Source: Actinomycetota bacterium (GTDB lineage Bacteria; Actinomycetota; Aquicultoria; UBA3085; Oleimmundimicrobiaceae). From it: a stretch of DNA of 59,296 nt. The stretch's first letter is position 1, and each line of letters begins with the position of its first letter. The notes under the pieces were generated by a model. It was given only the letters and a program-made list of their open reading frames with translations. It was not told the origin of the DNA and made no database searches. Position numbers and translations under genes: made by a program. The stretch spans positions 1 to 59,296 of the forward strand of contig JASEGU010000006.1 of assembly GCA_030017835.1 (NCBI GenBank), read 5' to 3'. Shown piece after piece: positions 1 through 59,296 of the stretch.

Positions 1-16
1 GCGGTAATGGTGAGAT

Positions 17-77
17 GGAGGGAAAGGAAAGGAAAGGAAAGAAAAGGAAAGGAAAGAAAAGAAGGAGAAGAGAGAAG
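17..77. repeat. Uninterrupted homopurine tract with GGAAA pentamer repeats
   Basis: Every base from 17 to 77 on the plus strand is A or G, mostly as short repeats of GGAAA and GAAAA; a second purine run follows from 81 to 96. It lies beyond the terminator of the first gene, so it is outside the coding part. Such tracts can slip during replication and can form triplex DNA. No gene is visible in it. Confidence 0.8.
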
Positions 78-90
78 TTAGGAGAGAAAG

Positions 91-118
91 AAAAGACCCC
101 TCTTTCGAGGGGTCTTTT
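91..118 (-). terminator. Strong intrinsic terminator (usable in both directions)
   Basis: A perfect 12-bp stem (AAAAGACCCCTC paired with GAGGGGTCTTTT) closes a 4-base TTTC loop. Both flanks give U-rich tails, so it could stop transcription from either side. It sits 44 bp beyond the stop codon of the minus-strand surface protein gene and is its natural terminator. Confidence 0.85.
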
Positions 119-161
119 CTTAATGCTTAGCCTAAATAACTTCTCTTTAAATCTTTAAGAC

Positions 162-2291
162 TTAAAGATAGGTTATATAGACGGTTTGGTTAGCGCTGTT
201 CCAGTCGACGTTACCGCCGAAAGCCTCGGCAACGTAGCGAGCAGGAAGCATGGTGCGTCCACCGACAGTCTCAGGAGCGACGTCCATAGTGGTCACAGCT
301 CCGTTCTTGTCGAGGTTCTTGCTGCCGATGACCAACTTAACCACGGTGGAACCCTTGGTTAGAGTAACGGTCTTAGTGGCAGCGTCCCAAGCGATCCCGC
401 TCCCGCTGATGCCCATGGCGTAGGCGAGATACCTAACCGGCACAAAGGCGCGTCCATCCTTGGTGTAGGCCTTGGCATCCATGACATAGGTGACACCACC
501 CGCCGTATAGGTGTTTTGGCCTATCACGAAGGTAGCCTGGGTCACGCCGGACACCAGGTTGGCGTTGGCCACCTTCATCTGGTTGGAGTTCTGGAGCTTA
601 GCATAGACAGAGCCCAGAACCGCGCCCGCTTGAGCGTTGTACTTAATGCCGGTTATCGTGAGCGTTGACGGGCTGCCCACGCTGGCCACGATCACGGGGA
701 TCCTGAAGGTATCGTTGGCATAGTAGCCCGGGATCCTGGTCGGGGTTCCGATGACCATGTTGCCGCTAACGGTAACCGTCGGAAGGACGCTATACCACTC
801 CACGCCGCTGGGCAGACGGATATCGATGTTGCCAGCAAAAGCTCCGGCAAAGTTCTCGGTTACGGTCAGGTTGCCCACGGAAGCGCCTTGATCGCCCAGC
901 TTAATGCTAGGTTTGGAAGCTGCGGCTATGCTTCCTGGAAGCCTAAGAAGGCCAACCTTAACCGTGCCCGCCGTGGCGCCGGCCGTGCCGCCGATGGCGA
1001 TGTTTAAGTCGCCGGGCAGAGCATCGGCATTGGGGGTCATGGTGGGCATGGTTATATTGATCCGAGATCTTACCGTGCTGGCGATGGCTATGGTGATGGT
1101 GACCACCTTGCCATCGACGCTCAGGCTGGTGGCACCCAGAACCAAGTCGCCTGTCGCAACTGCTACGGTCGGAGCCGCCGTAAAGACGACATTGTCAGGA
1201 GCGGTTAAGGTGATGTAACGGCCGCTTCCGATGAGGGAGCCTGCCGCGTTCTCCTCTATCCTGATGTTGCCGACCGCTTGGGCCCCGCCGCCGATCGTCA
1301 GGTTGGGGATGGGGCTGGTGGTGCAGGTGTTCTCGGTGCCTAGGCTGATCACTTTGGCTATGGACACATCCTGGGCTTGGATGTCGGGATCACTCCCGCC
1401 GACCGTAACTTTGATCTCTCCGGGCGGAACTTGGGCTCCCACATTCAAACGGGCGGCGGTGGTGATGGTCATCCGCGAGCGGTTGGTGCTGGCCGCACCA
1501 ACCGTCCAGGTGGCCACCCTATTGGCATTGGTCAGGGTCGCCATGTTGCTCACTAGAGTCAGCGCGCCGGCGAGGCCGTTTACGGTGGTTACAGTGACCA
1601 CAGGAGCAGCGTTGAAGGAGGTTCCGCTGGGAGTGGTAACGGTAATGGTCTGGCCGTTCGAAAGGACGCCGGCCACGTTCTCTTCAATCCTGAGTTGTCC
1701 GATAGCCTGATTATTAACACCGGCCAGAACGTTGGGTAGAGGCGAAGTGATGCAAGTGCTGTTTGTGCTGGCGTTAACGGCCGTGCCTATCTTGACCGTG
1801 CCGCTTACCTGACCGCTAGAAGAGGTGATGGTAGCCAGAACATCACCTGGGGCAACGGTATTGTCGAGATCAACTGAAAACGCGCCTGTGCCACCAGGTA
1901 TGACTATCGTGCCGCCCAGACCAGTCGAGGCAGCTATCACGGTGGCAACTACCTGATCAGCGCCGGACGCAACAAGAGCCGTGGTTACGTCAGTAGCCGC
2001 GGCATATCCATTGCCCGCACCTGCAACTATCGCCACATTTTGAGGGGCCGTCGCAACGAAATCTACGCCGCTCGGCAGGGTGACGGTTACCGTTGTGCCA
2101 ACAGCAAGTTCTCCCGCATAACTCTCGGTGATGACCACATTGCCGATAGCTTGATTGGTCGCATTGATCAAGAGGTTGGGAGGAGAGCTAACGCCGCTGA
2201 CGGTGGCCGCAAAGGCCGGCATGGCCATCATGGGGACCAAACTTAAGGCCATCATGGTAGCCACAAGTAAAGCGATTGCTTTTCTTTTCAA
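162..2291 (-). CDS. Secreted repeat protein with C-terminal copper amine oxidase N-terminal domain
   Basis: Probable exported surface protein of 709 residues. It starts with a classical signal peptide (MKRKAIALLVA, then a hydrophobic core ending at AFA-A). The body holds about three similar beta-rich repeats of roughly 140 residues, recognisable by PNLLI/PNVLA/PNLTI, QAIG and IEEN/ITES signatures, plus a fourth diverged copy. The last 130 residues are a Cu_amine_oxidN1-type domain (PVRYLAYAMG, GRTMLPARYVAEAFGG), often found on surface proteins of anaerobes; it does not imply amine oxidase activity. I prefer the TTG start at 2291, which has AAGGAG eight bases upstream and gives a good signal peptide; ATG 2339 would add 16 polar residues. 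An ECF-type promoter lies upstream. The function of the repeats is unknown. Confidence 0.8.
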   Translation of the reverse strand: MKRKAIALLVATMMALSLVPMMAMPAFAATVSGVSSPPNLLINATNQAIGNVVITESYAGELAVGTTVTVTLPSGVDFVATAPQNVAIVAGAGNGYAAATDVTTALVASGADQVVATVIAASTGLGGTIVIPGGTGAFSVDLDNTVAPGDVLATITSSSGQVSGTVKIGTAVNASTNSTCITSPLPNVLAGVNNQAIGQLRIEENVAGVLSNGQTITVTTPSGTSFNAAPVVTVTTVNGLAGALTLVSNMATLTNANRVATWTVGAASTNRSRMTITTAARLNVGAQVPPGEIKVTVGGSDPDIQAQDVSIAKVISLGTENTCTTSPIPNLTIGGGAQAVGNIRIEENAAGSLIGSGRYITLTAPDNVVFTAAPTVAVATGDLVLGATSLSVDGKVVTITIAIASTVRSRINITMPTMTPNADALPGDLNIAIGGTAGATAGTVKVGLLRLPGSIAAASKPSIKLGDQGASVGNLTVTENFAGAFAGNIDIRLPSGVEWYSVLPTVTVSGNMVIGTPTRIPGYYANDTFRIPVIVASVGSPSTLTITGIKYNAQAGAVLGSVYAKLQNSNQMKVANANLVSGVTQATFVIGQNTYTAGGVTYVMDAKAYTKDGRAFVPVRYLAYAMGISGSGIAWDAATKTVTLTKGSTVVKLVIGSKNLDKNGAVTTMDVAPETVGGRTMLPARYVAEAFGGNVDWNSANQTVYITYL

Positions 2292-2449
2292 GTTTCTTTC
2301 TCCTTTTTTTGTTTGTTTTGTTTGGTTTATATTTTTCATCTTCTATTAACACCCCCTTCCCGATGCTAAATTTCTTTAAACTTCACCTTGCCCTTAAAAT
2401 GCGACAAACTAAAGCAAAAGACTCCTTATGACATTCATCCCTAATTATA

Positions 2450-2474
2450 GACGAAATATGGGCAAAATGGTTAC
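2450..2474 (-). promoter_or_regulatory. ECF-sigma-type promoter GTAAC-N16-CGTC of the surface protein gene
   Basis: On the minus strand GTAAC (2474-2470) is followed after exactly 16 bases by CGTC (2453-2450), and the CGTC runs on into TATAAT. The same arrangement with the same spacing precedes the ECF sigma gene at 4530-4554. The pattern resembles known ECF promoters with an AAC -35 element and a CGTC -10 element. That it is recognised by the neighbouring sigma factor is an inference. Confidence 0.6.
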
Positions 2475-2488
2475 GGATTTGTCCGCCT

Positions 2489-3925
2489 TTATTTTTTATC
2501 TTCTTCCCCACCAGCCAGCAGGGTAAAGGTTGATGCGGTGGTGGAGCTGACATTACCGGCCAGATCTGTGGCCAGAGCGCGGACGAAATAACGCCCGCCT
2601 TTAAGTTTTGAGCTGGCCAGGGTGAATACGTTATCTGCCAAATCCTTGAAGGTTAAAGTGCTGCCGCTCCTAAAATCTGGCGCGGTTGAAATTTGCAGGG
2701 TATAACTTGCTGCATCTCCGACCAACTGCCAGGCGAAGGTTGGGCCGCCGCCTTCAAAAACCTGACCGTCCAAGGGCGCCTGCAGCGAGAATGAGGGAGG
2801 GGCCGTATCCAGGATTACCCTGATATCGGTTGAGCTATAACGTCCCAAGCCGTCAAAGACCTTGATGGTATAGACGCCATTATCCAGGGCGCTCCCGCCG
2901 TCATCTCGGCCGTCCCAGCGGGCCCAGTAAGAGCCGCCGCTTTCGTTCTCCTTAAATCTCAAGTTCGAAGAGATGACAATGTCGCCCCTGAAGATGGCCC
3001 CGCTCAACCTCTGGCCGCTTCTGGCTTTTAAGGTGATCTTGACCTCATCTTTTACAGAGTCGCCGTTGGGGCTGAAGTTTAAGTTATCAGCGGCAAGATC
3101 GCTGATGGTCAAAGGGGCAAGGGACGCCCTCTGATAGGTGGCCGCCAAAGTTGATGATTCCAAGGCCGGCTGGCCTGGCTCACCCGCCTCTCCACCCAGA
3201 GAGGGGTTTAAAGGATCAGGTGAGGCGTCATGGGCAGGTGATTGATTTAAGCCGCCGCCCTTTAAGGCTAGCTCTGCTCCGCCGATGAGCTCGCCTGCCC
3301 TGATAAGGAGACCGGCTTTATCTTTTGATATCTCTGGCGCCGCCAAGTCTTCTGCCAGCCTAATATTCTTATCGAACTCGGCCATTAGGGCCTCTTTGGC
3401 CCCGCCAGCCGCTTCTTCTTCCCTTAAGTTTTTGAGCTCATCCAGCCGCTTTTGGGCAAACTTTACGTGAAGGCGGGCCTTGGATTCATTGCTAACGGCA
3501 AAAACCAAGCGGGCCGATTCGGCCCCTTTTTTCAAGGCGTAGAGCGGGCTGGTCGGCAAGGCACTTTCAGAAAGGGCGGCCCCTCCGCCAAGAAGGGCAA
3601 AGCATAATACGCTCGCCACCGCCACTCTGGCCGAAAGCGAAAAGGCCCTGTAATATAGGAATGAATTCTTGGCCCGCCCCCCCACCGGCGCTTGGTAAAT
3701 CGAGCTTATCAGCTTCTTTTCAAACTCGTCGGCAAAAACGGGGCTTGGTTCTTCTTCAAAGAGATGGGCCCTTAGAAGCTCATCCGCTCTGAGAAGAACC
3801 TTAAGATCACCGGCCAGAGCCCGGTGACTTGCAATAATATCATCAAACGTCTCGCCCTCATTGAGCTTTAAGAGGGCTTCTTCAAACATGCGTTTAAGTT
3901 CAAAACTGCCTACCGTCATGTCCAT
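2489..3925 (-). CDS. Membrane anti-sigma factor-like protein (DUF5667) with FlgD-like extracellular domain
   Basis: About 478 residues, translated with the ECF sigma gene: its start lies inside the last codons of that gene. Residues 1-95 are cytoplasmic and helical, the expected sigma-binding part. A single membrane segment lies near residues 99-117. It is followed by a DUF5667-like helical region (SALPTSPLYALKK onwards, to about 225), a Pro/Gly-rich linker, an FlgD-type Ig domain (NLNFSPNGDSVKDEV, YWARWDGRDDGG, about 280-370) and a fibronectin-like C-terminal domain. Start alternatives are ATG 3925 and ATG 3919; the second has GGGA at better spacing. I infer that it holds the sigma factor at the membrane and senses an envelope signal outside. 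No zinc-binding anti-sigma motif is visible. Confidence 0.7.
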   Translation of the reverse strand: MDMTVGSFELKRMFEEALLKLNEGETFDDIIASHRALAGDLKVLLRADELLRAHLFEEEPSPVFADEFEKKLISSIYQAPVGGRAKNSFLYYRAFSLSARVAVASVLCFALLGGGAALSESALPTSPLYALKKGAESARLVFAVSNESKARLHVKFAQKRLDELKNLREEEAAGGAKEALMAEFDKNIRLAEDLAAPEISKDKAGLLIRAGELIGGAELALKGGGLNQSPAHDASPDPLNPSLGGEAGEPGQPALESSTLAATYQRASLAPLTISDLAADNLNFSPNGDSVKDEVKITLKARSGQRLSGAIFRGDIVISSNLRFKENESGGSYWARWDGRDDGGSALDNGVYTIKVFDGLGRYSSTDIRVILDTAPPSFSLQAPLDGQVFEGGGPTFAWQLVGDAASYTLQISTAPDFRSGSTLTFKDLADNVFTLASSKLKGGRYFVRALATDLAGNVSSTTASTFTLLAGGEEDKK

Positions 3926-4481
3926 TCCCTAACTTTTTACCAAGTGATTCCACTGCTCTAAAAGCGAGCGCCTTTACAGCGCCCTCCGTCTTGCTTAAGA
4001 CCTCGGCCACCTCAGCGTTGGTCATGCCAGACATATATTTTAAGAGTATCACCCGCATCTGATCTTCGGACAACTCCAAGACCGCCCTTTTGACCCGCTC
4101 GTATTGGAAGGAGCTTAAGACCGCCTCTTCCACGTCGCCAGCGCTTGGCGAGTTCAAGGCCGCGTCCATTGCCTCATCGCCGCCCACAAAGAGGCCGTCA
4201 TGCTTGCCTTTGGACCGATAATAGTCGGTGACCGAATTGGCCGCTATCCGCATCATCCAGGCCACAAAGACCAGGCCATCACCACTTAAGGTTGGCAGCT
4301 TCTCAAAGGCTTTAAGAAAGACCTTGGATGTTAGGTCTTCGGCTACCTGAGCGCTGCTTACCCTGTAGTGAATGAAGCCATATACCTTTTTCAAATAGAG
4401 TCGATAAAGCTCCGAAAAGGCGGCCTCATCGCGCTCTTTGGCCCGTTTTACCAGACCCAACAATTCCTCTTCGGAGATCAC
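3900..4481 (-). CDS. ECF-type RNA polymerase sigma factor
   Basis: A 193-residue sigma factor of the extracytoplasmic function group. Region 2 covers about residues 10-90 (AFSELYRLYLKKVYGFI, DLTSKVFLKAF, WMMRIAANSVTDYYR) and region 4 about 125-180 (VLELSEDQMRVILLKYMSGMTNAEVAEVL, a helix-turn-helix). The length is normal. It starts at GTG 4481 with GGAG seven bases upstream. It overlaps the anti-sigma gene, a usual pairing. A GTAAC-N16-CGTC promoter 49 bases upstream suggests that it activates its own transcription; the same promoter precedes the secreted protein gene at 2.3 kb. Confidence 0.9.
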   Translation of the reverse strand: MISEEELLGLVKRAKERDEAAFSELYRLYLKKVYGFIHYRVSSAQVAEDLTSKVFLKAFEKLPTLSGDGLVFVAWMMRIAANSVTDYYRSKGKHDGLFVGGDEAMDAALNSPSAGDVEEAVLSSFQYERVKRAVLELSEDQMRVILLKYMSGMTNAEVAEVLSKTEGAVKALAFRAVESLGKKLGNGHDGRQF

Positions 4482-4499
4482 CCATCGACTCCGATCAAG

Positions 4500-4523
4500 A
4501 AAAGGGGGCTTTCGGCCCTTTTT
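4500..4523 (-). promoter_or_regulatory. GC hairpin with U-tail in the sigma factor leader
   Basis: The leader RNA of the sigma gene can fold GGGC-CGAAA-GCCC flanked by A-runs and U-runs, ending about 18 bases before the GTG start and just before the ribosome-binding site. It looks like a weak terminator or a translation-affecting hairpin. It may be an attenuator between the promoter at 4530-4554 and the gene, but nothing here proves that. Confidence 0.4.
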
Positions 4524-4529
4524 GGTTTA

Positions 4530-4554
4530 GACGTTTGAGAAGCCATAAAGTTAC
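4530..4554 (-). promoter_or_regulatory. Autoregulatory ECF-type promoter GTAAC-N16-CGTC
   Basis: On the minus strand GTAAC (4554-4550) and CGTC (4533-4530) are separated by exactly 16 bases, followed by TA. It matches the copy at 2450-2474 in both elements and spacing. A separate TATAAT sits upstream at 4671-4666 and may be a housekeeping -10, without a convincing -35. Confidence 0.6.
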
Positions 4555-4822
4555 TCCCAGTTTGAAAAGGGTAATTTCTAAGAGATGAGAGAGATAATTT
4601 AAGGACGGGGTAAGACCAAATCAAGATATGACCAATCGTTTGGCATCTTCTTTCTCATGAGTGAAATTATAGACCAGCGGAGGCCAAGATGGAAGGTTTT
4701 TGCGAAAATGAGATCGAAGAAGCCATTAACGAATTAACGTTAATGCGGTAATGAATTGTCTGATGAAATCCCCCGCTTTAAGGGGAGCGCTGGGTGTGGA
4801 ACAAGCCAGTGAAGAATAAGGC
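4555..4822. other. Intergenic stretch with a 12-bp palindrome
   Basis: No gene is visible between the sigma gene and the subtilase. It holds a perfect palindrome ATTAACGTTAAT at 4733-4744 with an extra ATTAAC half-site at 4725-4730, possibly an operator. A CCCC/GGGG hairpin at about 4768-4785 lies just past the subtilase stop but lacks a U-run, so it is at best a weak terminator. Confidence 0.5.
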
Positions 4823-7039
4823 TTAAGAAGCATATGAACGCAGAAGACGGGCGAGAATGGCCGAGACTTCCGCCCGGCTGGCGCGGGCGCGCGGCCGGAA
4901 GGCGCCGCCCTGATAGCCGTAGATGAGGCCATTATTTCTGCACGTCATAATGGGTGAATAGGCCCAATGGGCGACCGGGACGTCCAAAAAAGAAGGGCCT
5001 GAAGTGCCCGGAGCGAGGTTGTTTAATGCAAAGATCATGCTGGATATCTCGGCCCTAGTGGCCGGGCCGTCCGGCCTAAAAGAGCCATCCTCATAGCCGG
5101 AAATGACGCCATGAGACTTGGCCGCCTCGATGTCTAGATAAGCCCAATGAGAGGCAAAAACATCCGGAAAAGAGGGCTCTTTTGGGCCTGTCCGATCCCA
5201 GCCTCGTATTTTACAGATAAGGGAGGCGAATTCGGCCCGGCTGACCGGGTTGGTTGGACGGAAAGAACCATCGGGATAGCCGCTGATGAGCGCTTGAGCG
5301 CTTAAGTAGCTTACATCCTCAAAAGACCAGTGAAAATATGAGAGATCGTTAAACTTAAATGTTTGACCCTCAAGCATTAAGCTCAAGAGATAATCCTTGT
5401 CGTCGCTGCCACTTCCCCTTCGAGCCGAAATTGATATGTAATAAGTACCAGAGGAGACGGCACGGTAGTCGATACGTTCTTTTGCTCCCTGGCCATTAGA
5501 GACGTTCAAGGGGCGGTGAAGGTAATCGTAGAGCTTTACTTCGTAATTGGAGGCTTCAGGGATGTTGGACAGAATTATTGAAAGCTCTTTGGGTGGATCG
5601 GAAACCGTGAAGCTATAAGTATCGAAGTCATCGGCGTATTTAGCCATCTTGGCTTTGAGGCGACCAAAGGAGATGGGGTAAGCCGTAGCAAAGGTATCGT
5701 TTGGCTCATAGGGGTCGCTGATGATCAGCGGGGAGATTAAGGCTTTAGCCGCATCTATTCGGCCAAAGCCATAATATCTGTCCCAGCCGTAATCCCCCCT
5801 ATCCAGAGCCGAGCTCTCCAGCGCCCGCTCCACCTCGTTCGCTTTTAGGGCGGGATGGGCGGAGCGGATAAGAGCGGCCAGGGCAGCCACGTGAGGGGTG
5901 GCCAAAGACGTCCCCATCCCATAGGTATACGAGGCTGACCTGGATGTGCTGAGTATCGGCCTTCTTGAGTCTCCACCGGGAGCAGCCAGATCTACCGCAT
6001 CTCCATAGTTTGAGTAGGGAGCAATGTTGTCATGAACATCGGTTGCGGAGACGGCTATCACGTAGGGAAAGGCTGCCGGATAGATAACCTCTGCCTGAGC
6101 GTCATTTCCAGCGGCGGCAACCACAACCACGTCTTTTCTTCGAGCGTATTCAACCGCCCTAAGCAGGGCCTCGGAACGACTCGAACCGCCGAAGCTTATA
6201 TTTATTATGTCAGCTCCGTTGTCGACCGCATAGGTGATGGCTTTAGCGATTTTATAGTCATCTCCGTAACCTTGTCTGTTAAGGCCCTTAATGGGCATTA
6301 CTGGGCATTTCTGAGCTAGAGAGGCAATACCCAAAGCATTATCACTGACGGCCGCTATTATGCCGGCCACATGACTGCCATGCCCGTTTGAATCGTCGTC
6401 TGCGACGCTGTTGTTTCCGTCTACGAAGTTCCAACCATAAGAATCGTCAATAAAGCCGTTGTTATCATCATCGAGGCCGTTTGCCGGTATCTCGTCAGAA
6501 TTCTGCCAGATGTTTGCGGCAAGATCGGGGTGATGCAAGTCTATGCCGGTATCGATGACAGCAACGACCACTTCCGAAGATCCGGTAGAGATATCCCAAG
6601 CTAAGGGCGCCCCGATGAGATTCAAATTCCATTGTTCGTGAAAACGCGGATCGTTTGGGACCCTGGCGGCCTGGCGGAAGCCGTTCGACTCGGCAAATTC
6701 CACCAAACCCGATGATCGGTAAGCCAAAACCAACTCTTCAGCCAGAGAGGCGTCAACCGATTCCACAAGCTCGATACCTAACTCTTCAATAAATCCCTTG
6801 CTGCGAGCTCCAATCGCTTTATTCAGACCTTCTCTCTTTTGCCTTGTCAACCCGGGTATAAACTTTACGATGATCTCGCCCGCAGCCGAAGTGAGAGCTG
6901 ATCCCGCCAAAGGAGCCCGCGATAGGCTCAAACCTTGAGCCTTTGCATCCAATCCCACCAGAGCCAGAAGGAGCATGGCCAGAAAGCTTAAAAGAACGAT
7001 ATATGATATTCCTGTTTGATGTCTTTTCATTGAGTTCAT
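4823..7039 (-). CDS. Secreted subtilisin-like serine protease (S8) with three SLH domains
   Basis: A 738-residue exported protease. A signal segment (YIVLLSFLAMLLLALVGLDAKA) is followed by an inhibitor-like propeptide and the S8 catalytic domain. The triad is visible as Asp in AVIDTGID (about residue 163), His in NGHGSHVAG (about 220) and Ser in GTSLATPH (about 378), with the oxyanion Asn in AAGND. A calcium-site-like DDDNNGFIDD follows the Asp motif. A pre-peptidase C-terminal type beta domain (YEPNDTFATAYPI, DDFDTYSFTV) comes next, then three S-layer homology domains with SRAE, TRAE and SRAE motifs, which anchor proteins to pyruvylated wall polymer. Starts at 7039 or 7030 are possible; neither has a good ribosome-binding site, while earlier codons lie inside the upstream gene. 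The CsaB-TagA gene directly upstream probably makes the anchor. Confidence 0.85.
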   Translation of the reverse strand: MNSMKRHQTGISYIVLLSFLAMLLLALVGLDAKAQGLSLSRAPLAGSALTSAAGEIIVKFIPGLTRQKREGLNKAIGARSKGFIEELGIELVESVDASLAEELVLAYRSSGLVEFAESNGFRQAARVPNDPRFHEQWNLNLIGAPLAWDISTGSSEVVVAVIDTGIDLHHPDLAANIWQNSDEIPANGLDDDNNGFIDDSYGWNFVDGNNSVADDDSNGHGSHVAGIIAAVSDNALGIASLAQKCPVMPIKGLNRQGYGDDYKIAKAITYAVDNGADIINISFGGSSRSEALLRAVEYARRKDVVVVAAAGNDAQAEVIYPAAFPYVIAVSATDVHDNIAPYSNYGDAVDLAAPGGDSRRPILSTSRSASYTYGMGTSLATPHVAALAALIRSAHPALKANEVERALESSALDRGDYGWDRYYGFGRIDAAKALISPLIISDPYEPNDTFATAYPISFGRLKAKMAKYADDFDTYSFTVSDPPKELSIILSNIPEASNYEVKLYDYLHRPLNVSNGQGAKERIDYRAVSSGTYYISISARRGSGSDDKDYLLSLMLEGQTFKFNDLSYFHWSFEDVSYLSAQALISGYPDGSFRPTNPVSRAEFASLICKIRGWDRTGPKEPSFPDVFASHWAYLDIEAAKSHGVISGYEDGSFRPDGPATRAEISSMIFALNNLAPGTSGPSFLDVPVAHWAYSPIMTCRNNGLIYGYQGGAFRPRARASRAEVSAILARLLRSYAS

Positions 7040-7115
7040 ATCGGTCACAAGATTAAACCATATAAATATTACGTGGAGCAACGGTCTTGAAGATAATGAA
7101 AGAGGCGACGATGAT

Positions 7116-8879
7116 TTAAAAGCGATCTTTGATAACCAAGTAAACAAATTTGGGAAGGGAGAGGGCGACCCGCTTAAATCTCTTTTTGGGCTGAGCCAAA
7201 AGACGGTAGAGCCACTCCAAATTCAAGCGCTGAACAACGGCGGGAGCCCTCTTGGTCCTGCCGGAGATGACATCGAAACTGCCGCCTATGCCTAAAGCCA
7301 GGGGTATTTTCAAGTCTTCTTGGTTAGTCGCTATCCACTTCTCCTGCTTGGGAATACCAAGACCTACAAAAAGTATGTCAGGTGAATCGGCTCTGAAGCC
7401 GCTCATCATATCCTGCTCCTCCTTGGCAGATAAAAACCCGTGGTAAGTGCCTATGACACTAAGGCCGGGGTATTCCTGAGACAGATTTTGGGCAGCAGCG
7501 GCGGCGACGCCATCTTCACCGCCAAAGAAGGCGACCTTATAGCCTTTCTTTGCGGCCAGAGAGCTTAGAGCGTAGACCAGATCGACGCCGGTTACTTTGG
7601 CTCTCAGGCGAGCGGCCCATTTTATACCGAAGCTGTCGGCAAGGACCATGTCGGATTGATTGATGATGGAACAGAGCTCCTTGTCATTCTGAGCGAGAAC
7701 GGCCATTTCAGTATTTAGGGTGATGACCCTGTGGGAACCACCCTCTTTGATAAGGCGCTCAAGGAGCGGAGTGGCTTCTTTGAGCCCCATGACGTCAACC
7801 TTAAGGCCAAGGAGATAAGTTTTTTTAAGAAGACCCAGGGCGAGCTCAGCGGCCGAGTGAGCCTTGGCAGAAAGTCTTTCGATCGCCCCTTCTTGAACGG
7901 GGCTGTATCTCTCTCCTCGTAAACCGGCTCTTACCTTAGCAGCCGCTTCTTGGGCAGAGAATGATTTAAGTCTTAAGGGGGGCTCGCGGCCAACAAGCTT
8001 GAGAAAGTTTTCGACCTTAGGGTCGTAGAGGATAGCCAGAAAGGGCACTTTGACCTTGGCGGCCATCACGAGGGAATGGAGGGGGATGCCGATAAGAAAA
8101 TCGAGCTTGCTGATAGCCTTGAGAGTGGCCAGGGGATCGGGTGCGTCCAAGATCTCGGCCCTACCTGTCATCCTGACCTCTATCTCCTTGGCAAAGATGA
8201 GGTCTTCGGGATATTTCATGGGAATGAGGATGATATCCGCCTTCTCTTCGCTTATCAGCCGATCGGCTAATTCGGCAAGTCTTTGAAGATCGCCGCCCGG
8301 CCAGTCGCGGGGGGCGATGCCGATGTAAGGACTTTTGCCCTCGCCTTTTTCGGGGGGCTCAAAGGGGATGTCAAGACCAAGAACAGGATCGGCCAAGACG
8401 ATGATCTCCTTTTTGACCCCAATCTCTTCAAGCAGCTCCTTGGATTGAACGTCCCTGATGGTGATAAGATCGGCCACAGAGAAGGCGCCGCGGGTAAAGC
8501 GGCGCGCAGAGACCCTATTTAGGGGCCCCACCCCTTGAGAATAGATAGCAACCTTTAAGCCAAGCATTTTAGCCAAAGCTATCAGGCCACCATAGTAGAG
8601 CACACTATTTAATCTGAAGATATCCTGAAACAGACCGCCACCACCGCTAATAAGAAGATCGGAGACCTTCAGTATCTTAACGATCGCAAAAAGATCGCTC
8701 CGGCTCACCGCTTGAACGCTAAAGGTGTGAGCCGTCTTAACGGGCTCAGATGATAGGACGGTTATCTCAGCGTCTGCCATTTCTTCTTTTATGGCCATGA
8801 TGAGAGAAAGAAGTATCGCCTCGTCGCCTACACTATCAAATCCGTAGTAGCCGGAGATGACGACCCTCTTATGAGGCAT
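7116..8879 (-). CDS. csaB-tagA: Fused polysaccharide pyruvyl transferase (CsaB) and TagA/WecG glycosyltransferase
   Basis: A single 587-residue frame joins two enzymes usually encoded separately. Residues 1 to about 300 are CsaB-like (VVISGYYGFDSVGDEAIL, LISGGGGLFQD, YSQGVGPL, GIPLHSLVMA), which puts a pyruvate ketal on wall polysaccharide. Residues about 335-570 are a WecG/TagA/CpsF transferase (ITLNTEMAVLAQ, LADSFGIKWAAR, FVGLGIPKQEKW, GIGGSFDVISG), which transfers N-acetylmannosamine-type sugars to lipid-linked acceptors. Start ATG 8879 overlaps the end of the DUF5693 gene by 11 bases. Pyruvylated wall polymer is the ligand of SLH domains, which occur in the subtilase downstream and the amidase upstream. 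Both catalytic cores look complete. Confidence 0.85.
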   Translation of the reverse strand: MPHKRVVISGYYGFDSVGDEAILLSLIMAIKEEMADAEITVLSSEPVKTAHTFSVQAVSRSDLFAIVKILKVSDLLISGGGGLFQDIFRLNSVLYYGGLIALAKMLGLKVAIYSQGVGPLNRVSARRFTRGAFSVADLITIRDVQSKELLEEIGVKKEIIVLADPVLGLDIPFEPPEKGEGKSPYIGIAPRDWPGGDLQRLAELADRLISEEKADIILIPMKYPEDLIFAKEIEVRMTGRAEILDAPDPLATLKAISKLDFLIGIPLHSLVMAAKVKVPFLAILYDPKVENFLKLVGREPPLRLKSFSAQEAAAKVRAGLRGERYSPVQEGAIERLSAKAHSAAELALGLLKKTYLLGLKVDVMGLKEATPLLERLIKEGGSHRVITLNTEMAVLAQNDKELCSIINQSDMVLADSFGIKWAARLRAKVTGVDLVYALSSLAAKKGYKVAFFGGEDGVAAAAAQNLSQEYPGLSVIGTYHGFLSAKEEQDMMSGFRADSPDILFVGLGIPKQEKWIATNQEDLKIPLALGIGGSFDVISGRTKRAPAVVQRLNLEWLYRLLAQPKKRFKRVALSLPKFVYLVIKDRF

Positions 8880-10824
8880 TTTTGATGAATTTGGCCGTTG
8901 CTTCATATATAAAAGCAGCAACAAGACCGATCAGGAGACCCAGGACCAGACCATTGAAACTCCTAAAAAGAGAGACCCAGAGGGGCGAGTAGGTATGGCA
9001 GAAGGTATTAGCGAGCGATATCTGGCCAATCGTTGCCAAAATAGCCAAAGCCCATGTCGTTTTGCGGTCAAAAAGACCAGATGCGGCAAGGATGAGGGCG
9101 GGATGGCCAATGAGAAACTCCTTAAAGCGTGGCCTGACCAACAAGATGCTATCTAAAAGCTTTCTCAATAACAGCTCTGAAGCAGGCACGAATTCGGCCG
9201 AAGCGTTGCCCGAGCGGATTAAATAAAAAGCGGCGGCGGCCGTCATAAACCCGCCCAAGATGACGTATTTTACTAGGATGGGTTCATTGAAAAACTCTTT
9301 AAGACCGCCTTTTATCGGCTGCCACCTCTGGCTGAGGATATGGATAACCGCCAGTATAGGCGCCAGATAGGCTATCTTAACGCCGGTGAAGGTGTCCACA
9401 CCTAGCAAGAAGCTCTCCCTTAAAAGAAGAGAGGAGACGATTAGACCACCAGTTAGGGTTATGAGTGAAACCTTGATGAGAAGAATAGCGGAAGAGAGAT
9501 ACCTCAAAGGGGAAGACTTCTCTTTTATTATCTCTTTTTCCATTGAAACCAAGCTAAGGGCAGGAAAGAGACAGGCGGCAAGCAAGGCGAGGCCTTTAAA
9601 GAGCATAACCTCCCTGCCCGTTGCTAAGAAGGCGACAGCTACGATGGCTGAAAAAAGAGCCAAGATAGCGAGGCGGCTAACCTTCAAGTGATGAAGGAGG
9701 AGAAGGGCAAAGCCGGCCAAGACAGCAAGTGAGATAAGGGCTGTCAAGAGGGTGGTGAAAGGGCTCTCCTCAACCTTGGGAACGCTGAAGTCTCCTAGGC
9801 GGTAACCGGCCGATACCAGGCTCTCTCTAACATTTTGAAGGTAGGCGATGTTACGCTCGGCCAACGAGGGGCCGGTCGCTCCCTTCAAAAAGAAACGCAG
9901 GTAAACTAGGCGTATACTTCTATCCCGCACGGCCGCCCGGATGGTGGCCACCACTTCGGCCGGGGTTGATTTTTCAGTTCGCCACTCGGCAACCTCGTGT
10001 ATTTTTACTCCTTCTTGGCCAGCCGATTCGACAAGAGACCCTTTGCCTTCTATGGCAACCATCTCAAGAAAACCGAGCCCCACGCCCTCCCTTTTTAGGG
10101 CTTCGGTAAGATCGGCTATGGAGACTTCCTGATTGGCACCGGGGGGAGCATAGGCGGCCACCTCTTTACCAAGGGAGATCGCTATATCGGCCCCGATAAG
10201 ATGAATGTTGTTAACGATAGTCTGAATGCCTTCCTTTTTTATGCGCCCGTCATTTCTTAGCACGGCAACCGTTTTTAAGCCTCTCTCGTGGATCATGGCA
10301 ACCATTTCAGGGTCGTAACCCATTGAGAGCATCTCTATCTCTTGATCGACGGTGGCTATCTCTATTAGACGATCGCCCACCATTTTGGCCACCTCTTGGC
10401 CGTAGCGCGAGCTTAAGTTGGAAAAAGCCCGCCGGCAAGCGCTAAGATCGGTAAAGAGTATATATTGATAGCCGGGTCTAATCCGGCTCAGCGAAAAACC
10501 CTTCTGGCCAAGGGGGGCGGATGTTGCATAGAGGCTTCTAATCTCAGCGCCACAGAGATATGCGGCCTTGCCTTTTATGGTGAGATCCATAATTGTGTCT
10601 TCGTAGATGGCAATATCGGTAATCTTGGCCTTTTTTGCCTCATCCAAGAGGTTGGGGATACTCCGACCGGAGAGCCGGGAGAGTTCCGTTAAATCCCTGA
10701 AGTCAAGGGCAAGCTCAACCACATTATTCTTGGCATCGATGACCATCCGGTTATAGCCGAGGATGAGAGAGGCTATAACACCTACAATGACCATGACCCT
10801 AAGCATTTTTTTGATATCGATCAT
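8869..10824 (-). CDS. DUF5693 family polytopic membrane protein
   Basis: A 651-residue membrane protein with one N-terminal membrane segment (about residues 8-24), a large exterior domain (to about 350) and about eight clustered membrane segments in the C-terminal half. The early motif FRDLTELSRLSGRSIPNLLDEAKKA and the overall plan fit DUF5693, a family I associate with csaB loci in Gram-positive anaerobes. Its role is unknown; the position suggests export or assembly of the secondary wall polymer. The start ATG 10824 has GGAAGGGG upstream. Its end overlaps the start of csaB-tagA, so the two are translated together. Confidence 0.7.
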   Translation of the reverse strand: MIDIKKMLRVMVIVGVIASLILGYNRMVIDAKNNVVELALDFRDLTELSRLSGRSIPNLLDEAKKAKITDIAIYEDTIMDLTIKGKAAYLCGAEIRSLYATSAPLGQKGFSLSRIRPGYQYILFTDLSACRRAFSNLSSRYGQEVAKMVGDRLIEIATVDQEIEMLSMGYDPEMVAMIHERGLKTVAVLRNDGRIKKEGIQTIVNNIHLIGADIAISLGKEVAAYAPPGANQEVSIADLTEALKREGVGLGFLEMVAIEGKGSLVESAGQEGVKIHEVAEWRTEKSTPAEVVATIRAAVRDRSIRLVYLRFFLKGATGPSLAERNIAYLQNVRESLVSAGYRLGDFSVPKVEESPFTTLLTALISLAVLAGFALLLLHHLKVSRLAILALFSAIVAVAFLATGREVMLFKGLALLAACLFPALSLVSMEKEIIKEKSSPLRYLSSAILLIKVSLITLTGGLIVSSLLLRESFLLGVDTFTGVKIAYLAPILAVIHILSQRWQPIKGGLKEFFNEPILVKYVILGGFMTAAAAFYLIRSGNASAEFVPASELLLRKLLDSILLVRPRFKEFLIGHPALILAASGLFDRKTTWALAILATIGQISLANTFCHTYSPLWVSLFRSFNGLVLGLLIGLVAAFIYEATAKFIKNAS

Positions 10825-10937
10825 TCTTCCCCTTCCAGCCTAAAGAGGCAGCGAGTCATTTCAATTTAAGCTTAATGAAACCCAATACACAATGATTTCT
10901 CTCGATTTTTGCATGCATCCATTCATATTGTTCAATT

Positions 10938-12422
10938 TTAGGGGTTTATTTCGACCCGAAAAGAAATATCAAAGAGCCTATCCCAAGGAAGAGCGATTTC
11001 TGACAGATACACATTTGGAAAATTATTCGCCAGGTCAGTGGCAAAAAAGATCGGTAGGTTCGAGTTTAGATCGGCCATAACCGCCTCAATAATATATGGC
11101 GGAAGAGGAATGCCGCCATGGGCGAGACCGTAGCGATCCAGAATCTTCCGTCTTATTCTGGCCTGGTATCCCCAATCCTCTACCATCCTTAGGGCCAAAT
11201 TCTGAAGGTGAGCGTCCTTGTTAAGGCTCTCCTTCTGGCGATAGAGACTATAGAGGGAACCTTGAGCCAGGGCCGTGCCGATACTGTTGGCCGCAGTATT
11301 CCAGCCAGAATAGGCGGCTAGACCGAATAACAGCCTCTTTTCGGCCAGAAGCTTCATCAGGGAGTCGTCTGCCCCGTTTGCATATGAGATATCCGCCAAA
11401 GCAACCGGATAGCCCCGCGATATCAAAGATTCTATTTTATTAGCCAAGAGATGATGATACTCAGAAGGCGGCCCCCCGCTCTGGGCGGAAGCCTCTCTGA
11501 CGCCGTTTTGCGCCGCATTTATCAGCAAGACAAGATCTGCAGCATCGGGATCGCTGACCGGTTGACCTCCCAGCGCATTGATTTTTAGAGACATGCTTGA
11601 AATAAAGGGCCTATCCTCGTATAAGAGGATGGTCCTGTTCTCCAAATCGCTTAGAGATGTGACAAAAATTTTTGGTTTGTAGCCGCTTAAATCATTTACG
11701 GCTCGCGCAAACAAGAGGGAGCCCAATTCATCGGCACCGTGAAAAACCTCAACCCGTCTGGCCTTCTTGTTTGCGGTCGCAATAGCCTCGGTTAGACGAT
11801 TGCTCCCCTTGTCGGCCTTGCTAAATGATACGACATCGTCCAGGCTCACTATGAGAAAGTCTATTTTGCCCGATTCCACCATCAAAAGGGTCTTTTCGGT
11901 CATCTGTAAATTGAGATTTCGGCGGTTAATGGCATCGGGACTAAAAGAATGCTGCTCCCCTCTGGGGTTAAGGGAACGCATAACCGTAGAGAAGGCATAT
12001 ACCGGCGCATTGATAGCATCAGTTAACTTATAGAGCTTAGTGATGCGATCTTGGAGCTGAGCGGGCTGCAATTGGTGCTTGCGGGATGGTACAAGACCTC
12101 CATAGAAGAGGGTGTCTAGAGAAAGGACTAGGGCGTCGGCCTCCTTGGCGTTCTTAAAGACCCATTGCCAAATGTGCGGAGCATCGGTTGTGGCTTCTCC
12201 CGTATTTAAGAGATCGGCAGGTGGCAAGATGAGTTCTATTCCATCGCCCGTTTTAGATAGGGCAATCACATAATCGTAATTTATCGGTCTATTATCTAAT
12301 GGAACGTAAAGTATGGTTAGAGGGGGATCTTTGACTAAAGCTTTTGTTTTTGTCTGAGGAAAACTTATGGAGGTTATGATTATTAGGGGGATAAGGGCAA
12401 GAACGGAAAGCTTTTTGCACAT
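10938..12422 (-). CDS. DUF4127 family exported protein
   Basis: A 494-residue protein with a hydrophobic N-terminus (LSVLALIPLIIITSISF) that looks like a signal peptide. The conserved opening YVPLDNRPINYDYV and later DTLFYGGLVPSR, GADELGSLLFARA, DISYANGADDSLM and YSGWNTAANSIGTALAQG fit DUF4127, an uncharacterised family. The start ATG 12422 has GGAG nine bases upstream. It lies between SpoIID and DUF5693 genes on the same strand, so a cell-wall role is likely, but no reaction can be assigned from sequence. Confidence 0.7.
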   Translation of the reverse strand: MCKKLSVLALIPLIIITSISFPQTKTKALVKDPPLTILYVPLDNRPINYDYVIALSKTGDGIELILPPADLLNTGEATTDAPHIWQWVFKNAKEADALVLSLDTLFYGGLVPSRKHQLQPAQLQDRITKLYKLTDAINAPVYAFSTVMRSLNPRGEQHSFSPDAINRRNLNLQMTEKTLLMVESGKIDFLIVSLDDVVSFSKADKGSNRLTEAIATANKKARRVEVFHGADELGSLLFARAVNDLSGYKPKIFVTSLSDLENRTILLYEDRPFISSMSLKINALGGQPVSDPDAADLVLLINAAQNGVREASAQSGGPPSEYHHLLANKIESLISRGYPVALADISYANGADDSLMKLLAEKRLLFGLAAYSGWNTAANSIGTALAQGSLYSLYRQKESLNKDAHLQNLALRMVEDWGYQARIRRKILDRYGLAHGGIPLPPYIIEAVMADLNSNLPIFFATDLANNFPNVYLSEIALPWDRLFDISFRVEINP

Positions 12423-12514
12423 TTATTAAGACTCCAAGTCCTCAAATATTAATAAACCCCAAAGCGCCTCTCATTATATGAAGAAAAGGGAAATACTTCA
12501 ACCTCGGCGAGTCA

Positions 12515-14122
12515 CTAATACTTTATAGTTACAGCCTTGGAGGCGCCGTCCCAACTTACGCTGCCCCCAAAAGCTTCCGCTACCCAGCGAGCGGGAAGCA
12601 TGGTTCTGCCTGTGCCGGCTATCTCGGGAGATACGTCCATCGAGATAACGGCGGCGTTTTTTAATAACTTTTTACTACCAATCGCTAAGGTGACAATATC
12701 CGCCCCTTTGGTCAGGGTGGCCGTTCTGGTGAGACCGCTCCAGTCGATCCCGCTATCAGCTATCCCTAGGGCGTTGGCCAGATATCTAACCGGTACATAA
12801 GTGCGGCCACCCTTGATGTAGGGCGGCGCATCGGTACTTGTAAAGACGTCATTTAAACTATACCCGGCCTTGCCGATAATCATAGTTGCGGTCGATTTTT
12901 TGGCCTCTTCCTCGCTGCCACCCGAAATGCTAAACCAGGTGCTCTTTATAACGCCCGTTCCGAGAACTTCTCGAAGCTTGCCTGCCGATATCTCTTTTGT
13001 GCCTTGACCCCCGGTCAGTTTTACCGTGCCGACTCTTCTCTCTCCCCTAAGAGAGGCAACCTCGATCCCCTTTAAGGCCCCCAAAACTGAGGTTTCCGGA
13101 TTGGCATTAAGTTTTGCCTCTAATTCGGAAAAAGTAAATGTGGCTCTCCAGTCGCGATGAGGCGACGAGGCGCAAAACGGACAGCTGGCGGCTTTAAGAT
13201 AGTTTAAAGCATTGGTCCAGACATTTTCGCTATTTTCGGTCGAACCGCCGCAAGTGGAGTGATAGTAGGCTATGATTGGGCTGCCGTTTGCCATGATCAG
13301 CTTGACCGCCGTTTCGTTAACGGCCGCTGTAGTGGATGGCTTTTCGTGGTCGACCCCCAAATATACTTGGCAATGAGTTGTGGCGCAAAGGTCGTAGGTG
13401 CCGTGCTTGCCCAGATTTTTTACGGCATAGTTACGGGCGGCACAGGCCTGAGACTTTAAAGCCTCTTTGGGCCAGCCAAAGGGCATCTCGGAGGGAACGC
13501 AGCCGTAGAGATACTCTTCTATGGTGAGCTCGTTTATGGCGGTAAGACCACTTGAGGTTATTTGAGCGATCATTTGACCGCGAAAGCGATTATAGCTTGT
13601 CTTTTGGGGAAGACTTATCATGCCCGATACAGGAATAAACCGTATCGGATAGACATAGGTTCCCATGCTGATGCCATCAGGCGTTACCAGTTGATATTGA
13701 ATGCCGGAGAGACGAACCCGCCATACCTCGTTTGGACCGGCCGTTGCCAGTATCTCTCCTGCCATCTCTATATGTAAACCGGATGGAGAGGTGAAGAGGA
13801 TCTCCGTCTGCCCAGTAAGCACGCCTATCTTTATGGAAGCAGGCATAGCCCCGTCTTGAACCGTAGACCCCGCATAGTAGTGGGCCAATATCTGATCGTA
13901 AGTGAAGCCGGCCTCGGCCATCCCTTTGGCTCCCCACTGGCAGAGCCCGACGCCGTGACCCCAGCCATGACCACTAAAGGTTATTTGGGCATCCGAGCTA
14001 AAGGCAAGGGCTGAAGAGAGCGGGATTATCATAATGGAAAAAAGAACCAATAGGGTTAATAACATTATTCTGCTTGCTCTGAAAATAGGAATAATTCTCA
14101 TAGTAGAATCCATTATTAGCAT
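12515..14122 (-). CDS. SpoIID/LytB-like amidase enhancer or glycosidase with copper amine oxidase N domain
   Basis: A 535-residue exported protein. A membrane or signal segment (residues about 17-40) precedes a SpoIID domain with the marks SGHGWGHGVGLCQWGAKGMA, LTIEEYLYGCVPSEMP, ALKSQACAARNYA and YYHSTCGGSTENSENVW. SpoIID-type proteins cut glycan strands stripped of stem peptides. The last 130 residues are a Cu_amine_oxidN1 domain (RTYVPVRYLANALGI, GRTMLPARWVAEAFGG). Unusually, the GWGHGVGLCQWG motif, typically nearer the middle or end in SpoIID, is N-terminal, as in LytB-like forms. Start ATG 14122 has AAGG six bases upstream. It follows the SLH amidase by 23 bp, which suggests joint peptidoglycan turnover. 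Confidence 0.8.
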   Translation of the reverse strand: MLIMDSTMRIIPIFRASRIMLLTLLVLFSIMIIPLSSALAFSSDAQITFSGHGWGHGVGLCQWGAKGMAEAGFTYDQILAHYYAGSTVQDGAMPASIKIGVLTGQTEILFTSPSGLHIEMAGEILATAGPNEVWRVRLSGIQYQLVTPDGISMGTYVYPIRFIPVSGMISLPQKTSYNRFRGQMIAQITSSGLTAINELTIEEYLYGCVPSEMPFGWPKEALKSQACAARNYAVKNLGKHGTYDLCATTHCQVYLGVDHEKPSTTAAVNETAVKLIMANGSPIIAYYHSTCGGSTENSENVWTNALNYLKAASCPFCASSPHRDWRATFTFSELEAKLNANPETSVLGALKGIEVASLRGERRVGTVKLTGGQGTKEISAGKLREVLGTGVIKSTWFSISGGSEEEAKKSTATMIIGKAGYSLNDVFTSTDAPPYIKGGRTYVPVRYLANALGIADSGIDWSGLTRTATLTKGADIVTLAIGSKKLLKNAAVISMDVSPEIAGTGRTMLPARWVAEAFGGSVSWDGASKAVTIKY

Positions 14123-14145
14123 ATCGACCTTCTAGCCGTCCACTC

Positions 14146-15441
14146 CTAATAAGTAAATAGCTTAAATATTATCTTCGATATTTCGGCTCTTGTGATATCA
14201 TTCTGCGGCCTAAAGGTGCCATCGGGATAGCCGCTGACGATTCCGTTCCCCCGGCAGCTTAATATTGATTTCAAAGCCCAGTGGGTATCGGCGACATCCG
14301 AAAAAGTTGTCTGAACAAGATCTGTCTTAAGGCCCGCCGTAGCCGATACCATGGCCGCGATTTCAGCTCTGGTTATCTTATTTGCGGGCCTAAACGTGCC
14401 GTCCTCGTAACCGTTTATAACACCGTTAGCCTTAGCGCTCTCTATGTATAAATAATCTTGATGCGAGGGAGATACATCGGGGAATGATTGAGACGATGGA
14501 TTTATCAGCGGCCACTTCTTGGCCTTGCATATCATCCTGGCAAACTCTGCCCTATCTATCTTGAATTCGGGAACAAATGAGCCGTCCGGCCTGCCACTAA
14601 CGACGTTTTCGATGGTCAATCGCTCTATATAGGGATAGGCCCAGTGCTCGGGAGGAACATCGCTGTAGTGGCGGAGTGAAAGATAGCTGTTTAGGCCGCT
14701 CGCGATACCTTGGGCTATCTTTTGGCGATAATCCGGGGTCAAAAGAAGTCTCGCTTCGTCCTGGTTGGATACGAAAGCTCCCTCAATTAAAGCTGAGGGC
14801 ATATTGGTGCCGCTTAAGACGACGAAAGTCGCTTTCTTCGTCCCTCGATCAGAGGAACCCAACTCTTTGATAAGGCCCTGCTGAAGATTTATGGCCAGAA
14901 GTCCACCGAGTGGGCTGGCCGGATAGTAGTAAGTCTCTACTCCGTTTGCTAAGGGATTATATGCGGAGGAATTATTATGGATGGAGATAAATACGGAAGC
15001 ATTGGCCGAATTAGCAAGGGCGCACCTCTGGTTAAGGGTTAAATAATCGTCAAGACTTCTGGTCATCACGCTGGAAAATCCCGCGTTATCGAGCAGGTTC
15101 TTTAAACGAAGCGCGATGTCGAGATTGGCATCGGCCTCATTGAGCCTCAAGTTACCGGTTGTAACATCAACCCGGTTTGGGAGGGCCGTGAACTGATTGA
15201 TTTGACCATCGATAAAACCTGAGCTTAGAGCGGTATTGAGTGAGCCATCGGTTATGAATATTGTCTCACCGCTTGAGATATCCATGAAAAAAGCAGGGCT
15301 ACGAGCTCCCGTGTCTTTGCCACCGTGACCAGCATCTATGCAAACGAGGGGAGCGGCCAGCGCAGATTGCGCGGACAAGACAAGTACTAGGATTGAGAGA
15401 ATAGTGGCTCTTGCCCCTCTAGTTAGCTGTTCAAACTTCAA
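14146..15441 (-). CDS. N-acetylmuramoyl-L-alanine amidase (Amidase_3) with three SLH domains
   Basis: A 431-residue exported wall hydrolase. After a signal peptide (ILSILVLVLSAQSALA) comes a zinc Amidase_3 domain: His in VCIDAGHGGKDTG, the region VFISIHNNSS and the catalytic Glu region ALIEGAFVSNQDEARLL. It cleaves the bond between muramic acid and L-Ala. Residues from about 245 form three SLH domains (DRAE, TRAE, TRAE) that anchor it to the wall. I chose TTG 15441 because GGGAGG lies five bases before it; an earlier TTG at 15480 lacks a site and would overlap the GerMN gene. The partner SpoIID gene follows immediately. Confidence 0.88.
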   Translation of the reverse strand: MKFEQLTRGARATILSILVLVLSAQSALAAPLVCIDAGHGGKDTGARSPAFFMDISSGETIFITDGSLNTALSSGFIDGQINQFTALPNRVDVTTGNLRLNEADANLDIALRLKNLLDNAGFSSVMTRSLDDYLTLNQRCALANSANASVFISIHNNSSAYNPLANGVETYYYPASPLGGLLAINLQQGLIKELGSSDRGTKKATFVVLSGTNMPSALIEGAFVSNQDEARLLLTPDYRQKIAQGIASGLNSYLSLRHYSDVPPEHWAYPYIERLTIENVVSGRPDGSFVPEFKIDRAEFARMICKAKKWPLINPSSQSFPDVSPSHQDYLYIESAKANGVINGYEDGTFRPANKITRAEIAAMVSATAGLKTDLVQTTFSDVADTHWALKSILSCRGNGIVSGYPDGTFRPQNDITRAEISKIIFKLFTY

Positions 15442-15463
15442 ATTGGCCTCCCTATGGGAAAAC

Positions 15464-16009
15464 TTATCTTTCTGATCCAATTAAATCTTCGTTACGCTCA
15501 AAAACCTGAACCCTAAAATCGAAGTTGCTGCCTATAATATCCAGCGATTTGCCCTCACTCAAGAACTTGACGCTCTTTATCTCTTTGAATTCAGTGAGCG
15601 TATTAACTACCGAGTATATAGTCATGGCTTCGGCCGCGCTACCGAGCATATAGTTATCCACGAAGCCTTTATTAAAATTGACATAAGCGAACTCATCCTT
15701 TATTTCTATATCGAGAAGCTCGGTCTCCTTCGGAATCGTAGCGAAGCGACCGCCGATCTTGGGCCCTTCGATCAGGGCGCTTAAGGCCACTTCTGGTGCG
15801 ACCTCCGCTCCCCCTTCAAGCGCCCTCTCCTCGACAAGCAAAAAATTTGCATCTTGGTCAGCAAAGTATAGGGTCAAGATGCCCTCGTCGTGACGGTTTT
15901 TAACCGGGGAAGGCTCAAGTTTTGTGCCATCATCCTCAAGACAACCCGAAACGAACGCGAAAGTCAGTAACCCAGTCACTACCAGAGCCAAGACCTTTAT
16001 TTTCTTCAT
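15464..16009 (-). CDS. GerMN-domain lipoprotein
   Basis: A 181-residue protein with a lipoprotein signal (KKIKVLALVVTGLLTFAFVSGC; lipobox VSGC), so it is membrane-anchored outside the cell. The rest fits a GerMN (sporulation/germination) domain: LTLYFADQDANFLLVEERAL, VALSALIEGPK, ELLDIEIKDEFAYVNFNKGFVDN and YSVVNTLTEFKEIKSVKFL. Start ATG 16009 has AAAGGA at good spacing. It is the first gene of the amidase-SpoIID cluster. No spore genes are nearby, so a general wall role is more likely than germination. Confidence 0.8.
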   Translation of the reverse strand: MKKIKVLALVVTGLLTFAFVSGCLEDDGTKLEPSPVKNRHDEGILTLYFADQDANFLLVEERALEGGAEVAPEVALSALIEGPKIGGRFATIPKETELLDIEIKDEFAYVNFNKGFVDNYMLGSAAEAMTIYSVVNTLTEFKEIKSVKFLSEGKSLDIIGSNFDFRVQVFERNEDLIGSER

Positions 16010-16066
16010 GTCGCTTCCTTTCAAAAAGCTTAGAACTGAATAATTTGTTGACCTAAAAAAGAAAAA

Positions 16067-16104
16067 CCCAAAATCATTTGGGCGGGATCTAATATTAGAT
16101 TATA
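16067..16104 (-). promoter_or_regulatory. Promoter -10 with overlapping palindrome and attenuator-like hairpin before GerMN gene
   Basis: On the minus strand TATAAT lies at 16104-16099 and overlaps a perfect 14-bp palindrome ATCTAATATTAGAT (16087-16100), which could be a repressor site. About 5 bases further down, CCCAAA-TGAT-TTTGGG (about 16083-16068) is followed by TTTTTCTTTTTT, the look of a small intrinsic terminator inside the leader. No good -35 is visible. The pairing suggests regulated or leaky transcription of the wall-enzyme operon. Confidence 0.45.
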
Positions 16105-16186
16105 TAGATGTTAACATAAAGCCGGTAATCTTTCCAGAGAAATCTTGGATTTATTCCTGGTCCACTTATAATAGTTTTGCAAAACA

Positions 16187-16213
16187 TAGAGGCCCCAATA
16201 TTTGGGGCCTCTA
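16187..16213 (-). terminator. Intrinsic terminator after the beta-helix pseudogene
   Basis: A perfect 12-bp stem (TAGAGGCCCCAA with TTGGGGCCTCTA) and a 3-base loop, followed on the minus strand by a U-containing tail (TGTTTTG). It begins 39 bp past the stop codon of the minus-strand pseudogene and separates it from the GerMN operon. Confidence 0.8.
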
Positions 16214-16251
16214 ACCTCATTCCTTCTTACTGCTCTCTTTGCCCTATCCCA

Positions 16252-17675
16252 TCAATAGGTGATGGTCACGGTCTGAGTCGTCTTGTTCCAGGTGACGGTG
16301 GCTCCAAAGGCCTCTGCTACCCATCTTGCCGGGAGCATGGTCCGTCCGGGAGGAGTCGTCTCAGGAGAGACGTCCATCTGGCTAGCTATTCCGTTCTTGC
16401 TCAAGGTCTTGCTGCCGATGACCAACTTAACCACGGTGGAACCCTTGGTTAGAGTAACGGTCTTAGTGGCCGCATCCCACTTGACATCCTTTTCGGCTAT
16501 CCCCAAGGCGTAGGCCAGATACCTGACCGGAACATAGGTCCGGTTATTCTTGACGTAGGGGGCGACGTCCATGTTGCTTGTGCTGCTTCCCACCGTATAG
16601 CTCTTTTGACCTATCCTCATGGTGGCGGTGGTCAGAGTGCTAGCTCCCTTGATGGCTACCCCACCGGGATCGGATATCATCCCGTTGGCCAGGCCATCGG
16701 CGTCTCCGAGCCCTCCATCGGTCAGGGTGAGGATGAGGACGTTATCCCCATCATTATCTGAGATGAGGGAGGTGCAGTTTACCCACTTGCCTCCTAGGTA
16801 CTTCCAGTACTCACTGCCGGCCGGTATCTTGTCCGGGAAGGTGATGGTCACCTTGATGGTGGAGCCCGCATTCACCTGGGTTACGTTGAAGGAGAATAAT
16901 CCGTAAGGAAAAGTGTAGCCGGTTGGGGCTCCGGATGGTATATCCTTCTCCAAGGTATGGGTCAGATTTCCGAAGGCTCCGGTATCGGTGCTGAATCTAA
17001 CGTTTAGATAGCCCTCGGTGTAGGGGAGGACGCCACCTCCGCCGCCGCCTCCTCCGCCAAGCGGTGGATGTTCCCTTATACTCATAGGCTCCGATATCTA
17101 TGCCGGCCCCTTGAGGACGACGGGCCACTCCCCGCTGATCGGTAGCGGGAATACCTTCACCCGTCGCGCCGGTATCTATGGCCGAGGAGCCTAAGAGGAG
17201 AGCCATGGTCATTGTGGGCCCGCCGTTCTCGGCCAGGGCGCCGAGCTTTGGGGTTGTCCGTTATGATGTTGGTTCCGCCAACATAGCCCCTTGAACAACC
17301 GAGTAGCTGACAACGGGGATAGGCCCGGCATCATAATTTAATATCTCACCGCCGCCGTTATCCCAGAGAATGGTGTTTAAGATTGACGGGCTGCTGTTTG
17401 AGGAGTTATAAATCCCGCCACCATAGCCGGAGCCGGTCGTGTTGCCGCTGAAGGTGCAGTTGGTGATAGATGGGTCGCTAGAGCCGCCGTTATACATCCC
17501 GCCGCTGCTGCTGCTGGTCGCCGTGTTGTCGCTGAAGGTGCAACCCTCGATGGTTGGGCTACTTTGGTCGTTAAAAATTCCGCCGCCGCTGGAGTTATCG
17601 CCAATCGCTTCATCTGCATTACCGCCCGTTATGGTGAAGCCATCTAGGATGGTGGCGGAGGTAACCGAGGCCGAT
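16252..17675 (-). pseudogene. Broken beta-helix surface protein with copper amine oxidase N domain
   Basis: The remains of a surface protein in at least four reading segments. The 5' segment (about 17675-17261) has right-handed beta-helix repeats (GGGIFNDQSSPTIEGCTFSDN, GGGIYNSSN) and LWDNGG. The next segment (about 17250-16997) continues with ALLLGSSAIDTG and IDIGAYEYKG, a choice-of-anchor Q type ending. The last segment (17085-16252) is Gly-rich, then a domain of unknown type and a complete Cu_amine_oxidN1 domain. Shifts occur at a C4 run (17287-17290), an A3 run on the minus strand (17247-17249) and the Gly codon repeat near 17045-17060. The 5' end is missing. Homopolymer sequencing errors are possible, but the lost N-terminus supports true decay. 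Confidence 0.75.
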
Positions 17676-17735
17676 TACGCCTAACTTTGCTTTAAAATTT
17701 TCAATAGCATCATCTAAAGACACCGCATCTACCAT
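17661..17735 (-). pseudogene. First codons of a UDP-sugar dehydrogenase fused to the beta-helix remnant
   Basis: From ATG 17735 the minus strand reads MVDAVSLDDAIENFKAKLGVIGLGY. The FKAKLGVIGLGY part is the start of the Rossmann fold of nucleotide-sugar dehydrogenases (the family motif continues GLPLA). At GGCCTCGGTTAC (about 17661-17672) the sequence passes into the beta-helix frame, reading ASVT there. The dehydrogenase frame ends soon after at a stop. This looks like a deletion that joined two genes at a short shared sequence, or an assembly join. Confidence 0.6.
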
Positions 17736-17797
17736 AATTTATTCGTCTTTTCGGGAAAACTAATAAATGTTATCACAAGGCCTAACCCCTGTCGAAC

Positions 17798-18220
17798 TCA
17801 CTTGATGGCGAACATGATCTCGCCCGAGGCGGCAAGCTCCCCGTTTACTGTCGCTTTGGCCACCCCGATGCCGATGGGCCCCTTGGACTTTATGACTTCT
17901 GTCTCGAGGGTGAGCTCATCGCCCGGCACGACCTGTCTTTTGAATCTGACCTTGTCGATGCCGGCAAAGAGAGCGATTTTGCCCTCATTTTCGGGTTTTG
18001 ATAGGAGAACGACCGCTCCGACTTGGGCCAAGGCCTCGACGATCAAGACGCCCGGCATTATGGGACGACCGGGAAAATGGCCGGGGAAGAAGAAGTCACC
18101 CTCCTTGACCACTTTAAGCCCTACGGCCCGCACCCCCGGTTTGAGTTCGGTTATGGAGTCGAGTAGAAGGAACGGCTCACGATGAGGTATTATCTTTTTG
18201 ATCTCGCCCAAGTCGAGCAT
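17798..18220 (-). CDS. fabZ: 3-hydroxyacyl-[acyl-carrier-protein] dehydratase FabZ
   Basis: A 140-residue hot-dog-fold enzyme that dehydrates 3-hydroxyacyl-ACP in type II fatty acid synthesis in the cytoplasm. The motifs are [14 protein letters not shown], the catalytic His in [26 protein letters not shown] with its Glu partner, and [22 protein letters not shown] 18220 is chosen because it gives the standard FabZ N-terminus and has AAAGGA upstream; the open frame extends 22 codons further without family similarity. It stands alone, divergent from the DUF3048 gene. Confidence 0.92.
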
Positions 18221-18257
18221 TCTTGGTCCTTTCCAAAAATCGGTTCTTGGTTTAAAA

Positions 18258-18286
18258 AGTTTAGACTTAACGCATTGATAAGACAA
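18258..18286 (-). promoter_or_regulatory. Promoter of fabZ
   Basis: On the minus strand TTGTCT (18286-18281), a 17-base spacer and TAAACT (18263-18258) form a fair sigma-70-type promoter, 38 bases before the fabZ start. It is back to back with the plus-strand promoter of the DUF3048 gene. Confidence 0.45.
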
Positions 18287-18298
18287 GCCAGTCCCTTA

Positions 18299-18307
18299 TG
18301 ATATAAT
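18299..18307 (+). promoter_or_regulatory. Extended -10 promoter of the DUF3048 gene
   Basis: TGATATAAT (TGn plus a perfect TATAAT at 18302-18307) lies 32 bases before the GTG start. There is no clear -35, as expected for an extended -10 promoter. Confidence 0.5.
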
Positions 18308-18338
18308 CTTTTATCATTCATGAAACGAGGAGTGAACT

Positions 18339-19373
18339 GTGAACAAAAATGTCGGGGTAGCGGCGGTAGCGGCGCTGGCCGCCATCGTGCTGGCTTTGGG
18401 GGCTGGATTCTATATCAACTCAACCAATCAGACGGCTGACCAGGTGATTGAAGAGGAGAAGTATTACTGCATGGCCTGCGGAGAGGAGGTTGCAGAAGAG
18501 ACCGATGCGACCTTGCGCCCGCTTGCCGTGATAATTGAGAACCACCCCGATACCCGGCCTCAATCGGGACTTGAGGACGCTTGCATAGTCCATGAGGTAG
18601 TCGCCGAGGGGGGAATAACCAGGTTTTTGGCCGTCTATCTTCATGACAAGGTCGATTCCGTCGGCCCTGTACGGAGCGTGCGCGACTACTATGGCGAGAT
18701 GGCCAAGGGCTTTGAGGCCATACTAGCCCACTGCGGCGGTTCACCGGCCGGTTATAAGGCTATAAAGGACTTGAAGCTGGACGATTTGGATGAATTTGCA
18801 AATACGGGCGCCTATTGGCGCTCTTCCAAGCACAAGCGACCGCATAATCTCTATACCTCGACTGATAACTTGAGGGAAAAAGCCAAAGAGAGAGGTTTTG
18901 AGGATCTGGCCACCTTTAAGCCCTTCGAATTCAAAGATGACGCTCCCACGGCCGAGCGGCCAAGCTCGATGGAGGCCAAGATAAATTTCTCATCGCCAGA
19001 ATTTTTGGTCGCTTACGAATACGAAATGACTAGCAATTCATACCTCCGCTCGATGGGCGGCAAGGTCCATCGGGCCTTAAGCTCGGGCAGACAGCTTTCC
19101 GTCAAAAACGTCCTTATCCAGGTGACATCGATCAAGGTGATCGATGAGATGGGACGGGTTAAGGTGGCCAATGTGGGCCGCGGTCTCGCTTACGCTCTTT
19201 TGGATGGCCAGGTTATAGAGGGTAAATGGGTCCGCGATTCTTTAAAAGACAGCTTAAGATTCTATGACATAACCGGGAGCGAAATCGCCTTAAATCGGGG
19301 GCCCGTTTGGATAGAGACGGTCTCACTTAAGGATGTGTTGAGCTTTGAGACCGAAGAGAAGGCCGAAGGTTAA
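18339..19373 (+). CDS. DUF3048 (YerB-like) membrane-anchored protein
   Basis: A 344-residue protein, the only clear plus-strand gene. The start GTG 18339 has GAGGAG upstream. A hydrophobic N-terminus (VAAVAALAAIVLALGAGFYI) anchors or exports it. The body fits DUF3048: LRPLAVIIENHPDTRPQSGLEDACIVHEVVAEGGITRFLAVYL, VGPVRSVRDYY and RPHNLYTS. B. subtilis YerB is a member; its function is not settled. There is no lipobox, so it is probably held by an uncleaved helix. A CMAC pair of cysteines follows the helix. Its stop codon shares TTAA with the convergent murA stop. Confidence 0.8.
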   Translation: MNKNVGVAAVAALAAIVLALGAGFYINSTNQTADQVIEEEKYYCMACGEEVAEETDATLRPLAVIIENHPDTRPQSGLEDACIVHEVVAEGGITRFLAVYLHDKVDSVGPVRSVRDYYGEMAKGFEAILAHCGGSPAGYKAIKDLKLDDLDEFANTGAYWRSSKHKRPHNLYTSTDNLREKAKERGFEDLATFKPFEFKDDAPTAERPSSMEAKINFSSPEFLVAYEYEMTSNSYLRSMGGKVHRALSSGRQLSVKNVLIQVTSIKVIDEMGRVKVANVGRGLAYALLDGQVIEGKWVRDSLKDSLRFYDITGSEIALNRGPVWIETVSLKDVLSFETEEKAEG

Positions 19374-20650
19374 AGAGTGATCGATTCCCGCTCGGACGAG
19401 CGGGTTATCTCGGCTCCGAGGGACTTGAGCTTGCCCTCAAATTCCTCATAGCCCCTATCGATATGAGAGATATCCATGACCTCGGTCGTCCCGTTTGCGG
19501 CCAAGGCCGCCAGAACCAGAGCCGCTCCACCTCGAAGATCCGTCGCCCTGACGGGAACCCCGCTTAGGTTGGGGACGCCCTTGATGAGGGCGTGCGGTCC
19601 GTGGATGCTTATGTCGGCCCCCATCCGGACGAGTTCGGGTACCAGGATGAATCTATCCTCGAAGACATTCTCGGTAATGACGCTGCTACCTTGCGCCAAG
19701 GTCAGAAGCGTCATCATCTGGGCCTGCATATCGGTCGGAAAACCGGGATAGGGCAGGGTCGATATGTGCAGGGGCCTAAAAGGGGGATGGCTTTGACCTA
19801 TCTTGAGGCCGCCTTCCACCTGCTCGACCGATGCCCCGGCTTCCTTCAATTTTTCGATGACGATCTCCATGGACTGAACGGGGACATCCTCCATTATTAC
19901 ATCGCCGCCGGTCATGGCGGCGGCCACCATGAAGGTTCCGGCCTCGATGCGATCGGGAATTATCCGGTGTTCGATGTTGCCTCCCAGGCCGCTTACTCCC
20001 TCTACCGTCAAAATCGATCCCCCGGCCCCCTCTATCTTGGCTCCGAGCCCATTTAGAAAGGAGATTAGATCGACGATCTCGGGCTCTTTGGCCGCATTTT
20101 TGATTACCGTCTTGCCTTTGGCCATGACCGCGGCCATCAGAATATTTTCGGTCGCTCCCACGCTCGGAAATTCGAAGTCTATCTCCTTTCCAACCAGACC
20201 ATCGGCTTTGGCCTTTATGAAGCCGCCCTCGACGTTTATCTCCGCCCCCAGCTCCTCAAGAGCCCGAAGGTGATAGTCGATCTTGCGAAGGCCGATGTTG
20301 CAGCCGCCCGGAAGAGCTACCTGGGCCCGGCCAAGCTTGGCAAGCAGGGGACCGAGAACGATTATGGAGGCCCTCATCCTATTGACGAGTTCGAAAGGAG
20401 CCTCGGGACACAAGGAGGTGGTGGGCTTTATCATAAAATCATTCGAAGGCAGAAATCCGGCCTCGAGGCCGAGAGCCCTCAGGACGTCGGCCATGATCAA
20501 GACGTCGCTTATCTTGGGAACGTTCTTTAGGATGACGGGGTCATCGCTTAAAATCGAGGCGGCCATCAACTTTAGGGCGGCGTTCTTGGCCCCGCAAACC
20601 TTGACGCGGCCGACAAGGGGGTGGCCACCTTTTATTATGAATCTTTCCAT
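19370..20650 (-). CDS. murA: UDP-N-acetylglucosamine 1-carboxyvinyltransferase MurA
   Basis: A 426-residue cytoplasmic enzyme of the first committed peptidoglycan step, transferring enolpyruvate from PEP to UDP-GlcNAc. The marks are GGHPLVGRVKVCGAKNAALK at the N-terminus, NRMRASIIVLGPLLAKLG and the catalytic Cys117 in LPGGCNIGLRKID; Cys is the fosfomycin-sensitive form. ATDLRGGAALVLAALAA and YEEFEGKLKSLGAEI close the protein. Full family length, ATG start. It ends a long minus-strand run and overlaps the convergent DUF3048 stop. Confidence 0.96.
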   Translation of the reverse strand: MERFIIKGGHPLVGRVKVCGAKNAALKLMAASILSDDPVILKNVPKISDVLIMADVLRALGLEAGFLPSNDFMIKPTTSLCPEAPFELVNRMRASIIVLGPLLAKLGRAQVALPGGCNIGLRKIDYHLRALEELGAEINVEGGFIKAKADGLVGKEIDFEFPSVGATENILMAAVMAKGKTVIKNAAKEPEIVDLISFLNGLGAKIEGAGGSILTVEGVSGLGGNIEHRIIPDRIEAGTFMVAAAMTGGDVIMEDVPVQSMEIVIEKLKEAGASVEQVEGGLKIGQSHPPFRPLHISTLPYPGFPTDMQAQMMTLLTLAQGSSVITENVFEDRFILVPELVRMGADISIHGPHALIKGVPNLSGVPVRATDLRGGAALVLAALAANGTTEVMDISHIDRGYEEFEGKLKSLGAEITRSSERESITL

Positions 20651-20896
20651 TTAAGCTCCAAAGCCTCCTTCTTGGCCATCTTCCTTCGTTAATCGATAGA
20701 GAAAGTAGAGGGAGATGAAGAGGCCGGCAAGGAGTGAGATTATGGTGAAGGCGGGAAAGCTGCCCGCCCAAGTGTCGATCAAAAAACCAGAGAGAAACGC
20801 CCCGATAATCCTAAAACCCAAATCGAGGCCGATCCTACCATATCTGGCGATAACCTTGAGCCAGACCTTTTTCTGCTTGTCACCTTCTTTAGCCAC
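20651..20896 (-). CDS. atpZ: AtpZ/AtpI-like small membrane protein
   Basis: An 81-residue protein with two membrane segments (about residues 22-42 and 48-67), GFRIIGAFLSGFLIDTWAGS between and inside them, and charged ends. The pattern fits the AtpZ/AtpI family, which in other bacteria sits before the ATP synthase genes and helps c-ring assembly or Mg uptake. No atp genes are here: murA follows immediately, with stop and start adjacent. The assignment rests on the glycine-rich helix pattern and size. Confidence 0.65.
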   Translation of the reverse strand: MAKEGDKQKKVWLKVIARYGRIGLDLGFRIIGAFLSGFLIDTWAGSFPAFTIISLLAGLFISLYFLYRLTKEDGQEGGFGA

Positions 20897-20924
20897 ACAA
20901 ACACCTAAAGGGTTTTGGGCGGCC

Positions 20925-21374
20925 TCAAATGCTCCGAATTATCAGGGCCGCCTCTTTGATAAAGCCTGTCGTCATCTCATCGGGATAATTCTCTTTATAG
21001 ACAATCTCTTTGATGCCGGCATTTATCAGCATCTTGGTGCAGAGTATACAGGGCTGGTGGGTGGTGTAGAGGACCCCGCCTAAGATCTCGGTGCCATAGA
21101 GGGCGGCCTGGATGATGGCATTCTGTTCGGCATGAAGCCCCCGGCAGAGTTCGTGCCGCTCACCGGAGGAGACCTTTCTCTCCTCCCTCAAGCAGCCCGT
21201 CTCAAGGCAATGGGCGATCCTCGACGGGGCGCCGTTATAGCCGGTCGTAAGGATCCTCTTATCCTTGACTATTACGGCCCCAACCTGCCTTCTCAAGCAG
21301 GTCGAGCGGGTCCTGACCTCTTCGGCTATCCGCATGAAATACTCATCCCAGGAGGGACGGCTGTCTCTTTTCAA
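20925..21374 (-). CDS. dCMP/deoxycytidylate deaminase (ComEB-like)
   Basis: A 149-residue zinc enzyme that deaminates dCMP to dUMP for dTMP synthesis. The zinc site is visible as His and Glu in [13 protein letters not shown] and the two Cys in [45 protein letters not shown] is the standard opening. I chose TTG 21374 with GGAG six bases upstream; an open frame further upstream overlaps the end of glyA and is not conserved. It works with ThyX, encoded about 5.5 kb upstream in the same direction. Confidence 0.9.
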
Positions 21375-21399
21375 ATCTCTCTCCGGTATATCCAGTAAG

Positions 21400-22653
21400 T
21401 CAGTTTTGGCCGAATTCCGAGTAGATGGGGAAGCGGCCACAGAGCGAGGCCACCCCTTCCTTAACCTCACCCAAGACGGCCTCATCACCCTTGTTTTTAA
21501 GGACCTTGGTGATGAGCTGACCTATCTCCTCCATCTCGGCCTCCTTCATGCCGCGTGTGGTAACGGCCGGAGTTCCGATCCGGATACCGCTCGTCACAAA
21601 GGGGCTCTTGGTCTCGAAGGGGATGGTACTCCGGTTCAGAACTATGCCGACCGACTCGAGTAGGACCTCGGCCTCTCGGCCAGTAATATCGTTGCTGGTC
21701 AAATCGACCAGAAATAGGTGGTTATCCGTGCCGCCCGAGACAAGGCGAAAGCCCGCCTCGCTTAAGGCGGATGCCAATGTTTTGGCGTTCTTCACGATCT
21801 GGGCCTGATACTCTTTAAACTCTGAACTCAAGGCCTCTTTGAAGCAGACGGCCTTGGCCGTTATCTCGTGCATGAGGGGACCGCCCTGGATGCCGGGAAA
21901 GACCGCCTTATCGAGAGGAGCTGCAAACTCCTCTTTGCAGAGGACCATCCCGCCCCTTGGCCCTCTTAGGGTCTTGTGCGTGGTGGTCGTAACGAAGTGG
22001 GCGTGGGGCACGGGATTTGGATGGACGCCGGCCGCAACCAGCCCGGCGATGTGAGCGATATCGACCATCAGATAGGCGCCGACCTCATCGGCTATCCTTC
22101 TGAAGGCGGCAAAATCTATGATGCGAGGGTAAGCGCTGGCCCCGGTGACTATCATCTTTGGCCTCTGTTCTTCGGCTATCCGCATTATCTCATCATAATT
22201 TAAGGTCTCGGTCTCTTTATCGACGCCATAGAAGGCGAAGTCGAAGAGGCGCCCGGAGAAGTTGACCGGGCTGCCGTGGGTGAGATGGCCGCCGTGAGAG
22301 AGCTCCAACCCCAGAACCTTATCGCCCACCTCAAGGATGGATAGATAGACAGCCATGTTGGCTGAGGAGCCGCTGTGGGGCTGGACGTTGGCGTGCTCGG
22401 CCGCAAAGAGCTCTTTGGCCCGCTGGATGGCGATCCTCTCCACCACGTCTATGTGGCCGCAGCCGCCGTAATATCGCTTGGACGGATAGCCTTCGGCATA
22501 CTTGTTGGTCAGAACGGAGCAGGTGGCCTGCATCACGGCAATGCTCGCAAAGTTCTCGGAGGCGATGAGCTCTATGGTCTCTTGCTGCCTTGCAAGCTCA
22601 GCCGAGGTGGCCTTGGCTATTTCGGGATCGACCACGGATAGATGGTGCTTCAT
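21400..22653 (-). CDS. glyA: Serine hydroxymethyltransferase
   Basis: A 417-residue PLP enzyme that interconverts serine and glycine and loads one-carbon units on tetrahydrofolate. The marks are [53 protein letters not shown] and the PLP lysine in [14 protein letters not shown]. The length is normal. Its ATG overlaps the last base of rpiB, so the two are coupled. The product methylene-tetrahydrofolate is the methyl donor for ThyX. Confidence 0.97.
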
Positions 22654-23120
22654 TAATCTCCTCCTAATCTGGAATCTTTCTGATCGTTTTCGATCTGGGC
22701 TATCTTGTTTACCCGTCCAACGTGGCGACCGGCCTCAAAATTGGTCGACAGCCAGAGCTCGACTATCTTCTCGGCCTGGCCCTGGGCTACCAGACGGCTG
22801 CCCAGGGCCAGTATGTTGGCATCGTTGTGTTTGCGGCTCAAGGAGGCGCACTCTAAATCGTTGCAGACGGCCGCCCTTATCCCCTTGACCTTATTTGCGG
22901 CCATGGCCATCCCTATGCCCGACCCGCAGACGAGTATCCCTCGCTCAAACTGACCGAAAGCTACGGCATTTGCCACCTCTTTGGCAAAATCGGGATAATC
23001 AACCGAATCGGTGCCGACGGTGCCAAAATCAAAGAACTGGTCGCCCTTTTCGGTCAAAAACCGTTTGAGATCCTCTTTAAGCTCATAACCTGCATGATCG
23101 GAAGCAATAGCTATCTTCAA
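22653..23120 (-). CDS. rpiB: Ribose-5-phosphate isomerase B
   Basis: A 155-residue RpiB/LacAB-type isomerase interconverting ribose 5-phosphate and ribulose 5-phosphate. [56 protein letters not shown] (catalytic Cys) and [22 protein letters not shown] are classical. TTG 23120 gives the conserved N-terminus; another TTG at 23156 would add 12 residues. It is directly upstream of and coupled with glyA. Confidence 0.93.
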
Positions 23121-23238
23121 TTGACCTACAAGCCCCTCTCCATTTCTGTCTTTCAAAAAATATACCTATAAAATTAACATCAAGATTGGATTTCGTCCAA
23201 CCTTGGCGCCGTTCCATGGGTGCGAAATAACGACGTCT

Positions 23239-23874
23239 TTAAGGATCGATGAAATCTTTTAGTTGATCGACAGGGATCGCCCCTTCCCTCAGGATGCGAG
23301 GCGGACTGACCGTGATGTCCAAGACGGTCGATTCCCTCCCGAGCCTGGTCCTTCCAGCGTCGATGATCAGGTCGACGCGGTCCTCTATTTGAGATGCTTC
23401 ATCTGCGCTTATTGGACTTGGATCTCCCGAGACATTTGCGCTGGTAAGAGCGATGGGAGCGCCAAATTCCTTCATGACGGCAAGGAGGAGGTCGTCGCCT
23501 GGAAACCTTATCCCCACCCCCTTTAAGCCTCTGGTTATCGTGGATTGGACCGCTTCACCCTTCGGAAAGATGAGGGTGAGCGGACCTGGCCAAAACCTAT
23601 CCATGAGGGCGGCGGCATAAGGGGGGATCTCGCTTACCAAGTCCTTTAAGAGACCCCTTTCGAATATGGCCACGGTGAGTGGTTTATCGAAATGGCGCCC
23701 CTTGACTTGGTATATCTTCTCTATGGCGGCTGGGTTTGAGCCGTCAGCGGCCAGACCATAGACCGTCTCGGTCGGGACGACCAGAATACCGCCTTTCTTA
23801 AGAACGGCGGCCGCCTTGCGGGCGACCTTTGAAACCTGGGTGAAAGAGACGACCTTAACCCTCTTTTGCCCCAT
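23239..23874 (-). CDS. tsaC: L-threonylcarbamoyladenylate synthase (Sua5/YwlC/TsaC)
   Basis: A 211-residue enzyme that makes threonylcarbamoyl-AMP for the t6A modification of tRNAs. It matches the YrdC fold: GGILVVPTETVYGLAADG, IYQVKGRHFDKPLTVAI, FWPGPLTLIF, GVGIRFPGDDLLL and PIALTSANVSGDPSPISADE. It lacks the extra C-terminal Sua5 domain, so it is the short TsaC/YwlC-like form. The ATG at 23874 shares its A with the prmC stop (TGATG), giving translational coupling. Confidence 0.93.
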   Translation of the reverse strand: MGQKRVKVVSFTQVSKVARKAAAVLKKGGILVVPTETVYGLAADGSNPAAIEKIYQVKGRHFDKPLTVAIFERGLLKDLVSEIPPYAAALMDRFWPGPLTLIFPKGEAVQSTITRGLKGVGIRFPGDDLLLAVMKEFGAPIALTSANVSGDPSPISADEASQIEDRVDLIIDAGRTRLGRESTVLDITVSPPRILREGAIPVDQLKDFIDP

Positions 23875-24755
23875 CAATCTATCCTTTGAGAGTTCCTTGC
23901 AACGACCACCCGATCTAAGCCGGCGTAGTCTTTGGAGACATCGACCCAATTGAAGTCATCGGTCGCCATTATCAGAGATTGCACTTCTTTTGCTTGGCCC
24001 CATCCGATCTCAAGTATCAAATAGCCTCCGCCCTTCAGGTAGTTTGACGAGTGGGGGATTATTCTCCGATAGAAGTCGAGACCGTCATCGCCGCCATCTA
24101 AGGCAAGGATCGGTTCGAAGTCTTTGACCTCTTTGGGAAGACCGGCCAGATCACCATGCTTGATGTAAGGCGGATTGGAGAGCATCAGATCGAAGGAGCC
24201 GAAATGATCGGGGCCCAGAGCTGAAAAGAGATCCGACTCGATGAAACTGACCCGGCCATCAAGCCCGTTTTTGCGACCGTTCTTTTTGGCGATCTCAATG
24301 GCCAAAGCCGAAATGTCGGTCGCCCAGACCTCGGAGTTGGGGATCTCTTTGGCCAGGCTCAAAGCCAAGGCGCCGCTCCCCGTCCCCAGATCCAGAGCCT
24401 TTATGGGATTGGACTTAGCCCCTTTTATCATCTTCAAGGCCCTATCGACCAGAAGCTCGGTCTCATTCCTTGGAATCAAAACGTCCTGTGAGACCTCCAG
24501 ATTAATATTTCGAAACGGCTGCTCGCCCAGGATGTAGGCTAGCGGCTCCCCCTTGATCCGCCGTTCGACCATGTTCAAGAAGTAATCGATCTGTCCCTTG
24601 CTCAGCCTCTTATCGAAGTGGAGATAGAGTCCGGAGCGATTAAGCCCTAAAGCCTTGGACAAGAGGCTCTCGGTCTCAGCCAAATGACCTGCAACCTGCG
24701 ACTTCTCCAGCAAGCCCTGCGTGGATTTAAGTATGTTTACGACGGTTGGGTTCAT
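23874..24755 (-). CDS. prmC: Release factor glutamine methyltransferase PrmC
   Basis: A 293-residue methyltransferase that methylates the glutamine of the GGQ motif in release factors. It has the N-terminal helical domain, then DLGTGSGALALSLAKEIP (SAM-binding motif) and the catalytic LSNPPYIKHGD motif. Its substrate RF1 is encoded just upstream (prfA, 20 bp gap). Normal length. Confidence 0.95.
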   Translation of the reverse strand: MNPTVVNILKSTQGLLEKSQVAGHLAETESLLSKALGLNRSGLYLHFDKRLSKGQIDYFLNMVERRIKGEPLAYILGEQPFRNINLEVSQDVLIPRNETELLVDRALKMIKGAKSNPIKALDLGTGSGALALSLAKEIPNSEVWATDISALAIEIAKKNGRKNGLDGRVSFIESDLFSALGPDHFGSFDLMLSNPPYIKHGDLAGLPKEVKDFEPILALDGGDDGLDFYRRIIPHSSNYLKGGGYLILEIGWGQAKEVQSLIMATDDFNWVDVSKDYAGLDRVVVARNSQRID

Positions 24756-24775
24756 TCCTCTATTTTGCCTCCATT

Positions 24776-25864
24776 TTAAACGGGTGACTCCCCGAGCTGC
24801 GAAGCCCTTTCGACCATGGTCAAGGCCTCAATTATCTCGGCGATGTTGCCTTCAAGTATCGACTCCAGGTTGTAAAGGGTAAGTCCAATGCGATGATCGG
24901 TCACGCGGCTTTGCGGGAAATTATAGGTCCTGATCCTTTCGCTCCGATCGCCCGTTCCAACCTGAGACTTCCTTGACTCGGCGATCTCTGATCTCTGATC
25001 TTCGAGCATCTTATCGTGAAGGCGGGCCCTTAGGATCTTCATGGCTCGCTCCCTGTTTTGGAGCTGGGAACGTTCCTCTTGGCAAGAGACGACCATGCCG
25101 GTCGGAAGGTGGGTGATGCGCACGGCCGAATCGGTGGTGTTGACCGATTGGCCGCCCGGACCGCTGGAGCGAAAGACGTCTATTTTGAGATCGTTTGGAT
25201 TCACTTCGACCCGGGCATCCTCCACCTCGGGCAGGACGGCCACGGTCACGGTAGAAGTATGGATGCGCCCGCCCGATTCGGTAACCGGAACCCTCTGAAC
25301 CCGGTGAACACCAGACTCATATTTGAGGCGGCTGTAGGCCCCCCGCCCCTTCACCTCGAAGATGATCTCTTTGAAGCCGCCAAGATCGGATGGGTTGCTG
25401 CTCAAAATGTCGAATTTGTAGCCGTTCTCCTCGGCATATCTGGTATACATACGGTATAGTTGGGCGGCAAAGAGACTGGCCTCGTCCCCACCGGCCCCCG
25501 CCCTTATCTCCAAGATGACGTCCTTTTCATCGTTTGGATCCTTGACCGTCATCATCAATTTTATCTTCTCTTCCAATTCCAAGGCTCGCCTTTCGGCCGA
25601 AGCAATCTCCTCGCACAGGAAGTCTTCCATATCCTTGTCGCTCTCGCCGGCCAGAAGTAGACCGGCCTCTTTGGCCGCCTTTTGAGTCGCCCGATACTCT
25701 TCTATCGCGGTGGCGACATCGGATATCTCGGCGTGGGCCTTGGCATATTCGGCATATCTCTTGGGATCGCTTAAGGTGTTTGGATCTGTGAGCTTTTCGG
25801 ATATCTCGCGGTAGCGCTCCCCTATTTCATCAAATTTTTCCAGGATATGAGGCTCTAGAGACAT
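24776..25864 (-). CDS. prfA: Peptide chain release factor 1
   Basis: A 362-residue RF1 that reads UAA and UAG stops. [25 protein letters not shown] holds the GGQ loop that enters the peptidyl transferase centre, and [25 protein letters not shown] the codon-recognition region; the PVT tripeptide marks RF1 rather than RF2. The start overlaps the DUF1385 stop. prmC follows, the usual pair. Confidence 0.96.
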
Positions 25865-26841
25865 TATTGAAGGATCTCCACCACTTCTGTTTCATTCAGG
25901 TCACCCAGTTCTAAAAGACGCTTGAGCGAGACCAAGGCCACCTCGATCTGCTGGGTTGAGGGCTCCTTGGTCGTCAGCTTTTGAAGATAGAGCCCCGGAG
26001 CAAGGATCGCCCTGACCAAGAAATGGCTGCCATACTTTCTGGCCAGCTTTATGATTTCGTAACTTAAGCCCACCACCAGGGGGGCAAGGAGTAGACGCTC
26101 GGCTATCCTAATCATGAGCGGCGGCCGCCCCAAAAAGGCGAAGACCAGTATAAGAATGGTGAAGGCGATGATGATGAAGGCCGTCCCGCATCCGACGTGA
26201 AGGGGGCTATGCTTGGCGGCCGCCTCTACGGTCAACTCGTCGCCGGCCTCTAGGGCATGGATCACCTTATGTTCGGCTCCGTGGTACTCGAAGACGCGCC
26301 CTATCTCTTTGGAGTGAGATATGACGAGAAGGTAGGCTATAAAGAGGGCTACCCTTATCAGGCCCTCAAAGAAGCTTATCAAAAAGGGGCTCTCAAGACT
26401 CCTCGCCCCAAAGGCTATGAGATAACTCGGTATGATAATGAAGAGGAGTATGGAAAAGCCAAAGGCCAAAAGAACGCTGAAGAAGATTTCGCCCTTGCCG
26501 AGGATGATGGCTTCCTCATCTGACCCTTCGGTCTCTTCGGCCATGTTGAGTGAGAGGGTGATGGCTTTAGTTCCCAAAACGAGCATCTCAAAGAGGGAGG
26601 TGATCCCCCTTAGGACCGGGATCTTAAGGAGGGATTTCGCAAATCCGCCCCTCTTGATTTGAGCTTCCTCGACGGCTATCTCGCCGTCCTCTCTCCTGAC
26701 CGCAATCACCCAGTTATCTTTGGAGCGGAGCATGACCCCTTCCAGGACGGCTTGGCCGCCGACCTGAGCCGAGTTCGATGGAGAGCACCTCACGAGTTGT
26801 CCGAGCGAATGCTTTAATTTGTAGCTGAAATTGATCTTCAA
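25864..26841 (-). CDS. DUF1385 family membrane protein
   Basis: A 325-residue polytopic membrane protein. [57 protein letters not shown] and [11 protein letters not shown]-like [11 protein letters not shown] are the DUF1385 hallmarks (YqhQ in Bacillus). Four or five membrane segments lie in residues about 100-300. The function is unknown; the HGAEHK and HVGCGT motifs suggest a metal or active site at the membrane. TTG 26841 with GGTGA upstream fits the family start; the open frame extends into the end of thyX. The gene order with prfA and rpmE is common in Gram-positive bacteria. Confidence 0.85.
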
Positions 26842-26912
26842 TATTTCACCAATTATCAATGAGAGATGTTTTTGGAAGGGATACGACTTGGCCTCAAAGC
26901 AACCAAGGGGCG

Positions 26913-27584
26913 CTAGATCTTCTTCCAAGGACGACCGCAACTGAACTTGCCCTCTTTGCAGGGCCCCCTATTGCAGGCCGGACCGGCCTTTGCAAAAAGG
27001 AGCGGGGCGACCGATTTCACCTTATCCAGCATACCCATGGCGAGCCCCCTTATCTCCCACTGAGCCCGCTCGCAACAGCGCAGTTCGAAGAAGTGAAGAA
27101 GCTCTCTGGCATTCATCGTGATCACTATCTTGGTCTCGGCCGCGTTGGGAAGGACATATCTTGCGTCTTCGGCCTCTACCCCTGCCTCTAAGAGATCTCG
27201 ATAGACCCGGTGAGTCGCCTCGCAGATCCTCGTAAATATCTCTTTTAACTCAAAGTTCTCACCCACGGCCGGCGGCACTATGAAATCTGGGCTCTCGGCA
27301 TACTTGACGTATCGCTGTGACTGTTGATTGTAGGAGGCGATACGATGTCTTACCAGCTGATGGGAGCAGGCCCTCGATATTCCACCCACGGCGAAGGTGA
27401 AGACGGCGTGCTCAACGGCGCTTAGATGGCCTGAGCCGATTATGAGGGTGACCATCTTTTCGACCTCATGATCACCTAGGTTCTTTAACAGCTCATCGGC
27501 CCCGATGGGCGCGTAGCAGAGCCGGGCCGCCGCGGCGACCGTTCTCTCTGGATTTGGGGTAAACTCCAAAAGGTTAACGTTCAA
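26913..27584 (-). CDS. thyX: FAD-dependent thymidylate synthase ThyX
   Basis: A 223-residue flavin enzyme that makes dTMP from dUMP with methylene-tetrahydrofolate and NAD(P)H. The signature RHRIASYNQQSQRY matches the ThyX motif RHRxxSxNxxSxR. SAVEHAVFTFAVGGISRACSHQLVRHR precedes it and ELLHFFELRCCERAQWEIR follows. Start TTG 27584. The C-terminus has an extra Cys-containing tail (GPACNRGPCKEGKFSCGRPW), unusual and possibly metal-binding. Dihydrofolate is not produced by ThyX, which suits lineages lacking ThyA. Confidence 0.95.
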   Translation of the reverse strand: MNVNLLEFTPNPERTVAAAARLCYAPIGADELLKNLGDHEVEKMVTLIIGSGHLSAVEHAVFTFAVGGISRACSHQLVRHRIASYNQQSQRYVKYAESPDFIVPPAVGENFELKEIFTRICEATHRVYRDLLEAGVEAEDARYVLPNAAETKIVITMNARELLHFFELRCCERAQWEIRGLAMGMLDKVKSVAPLLFAKAGPACNRGPCKEGKFSCGRPWKKI

Positions 27585-27628
27585 TCAAGACCACTTCAAT
27601 CGCTAGCTCTATTTGAAGGCGAGACTGC

Positions 27629-27880
27629 TTAAACCGGCTCTTCCTCTTTGACCTTGTCTCCCTTGGCCTTAGGCGCCTCGGCCTTTATGCCGTATTTCTT
27701 CTGAAATCTCTGAACCCTGCCGCCGGCATCTATCAGCTTCTGCTTGCCGGTGAAGAAGGGGTGACACTTGGAACAGATCTCCACTTTCAGCTCGGACTTG
27801 GTCGAGCGGGTATTTAAGCTCTCTCCACAAGAGCAGGTGACCAAAGACTCCTTATATTCGGGATGAATATCTTTCTTCAA
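27629..27880 (-). CDS. rpmE: Ribosomal protein L31 (zinc-binding form)
   Basis: An 83-residue 50S subunit protein. [26 protein letters not shown] and [29 protein letters not shown] are the L31 signatures, and the four cysteines mark the zinc-containing type. The C-terminal tail is rich in Lys and Glu. Its promoter is visible just upstream. Confidence 0.97.
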
Positions 27881-27923
27881 AAAATTCCACCTCCAACCCT
27901 AATTTAGCCCACAGGCAAGGGAG

Positions 27924-27953
27924 ATGTTAGCACAGGGGAAAGGTTCTTGGCAA
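27924..27953 (-). promoter_or_regulatory. Promoter of rpmE
   Basis: On the minus strand TTGCCA (27953-27948), an 18-base spacer ending in TGC, and TAACAT (27929-27924) form a sigma-70 promoter with extended -10. The same TGTGCTAACAT string occurs before topA at 53100-53110. Confidence 0.6.
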
Positions 27954-27968
27954 TCCCTTGAGCGGCCT

Positions 27969-29294
27969 TTAGCCCGAAGGTAGGGAGGTCTTCTGAACCT
28001 GTTGTAAGAACTCGGCATTGGAGCGGGTCTGCTTGACCTTGTCGATCAAGAGCTCTAAGGCGGCCATGGCATCGAGGGAGTGCAGCACCCTTCTCAGCTT
28101 CCAGACCTCTTGGGCCTCGGCCGGATCCATCAAGAGCTCTTCCTTCCTGGTGCCGCTCTTTTCTATATTGACGGCCGGGAAGATGCGCTTGTCGGCAAGC
28201 TTCCTGTCCAAATGGATCTCCATATTGCCGGTCCCTTTGAACTCCTCGAAGATGACCTCGTCCATCCTTGAACCCGTCTCGACCAGGGCGGTGGCCAGGA
28301 TGGTCAGACTGCCGCCATTCTCGATGTTTCTGGCCGCCCCAAAGAAGCGTTTGGGCGGATAGAGGGCGGTCGAATCGACGCCGCCGGAAAGGATACGGCC
28401 GCTCGGCGGAACGGAGAGGTTATGGGCCCTGGCTAAACGGGTGATGCTGTCGAGCAGGATGACCACGTCTTTGCCCTGTTCGACCAGACGCTTGGCCCTT
28501 TCTAAGACGAGTTCGGTCACCTGGACGTGATTTTCGGCCGGCTGATCGAAGGTTGAGCTGACCACATCGCCGCGTACGGAGCGCTCCATATCGGTCACCT
28601 CTTCGGGACGCTCATCGACCAAGAGGACTATCAGCATTATCTCGGGATTGTTGGCGGTTATGCTGTTCGCTATCTGTTTTAAGATGGTCGTCTTTCCGGC
28701 TTTGGGCGGAGAGACGATGAGACCCCGCTGCCCCTTTCCGATGGGAGCTAAAAGATCTATCACCCTTGGGGCTATCTCATGACCTGCCGTCTCCAAGCGG
28801 AATCTCTCTTTGGGATAGATTGGAGTCAGGTTTTCGAAATTCTGCCGCCCCCTGATCAACTCGGGATCGGCCCCGTTGACCTTCTCTATCCGAAGCAAGG
28901 CGCTGTACTTCTCGTTATCTTTGGAGGGACGGATGAGCCCCATGACCTCGTCGCCCTTACGGAGGGCAAACCTCCTTATCTGCGAGACCGAGACGTATAT
29001 GTCGTCATCGCTCGGCAGATAGCCTCCCGTGCGCAAGAAACCGTAGCCGTCGCTAAGGATGTCTAGGATGCCCTTTTTGGTAATGGCGCCATTCCCCTCG
29101 ATGGGCGGGGCCGGACGTCTCTCGAAGGCGGGTTGCTCACCACCGCCGCTCACCTTTTTTTTGGCCACTATCGCCTCGATGAGCTCGGCTTTTTTGAGCT
29201 TCTGCGTTAGATCGATTCCAGCCCCTTGAGCGATCTCACCGAGCTCTGCCATCTTCTTTTTTGCCAACTCTTCCCTTAAATCGTCGTTACCCAA
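27969..29294 (-). CDS. rho: Transcription termination factor Rho
   Basis: A 441-residue hexameric RNA helicase that ends transcription. The N-terminal Rho_N helices ([31 protein letters not shown]) are followed by the RNA-binding CSD ([41 protein letters not shown]) and the ATPase domain with Walker [34 protein letters not shown] and [15 protein letters not shown]. Normal length; no long inserted domain as in many Actinobacteria. Start 29294. Confidence 0.97.
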
Positions 29295-29335
29295 CTACAT
29301 GCACCTGCCTTACGAAGTCTATAAATCACTGTGAA

Positions 29336-29992
29336 CTACTTGGAAAGCTTATCTTTCAACTTCTCCCAGTCTAAGAGAAATGCGTCTATCCCCCGGTCGG
29401 TTAGGGGATGCTTTACCATCTGTTTGATGACGCTATATGGAACGGTTGCGATGTCGGCTCCGGCCAGAGCCGAATCGGTCACGTGGATGGGATTGCGCAC
29501 GCTCGCTGCGATTATCTTGGTATCGAAATCATAATTCCTGTAGGCAGCCACCGCGTCGATTAGAACGGGCATAGCGCTCTGACCAATATCATCAAGGCGG
29601 CCCAGAAAGATGGAAGCGTAGGAGGCACCGGCCAGAGCGGCCAAAATGGCCTGGTTGACGGAGAATATCAGCGTCATGTTGACCCGGATTCCCTCCTTGG
29701 AGACGACGCTGGTGGCGGCCAAAGCCTCGCTCGTCATCGGCATCTTTATTATCACATTATCGGCAATTTTTGAGAGTTCTTTGGCCTCGGCTATCATGCC
29801 CTTGGCGCCTAAGCTTATGACCTCGGCGCTGATGGGGCCGGAGACGGTCTCTGCTATCTCCTTGATGACCTCAGCAAATTCGCGCCCCTCCTTTGCGCAG
29901 AGGGTCGGGTTGGTGGTCACCCCGCTTATCACCCCCCAGGAGTTGACCTCCCTTATCTCGTCGATGTTGGCCGTATCTAAGAATAGTTCCAA
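29336..29992 (-). CDS. Transaldolase / fructose-6-phosphate aldolase-like protein (TalC family)
   Basis: A 218-residue aldolase of the small transaldolase group. The marks are [36 protein letters not shown], the Schiff-base lysine in [10 protein letters not shown], and [34 protein letters not shown]. The size fits TalC/FSA; whether it acts as a transaldolase or as an F6P aldolase cannot be told by eye. It starts 18 bp after the 2-phosphoglycerate kinase gene. Confidence 0.9.
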
Positions 29993-30010
29993 ACCGGATC
30001 ACCTCTCATG

Positions 30011-30964
30011 CTATTTTAAATTGGATTTTTGCGTCCCTTGCGTAACCTTGGCGCAGCAGGAGACGACTCTGTCGAGTACCACTTCAAGGGTTTTTATCAC
30101 GGCCTCATCCAGGTGGTAGCTGGGTATGATGGCCACCTTCTCCTCTCTGGCCGCCGCCTCAAGATGGCCGCCTACCTTCCTGATGCTCTCGAAGTTGGCC
30201 CGATAGCGCTTGAAGGAGCGGGTCCCCCCCGTATCAACCTCTCTGACATAGAAGTGGCTCTTATGAAGCTCCTCCTCGCCCATGGCGATGACGAGTTGAA
30301 CGATCAAGGCATCCTTGAGCCGGTTTAAGTTTATAAGGCCAGGAACCAAGTGAACGCCCTCGATTATCATACTGAAGCCCTCGGTTATAGCCCTTTGAAT
30401 GACCGCGCTTAAGCCCACGCCCACGGCTATGGCCTGCTCCATGAAGGCTTCGATGACCGGGTCATCCCCCGAGCAGACTGGTATGCGGGCCGCCCTCCAG
30501 GCATCGAAAGAGGAGTGGTAGAGTACGGGCATCAGTTCCTTGGAGAGAAGCTTCCTCATAACCTCACGGATGGCGTCGGAGGGGACGATGTGGGTGATTC
30601 CCAGGCGGTTTCCGATTTCGGTAGCGATGGTCGATTTACCCACCCCGGTCGTGCCGCCGATGAGGACGATGAGCGGGCGATCGAGCTTGCCCAGAGTCAA
30701 CCAGTTCTCATACTTTTTGGCATACTCCAAGCCCACCTTCGACTCAATCATCTCGATGGTTATCAGGCTCAAATCCGGACTCTTTATCGAATAGGTTCCA
30801 TCACTTTTCAGCCTATCCTCGATGGAGCGGGCTATATCGTACGCGTCTAAGGGCGATATCCCGGTAGCCATGATCGAGGAGGCGATCAAACCCTTGGAGA
30901 AGGGAAGACCGTGCTGGCGGTCGCTTATCAAGATGGTCTTCTCTTGGTTGTTATCCGTATTCAA
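30011..30964 (-). CDS. 2-phosphoglycerate kinase (cyclic 2,3-diphosphoglycerate pathway)
   Basis: About 317 residues. An N-terminal ATP-cone-like domain (KTILISDRQHGLPFSKGLIASSIMATG) precedes a P-loop kinase domain with IVLIGGTTGVGKSTIATEIGNRL and THIVPSDAIREVMR. This is the layout of the archaeal 2-phosphoglycerate kinase, which makes 2,3-diphosphoglycerate, the precursor cyclised by the product of the gene directly upstream. TTG 30964 with AAAGGA eight bases upstream is preferred; TTG 30970 overlaps the upstream stop as TTGA. The pathway gives the thermoprotectant cyclic 2,3-diphosphoglycerate in methanogens. Confidence 0.85.
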   Translation of the reverse strand: MNTDNNQEKTILISDRQHGLPFSKGLIASSIMATGISPLDAYDIARSIEDRLKSDGTYSIKSPDLSLITIEMIESKVGLEYAKKYENWLTLGKLDRPLIVLIGGTTGVGKSTIATEIGNRLGITHIVPSDAIREVMRKLLSKELMPVLYHSSFDAWRAARIPVCSGDDPVIEAFMEQAIAVGVGLSAVIQRAITEGFSMIIEGVHLVPGLINLNRLKDALIVQLVIAMGEEELHKSHFYVREVDTGGTRSFKRYRANFESIRKVGGHLEAAAREEKVAIIPSYHLDEAVIKTLEVVLDRVVSCCAKVTQGTQKSNLK

Positions 30965-30966
30965 TC

Positions 30967-32319
30967 TCAACTTCCTTTGCTTTTGAAATCGGCTTTCGCC
31001 CTTTCGGCCAGAGCGATGGTGGCCTCATTGAGCGGTCTGTAACCTTCGAGCGTGATCGGTTCGTTATCAAGGTAGACGACCTCTTTGCCCGCCGTAAGAC
31101 TGAAGTCGGTCACCACATCGACCGATGCCGCCTTGAGTTCGGTCAACACAGTATCGTATCGACCGGATAGACCGGCCAGGTCCCGCCTGAGATCGGCCCT
31201 GTTGGACAGGCTGGAGCTATGCCCAACGATCTTGCAGCCATATCTCTCTTCGAGATATCCCATAAGCAACGGGGCGGCCTGCGGGCTGGCGGTGGTGGCA
31301 AAAAAGGCCCTCTTATTTTCGATCGAAGATAAGGGAAGAGGCCTAAATACCGTCCTTATCACCTCAACCTGTGGCTTGATATCCTTGATGACCTTCTCGA
31401 TGAAGCTCACCTTCTCCAGGCTTGAGAGAGGCTCTTCACACATGGTCAGAACAACAATATCGCTCATCAGAATCCTGTACGGGCCGAAGAACCCTTTGAT
31501 ATATTCTATGGGCTGGTGGGTCCCGACGACCACGACCCTTGCCTCCGTATCTATCGGAGGAAAGACCGAGCCGCTCCCTTCCAGGATCACGAATTCGCCC
31601 TCTAAGGTATTGGCCAGGCGGGCTCCGTCCAAGACGTTGGACATGAAGGGCGATCCAACCATTCCACCGCCGCAGCGCCTGCAGCCTATGGTTGTCACCC
31701 GAGCCATCAAGGCGTCCTCGTAATGATCCGAGGCGGCGTGCTTACCCATCCGGCTCGCATTAAGGAGAAAACTTGGGCTAAGTTCCACCTCTCTTCCCAG
31801 TATCACCTCCGGCTTGCTGGGACCGCCGCGGCCCATTGCCACCACGAGCGGCATAAACGAAGCCTTATCAAGAACGCGGCATACGTAGGCCGAAACGGCC
31901 GTCTTGCCGACCCTCTTGCCGGTTCCAATTATCGAGATCGAGGGCTTCTCCAAGATATCGTGAAAATTGGGAGGATCGAAACGGAAATCGGCTCCCAGAT
32001 ATGATGCGCCAGATTTCAAGATGCGGCTTGCGAACTCGAAGCGCTCATGGTACCCGACGATCGGCTCATCGCTTAGATCTATAACTAGACCTGGCTGAAA
32101 AGTATCCAGAGCCTCCTCTATGGCCGAGAGGGCATCTTTTCCCCAGACGACCGTAAAACCGAGCGATGAGAGGCTCTTATCTTCGGTAACCTTTTCAGTC
32201 CCGCCGATGAATACGACGGCGACGATATCGTATTTTAGATCCTCTTCGATGCGCCTTAAAGTCCCCTCGATGACCGGAAAGTAATGCTCCCCATCGACAA
32301 GGGCGATGGCCTTCTCTAT
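30967..32319 (-). CDS. cpgS: Cyclic 2,3-diphosphoglycerate synthetase, apparent AUA start
   Basis: About 450 residues. The ATP-dependent enzyme forms the cyclic anhydride from 2,3-diphosphoglycerate. ISIIGTGKRVGKTAVSAYVCRVL is the P-loop; FVILEGSGSVFPPIDTEA and YEDALMARVTTIGCRRCGGGM are typical. The frame stays open 100 codons above the first TTG (32019) and reads IEKAIALVDGEHYFPVIEGTL, the known N-terminus of this family, but contains no ATG, GTG or TTG. The only sensible start is ATA at 32319-32317, five bases after GGTGAG and overlapping the upstream TAG stop (ATAG). A sequencing or strain change from ATG is the alternative. TTG 32019 would lose a conserved domain. Confidence 0.8.
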   Translation of the reverse strand: MEKAIALVDGEHYFPVIEGTLRRIEEDLKYDIVAVVFIGGTEKVTEDKSLSSLGFTVVWGKDALSAIEEALDTFQPGLVIDLSDEPIVGYHERFEFASRILKSGASYLGADFRFDPPNFHDILEKPSISIIGTGKRVGKTAVSAYVCRVLDKASFMPLVVAMGRGGPSKPEVILGREVELSPSFLLNASRMGKHAASDHYEDALMARVTTIGCRRCGGGMVGSPFMSNVLDGARLANTLEGEFVILEGSGSVFPPIDTEARVVVVGTHQPIEYIKGFFGPYRILMSDIVVLTMCEEPLSSLEKVSFIEKVIKDIKPQVEVIRTVFRPLPLSSIENKRAFFATTASPQAAPLLMGYLEERYGCKIVGHSSSLSNRADLRRDLAGLSGRYDTVLTELKAASVDVVTDFSLTAGKEVVYLDNEPITLEGYRPLNEATIALAERAKADFKSKGS

Positions 32320-33131
32320 GTCAGCTCACCGCTCTCAGCATCAATCATTTTCCACTTACAATACTTGCTCTCGCTGAGCGAGAAATCGACGAGTAAAAAC
32401 CTCTCTCCAAAGGGAAAATGGCGATAGATCGCAATGCGATCCCCCTCGGCTCTGATCACGTTATAGCAGGGCTTTGTCCTTCCCCTGACCCGCAAGGTAG
32501 AGACGGTTCCGGCGTTTACGACCGTGAGGTTTTCGATCCTCCAGACGTAAGGGACATGCTTGTGGCCGGATAAGACTATATCGACACCGTCCATTATCAG
32601 CCTCTCCAAGACATCCCCGGCATCGAAGACGATGTTGCGCTCCCGCCCGGTCCCCGGGATGGGAAGGAGGTGATGATGCATGGCCAAAACCTTAAGACTC
32701 TCTTTCCCCTTTTCGAAGTGGTAGGTGGCCCACTCCATCCTTTCGCGGCCGACCTGCCCGCTGTCTAAATCCGGCTCACTGGAATCGACCCCGACTATCA
32801 AGACATCATTCGAACTCAAGACGGAATTTCTGGGACCGAAGGCATCCTCGAAGTGGACGTAGCCGACGTTTCTGGAATCGTGATTACCCGGAACGATGAG
32901 GATGTCCTTACAATCTATCTCCGAGATAAAGCTCTCGGCCGTCTTGAACTCTTGGCTGAAGCCCTCGTTAACCAGGTCTCCGGTTATGACGACTATGTCC
33001 GGTTTGATCTCGTTTATCTCACTTATGGTCCGGCTCATCAGGTTGGTTATAAAATACTGGCTGCCGGCATGAATGTCAGATATGTGAACTATGGTAACGG
33101 GCTTTTTTAGGCTTTTCTCTGAAGCAGCCAA
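32316..33131 (-). CDS. Calcineurin-like metallophosphoesterase
   Basis: A 271-residue cytoplasmic phosphoesterase with the full metal-site set: VHISDIHAG, VVITGDLVNEG, VPGNHDSRN, MHHHLLPIPG and LSGHKHVPYVW. TTG 33131 has AGGAG six bases upstream; GTG 33152 is an alternative. It opens an operon with the cyclic diphosphoglycerate synthetase and 2-phosphoglycerate kinase genes, overlapping the first. It resembles the cyclic-nucleotide phosphodiesterase (CpdA/Icc) group. From its position I suggest it may hydrolyse cyclic diphosphoglycerate or a related phosphate, but the substrate cannot be read from sequence. Confidence 0.85.
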   Translation of the reverse strand: MAASEKSLKKPVTIVHISDIHAGSQYFITNLMSRTISEINEIKPDIVVITGDLVNEGFSQEFKTAESFISEIDCKDILIVPGNHDSRNVGYVHFEDAFGPRNSVLSSNDVLIVGVDSSEPDLDSGQVGRERMEWATYHFEKGKESLKVLAMHHHLLPIPGTGRERNIVFDAGDVLERLIMDGVDIVLSGHKHVPYVWRIENLTVVNAGTVSTLRVRGRTKPCYNVIRAEGDRIAIYRHFPFGERFLLVDFSLSESKYCKWKMIDAESGELT

Positions 33132-33254
33132 CGGGTTCTCCTGGCTAATCACCCAATCAAAGGGTGGGTGGGCTTTAAGGGTTTAAAGGGTATAAATCAC
33201 CGGGCAATAAAGACTTCCGTTAATCTACGATACAATGAGGTGGTAGTCAACTAG

Positions 33255-33282
33255 ATTTTACTAGAAATTCGAGCAAGGTCAA
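33255..33282 (-). promoter_or_regulatory. Promoter of the phosphoesterase / cyclic diphosphoglycerate operon
   Basis: On the minus strand TTGACC (33282-33277), a 16-base spacer and TAAAAT (33260-33255). It gives a leader of about 115 bases before the TTG start at 33131. The leader contains pyrimidine-rich CCCACCCACCC but no recognisable riboswitch. Confidence 0.5.
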
Positions 33283-33292
33283 TAGGGTGGGT

Positions 33293-35506
33293 CTACTCCT
33301 CCATGATTATCGTTATGTTGCCCTCTTTTCGTATGAGCATGAAGCTCGTTATATCATCCCTCTGGATGAAGGATATGTCGAAGGAGCCGGAGCCGACTTT
33401 CAGACCCAAGAGCTTAACCTCTTTGAGCCAGGGTGGAAGAGTTGGAGAATTGACGTAGAGGACGCCTTTCTTGGCATCGGGGCTTAGACCCAGCATGGCC
33501 TGGAGGATCATGAACATGCTTCCGGCCGCCCAGGCCTGTGGAGTGCAGGCGACGGGATAGTCGATCGGCCAGCCCTCCCCCTTGCGGGTAAATCCGCAGA
33601 AGAGTTCGGGAAGACGGCTGTAAGGGTGATGGACGGCCGTTTCAAACATGCCGGTTGCCACCGTCTCGACCGCGAAATTGAAGCCGTACCTCTTGAAGCC
33701 GCGGGCGATTATGGCGTTATCGTGCGGCCAGATGCTGCCATTGTGATAGCTCATCGGGTTGTAGTTCTTGGCCGTTTTGGAAAGGGTCCTGATCCCCCAG
33801 CCAGAGAACATATCGGGGGCCATCAAGCGATCCTTCACCTCTTTGGCCTTGTCAAGATCTAGAATGCCCGTCCAGAGAGCCTGACCGGGATTGGAGGTGA
33901 TGCTCTTGACCTGGTTCTTATCTCCATCTAGGGCCATGGCCAGAAAGCTCTCTCCCTCCATCCAGAAGTGGTCGATGAACTTATTCTTGAGCGCGTTTGC
34001 CCAAGAGATGAGCGATATAGATTTCTCCTCCTCCCCCAATGTCGAGTATATCTCGCCCATCCTCATGAGGGCGTAATAGACGTAGCCCTGCACCTCGACC
34101 AGAGCGATGGGAGCCTGGGCCGGACTGCCGTCTAAGTGGCTGACGGCGCTATACGAGTCCTTCCAGCCCTGATTGGCTAGACCCCTCTTAGCCTTCCTCT
34201 CGTACTCCACGAAGAGGTCGCCGTCTTTGTCCCCGTAATTCTTTATCCAGTCGATGGCCGCATCTAAGTTGGGCTTTATCGACCTTAAGAAATCGACATC
34301 ACCGGTCCACTTGAAATACTCGCTGACCAGGATGAGAAAGAGTGGGGTCGAATCGATCGAGCCATAATATGGAGTATGTGGTATCTCCTTGATGTTGGCG
34401 AGTTCGCCCCTTCTCAGTTCGTGGAGGATTTTGCCGGGCTCCTCGTCCCGCCAGGTGTCCTCAACTTGACCCTGGTAGAGGGCGAGGAATTTTATGACAT
34501 CTCTGGCCAGTTCACTGCAGAGCGGCAGGGTCTGGATGGCGACTATGGCGCTGTCTCGACCGAAGGGAGAGACGAACCAGGGGACTCCGGCCGCTATCAT
34601 CCGGCCGTGACCCATCTCGGTCACCAGCATCCTGATGTCGTCCTTGCTCCGTTTTGTGAGCCGATCGAAGAGGGAGTTGTCCGTCTCGATCTTCAAACAC
34701 TTCATCGCATTGAGGTCGTATGACTCCTCAAGCTCGCTTAGGGTCTGTTTGTAATTATCACTTAAGTGGGGTTTTTCATCCCCGACTACCGGAACGACCG
34801 AAAAGCTCAAGATCGATTTGGAGTTGGCCTCGATCCTCAAATTGAATTCCAGGCTGGCCCCGGTCGAGTTGAAGTTGACCGACGAGGGCTCCTTGGAAAA
34901 ATGTATCTCCGTTCGGCGGAAGACATCGTCTAGACCAAGGTAAGCGAAGGTTAAGGTCTTGCCTTCCATCTGGGGAGAGAGCAGCTTGCCCCTGGTCTCC
35001 CTCTTTAAGCCCCTGACTTCGAAGATGTCGGCAAAATCGGAGTCGAGTTTGAATTGGAGCTTCAATTCGACCGGAAAGGCATTGAAGTTCTCCACCCGCA
35101 CCCGGTTGGAAAGACCGTTGTGGACGAGCCTGAGCTGACGAATATTTAGGGTCTCTTGGGGGATCTTGACGCCGTTCTGCTGAAGATCGGGGTTAGTGCA
35201 CTCCACCCTCTCCATGTAGCTCACCTCGACCGTCGAGGCGAGAAAGACCGGGATACGGTCGCCCACCCGAAACTCGAAACAGCTCAGAAAGCGGGTATCC
35301 TGATAGTAGAAGCCAAAGCCGCGGGTATTATTCTCCGGGACATCCCCCTCCATGGTGGTCAAGAGGAAGTAGTCGCCCTCTTTGGTGGTTAGGACCTTCT
35401 CCTTAACGTCGACGATTATGAAGGGTATGCCCTTGTTGAGTATCCTGTTTGTCGCCTCGACCTCTTCTTCGAAGACCCGGCCGTCCGGCCCGATGATATT
35501 GCCCAA
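33293..35506 (-). CDS. Glycogen debranching enzyme-like protein (amylo-alpha-1,6-glucosidase family)
   Basis: A 737-residue enzyme. The N-terminal beta domain (about residues 25-240) has GDYFLLTTMEGDVPENNTRGFGFYYQDTRFLS, as in GDE_N_bis. The C-terminal alpha/alpha-barrel has GVPWFVSPFGRDSAIVAIQTLPL, NPGQALWTGI and YHNGSIWPHDNAIIARG, typical of bacterial debranching-like glucosidases. It probably acts on 1,6-branches of glycogen or an osmolyte glucan. Start TTG 35506 with GGGGGA upstream. It directly follows a family 4 glycosyltransferase gene (10 bp gap), which suggests a shared glucan or glucoside substrate. Confidence 0.85.
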   Translation of the reverse strand: MGNIIGPDGRVFEEEVEATNRILNKGIPFIIVDVKEKVLTTKEGDYFLLTTMEGDVPENNTRGFGFYYQDTRFLSCFEFRVGDRIPVFLASTVEVSYMERVECTNPDLQQNGVKIPQETLNIRQLRLVHNGLSNRVRVENFNAFPVELKLQFKLDSDFADIFEVRGLKRETRGKLLSPQMEGKTLTFAYLGLDDVFRRTEIHFSKEPSSVNFNSTGASLEFNLRIEANSKSILSFSVVPVVGDEKPHLSDNYKQTLSELEESYDLNAMKCLKIETDNSLFDRLTKRSKDDIRMLVTEMGHGRMIAAGVPWFVSPFGRDSAIVAIQTLPLCSELARDVIKFLALYQGQVEDTWRDEEPGKILHELRRGELANIKEIPHTPYYGSIDSTPLFLILVSEYFKWTGDVDFLRSIKPNLDAAIDWIKNYGDKDGDLFVEYERKAKRGLANQGWKDSYSAVSHLDGSPAQAPIALVEVQGYVYYALMRMGEIYSTLGEEEKSISLISWANALKNKFIDHFWMEGESFLAMALDGDKNQVKSITSNPGQALWTGILDLDKAKEVKDRLMAPDMFSGWGIRTLSKTAKNYNPMSYHNGSIWPHDNAIIARGFKRYGFNFAVETVATGMFETAVHHPYSRLPELFCGFTRKGEGWPIDYPVACTPQAWAAGSMFMILQAMLGLSPDAKKGVLYVNSPTLPPWLKEVKLLGLKVGSGSFDISFIQRDDITSFMLIRKEGNITIIMEE

Positions 35507-35516
35507 AACAATCCCC

Positions 35517-36548
35517 CTAGCGCTTCATCAGTATTTTTTCAAAGATGGCCTCATAATCATCGACCATGCGCAAGACGCTGAATCTCTCTTCGGCATACTT
35601 CCGGCAAGAGGCCGGGTCGATCTCACCCACCCGCTTAACCGCTTCTGCCATCTCATCGATATCTTTGACGATGAAACCGCTAACCCCATCCTTAACTATC
35701 TCAGGGACGCTCCCGAAGGGAAAAGCAATAACCGGCGTTCCACAAGCCATGGCTTCCGGCATGACCAGACCGAAAGGCTCGGGCCACTGAAGCGGAAATA
35801 TGAATGCTTTAGCCAGTTCTAGCAGCTCTCTTTTCTTCTTATCGGATACTTCCCCTAAAAACTTGATTTGGTCGCCATCGATGTGGGGGGCGATCATATC
35901 CTCGAAGTATTCGCTGTCGGCCCCCGGATCGACCTTGCCGGCCATGATGAGCCTGACGCCGGCCCGCTTGGCCACATCGATGGCCAGATGAGGCCCCTTG
36001 AGCGGGCTGAACCTGCTCAAAAAGACGAAGTAGTCCCCTTTATCCTTTTGAAACTTATAATGATCGGTATCGATGGCGTTATAGACGATGCCGGCATAAT
36101 TGAGCTCAGGGAGTCCGTTTTTCTGAGCCAGACTGATGGCGTTGTAGTAACAGCCGTCCTTGAACATCCTAAAAAATCTCTTATTTTGATCGGTGAAGGA
36201 GCCGTGCAGGGTGGTCAAGACGGGGGTCTTGACGATGGAGGCCATGGCTATGGCGATGTCTCCGGAATGGTTATGGATGATGTCGAACTCATCCGCCATT
36301 CGAAAGGCCTGGGTAGCATGGATTAAGTCGACCGAATGACCGCCCTTCACCATGACTTCCCTGGATGGCTTGGTATGGTAGGCCGATACAAGTTTGGCCC
36401 GGGTCTTGGAGTCACCGGTGGCAAAGAGCGTGACCTTGTGGCCCCTCTTGACGAGTTCCTCCGTCAAGAGGGAGACCACGAGTTCGATGCCGCCATATCT
36501 TAGGGGGGGCACCCTCTCCCAGACCGGTGCAAGTTCAGCGATGCGCAA
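35517..36548 (-). CDS. Family 4 glycosyltransferase
   Basis: A 343-residue GT-B fold enzyme. MRIAELAPVWERVPPLRYGGIELVVSLLTEELVKRGHKVTLFATG is the glycine-rich acceptor side; FIFPLQWPEPFGLVMPEAMACGTPVIAFPFGSVPEIV holds the E-x7-E retaining motif of GT4. LSRFSPLKGPHLAIDVAKRAG marks the donor-domain start. The sugar and acceptor are unknown. The start overlaps the apgM stop by 14 bases, and the debranching gene follows. Confidence 0.88.
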   Translation of the reverse strand: MRIAELAPVWERVPPLRYGGIELVVSLLTEELVKRGHKVTLFATGDSKTRAKLVSAYHTKPSREVMVKGGHSVDLIHATQAFRMADEFDIIHNHSGDIAIAMASIVKTPVLTTLHGSFTDQNKRFFRMFKDGCYYNAISLAQKNGLPELNYAGIVYNAIDTDHYKFQKDKGDYFVFLSRFSPLKGPHLAIDVAKRAGVRLIMAGKVDPGADSEYFEDMIAPHIDGDQIKFLGEVSDKKKRELLELAKAFIFPLQWPEPFGLVMPEAMACGTPVIAFPFGSVPEIVKDGVSGFIVKDIDEMAEAVKRVGEIDPASCRKYAEERFSVLRMVDDYEAIFEKILMKR

Positions 36549-37737
36549 ATGGTTCTCCTTTCGATAGCAATTCTCCCATGAGCTTAAAGCCGGCCGTAAC
36601 CTTTATCGGGCTCCTCTTAGCCTGAGCCTCATCGAATGAGGTGGCCCCCTCTCTCTCATCGGTTGAATCATAGACGAGAAAAGGAACCGCCTCGCTAGTA
36701 TGGGTCCTTACCGAGACCGGAGTGGGATGATCGGGGGCGATAAGAAGGCGAAAATCGCTTCCCGCCAATCCCTCAACGATCGTCTCCACCACCTTCTCGT
36801 CGAAATCTTCGATGGCCTTGACCTTGGCCTTGGCGTCTCCGATGTGGCCAGCTTCATCCGGCGCCTCGACATGAACGAAGATGAAGTCGAGATCGGCCAG
36901 GGCTCTTAAGGCATGTTCTCCTTTGGCCTTGTAGTCGGTATCGAGATAGCCGGTCGCTCCGGGCACCTTTATCACCTTGAGCCCCACGGAGCGGCCCAGA
37001 CCCATGATTAAATCTACGGCAGAAATGACCCCGCCCTTTAGGGAAAATTTATCGAAAAATGAGGGTATATCGACGGCTCTCCCTTGCCCCCAGAGCCAGA
37101 TCATATTGGCCGGTCTCTTGCCATCGGCCTGCCGCTTGAGGTTGATGGGATGTAAGGCCAGAGCATCCTTCGATGAGAGCATCAGCTCATTTAAATGTTT
37201 GACTCTGGGATCCTGTGAGAGATTATCAAGGACTAGGCCGCCGACCACATCGTGCGGAGGAGTGAAATCGATACCCTCAAAATCGCCCCTGCTTACCATG
37301 ATGTGGCGGTAGCTCAATCCCGGATAGAAACGGAGACCATCATCGGCGAAGAAATCATTCAGAGCCGAGATGAGCTCGCTCGCCTCTTCGCTCGAAATGT
37401 GACCCGCGCTGTAATCGGCTATCCTATCGTCCAGGACCGTTATCAAGTTGCAACGAAAGGCGTACTCGCCCTCTTTCAGCTCTATTCCAAGCTGGGCCGC
37501 CTCGAAAAAGCCGCGCCCGGTATGATACTTCAGCGGATCGTAGCCGAGAAGAGACATATTGGCGACATCGCTTCCGGGGTTCATGCCCCTTGGGATCGTA
37601 TCGACCGAGCCGATTATCCCGCGCTGAGCAAGAGAGTCCATGTTGGGCGCATTTGCAAACTGGAGGGGAGTCTTATCGCCAAGCTCTCTCAAGGGGTAAT
37701 CGGCCGCGCCGTCTGGCACAAGGAAGATGTATTTCAT
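36535..37737 (-). CDS. apgM: Cofactor-independent phosphoglycerate mutase, archaeal type (ApgM)
   Basis: A 400-residue enzyme that interconverts 3- and 2-phosphoglycerate. FLVPDGAADYPLRELGDKTPLQFANAPNMDSLAQRGIIG and NPGSDVANMSLLGYDPLKYHTGRGFFEA (metal site and catalytic Ser) are ApgM-specific; VHVEAPDEAGHIGDAKAKVKAIEDFDEKVV and LIAPDHPTPVSVRTHTSEAVPFL complete the alkaline-phosphatase-like core. It is not of the GpmI or GpmA type. Its product 2-phosphoglycerate is the substrate of the 2-phosphoglycerate kinase at 30 kb. A 58-bp gap separates it from thrC. Confidence 0.94.
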   Translation of the reverse strand: MKYIFLVPDGAADYPLRELGDKTPLQFANAPNMDSLAQRGIIGSVDTIPRGMNPGSDVANMSLLGYDPLKYHTGRGFFEAAQLGIELKEGEYAFRCNLITVLDDRIADYSAGHISSEEASELISALNDFFADDGLRFYPGLSYRHIMVSRGDFEGIDFTPPHDVVGGLVLDNLSQDPRVKHLNELMLSSKDALALHPINLKRQADGKRPANMIWLWGQGRAVDIPSFFDKFSLKGGVISAVDLIMGLGRSVGLKVIKVPGATGYLDTDYKAKGEHALRALADLDFIFVHVEAPDEAGHIGDAKAKVKAIEDFDEKVVETIVEGLAGSDFRLLIAPDHPTPVSVRTHTSEAVPFLVYDSTDEREGATSFDEAQAKRSPIKVTAGFKLMGELLSKGEPFAHR

Positions 37738-37795
37738 GCTGTTTCAATCTCCTGTCTTAGGGGTCTTTGGTCCTTTTTGAAAGGAGCCTCGATCT

Positions 37796-38857
37796 TTAGG
37801 GGATGGGGTCGAAGATGGCCCTCTCCACCGATTCATTGGTGGCATCGACTTCGATTATACCTCTGCTATGCTCGATGGCATTGTCCGGATCTTTGAGGCC
37901 ATGACCGGTCAGGACGGAGACGACCGTCGCACCTTGTAGGAGGGCCTTCTCTTTAACCATCTTGAGGAGGCCGGCAACCGAGGCGGCCGAAGCGGGCTCG
38001 GCGAAGATGCCCTCCTTTGCGGCTATCAGTTTATAAGCGGCGATTATCTCGTCGTCGGTGACCATGCCAATCGTTCCGCCCGACTCATCCCTTGCCTTGG
38101 TCGCCTCGTCCCACCTGGCCGGATTGCCTATGCGGATGGCGGTGGCCAAGGTCTCGGGATGTTCTATCGGATGACCGAGGACTATCGGGGCGGCCCCGGC
38201 CGCCTGAAAGCCCATCATCTTGGGCAGAGTCTTGGAGAGTCCGGCCCTCCGATACTCGTTGAACCCAGCCCAATAGGAGGTGATGTTTCCGGCGTTTCCG
38301 ACCGGTATGAAGAGATAGTCGGGGGCGCCATCGAGCTGGTCGCAGATCTCGAAGGCGGCAGTCTTCTGCCCCTCTATCCTGAATTGATTCACCGAATTGA
38401 CCAGGGTGATCGGATGTTTTTCGGTCAGAACGCGCACGATCTTTAGGGCCTGATCAAAGTTTCCATTAACCGAGAGGACCTTGGCCCCATGCATGAGAGC
38501 CTGGGAGAGCTTGCCGAGGGCTACCCCGCCTCCCGGTATCAAGACTATGCAGTCCATGCCGGCCTTGGCTGAGTAGGCAGCGGCAGAAGCTGAGGTGTTT
38601 CCAGTCGAAGCGCACATGACCGCCTTGGACCCCTCCTCTACCGCCCGGCTGATGGCCATGGTCATGCCCCTGTCCTTGAAGGAGCCGGTCGGATTGAGCC
38701 CCTCATATTTGAAGAATAACTTGAGTCCCAGCTCTTCGCTCAGATTGTTCGCGAAGATGAGCGGGGTGTTGCCCTCGCCCAAGGTTATGACCGGAGTCTT
38801 CTCGCTAACCGGCAGAAATTTTCGGTAATGCTCGATCAGGCCGGGCCACTTAACCAT
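37796..38857 (-). CDS. thrC: Threonine synthase
   Basis: A 353-residue PLP enzyme that makes threonine from O-phosphohomoserine. [22 protein letters not shown], the PLP lysine in [20 protein letters not shown], and [21 protein letters not shown] are standard, as is [16 protein letters not shown]. The length matches the short Bacillus/actinobacterial class. Its ATG overlaps the end of hom by 8 bases; hom supplies homoserine. No separate homoserine kinase is visible in this cluster. Confidence 0.95.
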
Positions 38858-40145
38858 CCTTCTTATCCTCCACCCTTATCACGTTGTATATGCCACCCAC
38901 CTCATCCAGCCCTTCGATGCCCTTAAGGGCCTTTCTGAAATTGCCCTCTTTGACCTCGTGGGTGACGAAGACTAGGTCGGCGGCATCTTCGGCCGTATCC
39001 TTCTGGATGACGCTTGCAAGGCTCACTTGGCAGTCGCCGAAGACCTTGGAGATCTTGGCCAAAACACCCGGCCTGTCCAGAGCCTTTACGCGAAGGTAAT
39101 ATCTCGACCGCATCTCTTCGGCCGGTTTCATCTTGAGATTCATGAAGCAGCCGCAGCCCGCGCGGCCGGTCGCCCCATAACTTATGTTCCTTGCAATGGC
39201 GATCACGTCGCTGACGACGGCGCTTGCAGCCGGAAGGCTGCCCGCCCCTTGACCAAAGAACATGACCTCGCCGACCGAATCGCCCTCGACGAAGATGGCG
39301 TTGTATACGCCGCCCACCGAGGCGAGAGGATGGCCCTTAGGGATCATGGTCGGGTAGACCCCTGCCTCAAGGAGGCCGGCTTCCTCTTTGGCGAGGGCGA
39401 TCAATTTTATGACGTAGCCCATCTCGCTCGCATATTCGATGTCACTTGCCGCGACGCTTGATATCCCCTGAGTAGAGACGTCATCCAACGTAAGACGACT
39501 ATTGAAGGCGATAGAGGCGAGGATCGCGATCTTGGCGGCGGCGTCCCGTCCCTCGATATCGGCGCTCGGGTCGCTCTCGGCGTAACCCCTCTCTTGCGCC
39601 TCCTTCAAAGCGTCATCGAAGGTGCAGCCGCTTTCGGCCATCTTTGTCAAAATGAAGTTGGTCGTCCCGTTGATGATGCCCATGACTTTGATGATCCGGT
39701 TGCTGGCCAGAGACTCCTTTAGGGGATGGATGATGGGAATGCCCCCGCCCACGCTGGCCTCGAAGAAGAGATCGACTCCGGACTCCTTGGCCGCCTCTAA
39801 AAGCTCTCCTCCATGGCGGCTCATCAGCTCCTTGTTGGCCGTAACCACGCTCTTTTTGGCCTTGAAGGCTCCAAGAATCATGCTCTTTGCGGGCTCGATG
39901 CCTCCGATCACCTCGACCACGATATCGATGCCGGAGTGAGCCAACAGGCCGTCCAGATCGACAAAGAGCTCCTTGTTGATCCCAAGCTTATCGGCTTTGT
40001 CGGGATTCCTGTCATAGACGGCCCTTATCTCGATATCTATCCCGGTCTTATTTTTGAAATCGCTCCGGTGGAGGGTGAGTATCTTATGGACTCCGCTCCC
40101 CACCGTGCCCAGGCCGATCAGACCGACACCTATTTTATTCTTCAT
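38850..40145 (-). CDS. hom: Homoserine dehydrogenase with ACT domain
   Basis: A 431-residue NAD(P)H-dependent enzyme of the threonine/methionine branch. [18 protein letters not shown] is the Rossmann start; [67 protein letters not shown] is the catalytic core. The C-terminal ACT domain ([23 protein letters not shown]) suggests feedback control by threonine. ATG 40145 has GGGAGAGGA upstream. Order lysA-hom-thrC is typical of Gram-positives. Confidence 0.96.
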
Positions 40146-40176
40146 ATTCCTCTCCCATCAAGCTCAAAAGGAGGTC

Positions 40177-41478
40177 TTAGAGGGACGAGTCCAGACGGAC
40201 CAGATCCTCATAACTCTCTCTCCTTATTATCACCTTTGCCGTCCCATCCTTGACCATGACCACGGCCGGACGGGGCTGCTTATTATAGTTGTTGGCCATA
40301 GTGTAGCCGTATGCTCCGGTCGCCGGGGTGCAGAGGATGTCGCCCACCTTGGGCTGGGGCAAGAGGACGTCCTTTATCAGGACGTCGCCCGATTCGCAAT
40401 GCTTGCCGACGACGGTCACCTTATGGTCGCCCTTCAAATCGGCGCGATCGGCTAAAAGGGCCTCATATACGGCCCCGTAGAGCATGGGGCGCAAGTTATC
40501 GGACATTCCGCCGTCGACGGCAAGATAAGTCCGAACGGATGGTATCTCCTTGATCGTTCCGACGGTATAGAGGGTCACTCCGGCGTTTCCGACTATCGAG
40601 CGTCCCGGCTCCACCAGTATCTTGGGGCAAGGAAGGTCTCTCTTCTTCATCTCCGCCTCGACGCCACCGACTATAGCCTCAGCATACTCCTCGATGGTGG
40701 CCGGCTCATCATCGGCCCCATATTTTATACCAAGACCGCCGCCCAGATTTAGGGCTTCGGTCAGAAAGCCGGTCTCCTTGTAGACATCTTCGGCAAAGGC
40801 GGCCACTATCTCAATCGCCTTGGCGTAGGAGTGGAGGGCAAATATCTGGGAGCCGATATGGGCATGAAGGCCGACCGGGTTCAAGTTTTTCCTCGTCAGC
40901 GTGGCCTTGATCGCCTCCATGGCCACCCCATCGGCCAGACCGAAGCCGAACTTGGAATCTATCTGGCCGGTCTGGATGAAGGTGTGAGTGGAGGGCTTGA
41001 TTCCCGGGGTGATCCTGAGCATCACGTCTTGGACCATCTCTTTCTCCTTGGCCAAGGAGTCGAGGAGGTCAATCTCGGTCATGCTGTCGACAACGATGGT
41101 CCCGACCCCCACCCTTAAGGCCAATTCGAGTTCGCCTGGTGTCTTGTTGTTGCCGTGCAGAAAGAGCCGCTCCGGTGGGAAGGCGGCCTTCTTGGCCGTA
41201 TAGAGTTCGCCGCCCGAGGCGACGTCGAGCGAAAGGCCCTCCTCTTGAATGATCTGACACATGGCGAGCGCGACAAAGGCCTTGCTCGCGAAGATCACCT
41301 CAGTATTTGAGCTGAGATCTCTAAAGGATTTCAAATACCTTCGACAGTTGTCGCGTATCATCTCCTCGTCCATAACGAAGAGGGGGGTGCCGAATTCTTT
41401 GGCCAGCTCTACTCCACTTAGGCCTCCTATTTCAAGATGGCCATCCGATCTTATCTTAGAATTTACGGGCAGAACCAT
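40177..41478 (-). CDS. lysA: Diaminopimelate decarboxylase
   Basis: A 433-residue PLP enzyme that makes lysine from meso-diaminopimelate. The PLP lysine is in EVIFASKAFVALAMCQ; GLHAHIGSQIFALHSYAKAI, LNLGGGLGIKYG, VEPGRSIVGNAGVTLYTVGTIKE, GKHCESGDVL and GAYGYTMANNYNKQPRPAVVMV are characteristic. ATG 41478 has AGGA eight bases upstream; the open frame begins 12 codons earlier. First of the lysA-hom-thrC amino acid set. Confidence 0.95.
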   Translation of the reverse strand: MVLPVNSKIRSDGHLEIGGLSGVELAKEFGTPLFVMDEEMIRDNCRRYLKSFRDLSSNTEVIFASKAFVALAMCQIIQEEGLSLDVASGGELYTAKKAAFPPERLFLHGNNKTPGELELALRVGVGTIVVDSMTEIDLLDSLAKEKEMVQDVMLRITPGIKPSTHTFIQTGQIDSKFGFGLADGVAMEAIKATLTRKNLNPVGLHAHIGSQIFALHSYAKAIEIVAAFAEDVYKETGFLTEALNLGGGLGIKYGADDEPATIEEYAEAIVGGVEAEMKKRDLPCPKILVEPGRSIVGNAGVTLYTVGTIKEIPSVRTYLAVDGGMSDNLRPMLYGAVYEALLADRADLKGDHKVTVVGKHCESGDVLIKDVLLPQPKVGDILCTPATGAYGYTMANNYNKQPRPAVVMVKDGTAKVIIRRESYEDLVRLDSSL

Positions 41479-41575
41479 AAGATCGTCCTTTCGAAGAAGA
41501 TTTTGGCGGCCCACGCTCTAACCTAGCCACGCTAAAAGAGTCTAACATAGTAAATATTACCAAGTCAAAGTGGTT

Positions 41576-42448
41576 TTATGCCAAAAGTGCCCTTATTGTG
41601 GCAAGGTTTCTTCTGTCATCCTCTTCGTCCTTTTTGGGAGTCTCCAAGATGGCGTCAAGCTCTCGAATGGCCGAGTGATTCAACAAGATCTTAAAACCAT
41701 CCAGACCGATGTGGCCCTTTCCGATATCGTCATGGCGGTCTACGCGAGAGCCGAGCGGCGCCTTGGAATCGTTGATGTGTATCAGAAAGAGCCTGCTAAG
41801 CCCAAAGGAGCTCTCGATCTCTTCGATCGTCCGCTCTATCCCCTCCTCCGCCCTGACGTCGTAGCCGGCCGCAAATCCGTGGGCCGTATCGAAGCAGACT
41901 CCAAAGGAGGGATTCCCCTCCAAACCCTCGATCATCTTGGAGAGTTCACTAAGCTCGGCGCCAAGAGAGCCCCCTTGACCTGCCGTATTTTCAAGAAGAA
42001 TCTTTGTGTCGCCCTCGATCTTAGGGATGAAGGCCTCGAGTGAGGCGACGACCCTCTCGATGCCCGCCTCGGTCCCTTGGCCCAAATGGCTTCCGGGGTG
42101 GAGGACCAGAAAGTCGGCTCCCAGTTGGCCCGCCCTGATAAGGGAGTCCTCAAAAAGGACCATCGATTTGGCGTGAACCTCTGCATCGGGTGAGGCCAGG
42201 TTGACGAGATAGGGAACGTGAACGACGAGCGGGCTTAAAGATGACGCCGCTTGGCGCACCTTGAATTCAAAGAGGTCGGCTTGGCCCAAGGGCGGGCTCT
42301 TCCAGGCCCTCGGATTGGAGGCGAATATCTGAAAGGTGTCGCAACCTAGGCTCTTTGCCCTATCGACGGCGAGATATACCTTCGGTGAGATGGAGACGTG
42401 GCAACCGATCCTCACCCACGGCAAGATCCTTACTGAAGGCCGAATCAC
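41576..42448 (-). CDS. nfo: Endonuclease IV (AP endonuclease)
   Basis: A 290-residue zinc-dependent AP endonuclease that nicks DNA 5' of abasic sites. RIGCHVSISPKVYLAVDRAKSLGCDTFQIFASNPRAWKSP, VLHPGSHLG, LLENTAGQGGSLGAEL, GVCFDTAHGFAAGYD, LIHINDSKAPLGSRVDRHDDIGKGHIGLDGF show the His, Glu and Asp zinc ligands. GTG 42448 overlaps the argS stop (GTGA), which favours coupled translation; GTG 42415 would give the more usual N-terminus. Full length. Confidence 0.93.
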   Translation of the reverse strand: MIRPSVRILPWVRIGCHVSISPKVYLAVDRAKSLGCDTFQIFASNPRAWKSPPLGQADLFEFKVRQAASSLSPLVVHVPYLVNLASPDAEVHAKSMVLFEDSLIRAGQLGADFLVLHPGSHLGQGTEAGIERVVASLEAFIPKIEGDTKILLENTAGQGGSLGAELSELSKMIEGLEGNPSFGVCFDTAHGFAAGYDVRAEEGIERTIEEIESSFGLSRLFLIHINDSKAPLGSRVDRHDDIGKGHIGLDGFKILLNHSAIRELDAILETPKKDEEDDRRNLATIRALLA

Positions 42449-44130
42449 ATCTTGTCCGGCGCAGATATGCCCAGGATGCTAAGGCAGTTTGCAATGATTT
42501 GACGGGTGGCTTCGGCCAAGATCAGCCTCGGCCCGCTTTTGGCCAGATCTTCCTCGCTAGCCGTCTCCTCATCGAAGATGACTCGGCACTTGGTGTAGAA
42601 GACGTGAAAGAGACCGGCCACTTCCTCGGCGTATTTGGTCAGACGATAGGGGGCGAGCTTGGTGGCCGAAATCTCTATCACCTCTTCGAACTCGGCAAGC
42701 TTTCTCATCAGATCGAGCTCACTCGGATGATCGAGATGAGAGAGACCGTCCCCCCTTGCAATCGCCGCTTTGACCCCCTTTTCGTCGGCAAACCTTATGA
42801 TGCTCGAGATCCTGGCGTGAGCATACTGGACGTAATAGACGGGATTGTCGGACGACCTCTTCTTGGCAAGTTCGATGTCGAAGTCGAGTGCGGTATCGGT
42901 CGACTTGGTCAGAAAGAAGTAGCGGGCGGCATCGGAACCGACCTCGGATAGGAGTTCTTCCAAGGTGACCATCTCGCCGGTCCGTTTGGACATCCTGACC
43001 GGCTCGCCCGCCCTGAGCAGGTTGACAAGCTGGCCGATGATTATCGTCAACTTATCCTTGGGATAACCCAAGGCCTCTATGGCCGCCTTAACCCTGCCCG
43101 CGTAGCCGTGATGGTCTGCTCCCCAGATGTCGATCAGACCATCGAAGCCCCTCTTAAGCTTATCCTTATGATAGGCGACATCGGCCGCAAAGTAGGTCGG
43201 TTCGCCGCTCTCGCGGATTAAAACCCTGTCCTTATCGTCGGAAAACTTGGTCGAGGCGAACCAGACGGCCCCGTTCTCCTCGTAGGTAAAGCCGGCCCTC
43301 TTGAGGTCCCAGACCGCCTCAAGGACCGCTCCCGAGCGGTGAAGTTCGCGCTCGGAAAACCAGTTATCGAAGGTGACCCCCATGTCGGAAAGGACCCGTT
43401 TAGTGTGGGTGATTACGTCCTTATAGGCGGCCTCGCCCATCTCTGTGAGACGCTCGGCCTCGTCCATCTCGACGTATCGGTCGCCATCCAACTCGATGAT
43501 ATCGGCCGCGATATCCTTGACATACTCGCCCATATAGCCCTCGGGGGGAAATTCCGCTTGGCGCCCGAAGAGCTCCAGGTATCTGGCCGTAACCGAGGCG
43601 GCAAAGATGTTCATCTGGTTGCCGTAGTCATTGATGTAGAATTCTTTGTGCACCCGGTAGCCGGCAAAGTTAAGGAGACGCGCCAACGCATCTCCGACGG
43701 CCGCCCAGCGGCCGTGACCGACGTGCATGGGGCCGACCGGATTTGCGCTCACGAATTCGATCTGGACGCTCTTTCCCCCGCCCAGTTCGACCCGGCCAAA
43801 AGATGGGCCTTTCTTTTTGATCTCCCGAAGGCACTCTCTGTACCAGTCGTCGCTTAAGAAGAAATTGATGAAACCGGGTCCGGCCGTCTCCACTCTGGAG
43901 ATGAAGTGATGTTCGCCCTTTAAGGCCTCCACCATCTCATCGGCGAGCTTCCTTGGCGATTTCTTTAAGCGTTTGGCGAGGATGAGCGCAAGGTTTGTCG
44001 CAAAATCGCCGTGACCCTTCTCTTTGGGGTGTTCTATCAGCACATCGGCCAGCTTTAAGTCATCCAGCTCTCCGGGCGGCGCAACGGTCAGGGCGGCCCG
44101 GTGGATGATATCTTTAAGTATCTCTCTCAA
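42445..44130 (-). CDS. argS: Arginyl-tRNA synthetase
   Basis: A 561-residue class I synthetase. An N-terminal Add1 domain is followed by VEFVSANPVGPMHVGHGRWAAVGDAL, which contains the HIGH-like HVGHG motif, and YINDYGNQMNIF. MSKRTGEMVTLEELLSEVG is the KMSKS-like motif, and a DALR anticodon-binding domain closes the protein (YAEEVAGLFHVFYTKCRV). Start TTG 44130 with AAAGGCG upstream. nfo follows in coupled fashion. Confidence 0.97.
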   Translation of the reverse strand: MREILKDIIHRAALTVAPPGELDDLKLADVLIEHPKEKGHGDFATNLALILAKRLKKSPRKLADEMVEALKGEHHFISRVETAGPGFINFFLSDDWYRECLREIKKKGPSFGRVELGGGKSVQIEFVSANPVGPMHVGHGRWAAVGDALARLLNFAGYRVHKEFYINDYGNQMNIFAASVTARYLELFGRQAEFPPEGYMGEYVKDIAADIIELDGDRYVEMDEAERLTEMGEAAYKDVITHTKRVLSDMGVTFDNWFSERELHRSGAVLEAVWDLKRAGFTYEENGAVWFASTKFSDDKDRVLIRESGEPTYFAADVAYHKDKLKRGFDGLIDIWGADHHGYAGRVKAAIEALGYPKDKLTIIIGQLVNLLRAGEPVRMSKRTGEMVTLEELLSEVGSDAARYFFLTKSTDTALDFDIELAKKRSSDNPVYYVQYAHARISSIIRFADEKGVKAAIARGDGLSHLDHPSELDLMRKLAEFEEVIEISATKLAPYRLTKYAEEVAGLFHVFYTKCRVIFDEETASEEDLAKSGPRLILAEATRQIIANCLSILGISAPDKM

Positions 44131-44172
44131 ATATGTTCGCCTTTCAGATTCGATTTAAGAAGCGAGCCGATC

Positions 44173-44423
44173 CTACGGCCTCTCTTCCAGGGTTACCTTG
44201 GCCGTCATTCTCTCCCTCCCCCTGAAGTAGACCACCTCGACCTGGGCTCCAACCTTCTTAGATCTTATGATGGCGACCAGATCGTCTATTGAGCCGACCG
44301 GTTCGCCCGCCATCTGAGTTACGATGTCGCCGCGCTCAAGACCGGCCTATATGGAGAAATAGAAGGTGGATCGGCCGCGGGGACCTGAAGCTCTTCTCTA
44401 TCCTTTTCGAAGGGCTCTTCCAT
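44173..44423 (-). pseudogene. HtrA/DegP-like protease remnant: N-terminus joined to PDZ tail
   Basis: From ATG 44423 (AAAGGCGG upstream) the minus strand reads MEEPFEKDREELQVPAADPP, a start typical of cytoplasmic tails of membrane HtrA proteases. After about position 44346 a different frame gives AGLERGDIVTQMAGEPVGSIDD and ends TLEERP at the TAG 44173-44175, the last half of a PDZ domain. The membrane helix, the trypsin domain and part of the PDZ are missing, and the two parts are out of frame. This is a deletion scar or an assembly join. Confidence 0.65.
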
Positions 44424-44522
44424 AAATCCGCCTTTCTTGGCTCAAGTTCAAAGTAAAAGGATAGCAAATAATGAGTTCGATTTTCAACGCGAAGGAGACA
44501 TGGGGTTGGAAGCAAAAAATGA

Positions 44523-44598
44523 TGGAGCCGACGAGCGGACTCGAACCGCTGACCTGCTCATTACGAGTGAGCTGCTCTACCTGCTGAGCTACGTCGGC
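44523..44598 (-). tRNA. tRNA-Thr (anticodon CGT)
   Basis: A 76-base cloverleaf on the minus strand. The acceptor stem is GCCGACG with CGTCGGC, the D-stem is GCTC/GAGC, and the anticodon arm is GCTCA-CTCGTAA-TGAGC with anticodon CGT, reading ACG threonine codons. The T-arm AGCGG-TTCGAGT-CCGCT is standard. CCA is encoded (44525-44523). An open frame overlapping it is spurious. Confidence 0.95.
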
Positions 44599-44626
44599 AT
44601 AAAGGCGCACCCTTAAGATCGGCCGC

Positions 44627-45439
44627 TTACTTCCTCCAAGAGGAGAGCTTTTCTACCTCGGCCAGAGCTATTTCCTGTCTGGCCCCGCTCTCCAATTCGA
44701 CCACAACCCTCTCTTTGGGTACATTGTAGTCGACGACGACTCCTCTGCCGTGCGGGCTATTGACTTCGGTTCCTCGGGCCGGCGCCCGTTTCTTGAAGTC
44801 TTTGTAGGCGCAGTGCTCATACTTGAGACAGCACATCAAACGACCGCAAACGCCAGAGATCTTCGAAGGGTTCAGGGGAAGATCCTGCTCCTTGGCCATC
44901 CTGATCGAGACCGGCTCGAAATCATTGAGAAAGAGGGTGCAGCAGAGCCTCTGACCACAGATGCCAAAGCCGCCTATCATCTTGGCTTCATCTCTGACCC
45001 CGACTTGACGCAGCTCTATCCTGGTCTTGAATATTTGGGCCAGATCCTTGACCAGCTCGCGAAAGTCGACCCGGCCGTCGGCCGTAAAATAGAAGATGAG
45101 CTTGCTTCCATCGAAGACCTGTTCCACGTCTATGAGTTTCATCTCAAGGCCGTGCTGCTCGATCTTCTTCTCGCAGGCCGTAAAGGCCTCTTCCTCCTTC
45201 TCTTTGTTCCTCTTGAGCCGGGCAAGATCGCTCTCGGTCGCCTTGCGAAGGACCGGTTTTAGAGGCTGGGTTATCTCGCCATCGCTCACCTCTTCTGGCC
45301 CCATCATGACCTGGCCGAACTCATCTCCCCGAGCGGTCGAGGCGATGACCTCGTCGCCCACTTTCAGCTCTATCCCGGCCGGATCGAAGTAGTAGACTTT
45401 GCCGGCCTCCTTGAAGGCCACTCCAACCACGATCGCCAT
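44627..45439 (-). CDS. ricT: PSP1 domain protein RicT/YaaT
   Basis: A 270-residue PSP1-domain protein. MGPEEVSDGEITQPLKPVLRKATESDLARLKRNKEKEEEAF and VDFRELVKDLAQIFKTRIELRQVGVRDEAKMIGGFGICGQRLCC are typical, with cysteine clusters CGQRLCC and CGRLMCCLKYEHC that hold Fe-S clusters in the Ric complex. In B. subtilis the protein acts in RNA maturation with RNase Y. The gene directly follows holB with overlapping stop and start, as in Bacillus. Confidence 0.92.
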   Translation of the reverse strand: MAIVVGVAFKEAGKVYYFDPAGIELKVGDEVIASTARGDEFGQVMMGPEEVSDGEITQPLKPVLRKATESDLARLKRNKEKEEEAFTACEKKIEQHGLEMKLIDVEQVFDGSKLIFYFTADGRVDFRELVKDLAQIFKTRIELRQVGVRDEAKMIGGFGICGQRLCCTLFLNDFEPVSIRMAKEQDLPLNPSKISGVCGRLMCCLKYEHCAYKDFKKRAPARGTEVNSPHGRGVVVDYNVPKERVVVELESGARQEIALAEVEKLSSWRK

Positions 45440-46566
45440 CAGGCCGCCTCCTTCAATTCAAACAGCATAACCTCGAGGGCAAGCCTTTTGTTGACGTTTG
45501 AGCTCAAAAGCTGTTTGGTTTGAATTACCTTCGAAAGTTTCAGGCAAGCCCCTTCCAAGGAGGATCCTTTAAGTGCCTCCTTGACTCCTTTGAGCTGGTC
45601 TAAATTTATCAGGACCCCCTCGCCTGCCCCGGCAAGGAGCGCCGCAAGGTCACGATACCAGGATGAGAAGGTGAATAGAGCCCCCTCGAACAACTCGAGC
45701 TCCTTCTTTGCAACCTCTCTCTTATGTTTGAGCTCAAGCCTCTTTGAGATGGCCGAGGCCTGGGCGGGGCTTCCCGCCGCCTCTTTAAGTTCGGCAAGTT
45801 CGGCCGCATGAGAGTTGGACAGCAAATCGAGCTGCTGTTTGACGCTCTCCATCAGTTCTTCCACCCAATCGGCCAAGGCAAGTTCGTCTAGGGAACCCAT
45901 GTTCCTTATGAGCGATATTATGCTCTCTCTCCTTGTAAGTTCGTAGTCGTCGCCCAAGATCTCAAGGGCCCGGCCAAGTGCCCCTTGGCTCAAGCGGGCC
46001 GCCAGGCTTGCCTTATTCTGATCCACCTTCTTCTCTTTGATCATGGCCTCCACCATGATCTCCCTCCTTAGGCGCTTGAAAAGGATGTGGCTACACCTCG
46101 AGGAGATGGTATCGATGACGCCATCCAGATTGGAGGCTACCAAAATGAAGATGACGCCGCTTGGCGGCTCTTCCAACACTTTAAGGAGGGCATTTGCAGC
46201 CTCTTTGGTCATCCTCTCGATCTCGTCGATGATGTATACCTTATAGGGCGCCTCGAAGGCTCTAATCACGGCGTCCCTTCGCACTTCCCTGATCTGGTCT
46301 ATGGTGATGAAATTGCCCTCCGCCTCCACCTGCCAGACGTCGGGATGGAGGGCGCCCGCTATTTTAACACAAGAACGGCATATGCCGCATCCTTGAGAGG
46401 AACAATTGATGCCCGCGGCAAAGGCGGCTGCTGTGGTCATTTTGCCCACCCCTTTGGGCCCCAAGAAGAGGTAGGCATGGGAGATAGATCCTGAAGATAT
46501 GAAGGTCTTAAGCCTAGATATGGCCTCGTCTTGGCCGAAAATGTCTTCGAAAGAGGTGACTACCAT
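45439..46566 (-). CDS. holB: DNA polymerase III delta' subunit
   Basis: A 375-residue clamp-loader subunit. GQDEAISRLKTFISSGSISHAYLFLGPKGVGKMTTAAAFAAGINC has the P-loop, a four-Cys zinc module follows (CSSQGCGICRSC), and YIIDEIERMTKEAANALLKVLEEPP and SRCSHILFKRL are the AAA+ sensor parts. It pairs with tmk (7-bp overlap) upstream and ricT downstream, the conserved tmk-holB-ricT order. Confidence 0.93.
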   Translation of the reverse strand: MVVTSFEDIFGQDEAISRLKTFISSGSISHAYLFLGPKGVGKMTTAAAFAAGINCSSQGCGICRSCVKIAGALHPDVWQVEAEGNFITIDQIREVRRDAVIRAFEAPYKVYIIDEIERMTKEAANALLKVLEEPPSGVIFILVASNLDGVIDTISSRCSHILFKRLRREIMVEAMIKEKKVDQNKASLAARLSQGALGRALEILGDDYELTRRESIISLIRNMGSLDELALADWVEELMESVKQQLDLLSNSHAAELAELKEAAGSPAQASAISKRLELKHKREVAKKELELFEGALFTFSSWYRDLAALLAGAGEGVLINLDQLKGVKEALKGSSLEGACLKLSKVIQTKQLLSSNVNKRLALEVMLFELKEAA

Positions 46567-47180
46567 AGGGCTTCTTGAAGGGCCGAGACGACCCTCTGGT
46601 GCACCTCTTCTTTGCTTCCTGAGCCGTCCACCACGCAGCAGCGGTCGTCAAAGAGCTGGGCCAGTTTCATAAATCCATCTTGGACGCGGCCGTGAAATTC
46701 CAGGCTCTCCCCTTCAAAGCGATCGGCCCCCTTGGCTCTGGCCCTCCCCAGGCCCTCCTCCAGGGGGAGATTTAAGACTATGGTCAAATGAGGGTTTAGA
46801 TCCTGGGTCGTCCATCTATTCATGTCCAGGAGCTTCTCCAGCGAAAGACCGCGGCCAAATCCCTGGTAGGCTATGGTCGAATCGACATAGCGGTCGGAGA
46901 TGACTATCTTGCCCTCTTCTAGGGCCGGAGCGACCACTTCTGCTATATGCTGGGCCCGGCTGGCCAAGCAGAGAAGAACTTCGGCCCGGTCGTTTAATTC
47001 CGCCGAATCCTCGCTCAATATGATATCCCTTATCTTGTTACCGATTCTGGTGCCACCCGGCTCCCTGGTCGCCAAGACATCGAAGCCCTTGGATTTTAAG
47101 AACTCCTCCAAGAGCCCCAGCTGCGTAGTCTTACCTGATCCCTCTATGCCCTCGAGAGTGATGAACGTCCCTCTGTGCAT
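46560..47180 (-). CDS. tmk: Thymidylate kinase
   Basis: A 206-residue kinase that phosphorylates dTMP to dTDP. ITLEGIEGSGKTTQLGLLEEFLKSKG is the P-loop, ATREPGGTRIGNKIRDIIL the DRX-type region, and VISDRYVDSTIAYQGFGRGL the acceptor site. ATG 47180 is preferred, with GGGCGG upstream; the frame opens 12 codons earlier. It works after ThyX in dTTP synthesis. Confidence 0.95.
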   Translation of the reverse strand: MHRGTFITLEGIEGSGKTTQLGLLEEFLKSKGFDVLATREPGGTRIGNKIRDIILSEDSAELNDRAEVLLCLASRAQHIAEVVAPALEEGKIVISDRYVDSTIAYQGFGRGLSLEKLLDMNRWTTQDLNPHLTIVLNLPLEEGLGRARAKGADRFEGESLEFHGRVQDGFMKLAQLFDDRCCVVDGSGSKEEVHQRVVSALQEALW

Positions 47181-47218
47181 ACAACCACACCGCCCTTCGA
47201 CAATATTTGTTATCATCG

Positions 47219-47746
47219 TTAAAGTTCAACATAAATATCGCCGCCCCTGCTATCTACGGCAACGATGAGGGGGAAATTTTCCACCTCAAGCTGAAAGACG
47301 GCCTCGGGCCCGAGATCTTCATAGGCGACAACTTTGGCCCCCTGCACGAACTCGGAGAGGAGGGCGGCGGCTCCGCCGGTTGCGGCAAAGTAGACGGCCC
47401 CATAATCCTTGATGGCCTGCTTGACCTCTTTAGAGCGAGCGCCCTTGCCGATCATCCCCTTGAGGCCGAGCTTAAGCAACCTTGGGGTAAAAGGATCCAT
47501 GCGGCCGGCCGTGGTCGGCCCGATAGAGCCGATGGTCCGCCCGGGGCCGGCCGGCGTCGGGCCGGCATAGAATATGACTTGGCCGGCAAGATCGATCGGA
47601 AGACTATCCCCGTTATCCAAGGCCTCCATAAACCTCTTGTGAGCGGCATCCCTGGCCGTAAAGATGGTCCCGGTCAAGAGGACCTCGTCTCCCACCTTGA
47701 GACCTTCGATCTCCTCTTTTTTCAGCGGCGTCTCAATCTTAAGCAC
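47219..47746 (-). CDS. fumB: Fumarate hydratase class I, beta subunit
   Basis: A 175-residue C-terminal domain subunit of the two-subunit Fe-S fumarase. LKVGDEVLLTGTIFTARDAAHKRFMEALDNG, IFYAGPTPAGPGRTIGSIGPTTAGRMDPFTP and YFAATGGAAALL are the family signatures. Start GTG 47746, overlapping the MFS gene end by 8 bases. The partner alpha subunit is not adjacent: the transporter gene lies between them, which is unusual. Confidence 0.93.
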   Translation of the reverse strand: MLKIETPLKKEEIEGLKVGDEVLLTGTIFTARDAAHKRFMEALDNGDSLPIDLAGQVIFYAGPTPAGPGRTIGSIGPTTAGRMDPFTPRLLKLGLKGMIGKGARSKEVKQAIKDYGAVYFAATGGAAALLSEFVQGAKVVAYEDLGPEAVFQLEVENFPLIVAVDSRGGDIYVEL

Positions 47747-49094
47747 GTCCGGCTCCGTTGTTTAGGTCTATTTTCCTTGCGGCCAAGAGGCCTGCCACTA
47801 TGACGGCGACCCCGCCCAGTATCAGGGTCATCCTGGCCCCGTTGAAACGGGAGATATAGAGGGGCTGCATGCTGGGTTCGACCATGGTCGCAATCAGCCT
47901 CTTCAATGCGCGGCTTGCGATGTCGGCGATTATTCCAGAGACCGCGAGGGAAGCCAGGAGGAAGACCCTGATCATCGATTCCAGGATGCTAAAGACCCGC
48001 CCCCTTATCTCGTTCTCGACGTTCTCGTGGATTATGGTGTAGGCCGTGATGTTCAAGATGGCCAGATTGACCCCGGCTAAGACGATTATGGCTATAGCGA
48101 GCTGATAATTGGAGATGGACGAGAAGGCCACCATCGAAATACCAAAAGCGAGTATGGAAAAGGAGAATATCTTGTCCTTGGGCAGAAATCTTCCGATCAG
48201 GCCGGCGATGAAGCCGCCTATGACCAGGCCGATGCCGAGGGCCGCAATCAGATACCCGAAACCGGCCTCGCCGATCTTTAGGACCTCGGTCGAATAGACG
48301 ACGCCGAGCGAGTAGATGGAGCCGCCTCCCAGTATGGCTATCCCCAAACTGATCAGCATATATTTGACGACCCCATCCTTGCCCATGAGGGAGAAGCCCC
48401 CGAAGAGGTCCTCTTTGATCTTGAAGAAGTCTATCTTCTCAACCAGATGAGCCTCTGGTTTGGGCAGGCGAATGAAGGAGAGGGCCAAGGCTGAGAGCAT
48501 GAAGGTGGCCGAATCTATATAAAAAGCGGCCGAGGGTCCGGTCAAGCGAGCAAAGAAGGGCAGATGGCCCCAGACCAGTTCGACCAGCAATATGATGGTC
48601 GCCCCAAAAGCCGATCCGATGATCATGGTCAGGTAATTGGTCGTATGCGAGATGGAGTTTGCGGTCAGGATATCTTCTTCCCCGACTATCTCCGGTATTG
48701 AGGCGTCCTTGGCCGGCATGAACAGGATGGCGCAGGTCTCAAGGAGGAAGGCTATCCCATAGACTCCGAAGATGTTCTTCATGAATGGGAGGGTCAGGAT
48801 GAGCAGGCCCCTTATCAGATCGCAGGCTATCATCAGACGGCGCCGGTCGAAGCGATCGACTATGACTCCGGCTACAGGGCCGAAGAAGAGGGCGGGAAGC
48901 ATCTTGAAGACCATGAGCGTTCCCACGGCCAGGCTGGATCTGGAGAGCTTATAGACTAGAGAGATCATGGCGACGACGATGATCCAGTCGCCCAGGCTGG
49001 AGACGGCCTGACCAAACCAGAGGAAGAGGTAGTTTTTATTCCTAAAGAGCCTCTGGTAAGTCGGCTTCTTCTCTTCCAATTCTTCTCCGATCAA
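47739..49094 (-). CDS. MFS transporter (MFS_3-like)
   Basis: A 451-residue permease with about 12 membrane segments. NKNYLFLWFGQAVSSLGDWIIVVAMISLVYKLS at the N-terminus and PALFFGPVAGVIVDRFDRRRLMIACDLIRG (the loop 2-3 motif) fit the MFS_3/enterobactin-exporter-like group. Its substrate is unknown. It is translationally coupled at both ends (TTGA overlap with the fumarase alpha gene, 8-bp overlap with the beta gene). By context a C4-dicarboxylate role is conceivable, but this family usually exports drugs or siderophores. Confidence 0.88.
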   Translation of the reverse strand: MIGEELEEKKPTYQRLFRNKNYLFLWFGQAVSSLGDWIIVVAMISLVYKLSRSSLAVGTLMVFKMLPALFFGPVAGVIVDRFDRRRLMIACDLIRGLLILTLPFMKNIFGVYGIAFLLETCAILFMPAKDASIPEIVGEEDILTANSISHTTNYLTMIIGSAFGATIILLVELVWGHLPFFARLTGPSAAFYIDSATFMLSALALSFIRLPKPEAHLVEKIDFFKIKEDLFGGFSLMGKDGVVKYMLISLGIAILGGGSIYSLGVVYSTEVLKIGEAGFGYLIAALGIGLVIGGFIAGLIGRFLPKDKIFSFSILAFGISMVAFSSISNYQLAIAIIVLAGVNLAILNITAYTIIHENVENEIRGRVFSILESMIRVFLLASLAVSGIIADIASRALKRLIATMVEPSMQPLYISRFNGARMTLILGGVAVIVAGLLAARKIDLNNGAGRA

Positions 49095-49936
49095 ATCGAC
49101 CTCACCCCAGACCTTAAGGCCGCACAGCCGAAATTTATGGCGAGCGGGAGGCTCGCCATATGACAGGGATAGCTCTCGATGTTTACGCCCAAGGCCGTGA
49201 CCCTGCCTCCGAGTCCCCCGGGGCCGATGCCAAGCTCGTTTACCCTCTCAAGCAACCTCTTCTCAAAATCGGCCAGTCTTGGGTCGCCATTCCTTATATC
49301 TATGCTTCTCAAGAGGGCTTTTTTGGCAAGATAGGGGGCGTGGTCGAAGGAACCGCCTATCCCAAGGCCGATGACAAGCGGCGGACAAGGGTTGGGGCCG
49401 GCCTTCTTGACCGCCTCGATTACTGCCCGCTCCACTTCCGCCTCGCCCGAGCCCGGAAGGAGCATCTTTAAGACCCCCACATTCTCGCTGCCCGCGCCCT
49501 TGGACATCACGTGTACCTTTACCTTATCGCCCCCCGTCACCTCGACCGACATCAGGGCCGGGGTATTATCTCCGGTATTCTTCCTCTCATAGAGCGGATC
49601 GGAGACGATAGACTTTCGCAAAAAACCCCTATTGTATCCCCTTCTTATCCCCTGGTTTACGGCCTCGTCAAGCGGGCCTCCGGTCAGGGTAACCCCTTGG
49701 CCGAGCTCGATTAAGACGTTGACCATGCCGGTATCTTGACAGATGGCAAGCCTCTTCTCTCTGGCTATGGCCGCATTTTCGATGAGTTGACTCAAAATTG
49801 AGCGGCCCGTTAGGCTCTCCTCAACCTTGAACGAAATCTTGAGGGCTGAGAGGATATCCTCTCTCATATTGTAGTTGGTCTCTATTGAGAGCTCTTCGAC
49901 CGCCGAGGCTATCAGCGAGGTATCGATCTTTCTCAA
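49091..49936 (-). CDS. fumA: Fumarate hydratase class I, alpha subunit
   Basis: A 281-residue catalytic subunit that binds a [4Fe-4S] cluster and hydrates fumarate to malate. LAICQDTGMVNVLIELGQGV, GAGSENVGVLKMLLPGSG and PNPCPPLVIGLGIGGSFDHAPYLAKKALL show the Cys ligands and active-site loops, with a further Cys near the C-terminus. Start TTG 49936 with GGGTGA upstream. It directly follows mdh. Class I fumarases are oxygen-sensitive, in keeping with an anaerobe. Confidence 0.94.
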   Translation of the reverse strand: MRKIDTSLIASAVEELSIETNYNMREDILSALKISFKVEESLTGRSILSQLIENAAIAREKRLAICQDTGMVNVLIELGQGVTLTGGPLDEAVNQGIRRGYNRGFLRKSIVSDPLYERKNTGDNTPALMSVEVTGGDKVKVHVMSKGAGSENVGVLKMLLPGSGEAEVERAVIEAVKKAGPNPCPPLVIGLGIGGSFDHAPYLAKKALLRSIDIRNGDPRLADFEKRLLERVNELGIGPGGLGGRVTALGVNIESYPCHMASLPLAINFGCAALRSGVRSI

Positions 49937-49950
49937 ATTATCACCCGAAT

Positions 49951-50880
49951 CTATTGAAACGTTGCGCCGAGCTCGATTACGGCTTGCCGAACCTCGTCGG
50001 CCGCAAGCTTCAAGGAGTAGCGCTCCTCCTCATTCAAATCCAACTCGACTATCTTTTCGACCCCAGCCGCGCCAAGTATAATCGGAACCCCCAAGCAGAT
50101 GCCCTCGATGCCGTACTCACCTTGAAGCATGACGGAGGCGGAAAGCAAGCCCTTTTCATCTTTGGCTATCATTTGGACCATCTGAGCGACCGAGGCGGCC
50201 GGAGCGTAGAAGGCGCTTTTCGTCTTGAGATACGAGACGACCTCGGCCCCTCCCCGCTTGGTCCTTTCGGCCAACCCATCCATCTCCTTTTGACCCAACA
50301 GATCCTTGAGCGGCGTCCCCGAGACGGCGGCAAGCCGGCTGAGCGGCATCATCAGCTCACTATGGCTCGCGATGACCTGGGCTGAAACTGAAGCGGGAGA
50401 GACGCTTAGCTCCTCGGAGATGAAGTATCTGAACCGGGCCGAATCGAGGGCGCCGCTCATCCCGATGACGCGGGCCGGCTCAAAGCCGCTTCTTTGAAGT
50501 GTCAGGTGGGTCATCGCGTCCAAGGGGTTGGTGACCACGATGACCTTGGCGGCGGGGGCAAGCCTTGCGATTCTCCCGGCCAAGGGGCCGACGATTTCAG
50601 CATTCTTAAGGAGAAGATCGCTTCTGGTTATGCCCGGCTTTCTGGCAAAACCGGCCGTGATCACTACGATGTCGGAGCCTTCAAGATCATCGAGATCGTC
50701 GCTTCCAAATATCCTGCTTGAAAAGCCGAGGATGGGAGAGGACTCCATCATGTCCAGGGCCGTCCCTTTGGCCAGTCCCTCGACTATGTCTATCAGAAAT
50801 ACGTCAGAAATCTCCTTGGTTGCGATCAGAAAAGCTGAGGTGGAACCGACGTGACCGGCCCCTATGATGGTCGTCTTCAA
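49951..50880 (-). CDS. mdh: Malate dehydrogenase (LDH-like fold)
   Basis: A 309-residue NAD-dependent enzyme. KTTIIGAGHVGSTSAFLIATKEISDVFLIDI is the nucleotide-binding fold; AGFARKPGITRSDLL carries the Arg that selects C4 dicarboxylates, so malate rather than lactate. VVTNPLDAMTHL and GMSGALDSARFRYFI hold further catalytic residues. The usual HGD after the catalytic His reads HSE here (VIASHSELMMPLS), which is unusual. Operon partner of the fumarase genes. Confidence 0.88.
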   Translation of the reverse strand: MKTTIIGAGHVGSTSAFLIATKEISDVFLIDIVEGLAKGTALDMMESSPILGFSSRIFGSDDLDDLEGSDIVVITAGFARKPGITRSDLLLKNAEIVGPLAGRIARLAPAAKVIVVTNPLDAMTHLTLQRSGFEPARVIGMSGALDSARFRYFISEELSVSPASVSAQVIASHSELMMPLSRLAAVSGTPLKDLLGQKEMDGLAERTKRGGAEVVSYLKTKSAFYAPAASVAQMVQMIAKDEKGLLSASVMLQGEYGIEGICLGVPIILGAAGVEKIVELDLNEEERYSLKLAADEVRQAVIELGATFQ

Positions 50881-50933
50881 TTATCATCTCGTCCTTGTCA
50901 GATTAGATTGGCATCGTTAACTTCAAGGCCAAT

Positions 50934-50964
50934 ATTTTATCACATATGGGATTATGGGAGCCAA
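50934..50964 (-). promoter_or_regulatory. Promoter of the mdh-fumarase operon
   Basis: On the minus strand TTGGCT (50964-50959), 19 bases, then TAAAAT (50939-50934) preceded by TGA, an extended -10 (TGATAAAAT). The leader of about 45 bases is followed by AAGGACGAG before the ATG. Confidence 0.5.
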
Positions 50965-51009
50965 GAGCTGGAAGATATATAAAAATAAATCTGCAGTTAA
51001 ACTGGGTTA

Positions 51010-53061
51010 TTATTCCTCTTTATCCGACTTCTTGGTTGGACAGGCGGGATCCAAGCAGAGGATCCAGGGACGTTTCTTGGCCGTCAGCACCTTGACCTTG
51101 GGAGCGCCGCATTCGGCGCAGACCTCACCCTGAGGAATGATCTCTCCGAATTGAGGAAGGGGGAAGGCGGTCTTACAATCGGGATAGGAGGCGCAGCCGA
51201 CAAAGCGCTTCTTGGTCCGCTTGGAGCGGATGACCCGAAGCTCGCCGCAGCAATTTACGCAAGTGCCGACTATCTTGCCTTCGCGGATGCCGTTTCTGAT
51301 CTCCTCACCCACTTCGGCTTCGCGTTCCTCTAGGAGTTTGGTGATATCTCTTAAGATATTGCGGGAACTCGAGACGACAGACTCCTTGTCGGCCTTGCCC
51401 TCGGCTATTCTATCCATGCTCTTTTCCAGCTCGGATGTGAGATCGGGGCTGGCGACGGCGGCTGCGTTCTTGGTCAAGGTTTCGCTGACGGCTATTCCCA
51501 TCTCGGTCGGGATGATGGGGTCGCTGTGGATGTATCCGCGATCGTAGAGGTTCTGAATGATGGCATGGCGAGTCGATTTGGTGCCAAGACCGAGCTTCTC
51601 CATCTCGCCGATGAGGCGGCCCTGACCGTAGCGGCCGGGCGGCCCAGTCTCCTTGGCCTCCAGAAGGGTCTTTTTGACCTTGACCCCATCGCCCTCTTTG
51701 AGGTCTGGGATATCCTCATCCCCTTTGCGCCCGTAGCTGTAGAACCCCAGCCAGCCCTCTTTGACCACGCGCGATCCCTGGATATAGAAGGGCTCGGAGC
51801 CCTTCTCGTCCTTGCGCTCGATCTCGATATCAAGGCGGCTGCTCTGGGTGGTGGCAACCGGGGCCAAGGTGGCCATGAATCTTCTGACCACCAGCTCATA
51901 TACCTTCCACTCTTCCGGACGGAGAGCTTCCTCTTTAGCGAGCCCGGTCGGATGGATGGGCGGATGGTCGGTCGTCTCCTTCTTGCCCCTGGTCGGCTTG
52001 AGTTCCTTCTGGGCCAAAAGCTCTTTGGCCAAGGGGCCAAGCGGCTCGCTCTCGGCAAGGGTGGTCAAGATATCCTTTATGTCGAGCGAGGCCGGATAGA
52101 CGGTATTATCGACCCTGGGGTAACTTATAAGTCCATCCATATAGAGGCCCTCGGCTATGCGCATGGCATAAGAGGGAGAGAGTCCGATTGAGGAAGCCGC
52201 CGTTAAAAAGGCCGTCGTGTTGAAGGGAGATGGCGGAGCAAGCTCCTTGTCCGTCTTTTTGGCCGAGACCACGGTCCCTTTTTGGCCAAGGTTCTCTATT
52301 ACATCCTTGGCCTCTTCTTGCCGCAAGAACCTATCCCTTTTGTGCAGGACCGAAAAGCTATTATCCTTACTATCGGTAAGGAGCGCCTTTATCTGCCAGT
52401 AAGGCTCGGGGATGAAGGCCCGCCTCTCCTTCTCGTTGGAGACTATTAGGGCGAGAGTTGGGCTCTGAACTCGGCCAACCGAAAGGAATTGACGGCCGAG
52501 ACGCATGGAGGCGAGAGAAATAAAGCGGGTGAGCGTCGCTCCCCAGATGAGATCGATATCTTGCCTGGCCTCACCGGCTTTGGCCAGATCGACGTTGAGC
52601 TCCTCCAGTTCGGTAAAGGCCCTCTCTATTTCGGGCGGCGTGAGAGCGGAGAATCTCGCCCTCTTTATGGCCACATCCTTGCGCACTTCCTTTATCTCGC
52701 TGACGGCGTCCAAGCCGATCAGTTCCCCTTCGCGGTCGAAGTCGGTTGCAATTATCACCTCATCCGCCCCTTTGGCCTCCTTCTTTAAGGCCTTGATTAT
52801 CATTTTTTGGGTAGGCACTTTGACTATCTCGGCATCGATCAGCTCGATCGGCTTGATCTTCTGCCAGTTGCTATATTCTTCCGGGAAATCGACCTTGAGG
52901 ATGTGGCCCTTAAGCCCCATCGAGACGGCCTCCTCGCTCCCCATTTTGAAGCGGTAAGAGGGAATGCCGTAGCTCTTCTCCTCCTTGGCTTTGCCCTTGG
53001 AGAGAATGGCGGCTATCCTTTTTGCGGCATTATCTTTTTCGCTGACTATCAGTCTTGCCAT
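51010..53061 (-). CDS. topA: DNA topoisomerase I, archaeal type
   Basis: A 683-residue type IA topoisomerase. The N-terminal TOPRIM region reads LIVSEKDNAAKRIAAILSKG, with GLKGHILKVDFPEEY and VIIATDFDREGELIGLDAV, like euryarchaeal TopA and unlike the usual bacterial VIVESPAKAKTI start. The catalytic Tyr is in LISYPRVDNTVYP, again the archaeal form. GRYGQGRLIGEMEKLGLGTKSTRHAIIQNL is conserved. The C-terminus has cysteine modules (CVNCCGELRVIRS, CASYPDC, CAECGAP, CLDPACP) typical of topA zinc ribbons. ATG 53061 has AAAGG eight bases before. Confidence 0.9.
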   Translation of the reverse strand: MARLIVSEKDNAAKRIAAILSKGKAKEEKSYGIPSYRFKMGSEEAVSMGLKGHILKVDFPEEYSNWQKIKPIELIDAEIVKVPTQKMIIKALKKEAKGADEVIIATDFDREGELIGLDAVSEIKEVRKDVAIKRARFSALTPPEIERAFTELEELNVDLAKAGEARQDIDLIWGATLTRFISLASMRLGRQFLSVGRVQSPTLALIVSNEKERRAFIPEPYWQIKALLTDSKDNSFSVLHKRDRFLRQEEAKDVIENLGQKGTVVSAKKTDKELAPPSPFNTTAFLTAASSIGLSPSYAMRIAEGLYMDGLISYPRVDNTVYPASLDIKDILTTLAESEPLGPLAKELLAQKELKPTRGKKETTDHPPIHPTGLAKEEALRPEEWKVYELVVRRFMATLAPVATTQSSRLDIEIERKDEKGSEPFYIQGSRVVKEGWLGFYSYGRKGDEDIPDLKEGDGVKVKKTLLEAKETGPPGRYGQGRLIGEMEKLGLGTKSTRHAIIQNLYDRGYIHSDPIIPTEMGIAVSETLTKNAAAVASPDLTSELEKSMDRIAEGKADKESVVSSSRNILRDITKLLEEREAEVGEEIRNGIREGKIVGTCVNCCGELRVIRSKRTKKRFVGCASYPDCKTAFPLPQFGEIIPQGEVCAECGAPKVKVLTAKKRPWILCLDPACPTKKSDKEE

Positions 53062-53099
53062 TCTTTTGACCTTTCTTCTTTGCCCTCAATCAAGCGCTT

Positions 53100-53108
53100 A
53101 TGTTAGCA
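53100..53108 (-). promoter_or_regulatory. Extended -10 promoter of topA
   Basis: TGCTAACAT (TGn plus TAACAT at 53105-53100) lies about 39 bases before the topA start, with no clear -35. The string TGTGCTAACAT is shared with the rpmE promoter. Confidence 0.4.
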
Positions 53109-53156
53109 CAGCCCATCGAAAAATAAAAACTAAAATGGTGGATTATTATTTCAACC

Positions 53157-53200
53157 AATAAAAAATCCCGCTTGAGCCGTCTTTGGTTCAAGCGGGATTT
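53157..53200 (-). terminator. Intrinsic terminator of the Tat-cytochrome operon
   Basis: A 13-bp perfect stem (AAATCCCGCTTGA at 53163-53175 with TCAAGCGGGATTT at 53188-53200) with a short inner extension, followed on the minus strand by TTTTTTATT. It lies 20 bp after the b-type cytochrome stop codon. Confidence 0.9.
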
Positions 53201-53219
53201 AATCCTTAAATGAAAAGTA

Positions 53220-53867
53220 TCAGCCAGCCATGCCGCCCCTCATTCTCATCTCATAATCCTCTTTGAGCCCCGGGGTCTCTCTCCAGAATACCCAGTGCAT
53301 CATGATGGGGTTGCCCTCCTGGATGGCGATGGCGGCATGGATGGTGGTGAAGATGACAAAGACCCACATCCCGATGTAGTGAAAAAGGCGGAGCCAAGCG
53401 GCAGCCAGGGCGGCTCCCCCAAAGATGGGAGCAAATGCGAGGAGGAGACTGGACCTGAAGACCAGGGCAAAGCCGGTTATGGCTTGAACGATCAGAAGGA
53501 TCCAGAATAGATTGTAGGTCACCTTCTGAAGCGAGGCATATTTGGCGACTTCGGGATAGTCGTCCTTTAGGTGCAGGTAGTACATGAGGACGGCCGGCGT
53601 ATTCTTGAAATCGGCCGCTCCCATCTTGAGGTCGTCGATGGCCCCTTTGTCAGCGCTCTTAAATCCATAGACTATCCTTAAGATCAGATTGATGACGACC
53701 ACGTACATCAAGATGTAGTGGGTCCATTTCATCAGCTCCATACCCTGATCGAAGAAGGGAAACCGGATATAGAGACCACTGATGGCCAGACCGATTATAC
53801 TTATCATATGAATGAAGTGCGCCATCCTTCTAGGAACCGGCGCATAGGTAAGTTCCGCCACGATCAA
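53220..53867 (-). CDS. b-type cytochrome membrane subunit (Ni/Fe-hydrogenase or formate dehydrogenase cytochrome b family)
   Basis: A 215-residue membrane protein with four membrane segments and histidines placed as in the cytochrome b561 family: RMAHFIHMISIIGLAISGLYIRF, MKWTHYILMYVVVI, LRLFHYIGMWVFVIFTTIHAAIAIQEGNPIMMHWVFW. Such subunits carry electrons between quinones and periplasmic redox enzymes. No catalytic subunit is nearby; a Tat operon lies upstream, and many such enzymes are exported by Tat. The start is the ATG at 53867, nine bases after the small membrane gene. Confidence 0.82.
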   Translation of the reverse strand: MIVAELTYAPVPRRMAHFIHMISIIGLAISGLYIRFPFFDQGMELMKWTHYILMYVVVINLILRIVYGFKSADKGAIDDLKMGAADFKNTPAVLMYYLHLKDDYPEVAKYASLQKVTYNLFWILLIVQAITGFALVFRSSLLLAFAPIFGGAALAAAWLRLFHYIGMWVFVIFTTIHAAIAIQEGNPIMMHWVFWRETPGLKEDYEMRMRGGMAG

Positions 53868-53876
53868 TCCCCCTTT

Positions 53877-54068
53877 TTAATGTTTATGGGCGAGCTTTTC
53901 GCCCGGCTTAGCCTCGTATTCTCCCATGAGCGCCTTGATCTTAACATCCTTTTTTCCCAAAACGTTGCGAGCGAACTGGCCGGTAAATATGCGAATAATG
54001 AAATCTGCTACGAAGAAGGCGAATATAACGGCGATCCAGAGTCCGAAACCCAAGACATCCGCCCACAC
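53877..54068 (-). CDS. Small single-span membrane protein in Tat-cytochrome operon
   Basis: A 63-residue protein with one membrane segment (LGFGLWIAVIFAFFVADFII) and a positively charged, basic tail ending in EKLAHKH. GTG 54068 starts right after the TatC stop with AAAGG five bases upstream, a better start than GTG 54101 inside tatC. No family is recognised. It lies between tatC and the cytochrome b gene, so it may be a subunit or assembly factor of the cytochrome. Confidence 0.7.
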   Translation of the reverse strand: MWADVLGFGLWIAVIFAFFVADFIIRIFTGQFARNVLGKKDVKIKALMGEYEAKPGEKLAHKH

Positions 54069-54069
54069 G

Positions 54070-54834
54070 TTAACCTTTTGAAGTAGCGTCAATCTCCACA
54101 CCTCCCTCTAAAGTTTTTTCTCTCTTCTTTCTAAGTCTTATGTACCACCAGGACAGCAAGATGCTGAATTCATAGAGGATCAGCATCGGAGCCGCGAATA
54201 TACTCATGGTGACCGGGCTCCAGTCCGGGGTGGCCATGGCCGCGAATACCAGTATTATTATATAAGCGTATCGCCAATTCCTTCTTAAAGATCCGGGCGA
54301 CACCACGCCGAGCATCACCAGAAACAGTATGAAGAGCGGCGTCTCAAACGATATCCCGAAGGCGAAGAGGAAGAACACGGCGTAAGAGGCATACTTCTCG
54401 ACGGTCAGGACCGCCAAGATCCTCCCCTCGGCTTGGGCAAGTAGCCAGCCCGTTCCAACCGGCATGATATATTTATAACCGAAAAAGACGCCCGAGGCAA
54501 AGAGCGTCGCCGCTATAAAGACTATCGGATAGATCAGCTTCTTCTCTTTGAGTTTTAGGGCCGGAGCCACAAAGACAAAAACCTGGTATAGGACGACCGG
54601 AAAGGCGAGAAGGCTGCCGGCAAAGAGGGCTATCTTGAACTTGACCATGAAAGGATCGAGCGGGCTTAGGTAGCTCAGTTTGATCTCGCCCGCGGGCTTT
54701 ACGAGGATGTCCAAGATGTCATAGGCAAAGGAGAAAGAGAGGACCGCGCCCATTAGGATGGCTATAGCCGAGCGGATTATCCTCTTCCTGAGCTCATCTA
54801 GGTGATCCAAGACGGACATGGGCTGATCGCTCAA
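54070..54834 (-). CDS. tatC: Sec-independent protein translocase TatC
   Basis: A 254-residue, six-span core receptor of the Tat export system. SVLDHLDELRKRIIRSAIAIL has the conserved Glu of the N-terminal cytosolic motif; LSPLDPFMVKFKIALFAGSLLAFPVVLYQVFVFVAPAL and FAFGISFETPLFILFLVMLGVVSPGSLRRNWRYAYIIILVFAAMATPDWSP are the typical core. Overlaps the upstream TatA/B gene by 4 bases. The C-terminal tail is Lys-rich. Confidence 0.96.
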   Translation of the reverse strand: MSDQPMSVLDHLDELRKRIIRSAIAILMGAVLSFSFAYDILDILVKPAGEIKLSYLSPLDPFMVKFKIALFAGSLLAFPVVLYQVFVFVAPALKLKEKKLIYPIVFIAATLFASGVFFGYKYIMPVGTGWLLAQAEGRILAVLTVEKYASYAVFFLFAFGISFETPLFILFLVMLGVVSPGSLRRNWRYAYIIILVFAAMATPDWSPVTMSIFAAPMLILYEFSILLSWWYIRLRKKREKTLEGGVEIDATSKG

Positions 54835-55079
54835 CCGTCGCTCCCCTCCGCCTGGGACACCTCTTCGGCCGCCTTTTCGGCCGCCCTCTTCTCTTCAAGT
54901 TCGGCCTGAATGAACTCCATCTTTATTTGGTTTTCAATCTGGTAAGCCGCCCGTTTAAACTCTCTGATGAACTTACCCATGCTCCTTCCAAGTTCTGGAA
55001 GTCTCCTCGGACCGAATATGATCAGGGCGATGAGGAGAATGAATAAAACTTCGGTCATGCCAAGACCCATGATACCCAT
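54831..55079 (-). CDS. tatB: Tat translocase subunit TatA/TatB
   Basis: An 82-residue protein. A single membrane helix with an N-terminal Glu (GMTEVLFILLIALIIFGPRRLPELGRS) carries the FGP hinge, followed by an amphipathic helix (MGKFIREFKRAAYQIENQI) and a charged tail. The Glu in the membrane helix and the long tail point to TatB rather than TatA; in Gram-positive bacteria one protein may serve both roles. Confidence 0.9.
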   Translation of the reverse strand: MGIMGLGMTEVLFILLIALIIFGPRRLPELGRSMGKFIREFKRAAYQIENQIKMEFIQAELEEKRAAEKAAEEVSQAEGSDG

Positions 55080-55100
55080 TAATACACCTCTTGCTAAAAG

Positions 55101-55109
55101 ATAATAGCA
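55101..55109 (-). promoter_or_regulatory. Extended -10 promoter of the tat operon
   Basis: TGCTATTAT on the minus strand (55109-55101) lies about 22 bases before the TatA/B start, with AAGAGGTG as ribosome-binding site. No convincing -35 is visible. Confidence 0.4.
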
Positions 55110-55169
55110 CCTTAAGCCCGATTAGTAAGCGCTATTGATAATTCTCATGCAAATTACGTCATCCATTGA

Positions 55170-55793
55170 TTATACATTCATGGCCGCCATAACCTCTTGA
55201 TCCGTAGTCTGCGAAAAGTCCTCGTAGGCTTGGCCAACGGCGTAGAATTGATCGGGCACTAGCGGACAGACCAATTCGTCCACATGACCCTGGAAGAGAT
55301 CGAGCGTCTCCTTGGGAGCGACCGGCACGGCCAAGATGAGTTCTTTTAGGCCCGATTTTTCGAGGGCTTTTACGGCAGCCAGGGCGGTGTAGCCGGTGGC
55401 AAGACCGTCATCAACCAAGATGACCGTGCGGCCCTTGAGATCGAGGGCGATGTCCGCTCCGATATATTTAGCCCTATACTCATCGGCCTCCTTCGCCTTC
55501 CTTTCTATCTCGTGTTCGATATAGGCCTCGGGAATCAAGAGACGCCTTATGACCTCATCGTCCAAGATGTAGTTATCCTTATCGATCAGGGCGCCGATAG
55601 CAAATTCGGGGTTAAAGGGAGCGCCGATCTTCTTGGCTACAATCAGCTTCAAGGGGGCCTTAAGGCCGCTCGCAATCTCCTTGGCGGTAATCACCCCACC
55701 TCTGGGAATGGCGAGCACGATGACGTCTCTCTCGGCATACTTCTTCAAATGGCCGTAAATAACCTTGCCGGCTTCCGCCCTGTCTTTATACAT
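55170..55793 (-). CDS. Phosphoribosyltransferase domain protein
   Basis: A 207-residue protein with a type I PRTase fold. The PRPP loop is RTVILVDDGLATGYTALAAVKAL. The N-terminus has DVIVLAIPRGGVITAKEIASGL and LKLIVAKKIGAPFNPEFAIGAL. This group of predicted phosphoribosyltransferases is widespread next to stress genes and its substrate is not known. ATG 55793. The gene follows the baeRF-type gene at 115 bp; its own extended -10 promoter (TGCTAGAAT at 55832-55824) is present, so separate expression is possible. Confidence 0.8.
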   Translation of the reverse strand: MYKDRAEAGKVIYGHLKKYAERDVIVLAIPRGGVITAKEIASGLKAPLKLIVAKKIGAPFNPEFAIGALIDKDNYILDDEVIRRLLIPEAYIEHEIERKAKEADEYRAKYIGADIALDLKGRTVILVDDGLATGYTALAAVKALEKSGLKELILAVPVAPKETLDLFQGHVDELVCPLVPDQFYAVGQAYEDFSQTTDQEVMAAMNV

Positions 55794-55823
55794 GGCAGCC
55801 TCCTGGAGTCGATGGGTGAAAAG

Positions 55824-55832
55824 ATTCTAGCA
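55824..55832 (-). promoter_or_regulatory. Extended -10 promoter of the phosphoribosyltransferase gene
   Basis: TGCTAGAAT on the minus strand, about 31 bases before the ATG at 55793. It shares the TGTGCTA string with the topA and rpmE promoters. Confidence 0.4.
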
Positions 55833-55907
55833 CATGAAACGCCGGTTTTGCAGCATACCGGCCGGCTCTGCAAGTTCGAACCAGATAATGGATGGTGCGG
55901 CCGGCTC

Positions 55908-57080
55908 TCAATAGCGGAGCCACGCCCCAGCCAAGATCCCCTTGGGCAGCTCCTCCTTCTTCTTGGCATAAACGACCCCGCCGCTAAGGAGCGTATGAAC
56001 GGCGGCCAGATCCAAAAGATCCTGGCTCTCAGCCTTGGCTTGCTTGTGCAGCTCCACCTTGCGCAGATCGGGCTCGAATAGTCCCCACTCTTGAAAATCG
56101 GTTGCAACCAGCAAGGTGTCGATGCGGCCCTCGTGGGCGGCGATGACAATTTCTTTCATATCGCTAGTGGCCTCTCTGCTCTTGCTCCCGATGAGCTCTT
56201 CATATTTTGCGATCGCCTCGCTCTGCTCTTTTTCAAAAAGCGGGCCAACGATATCGACAGCCTGCTTATGAAGAGACTCGGTGCTCAGTCTGTCGGGGCT
56301 TCCCTCGATGGTCTCATCCAATATGAGAGGGTAGCCGCTCGCCTCGCGGTAGATCGATAAGAGATAGCCGACCCCGGCCAATATCAGGGGAGCCCTTTCC
56401 CTTTTAAGCCTCTCCTTGAGACCTTTATCCACCTCTTGGAAGTATCTTAAGAGATTTTTCTTGGCATCGTCCGCCCCAACGCCGCCGTGGCCGTGAAACA
56501 TGGCCTGGCCTCGGCCCCCCGCGCCCGGCGCGGTGGCAGCGATGTGAAATTGAAGCTGGCTCTCTGGTTCCTCATCGAAGCGAAGGGCCTCGGCAAGACT
56601 CGATGGCGCCGCCTTAAGATCCACCTCGTCCGCGCTAAAGCGGCTGCATTGGATGAGTCTAATCTCGTTTTTGCTTAAGGCCAGGATGAAGAAACGACCG
56701 TCGTTGTAGAATAGTGAAAGGAGCGGTTTGACGTGGAAGCGTTCGCCGACGGTCGCCAATTCCTCGAACTCAAGGGGTAAACGATAGCGGAAGGCTTTCT
56801 CTCTCGAAAGGAATATGGCAAGCCCCTCGCCCTGGTGTTGCCAGAATAGACCGTCACTCATTAGGGGCCTGACCGGATCGAGCAGGGTCTTTGCCTCGAC
56901 CGCTCGCACCCCCTTCTCCATGAGCTCCTCTTCGGCCATTTTAAGCAAATTCTTCAATCGGAGCGGCCCCTCTTCTGTCTCCCTTCCCATGCGCGCGGTC
57001 GGCATGTAGATAGAGACAGAGATTCCACTGGAGGCCCCCATGAGCTCCTTGAGGTCTTCCTCGGTAAACATATCAATCAT
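55908..57080 (-). CDS. eRF1-like (baeRF family) protein
   Basis: A 390-residue protein of the bacterial/archaeal eRF1-related (baeRF) group. ISVYMPTARMGRETEEGPLRLKNLLKMAEEELMEKG, FFILALSKNEIRLIQCS and LILAGVGYLLSIYREASGYPLILDETIEG match that plan; in the C-terminal half IVIAAHEGRIDTLLVATDFQEWG is an eRF1 domain-3-like segment. Members are thought to act on stalled ribosomes or on hibernation; no experimental role is known for this subgroup. ATG 57080 has AAAGGGGG upstream. A consensus-like promoter is visible 135-163 bases upstream. Confidence 0.75.
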   Translation of the reverse strand: MIDMFTEEDLKELMGASSGISVSIYMPTARMGRETEEGPLRLKNLLKMAEEELMEKGVRAVEAKTLLDPVRPLMSDGLFWQHQGEGLAIFLSREKAFRYRLPLEFEELATVGERFHVKPLLSLFYNDGRFFILALSKNEIRLIQCSRFSADEVDLKAAPSSLAEALRFDEEPESQLQFHIAATAPGAGGRGQAMFHGHGGVGADDAKKNLLRYFQEVDKGLKERLKRERAPLILAGVGYLLSIYREASGYPLILDETIEGSPDRLSTESLHKQAVDIVGPLFEKEQSEAIAKYEELIGSKSREATSDMKEIVIAAHEGRIDTLLVATDFQEWGLFEPDLRKVELHKQAKAESQDLLDLAAVHTLLSGGVVYAKKKEELPKGILAGAWLRY

Positions 57081-57214
57081 CTGATCCGCCCCCTTTCCCG
57101 TTGATGCGCTTTTCAAAGTTTAAGTTGCCGGTAAAACCCAAGCGAAACAGAGAAGGTACCACAAGGTAATAGATCTTTCCTGAAAATTGATGGATAAAAG
57201 AAGAACTTAACTAC

Positions 57215-57243
57215 AGTATCGCCCAATTTTGAGCAAACTTCAA
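57215..57243 (-). promoter_or_regulatory. Promoter of the baeRF gene
   Basis: On the minus strand TTGAAG (57243-57238), 17 bases and GATACT (57220-57215). It gives a leader of about 130 bases before the ATG at 57080. Confidence 0.5.
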
Positions 57244-57380
57244 TCGAGTTGGATCTCCTTCTGCCTCCGACTTAATCCTTGAGGTTAAGCAACCAATTTG
57301 ATCTCTCTGGGCCAAGGCGCAACTTAATCTGACCGATTAAGCGCAAAGCAAAGGTGAAAGCCAGCTCTGCCTTATGCCAG

Positions 57381-57590
57381 AATCGTTTCGGCCTGGGTGA
57401 AGGGCAGTTTCAAATCGTGGGCAACTTCCTGGTGAGCAACCTTGCCCAGAGCGATGTTTAAGCCCGCCCTCAAATGCGGGTTGTCGGCGAGCGCAGTGCG
57501 CCAGCCCTTGTCGGCGAAGATGTAATAAAGATTCAAGATGAGCTTAGATGCAAAGATTAAGAGATCGCCTGACCGGCCCCCAAAATTTAA
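57381..57590 (-). pseudogene. Alanine dehydrogenase C-terminal fragment
   Basis: On the minus strand the frame reads ADKGWRTALADNPHLRAGLN, then IALGKVAHQEVAHDLKLPFT and QAETILA before a stop, the C-terminal end of alanine dehydrogenase. Nothing of the NAD-binding or catalytic part precedes it: upstream codons do not match the family and run into the DUF4143 fragment. No start codon with a ribosome-binding site is visible. The fragment is probably dead. Confidence 0.7.
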
Positions 57591-57606
57591 CTGGCAATCA
57601 AAAGAG

Positions 57607-57798
57607 TTACCCCTCTGGTGTGCTCAGCCCCAATAAAAATTTATCGGCAGGCATGATCTCTATGCCGCCCTTGAGCATTTTATCCTCCCCTCTGTAGACG
57701 AGAAACCTTTTCGCTTCAGGATAATCTTCCCCAAAGGTCTTGAGGGCTCTGATATCTTGAGGATGTATGGTCGTCGCATTCTTTACCTCTATCGCCAT
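57607..57798 (-). pseudogene. DUF4143 AAA ATPase C-terminal fragment
   Basis: The minus strand encodes 63 residues: MAIEVKNATTIHPQDIRALK, then a YPEAKRFLVYRG segment and the end LSTPEG. This is the nuclease-like tail of ATPases of the AAA_14/DUF4143 group. The ATPase domain is lost; the fragment begins exactly at the end of a type I-C CRISPR repeat scrap, so the junction is a deletion inside an old CRISPR array. Confidence 0.7.
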
Positions 57799-57801
57799 AA
57801 A

Positions 57802-57871
57802 GTTTCAATCCACGCCCCCGACCCTCAAAAAAGAGGATAGTTTCAATCCACGCCCCCGCACGGGGGGCGAC
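57802..57871 (-). CRISPR. Degraded type I-C CRISPR repeat pair
   Basis: A full 32-base repeat at 57840-57871 begins GTTTCAATCCACGCCCCCG and ends GGGGGGCGAC, the well-known type I-C repeat read backwards. A truncated copy of its first 19 bases lies at 57802-57820. Only 19 bases separate the two, too short for a spacer, so part of a repeat and spacer is lost. The crRNA sense is on the minus strand, like the I-E array that follows after 34 bases. Confidence 0.85.
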
Positions 57872-57906
57872 GAAAAACCTCCTTACTGGGGTTTTCTCCC
57901 AATCGC

Positions 57907-59217
57907 GGTTCATCCCCACGCATGTGGGGAACACTAATCGTTTTCAAAACCACTGTATAAGTATCGTCGGTTCATCCCCACGCATGTGGGGAACACAATA
58001 GCCTCATCTCCGTCGTATAGTCGTATCATGGTTCATCCCCACGCATGTGGGGAACACAAGATTCCAAATATAAACAAATATATTAGTGACGGTTCATCCC
58101 CACGCATGTGGGGAACACTACAGTATTTTGAATAAACTATTAACAGTTACCGGTTCATCCCCACGCATGTGGGGAACACAACGCAGGAAAGAATTAAAAT
58201 ATGATGAATTACGGTTCATCCCCACGCATGTGGGGAACACGCCGATGATCTTCTTAATTTATTTTTTGATTACGGTTCATCCCCACGCATGTGGGGAACA
58301 CTTCCCCAAAACTTCGGCCAACCTAACGTGTTCCGGTTCATCCCCACGCATGTGGGGAACACGAGCCAGACCCGTAGGCTGTTCTAAATTCTACCGGTTC
58401 ATCCCCACGCATGTGGGGAACACATCTAAAAGCTCGGGTCTCTCCACTAAAAATTCGGTTCATCCCCACGCATGTGGGGAACACTAATTGATTTGCCAGA
58501 ACACAATCCATTTCACCGGTTCATCCCCACGCATGTGGGGAACACTTTTGACGCGATTATTGTTGAGGAATTTCGACTGGTTCATCCCCACGCATGTGGG
58601 GAACACGATGTATCAAATTTCAAATTATGTTCTCCAACCGGTTCATCCCCACGCATGTGGGGAACACCATTGATGGCATCAAAGTTATACCCCCAGTATC
58701 GGTTCATCCCCACGCATGTGGGGAACACGACTAATCCTCCATATGCCTGCTCCCAGACTCCGGTTCATCCCCACGCATGTGGGGAACACAATACTCCCCC
58801 GTCTGTAAAGCCTACTAAATACGGTTCATCCCCACGCATGTGGGGAACACGAAGGAAAAGGCCGAAGCAGTTAAAAGAGCACCGGTTCATCCCCACGCAT
58901 GTGGGGAACACATCAGACCCGTAATCCTGCAAATCCACGGGCGCGGTTCATCCCCACGCATGTGGGGAACACAACCAGTCATAATGCGGAACATAAGCAA
59001 ATAGCGGTTCATCCCCACGCATGTGGGGAACACGTGTTAATGACACTGATTATGTTTTTTCAAAACGGTTCATCCCCACGCATGTGGGGAACACTGCATC
59101 GTCAATTTCCTCCTCGTCGAGCTCTTCCGGTTCATCCCCACGCATGTGGGGAACACCTGGTTAGAGGGGTCAGCCTATAAATATTATACGGTTCATCCCC
59201 ACGCATGTGGGGAACAC
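57907..59217 (-). CRISPR. Type I-E CRISPR array, 22 repeats and 21 spacers
   Basis: 22 near-identical repeats of 28 bases (plus-strand GGTTCATCCCC to GGGGAACAC, usually preceded by C, making 29) recur with a period of 61 bases; two periods are 62. Spacers are 32-33 bases (with a 29-base repeat). The repeat is an inverted hairpin typical of I-E; in crRNA sense it reads GTGTTCCCC to GGGGATGAACC, so transcription is leftward and the leader is at the right edge. All repeats are intact, so the array looks recently active. Plus-strand open frames here (VHPHACGEH, SSPRMWGT, FIPTHVGNT) are artefacts of the repeat period. No cas gene is in the window. Confidence 0.97.
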
Positions 59218-59296
59218 ACTTCTTGAACTTGATATATTTATTGAGCAAGCTCAATAAAGCACCGAATTAGTCAACTTATGTTTAATATAACACGAT
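59218..59296 (-). promoter_or_regulatory. AT-rich CRISPR leader with 10-bp inverted repeat
   Basis: The 79 bases beyond the newest repeat are AT-rich, as expected for a leader. A perfect inverted repeat TTTATTGAGC-AA-GCTCAATAAA lies at 59237-59258, 20 bases from the first repeat. TTGACT at 59272-59267 could be a -35, but no -10 at the right distance is clear. The leader is cut by the window edge. Confidence 0.65.

Follow-up and report, generated by a model that had tools for sequence, protein, structure and literature searches.

The window, by which we mean the whole 59 kb stretch of DNA that was analyzed, carries genes for a sigma factor, an anti-sigma factor, and a surface protein on its minus strand. 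The sigma factor is a BldN-like ECF protein of 193 aa (positions 3900..4481) that contains regions 2 and 4 only (Pfam Sigma70_r2, residues 25–92, 9.5e-13; Sigma70_r4_2, residues 128–180, 9.6e-13), as expected of ECF group IV sigma factors. Also in keeping with group IV is the adjacent anti-sigma gene (2489..3925, minus strand), which shares 26 nt with the sigma gene and encodes a membrane protein of 478 aa with a transmembrane segment and a DUF5667 domain, in an order that is kept in relatives. The hydropathy of this protein suggests a cytoplasmic N terminus, one transmembrane helix (approximately residues 94–119), and an ectodomain of about 360 aa composed of DUF5667 (Pfam, 5.4e-12) followed by FlgD/Big Ig-like domains (FlgD_ig, 1.2e-5; Big_13, 2.6e-4). 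DUF5667 and FlgD_ig are present in nine of nine aligned anti-sigma orthologs, and a sample of 297 genomes from across the phylum yielded the full-length architecture in this class only, with partial matches elsewhere. No carbohydrate-binding domain was detected in the outside region of the anti-sigma factor, and no paper in the open-access literature was found to link DUF5667 to sigma factors.

The third gene, separated from the anti-sigma gene by 149 nt, encodes a secreted, S-layer-like surface protein of 725 aa (162..2339, minus strand), which is composed of a signal peptide (hydrophobic residues 21–40), imperfect tandem repeats, and a C-terminal Cu_amine_oxidN1 domain (Pfam, 1.7e-39) that we assume is likely the wall anchor. 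A terminator-like hairpin past this gene (91..118, minus strand; GACCCCTC-GAAA-GAGGGGTC then TTTTCTTTC) was read directly from the sequence; the terminator scan lists it in the plus-strand reading only. The surface-protein mRNA leader (window 2340-2444, minus strand, 105 nt) folds better than shuffled sequences (z = -3.0) and may stabilize the message, as leaders of other abundant surface-protein mRNAs do. The idea of an attenuator in the sigma mRNA leader was rejected, as folding there is no better than that of shuffles. Upstream on the same strand are genes for an SLH-bearing subtilase and a CsaB-WecG fusion, and their presence is consistent with an S-layer cell wall. The fusion (window 7116-8924, minus strand) is a single 602-aa protein in which a CsaB-type pyruvyl transferase is joined to a WecG/TagA glycosyltransferase.

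A preliminary description of this DNA had noted that both the sigma gene and the surface-protein gene are preceded on the minus strand by GTAAC, exactly 16 bases, CGTC, and TA, and a direct reading of the sequence bears this out. The predicted promoter of the sigma/anti-sigma operon (4530..4554, minus strand; GTAACTTTATGGCTTCTCAAACGTC, then TAAACC) has its −35 element GTAAC at 4554-4550 and, after a 16-nt spacer, its −10 element CGTC at 4533-4530; it ends 48 nt 5′ of the sigma GTG start (4481) and reads GAGTAAC, not CCGTAAC, at −35. The predicted promoter of the surface-protein gene (2450..2474, minus strand; GTAACCATTTTGCCCATATTTCGTC, then TATAAT) begins 14 nt past the anti-sigma stop, with (CC)GTAAC at 2474-2470, the same 16-nt spacer, and CGTC at 2453-2450, and ends 110 nt 5′ of the ATG (2339). 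The two are the only exact GTAAC-N16-CGTC matches in the window, where the mean over 100 dinucleotide shuffles is 0.13 and no shuffle reaches two, and first-order Markov simulation of each intergenic region gives P = 2e-4 and 5e-5. The subtilase, a candidate additional target, has no site upstream.

Extending the scan to the genome (1.31 Mb, estimated 100% complete) gave an outcome that depends on how much of the −10 element is specified. The short form GTAAC-N15-17-CGTC occurs 11 times, compared with 15 for the reversed control, which is background. The preliminary description had named background frequency as grounds for abandoning the idea, and for the short motif that is literally what was found; we judge it to be the wrong test, however, because a regulon of two promoters would not be expected to raise the count across the genome. 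What such a regulon does predict is that the only intergenic, correctly placed copies will be those in the window. With a six-base −10 element, GTAWC-N15-18-CGTMTA matches exactly twice (control 5), at the two window sites, and no other intergenic site of the strict motif was found in the genome. Allowing one mismatch in GTAAC-N16-CGTCTA yields five matches (control 23), and the three beyond the window sites are all within coding genes. A strict pattern would overlook targets with diverged promoters, and a matrix was also built from 20 sites of relatives, none from the window, and scanned over ~135 kb of own-genome sequence, the remainder of the genome being covered by the pattern scans. This matrix ranks the sigma-gene site first and the surface-gene site second. 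A matrix from family f4 only, scanned over the same ~135 kb, places the surface-gene site first and the sigma-gene site third, whereas one from six sites of f1 relatives places the sigma-gene site first and the surface-gene site outside the top eight, a miss that is expected if the −10 element differs between lineages. Two larger secreted proteins of the genome (L179:155-3028 on contig C33 and L180:4240-7101 on contig C21) share the C-terminal Cu_amine_oxidN1 domain (PF07833), and the former also has the repeats of the window surface protein (8e-78); the motif was not found upstream of these other PF07833 surface genes.

Comparison with 36 genomes of the class places the window sigma, which sits on a long branch, in a clade that we call B-type (placement support 82/92), whose members come from families f1, f4, and f6 and mostly have long Ig-bearing anti-sigma factors. 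Autoregulation through an AAC/CGT promoter is an ECF hallmark (PMC8103513) that the preliminary description had invoked, and at the sequence level this clade agrees with it: GTAWC-N16-CGT(C/A) lies 19–72 nt 5′ of the start in 12 of 15 B-type sigma genes, and in the alignment of the window promoter with those of 11 relatives the spacer is exactly 16 in all. The −35 element is GTATC in 10 of these 12 sigma promoters, compared with GTAAC in the surface-gene promoters of the window and of f4; one reading is that GTATC makes for a weaker autoregulatory promoter. The three sigma genes lacking the motif all belong to genus g17 (L089, L090, L091), in which anti-sigma factors are shorter, no recognized surface gene adjoins, and conserved DNA-contact positions of regions 2.4 and 4.2 are changed (DYxR to EYLES and similar). 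These are apparently decaying switches. In G002, the B-type anti-sigma gene (L046, G002:C5:31181-32693) is in two overlapping frames, reflecting a frameshift or an assembly error.

The second promoter is conserved as well. With G007 (contig end) and G035 (gap) left out of the count, a second copy of the motif is present in 10 of 10 testable genomes, the window included, and in nine it precedes a gene for a secreted, usually wall-anchored protein; in G033, the site follows the anti-sigma gene and the contig then ends, leaving the gene off the contig. In family f4, the gene after the anti-sigma gene encodes a surface protein with three SLH domains and is preceded by CCGTAAC-N16-CGTCT (G022, G032, and G029) or by the same elements with N17 (G013). 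The N-terminal repeats of the window protein are homologous to these f4 proteins, which occupy the same position (30% over ~600 aa, 7e-38 versus that of G032). The sigma promoter of the f1 relatives reads CGTATA at −10, and a scan of G002, G003, and G004 with GTAWC-N16-17-CGTATA returns intergenic matches at the sigma promoter and before a CWB2 cell-wall protein gene. The CWB2 gene of G004 is cut by a contig end and is orthologous to the G002 copy by its N terminus. A third intergenic site in G003 precedes a gene for a 194-aa protein whose first 50 residues show no evident signal peptide. Matches in G009 (f6) are at the sigma promoter and before a secreted-protein gene cut by a contig end, such that G002, G004, and G009 each have exactly two intergenic sites. 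G001, from the same family as the f1 relatives but without a B-type sigma, has matches within genes only and no intergenic match. The anchor domain varies under a conserved promoter, from Cu_amine_oxidN1 in the window to SLH in f4 and CWB2 in G002, G003, and G004. The protein itself varies too, and what stays constant is the class of target, a secreted wall protein. Upstream of the adjoining CWB2 subtilase gene of G003 (L048:8398-8580) is GCAAC-N16-CGTTAT, degenerate in G002 and G004, which could be a further target or an A-type promoter.

The A-type switches are paralogs with short anti-sigma factors. They share with the window system a BldN-like sigma factor, a DUF5667 anti-sigma factor, and a GTNNC-N16-CGT autoregulatory promoter, but the A-type anti-sigma factors that were scanned have no Ig domains. 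The −10 element also differs. In all 18 A-type cases with a motif it is GTNNC-N16/17-CGTT, whereas B-type promoters have CGTC (8) or CGTA (4) and never CGTT (0 of 12), a contrast with a Fisher value of 1e-8 whose true significance is lower because the sequences are related. ECF region 2.3 loops read −10 bases, and the Trp of this loop (FxWxG) is found in most A-type sigma factors and in BldN but is missing in the B-type. Given CGTT in 18 of 18 cases versus 0 of 12, the fourth −10 base, together with the region 2.3 loop, may insulate the two switches from each other. No A-type paralog was found in the own genome.

The closest known counterpart of the window sigma factor is σBldN of Streptomyces. 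The best PDB match is 6dxo_A (2.9e-24), which we take to be BldN of the RsbN–BldN complex, and the best NCBIfam model is TIGR02952 (BldN family, 1.5e-41). The published BldN motif, CGTAAC-N16-CGTTGA (PMC2375139), shares with the window sites the −35 element, the 16-nt spacer, and CGT of the −10 element; in both systems a membrane anti-sigma factor is encoded adjacently, and the main targets of BldN include surface sheath proteins, the chaplins and rodlins (PMC4125116). Assignment as a BldN equivalog was nevertheless rejected: the TIGR02952 score of 142.2 bits is below the cutoff of 206.45, the fourth −10 base is C (C/A in the clade) rather than T, and the partner has DUF5667 and Ig domains. 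A profile of nine anti-sigma factors searched against PDB chains did not find RsbN, although RsbN proteins diverge fast (PMC4255298). The target here is an S-layer-like wall protein and the regulon apparently comprises two promoters; that of BldN extends to bldM. Judged by sequence, then, the window circuit is not BldN, although its workings appear to resemble the way in which BldN governs sheath proteins of the surface. SigI/RsgI of Clostridium thermocellum and cellulolytic clostridia is similar in having an autoregulated sigma factor and an operon-encoded anti-sigma factor with a large outside sensor that together govern secreted surface machinery. SigI, however, is a different type of sigma factor with A-tract rather than AAC/CGT promoters, the outside domains here are Ig-like, and no RsgI N-terminal domain was found in the anti-sigma factor by Pfam; membership in this system was rejected. 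A search of genome contigs for loci related to the window sigma returned two distant Acidobacteria matches only, and searches of the open-access literature yielded no description of an ECF sigma factor that is reserved for an S-layer-type protein.

We consider it highly probable that the locus is a self-contained ECF circuit in which the BldN-like sigma factor, held in check by its DUF5667 anti-sigma factor, serves the promoters of its own operon and of the adjacent surface-protein gene. The private circuit proposed in the preliminary description (sigma, anti-sigma with a large outside domain, and one surface protein) fits all of the sequence evidence, from the two intergenic sites in the genome to their conservation in three families and their ranks of 1 and 2 under the relatives-only matrix. 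At this level there is good support for the existence of the two sites, for their being unique, and for their having been conserved together with the sigma factor in the three families. The anti-sigma factor would hold the sigma factor at the membrane until an outside event, presumably concerning the state of the cell surface, led to its cleavage by regulated proteolysis, as in other membrane anti-sigma factors; such cleavage has been reported for RsgI (PMC12203970). The released sigma factor would recognize CCGTAAC-N16-CGTCTA or a close variant and would drive both its own operon, with positive autoregulation as the consequence, and one further gene, that of the neighboring S-layer-like secreted protein with its tandem repeats.

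The more serious alternative is that the regulon is larger than two, with other promoters diverging from GTAWC-N15-18-CGTMTA such that "private" is an artifact of the strict pattern. The third intergenic site in G003 and weaker matrix matches in the own-genome stretches scanned point in this direction, but the one-mismatch matches elsewhere in the genome are all coding, neither C21 nor C33 has the motif before its PF07833 surface gene, and the two-site count recurs in G002, G004, and G009; we regard a larger regulon as rather unlikely. Less likely still is that the surface gene depends mainly on the housekeeping sigma factor, or on transcripts running through from the sigma operon, with the ECF site minor. 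A perfect TATAAT at 2449-2444, directly after CGTC, makes σ70 transcription possible, and the shared strand and the short 149-nt gap would allow read-through. No σ70 promoter of at least 9/12 was found at the surface gene, however, and CCGTAAC and CGTCT are conserved in relatives, whereas TATAAT is not. Nor can read-through account for the motif before the target gene of G002 and G003, as that gene does not adjoin the operon.

It is also conceivable that another ECF sigma factor reads these promoters. By neighborhood, two of the six sigma70_r2 genes in the genome are ECF, the window sigma and a gene on contig C13 that neighbors one for a zf-HC2-like protein, its putative anti-sigma factor, which makes the C13 sigma the sole other candidate. 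Its involvement is very improbable, as the intergenic sites are absent from G001, which has no B-type sigma, and decay of the B-type sigma is accompanied by loss of the motif. That the two matches arose by chance, as the background frequency of the short motif might suggest, is hardly credible given a joint probability of ~1e-8 for the two regions and conservation of the motif in 11 other genomes.

A further reading of the self-contained circuit, which we offer tentatively and consider possible rather than probable, is that it acts as a homeostat of the cell coat. The Ig ectodomain would sense the coat, for example through vacant sites or coat protein not yet assembled, and in response the sigma factor would make more coat protein and more of itself. 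Over evolution the promoter would have been kept while coat proteins of the copper-amine-oxidase-N, SLH, and CWB2 types replaced one another behind it, and cross-talk with the sister sigma factor in same-class relatives would be barred by the fourth −10 base, as read by the region 2.3 loop. Little is understood of how bacteria adjust the output of a major surface protein to demand, and this locus represents a minimal case, with one sigma factor, one anti-sigma factor, and two promoters. The contrast between A- and B-type paralogs predicts which base and which sigma residues separate closely related switches, a prediction that may be useful for understanding ECF specificity and for synthetic circuits.
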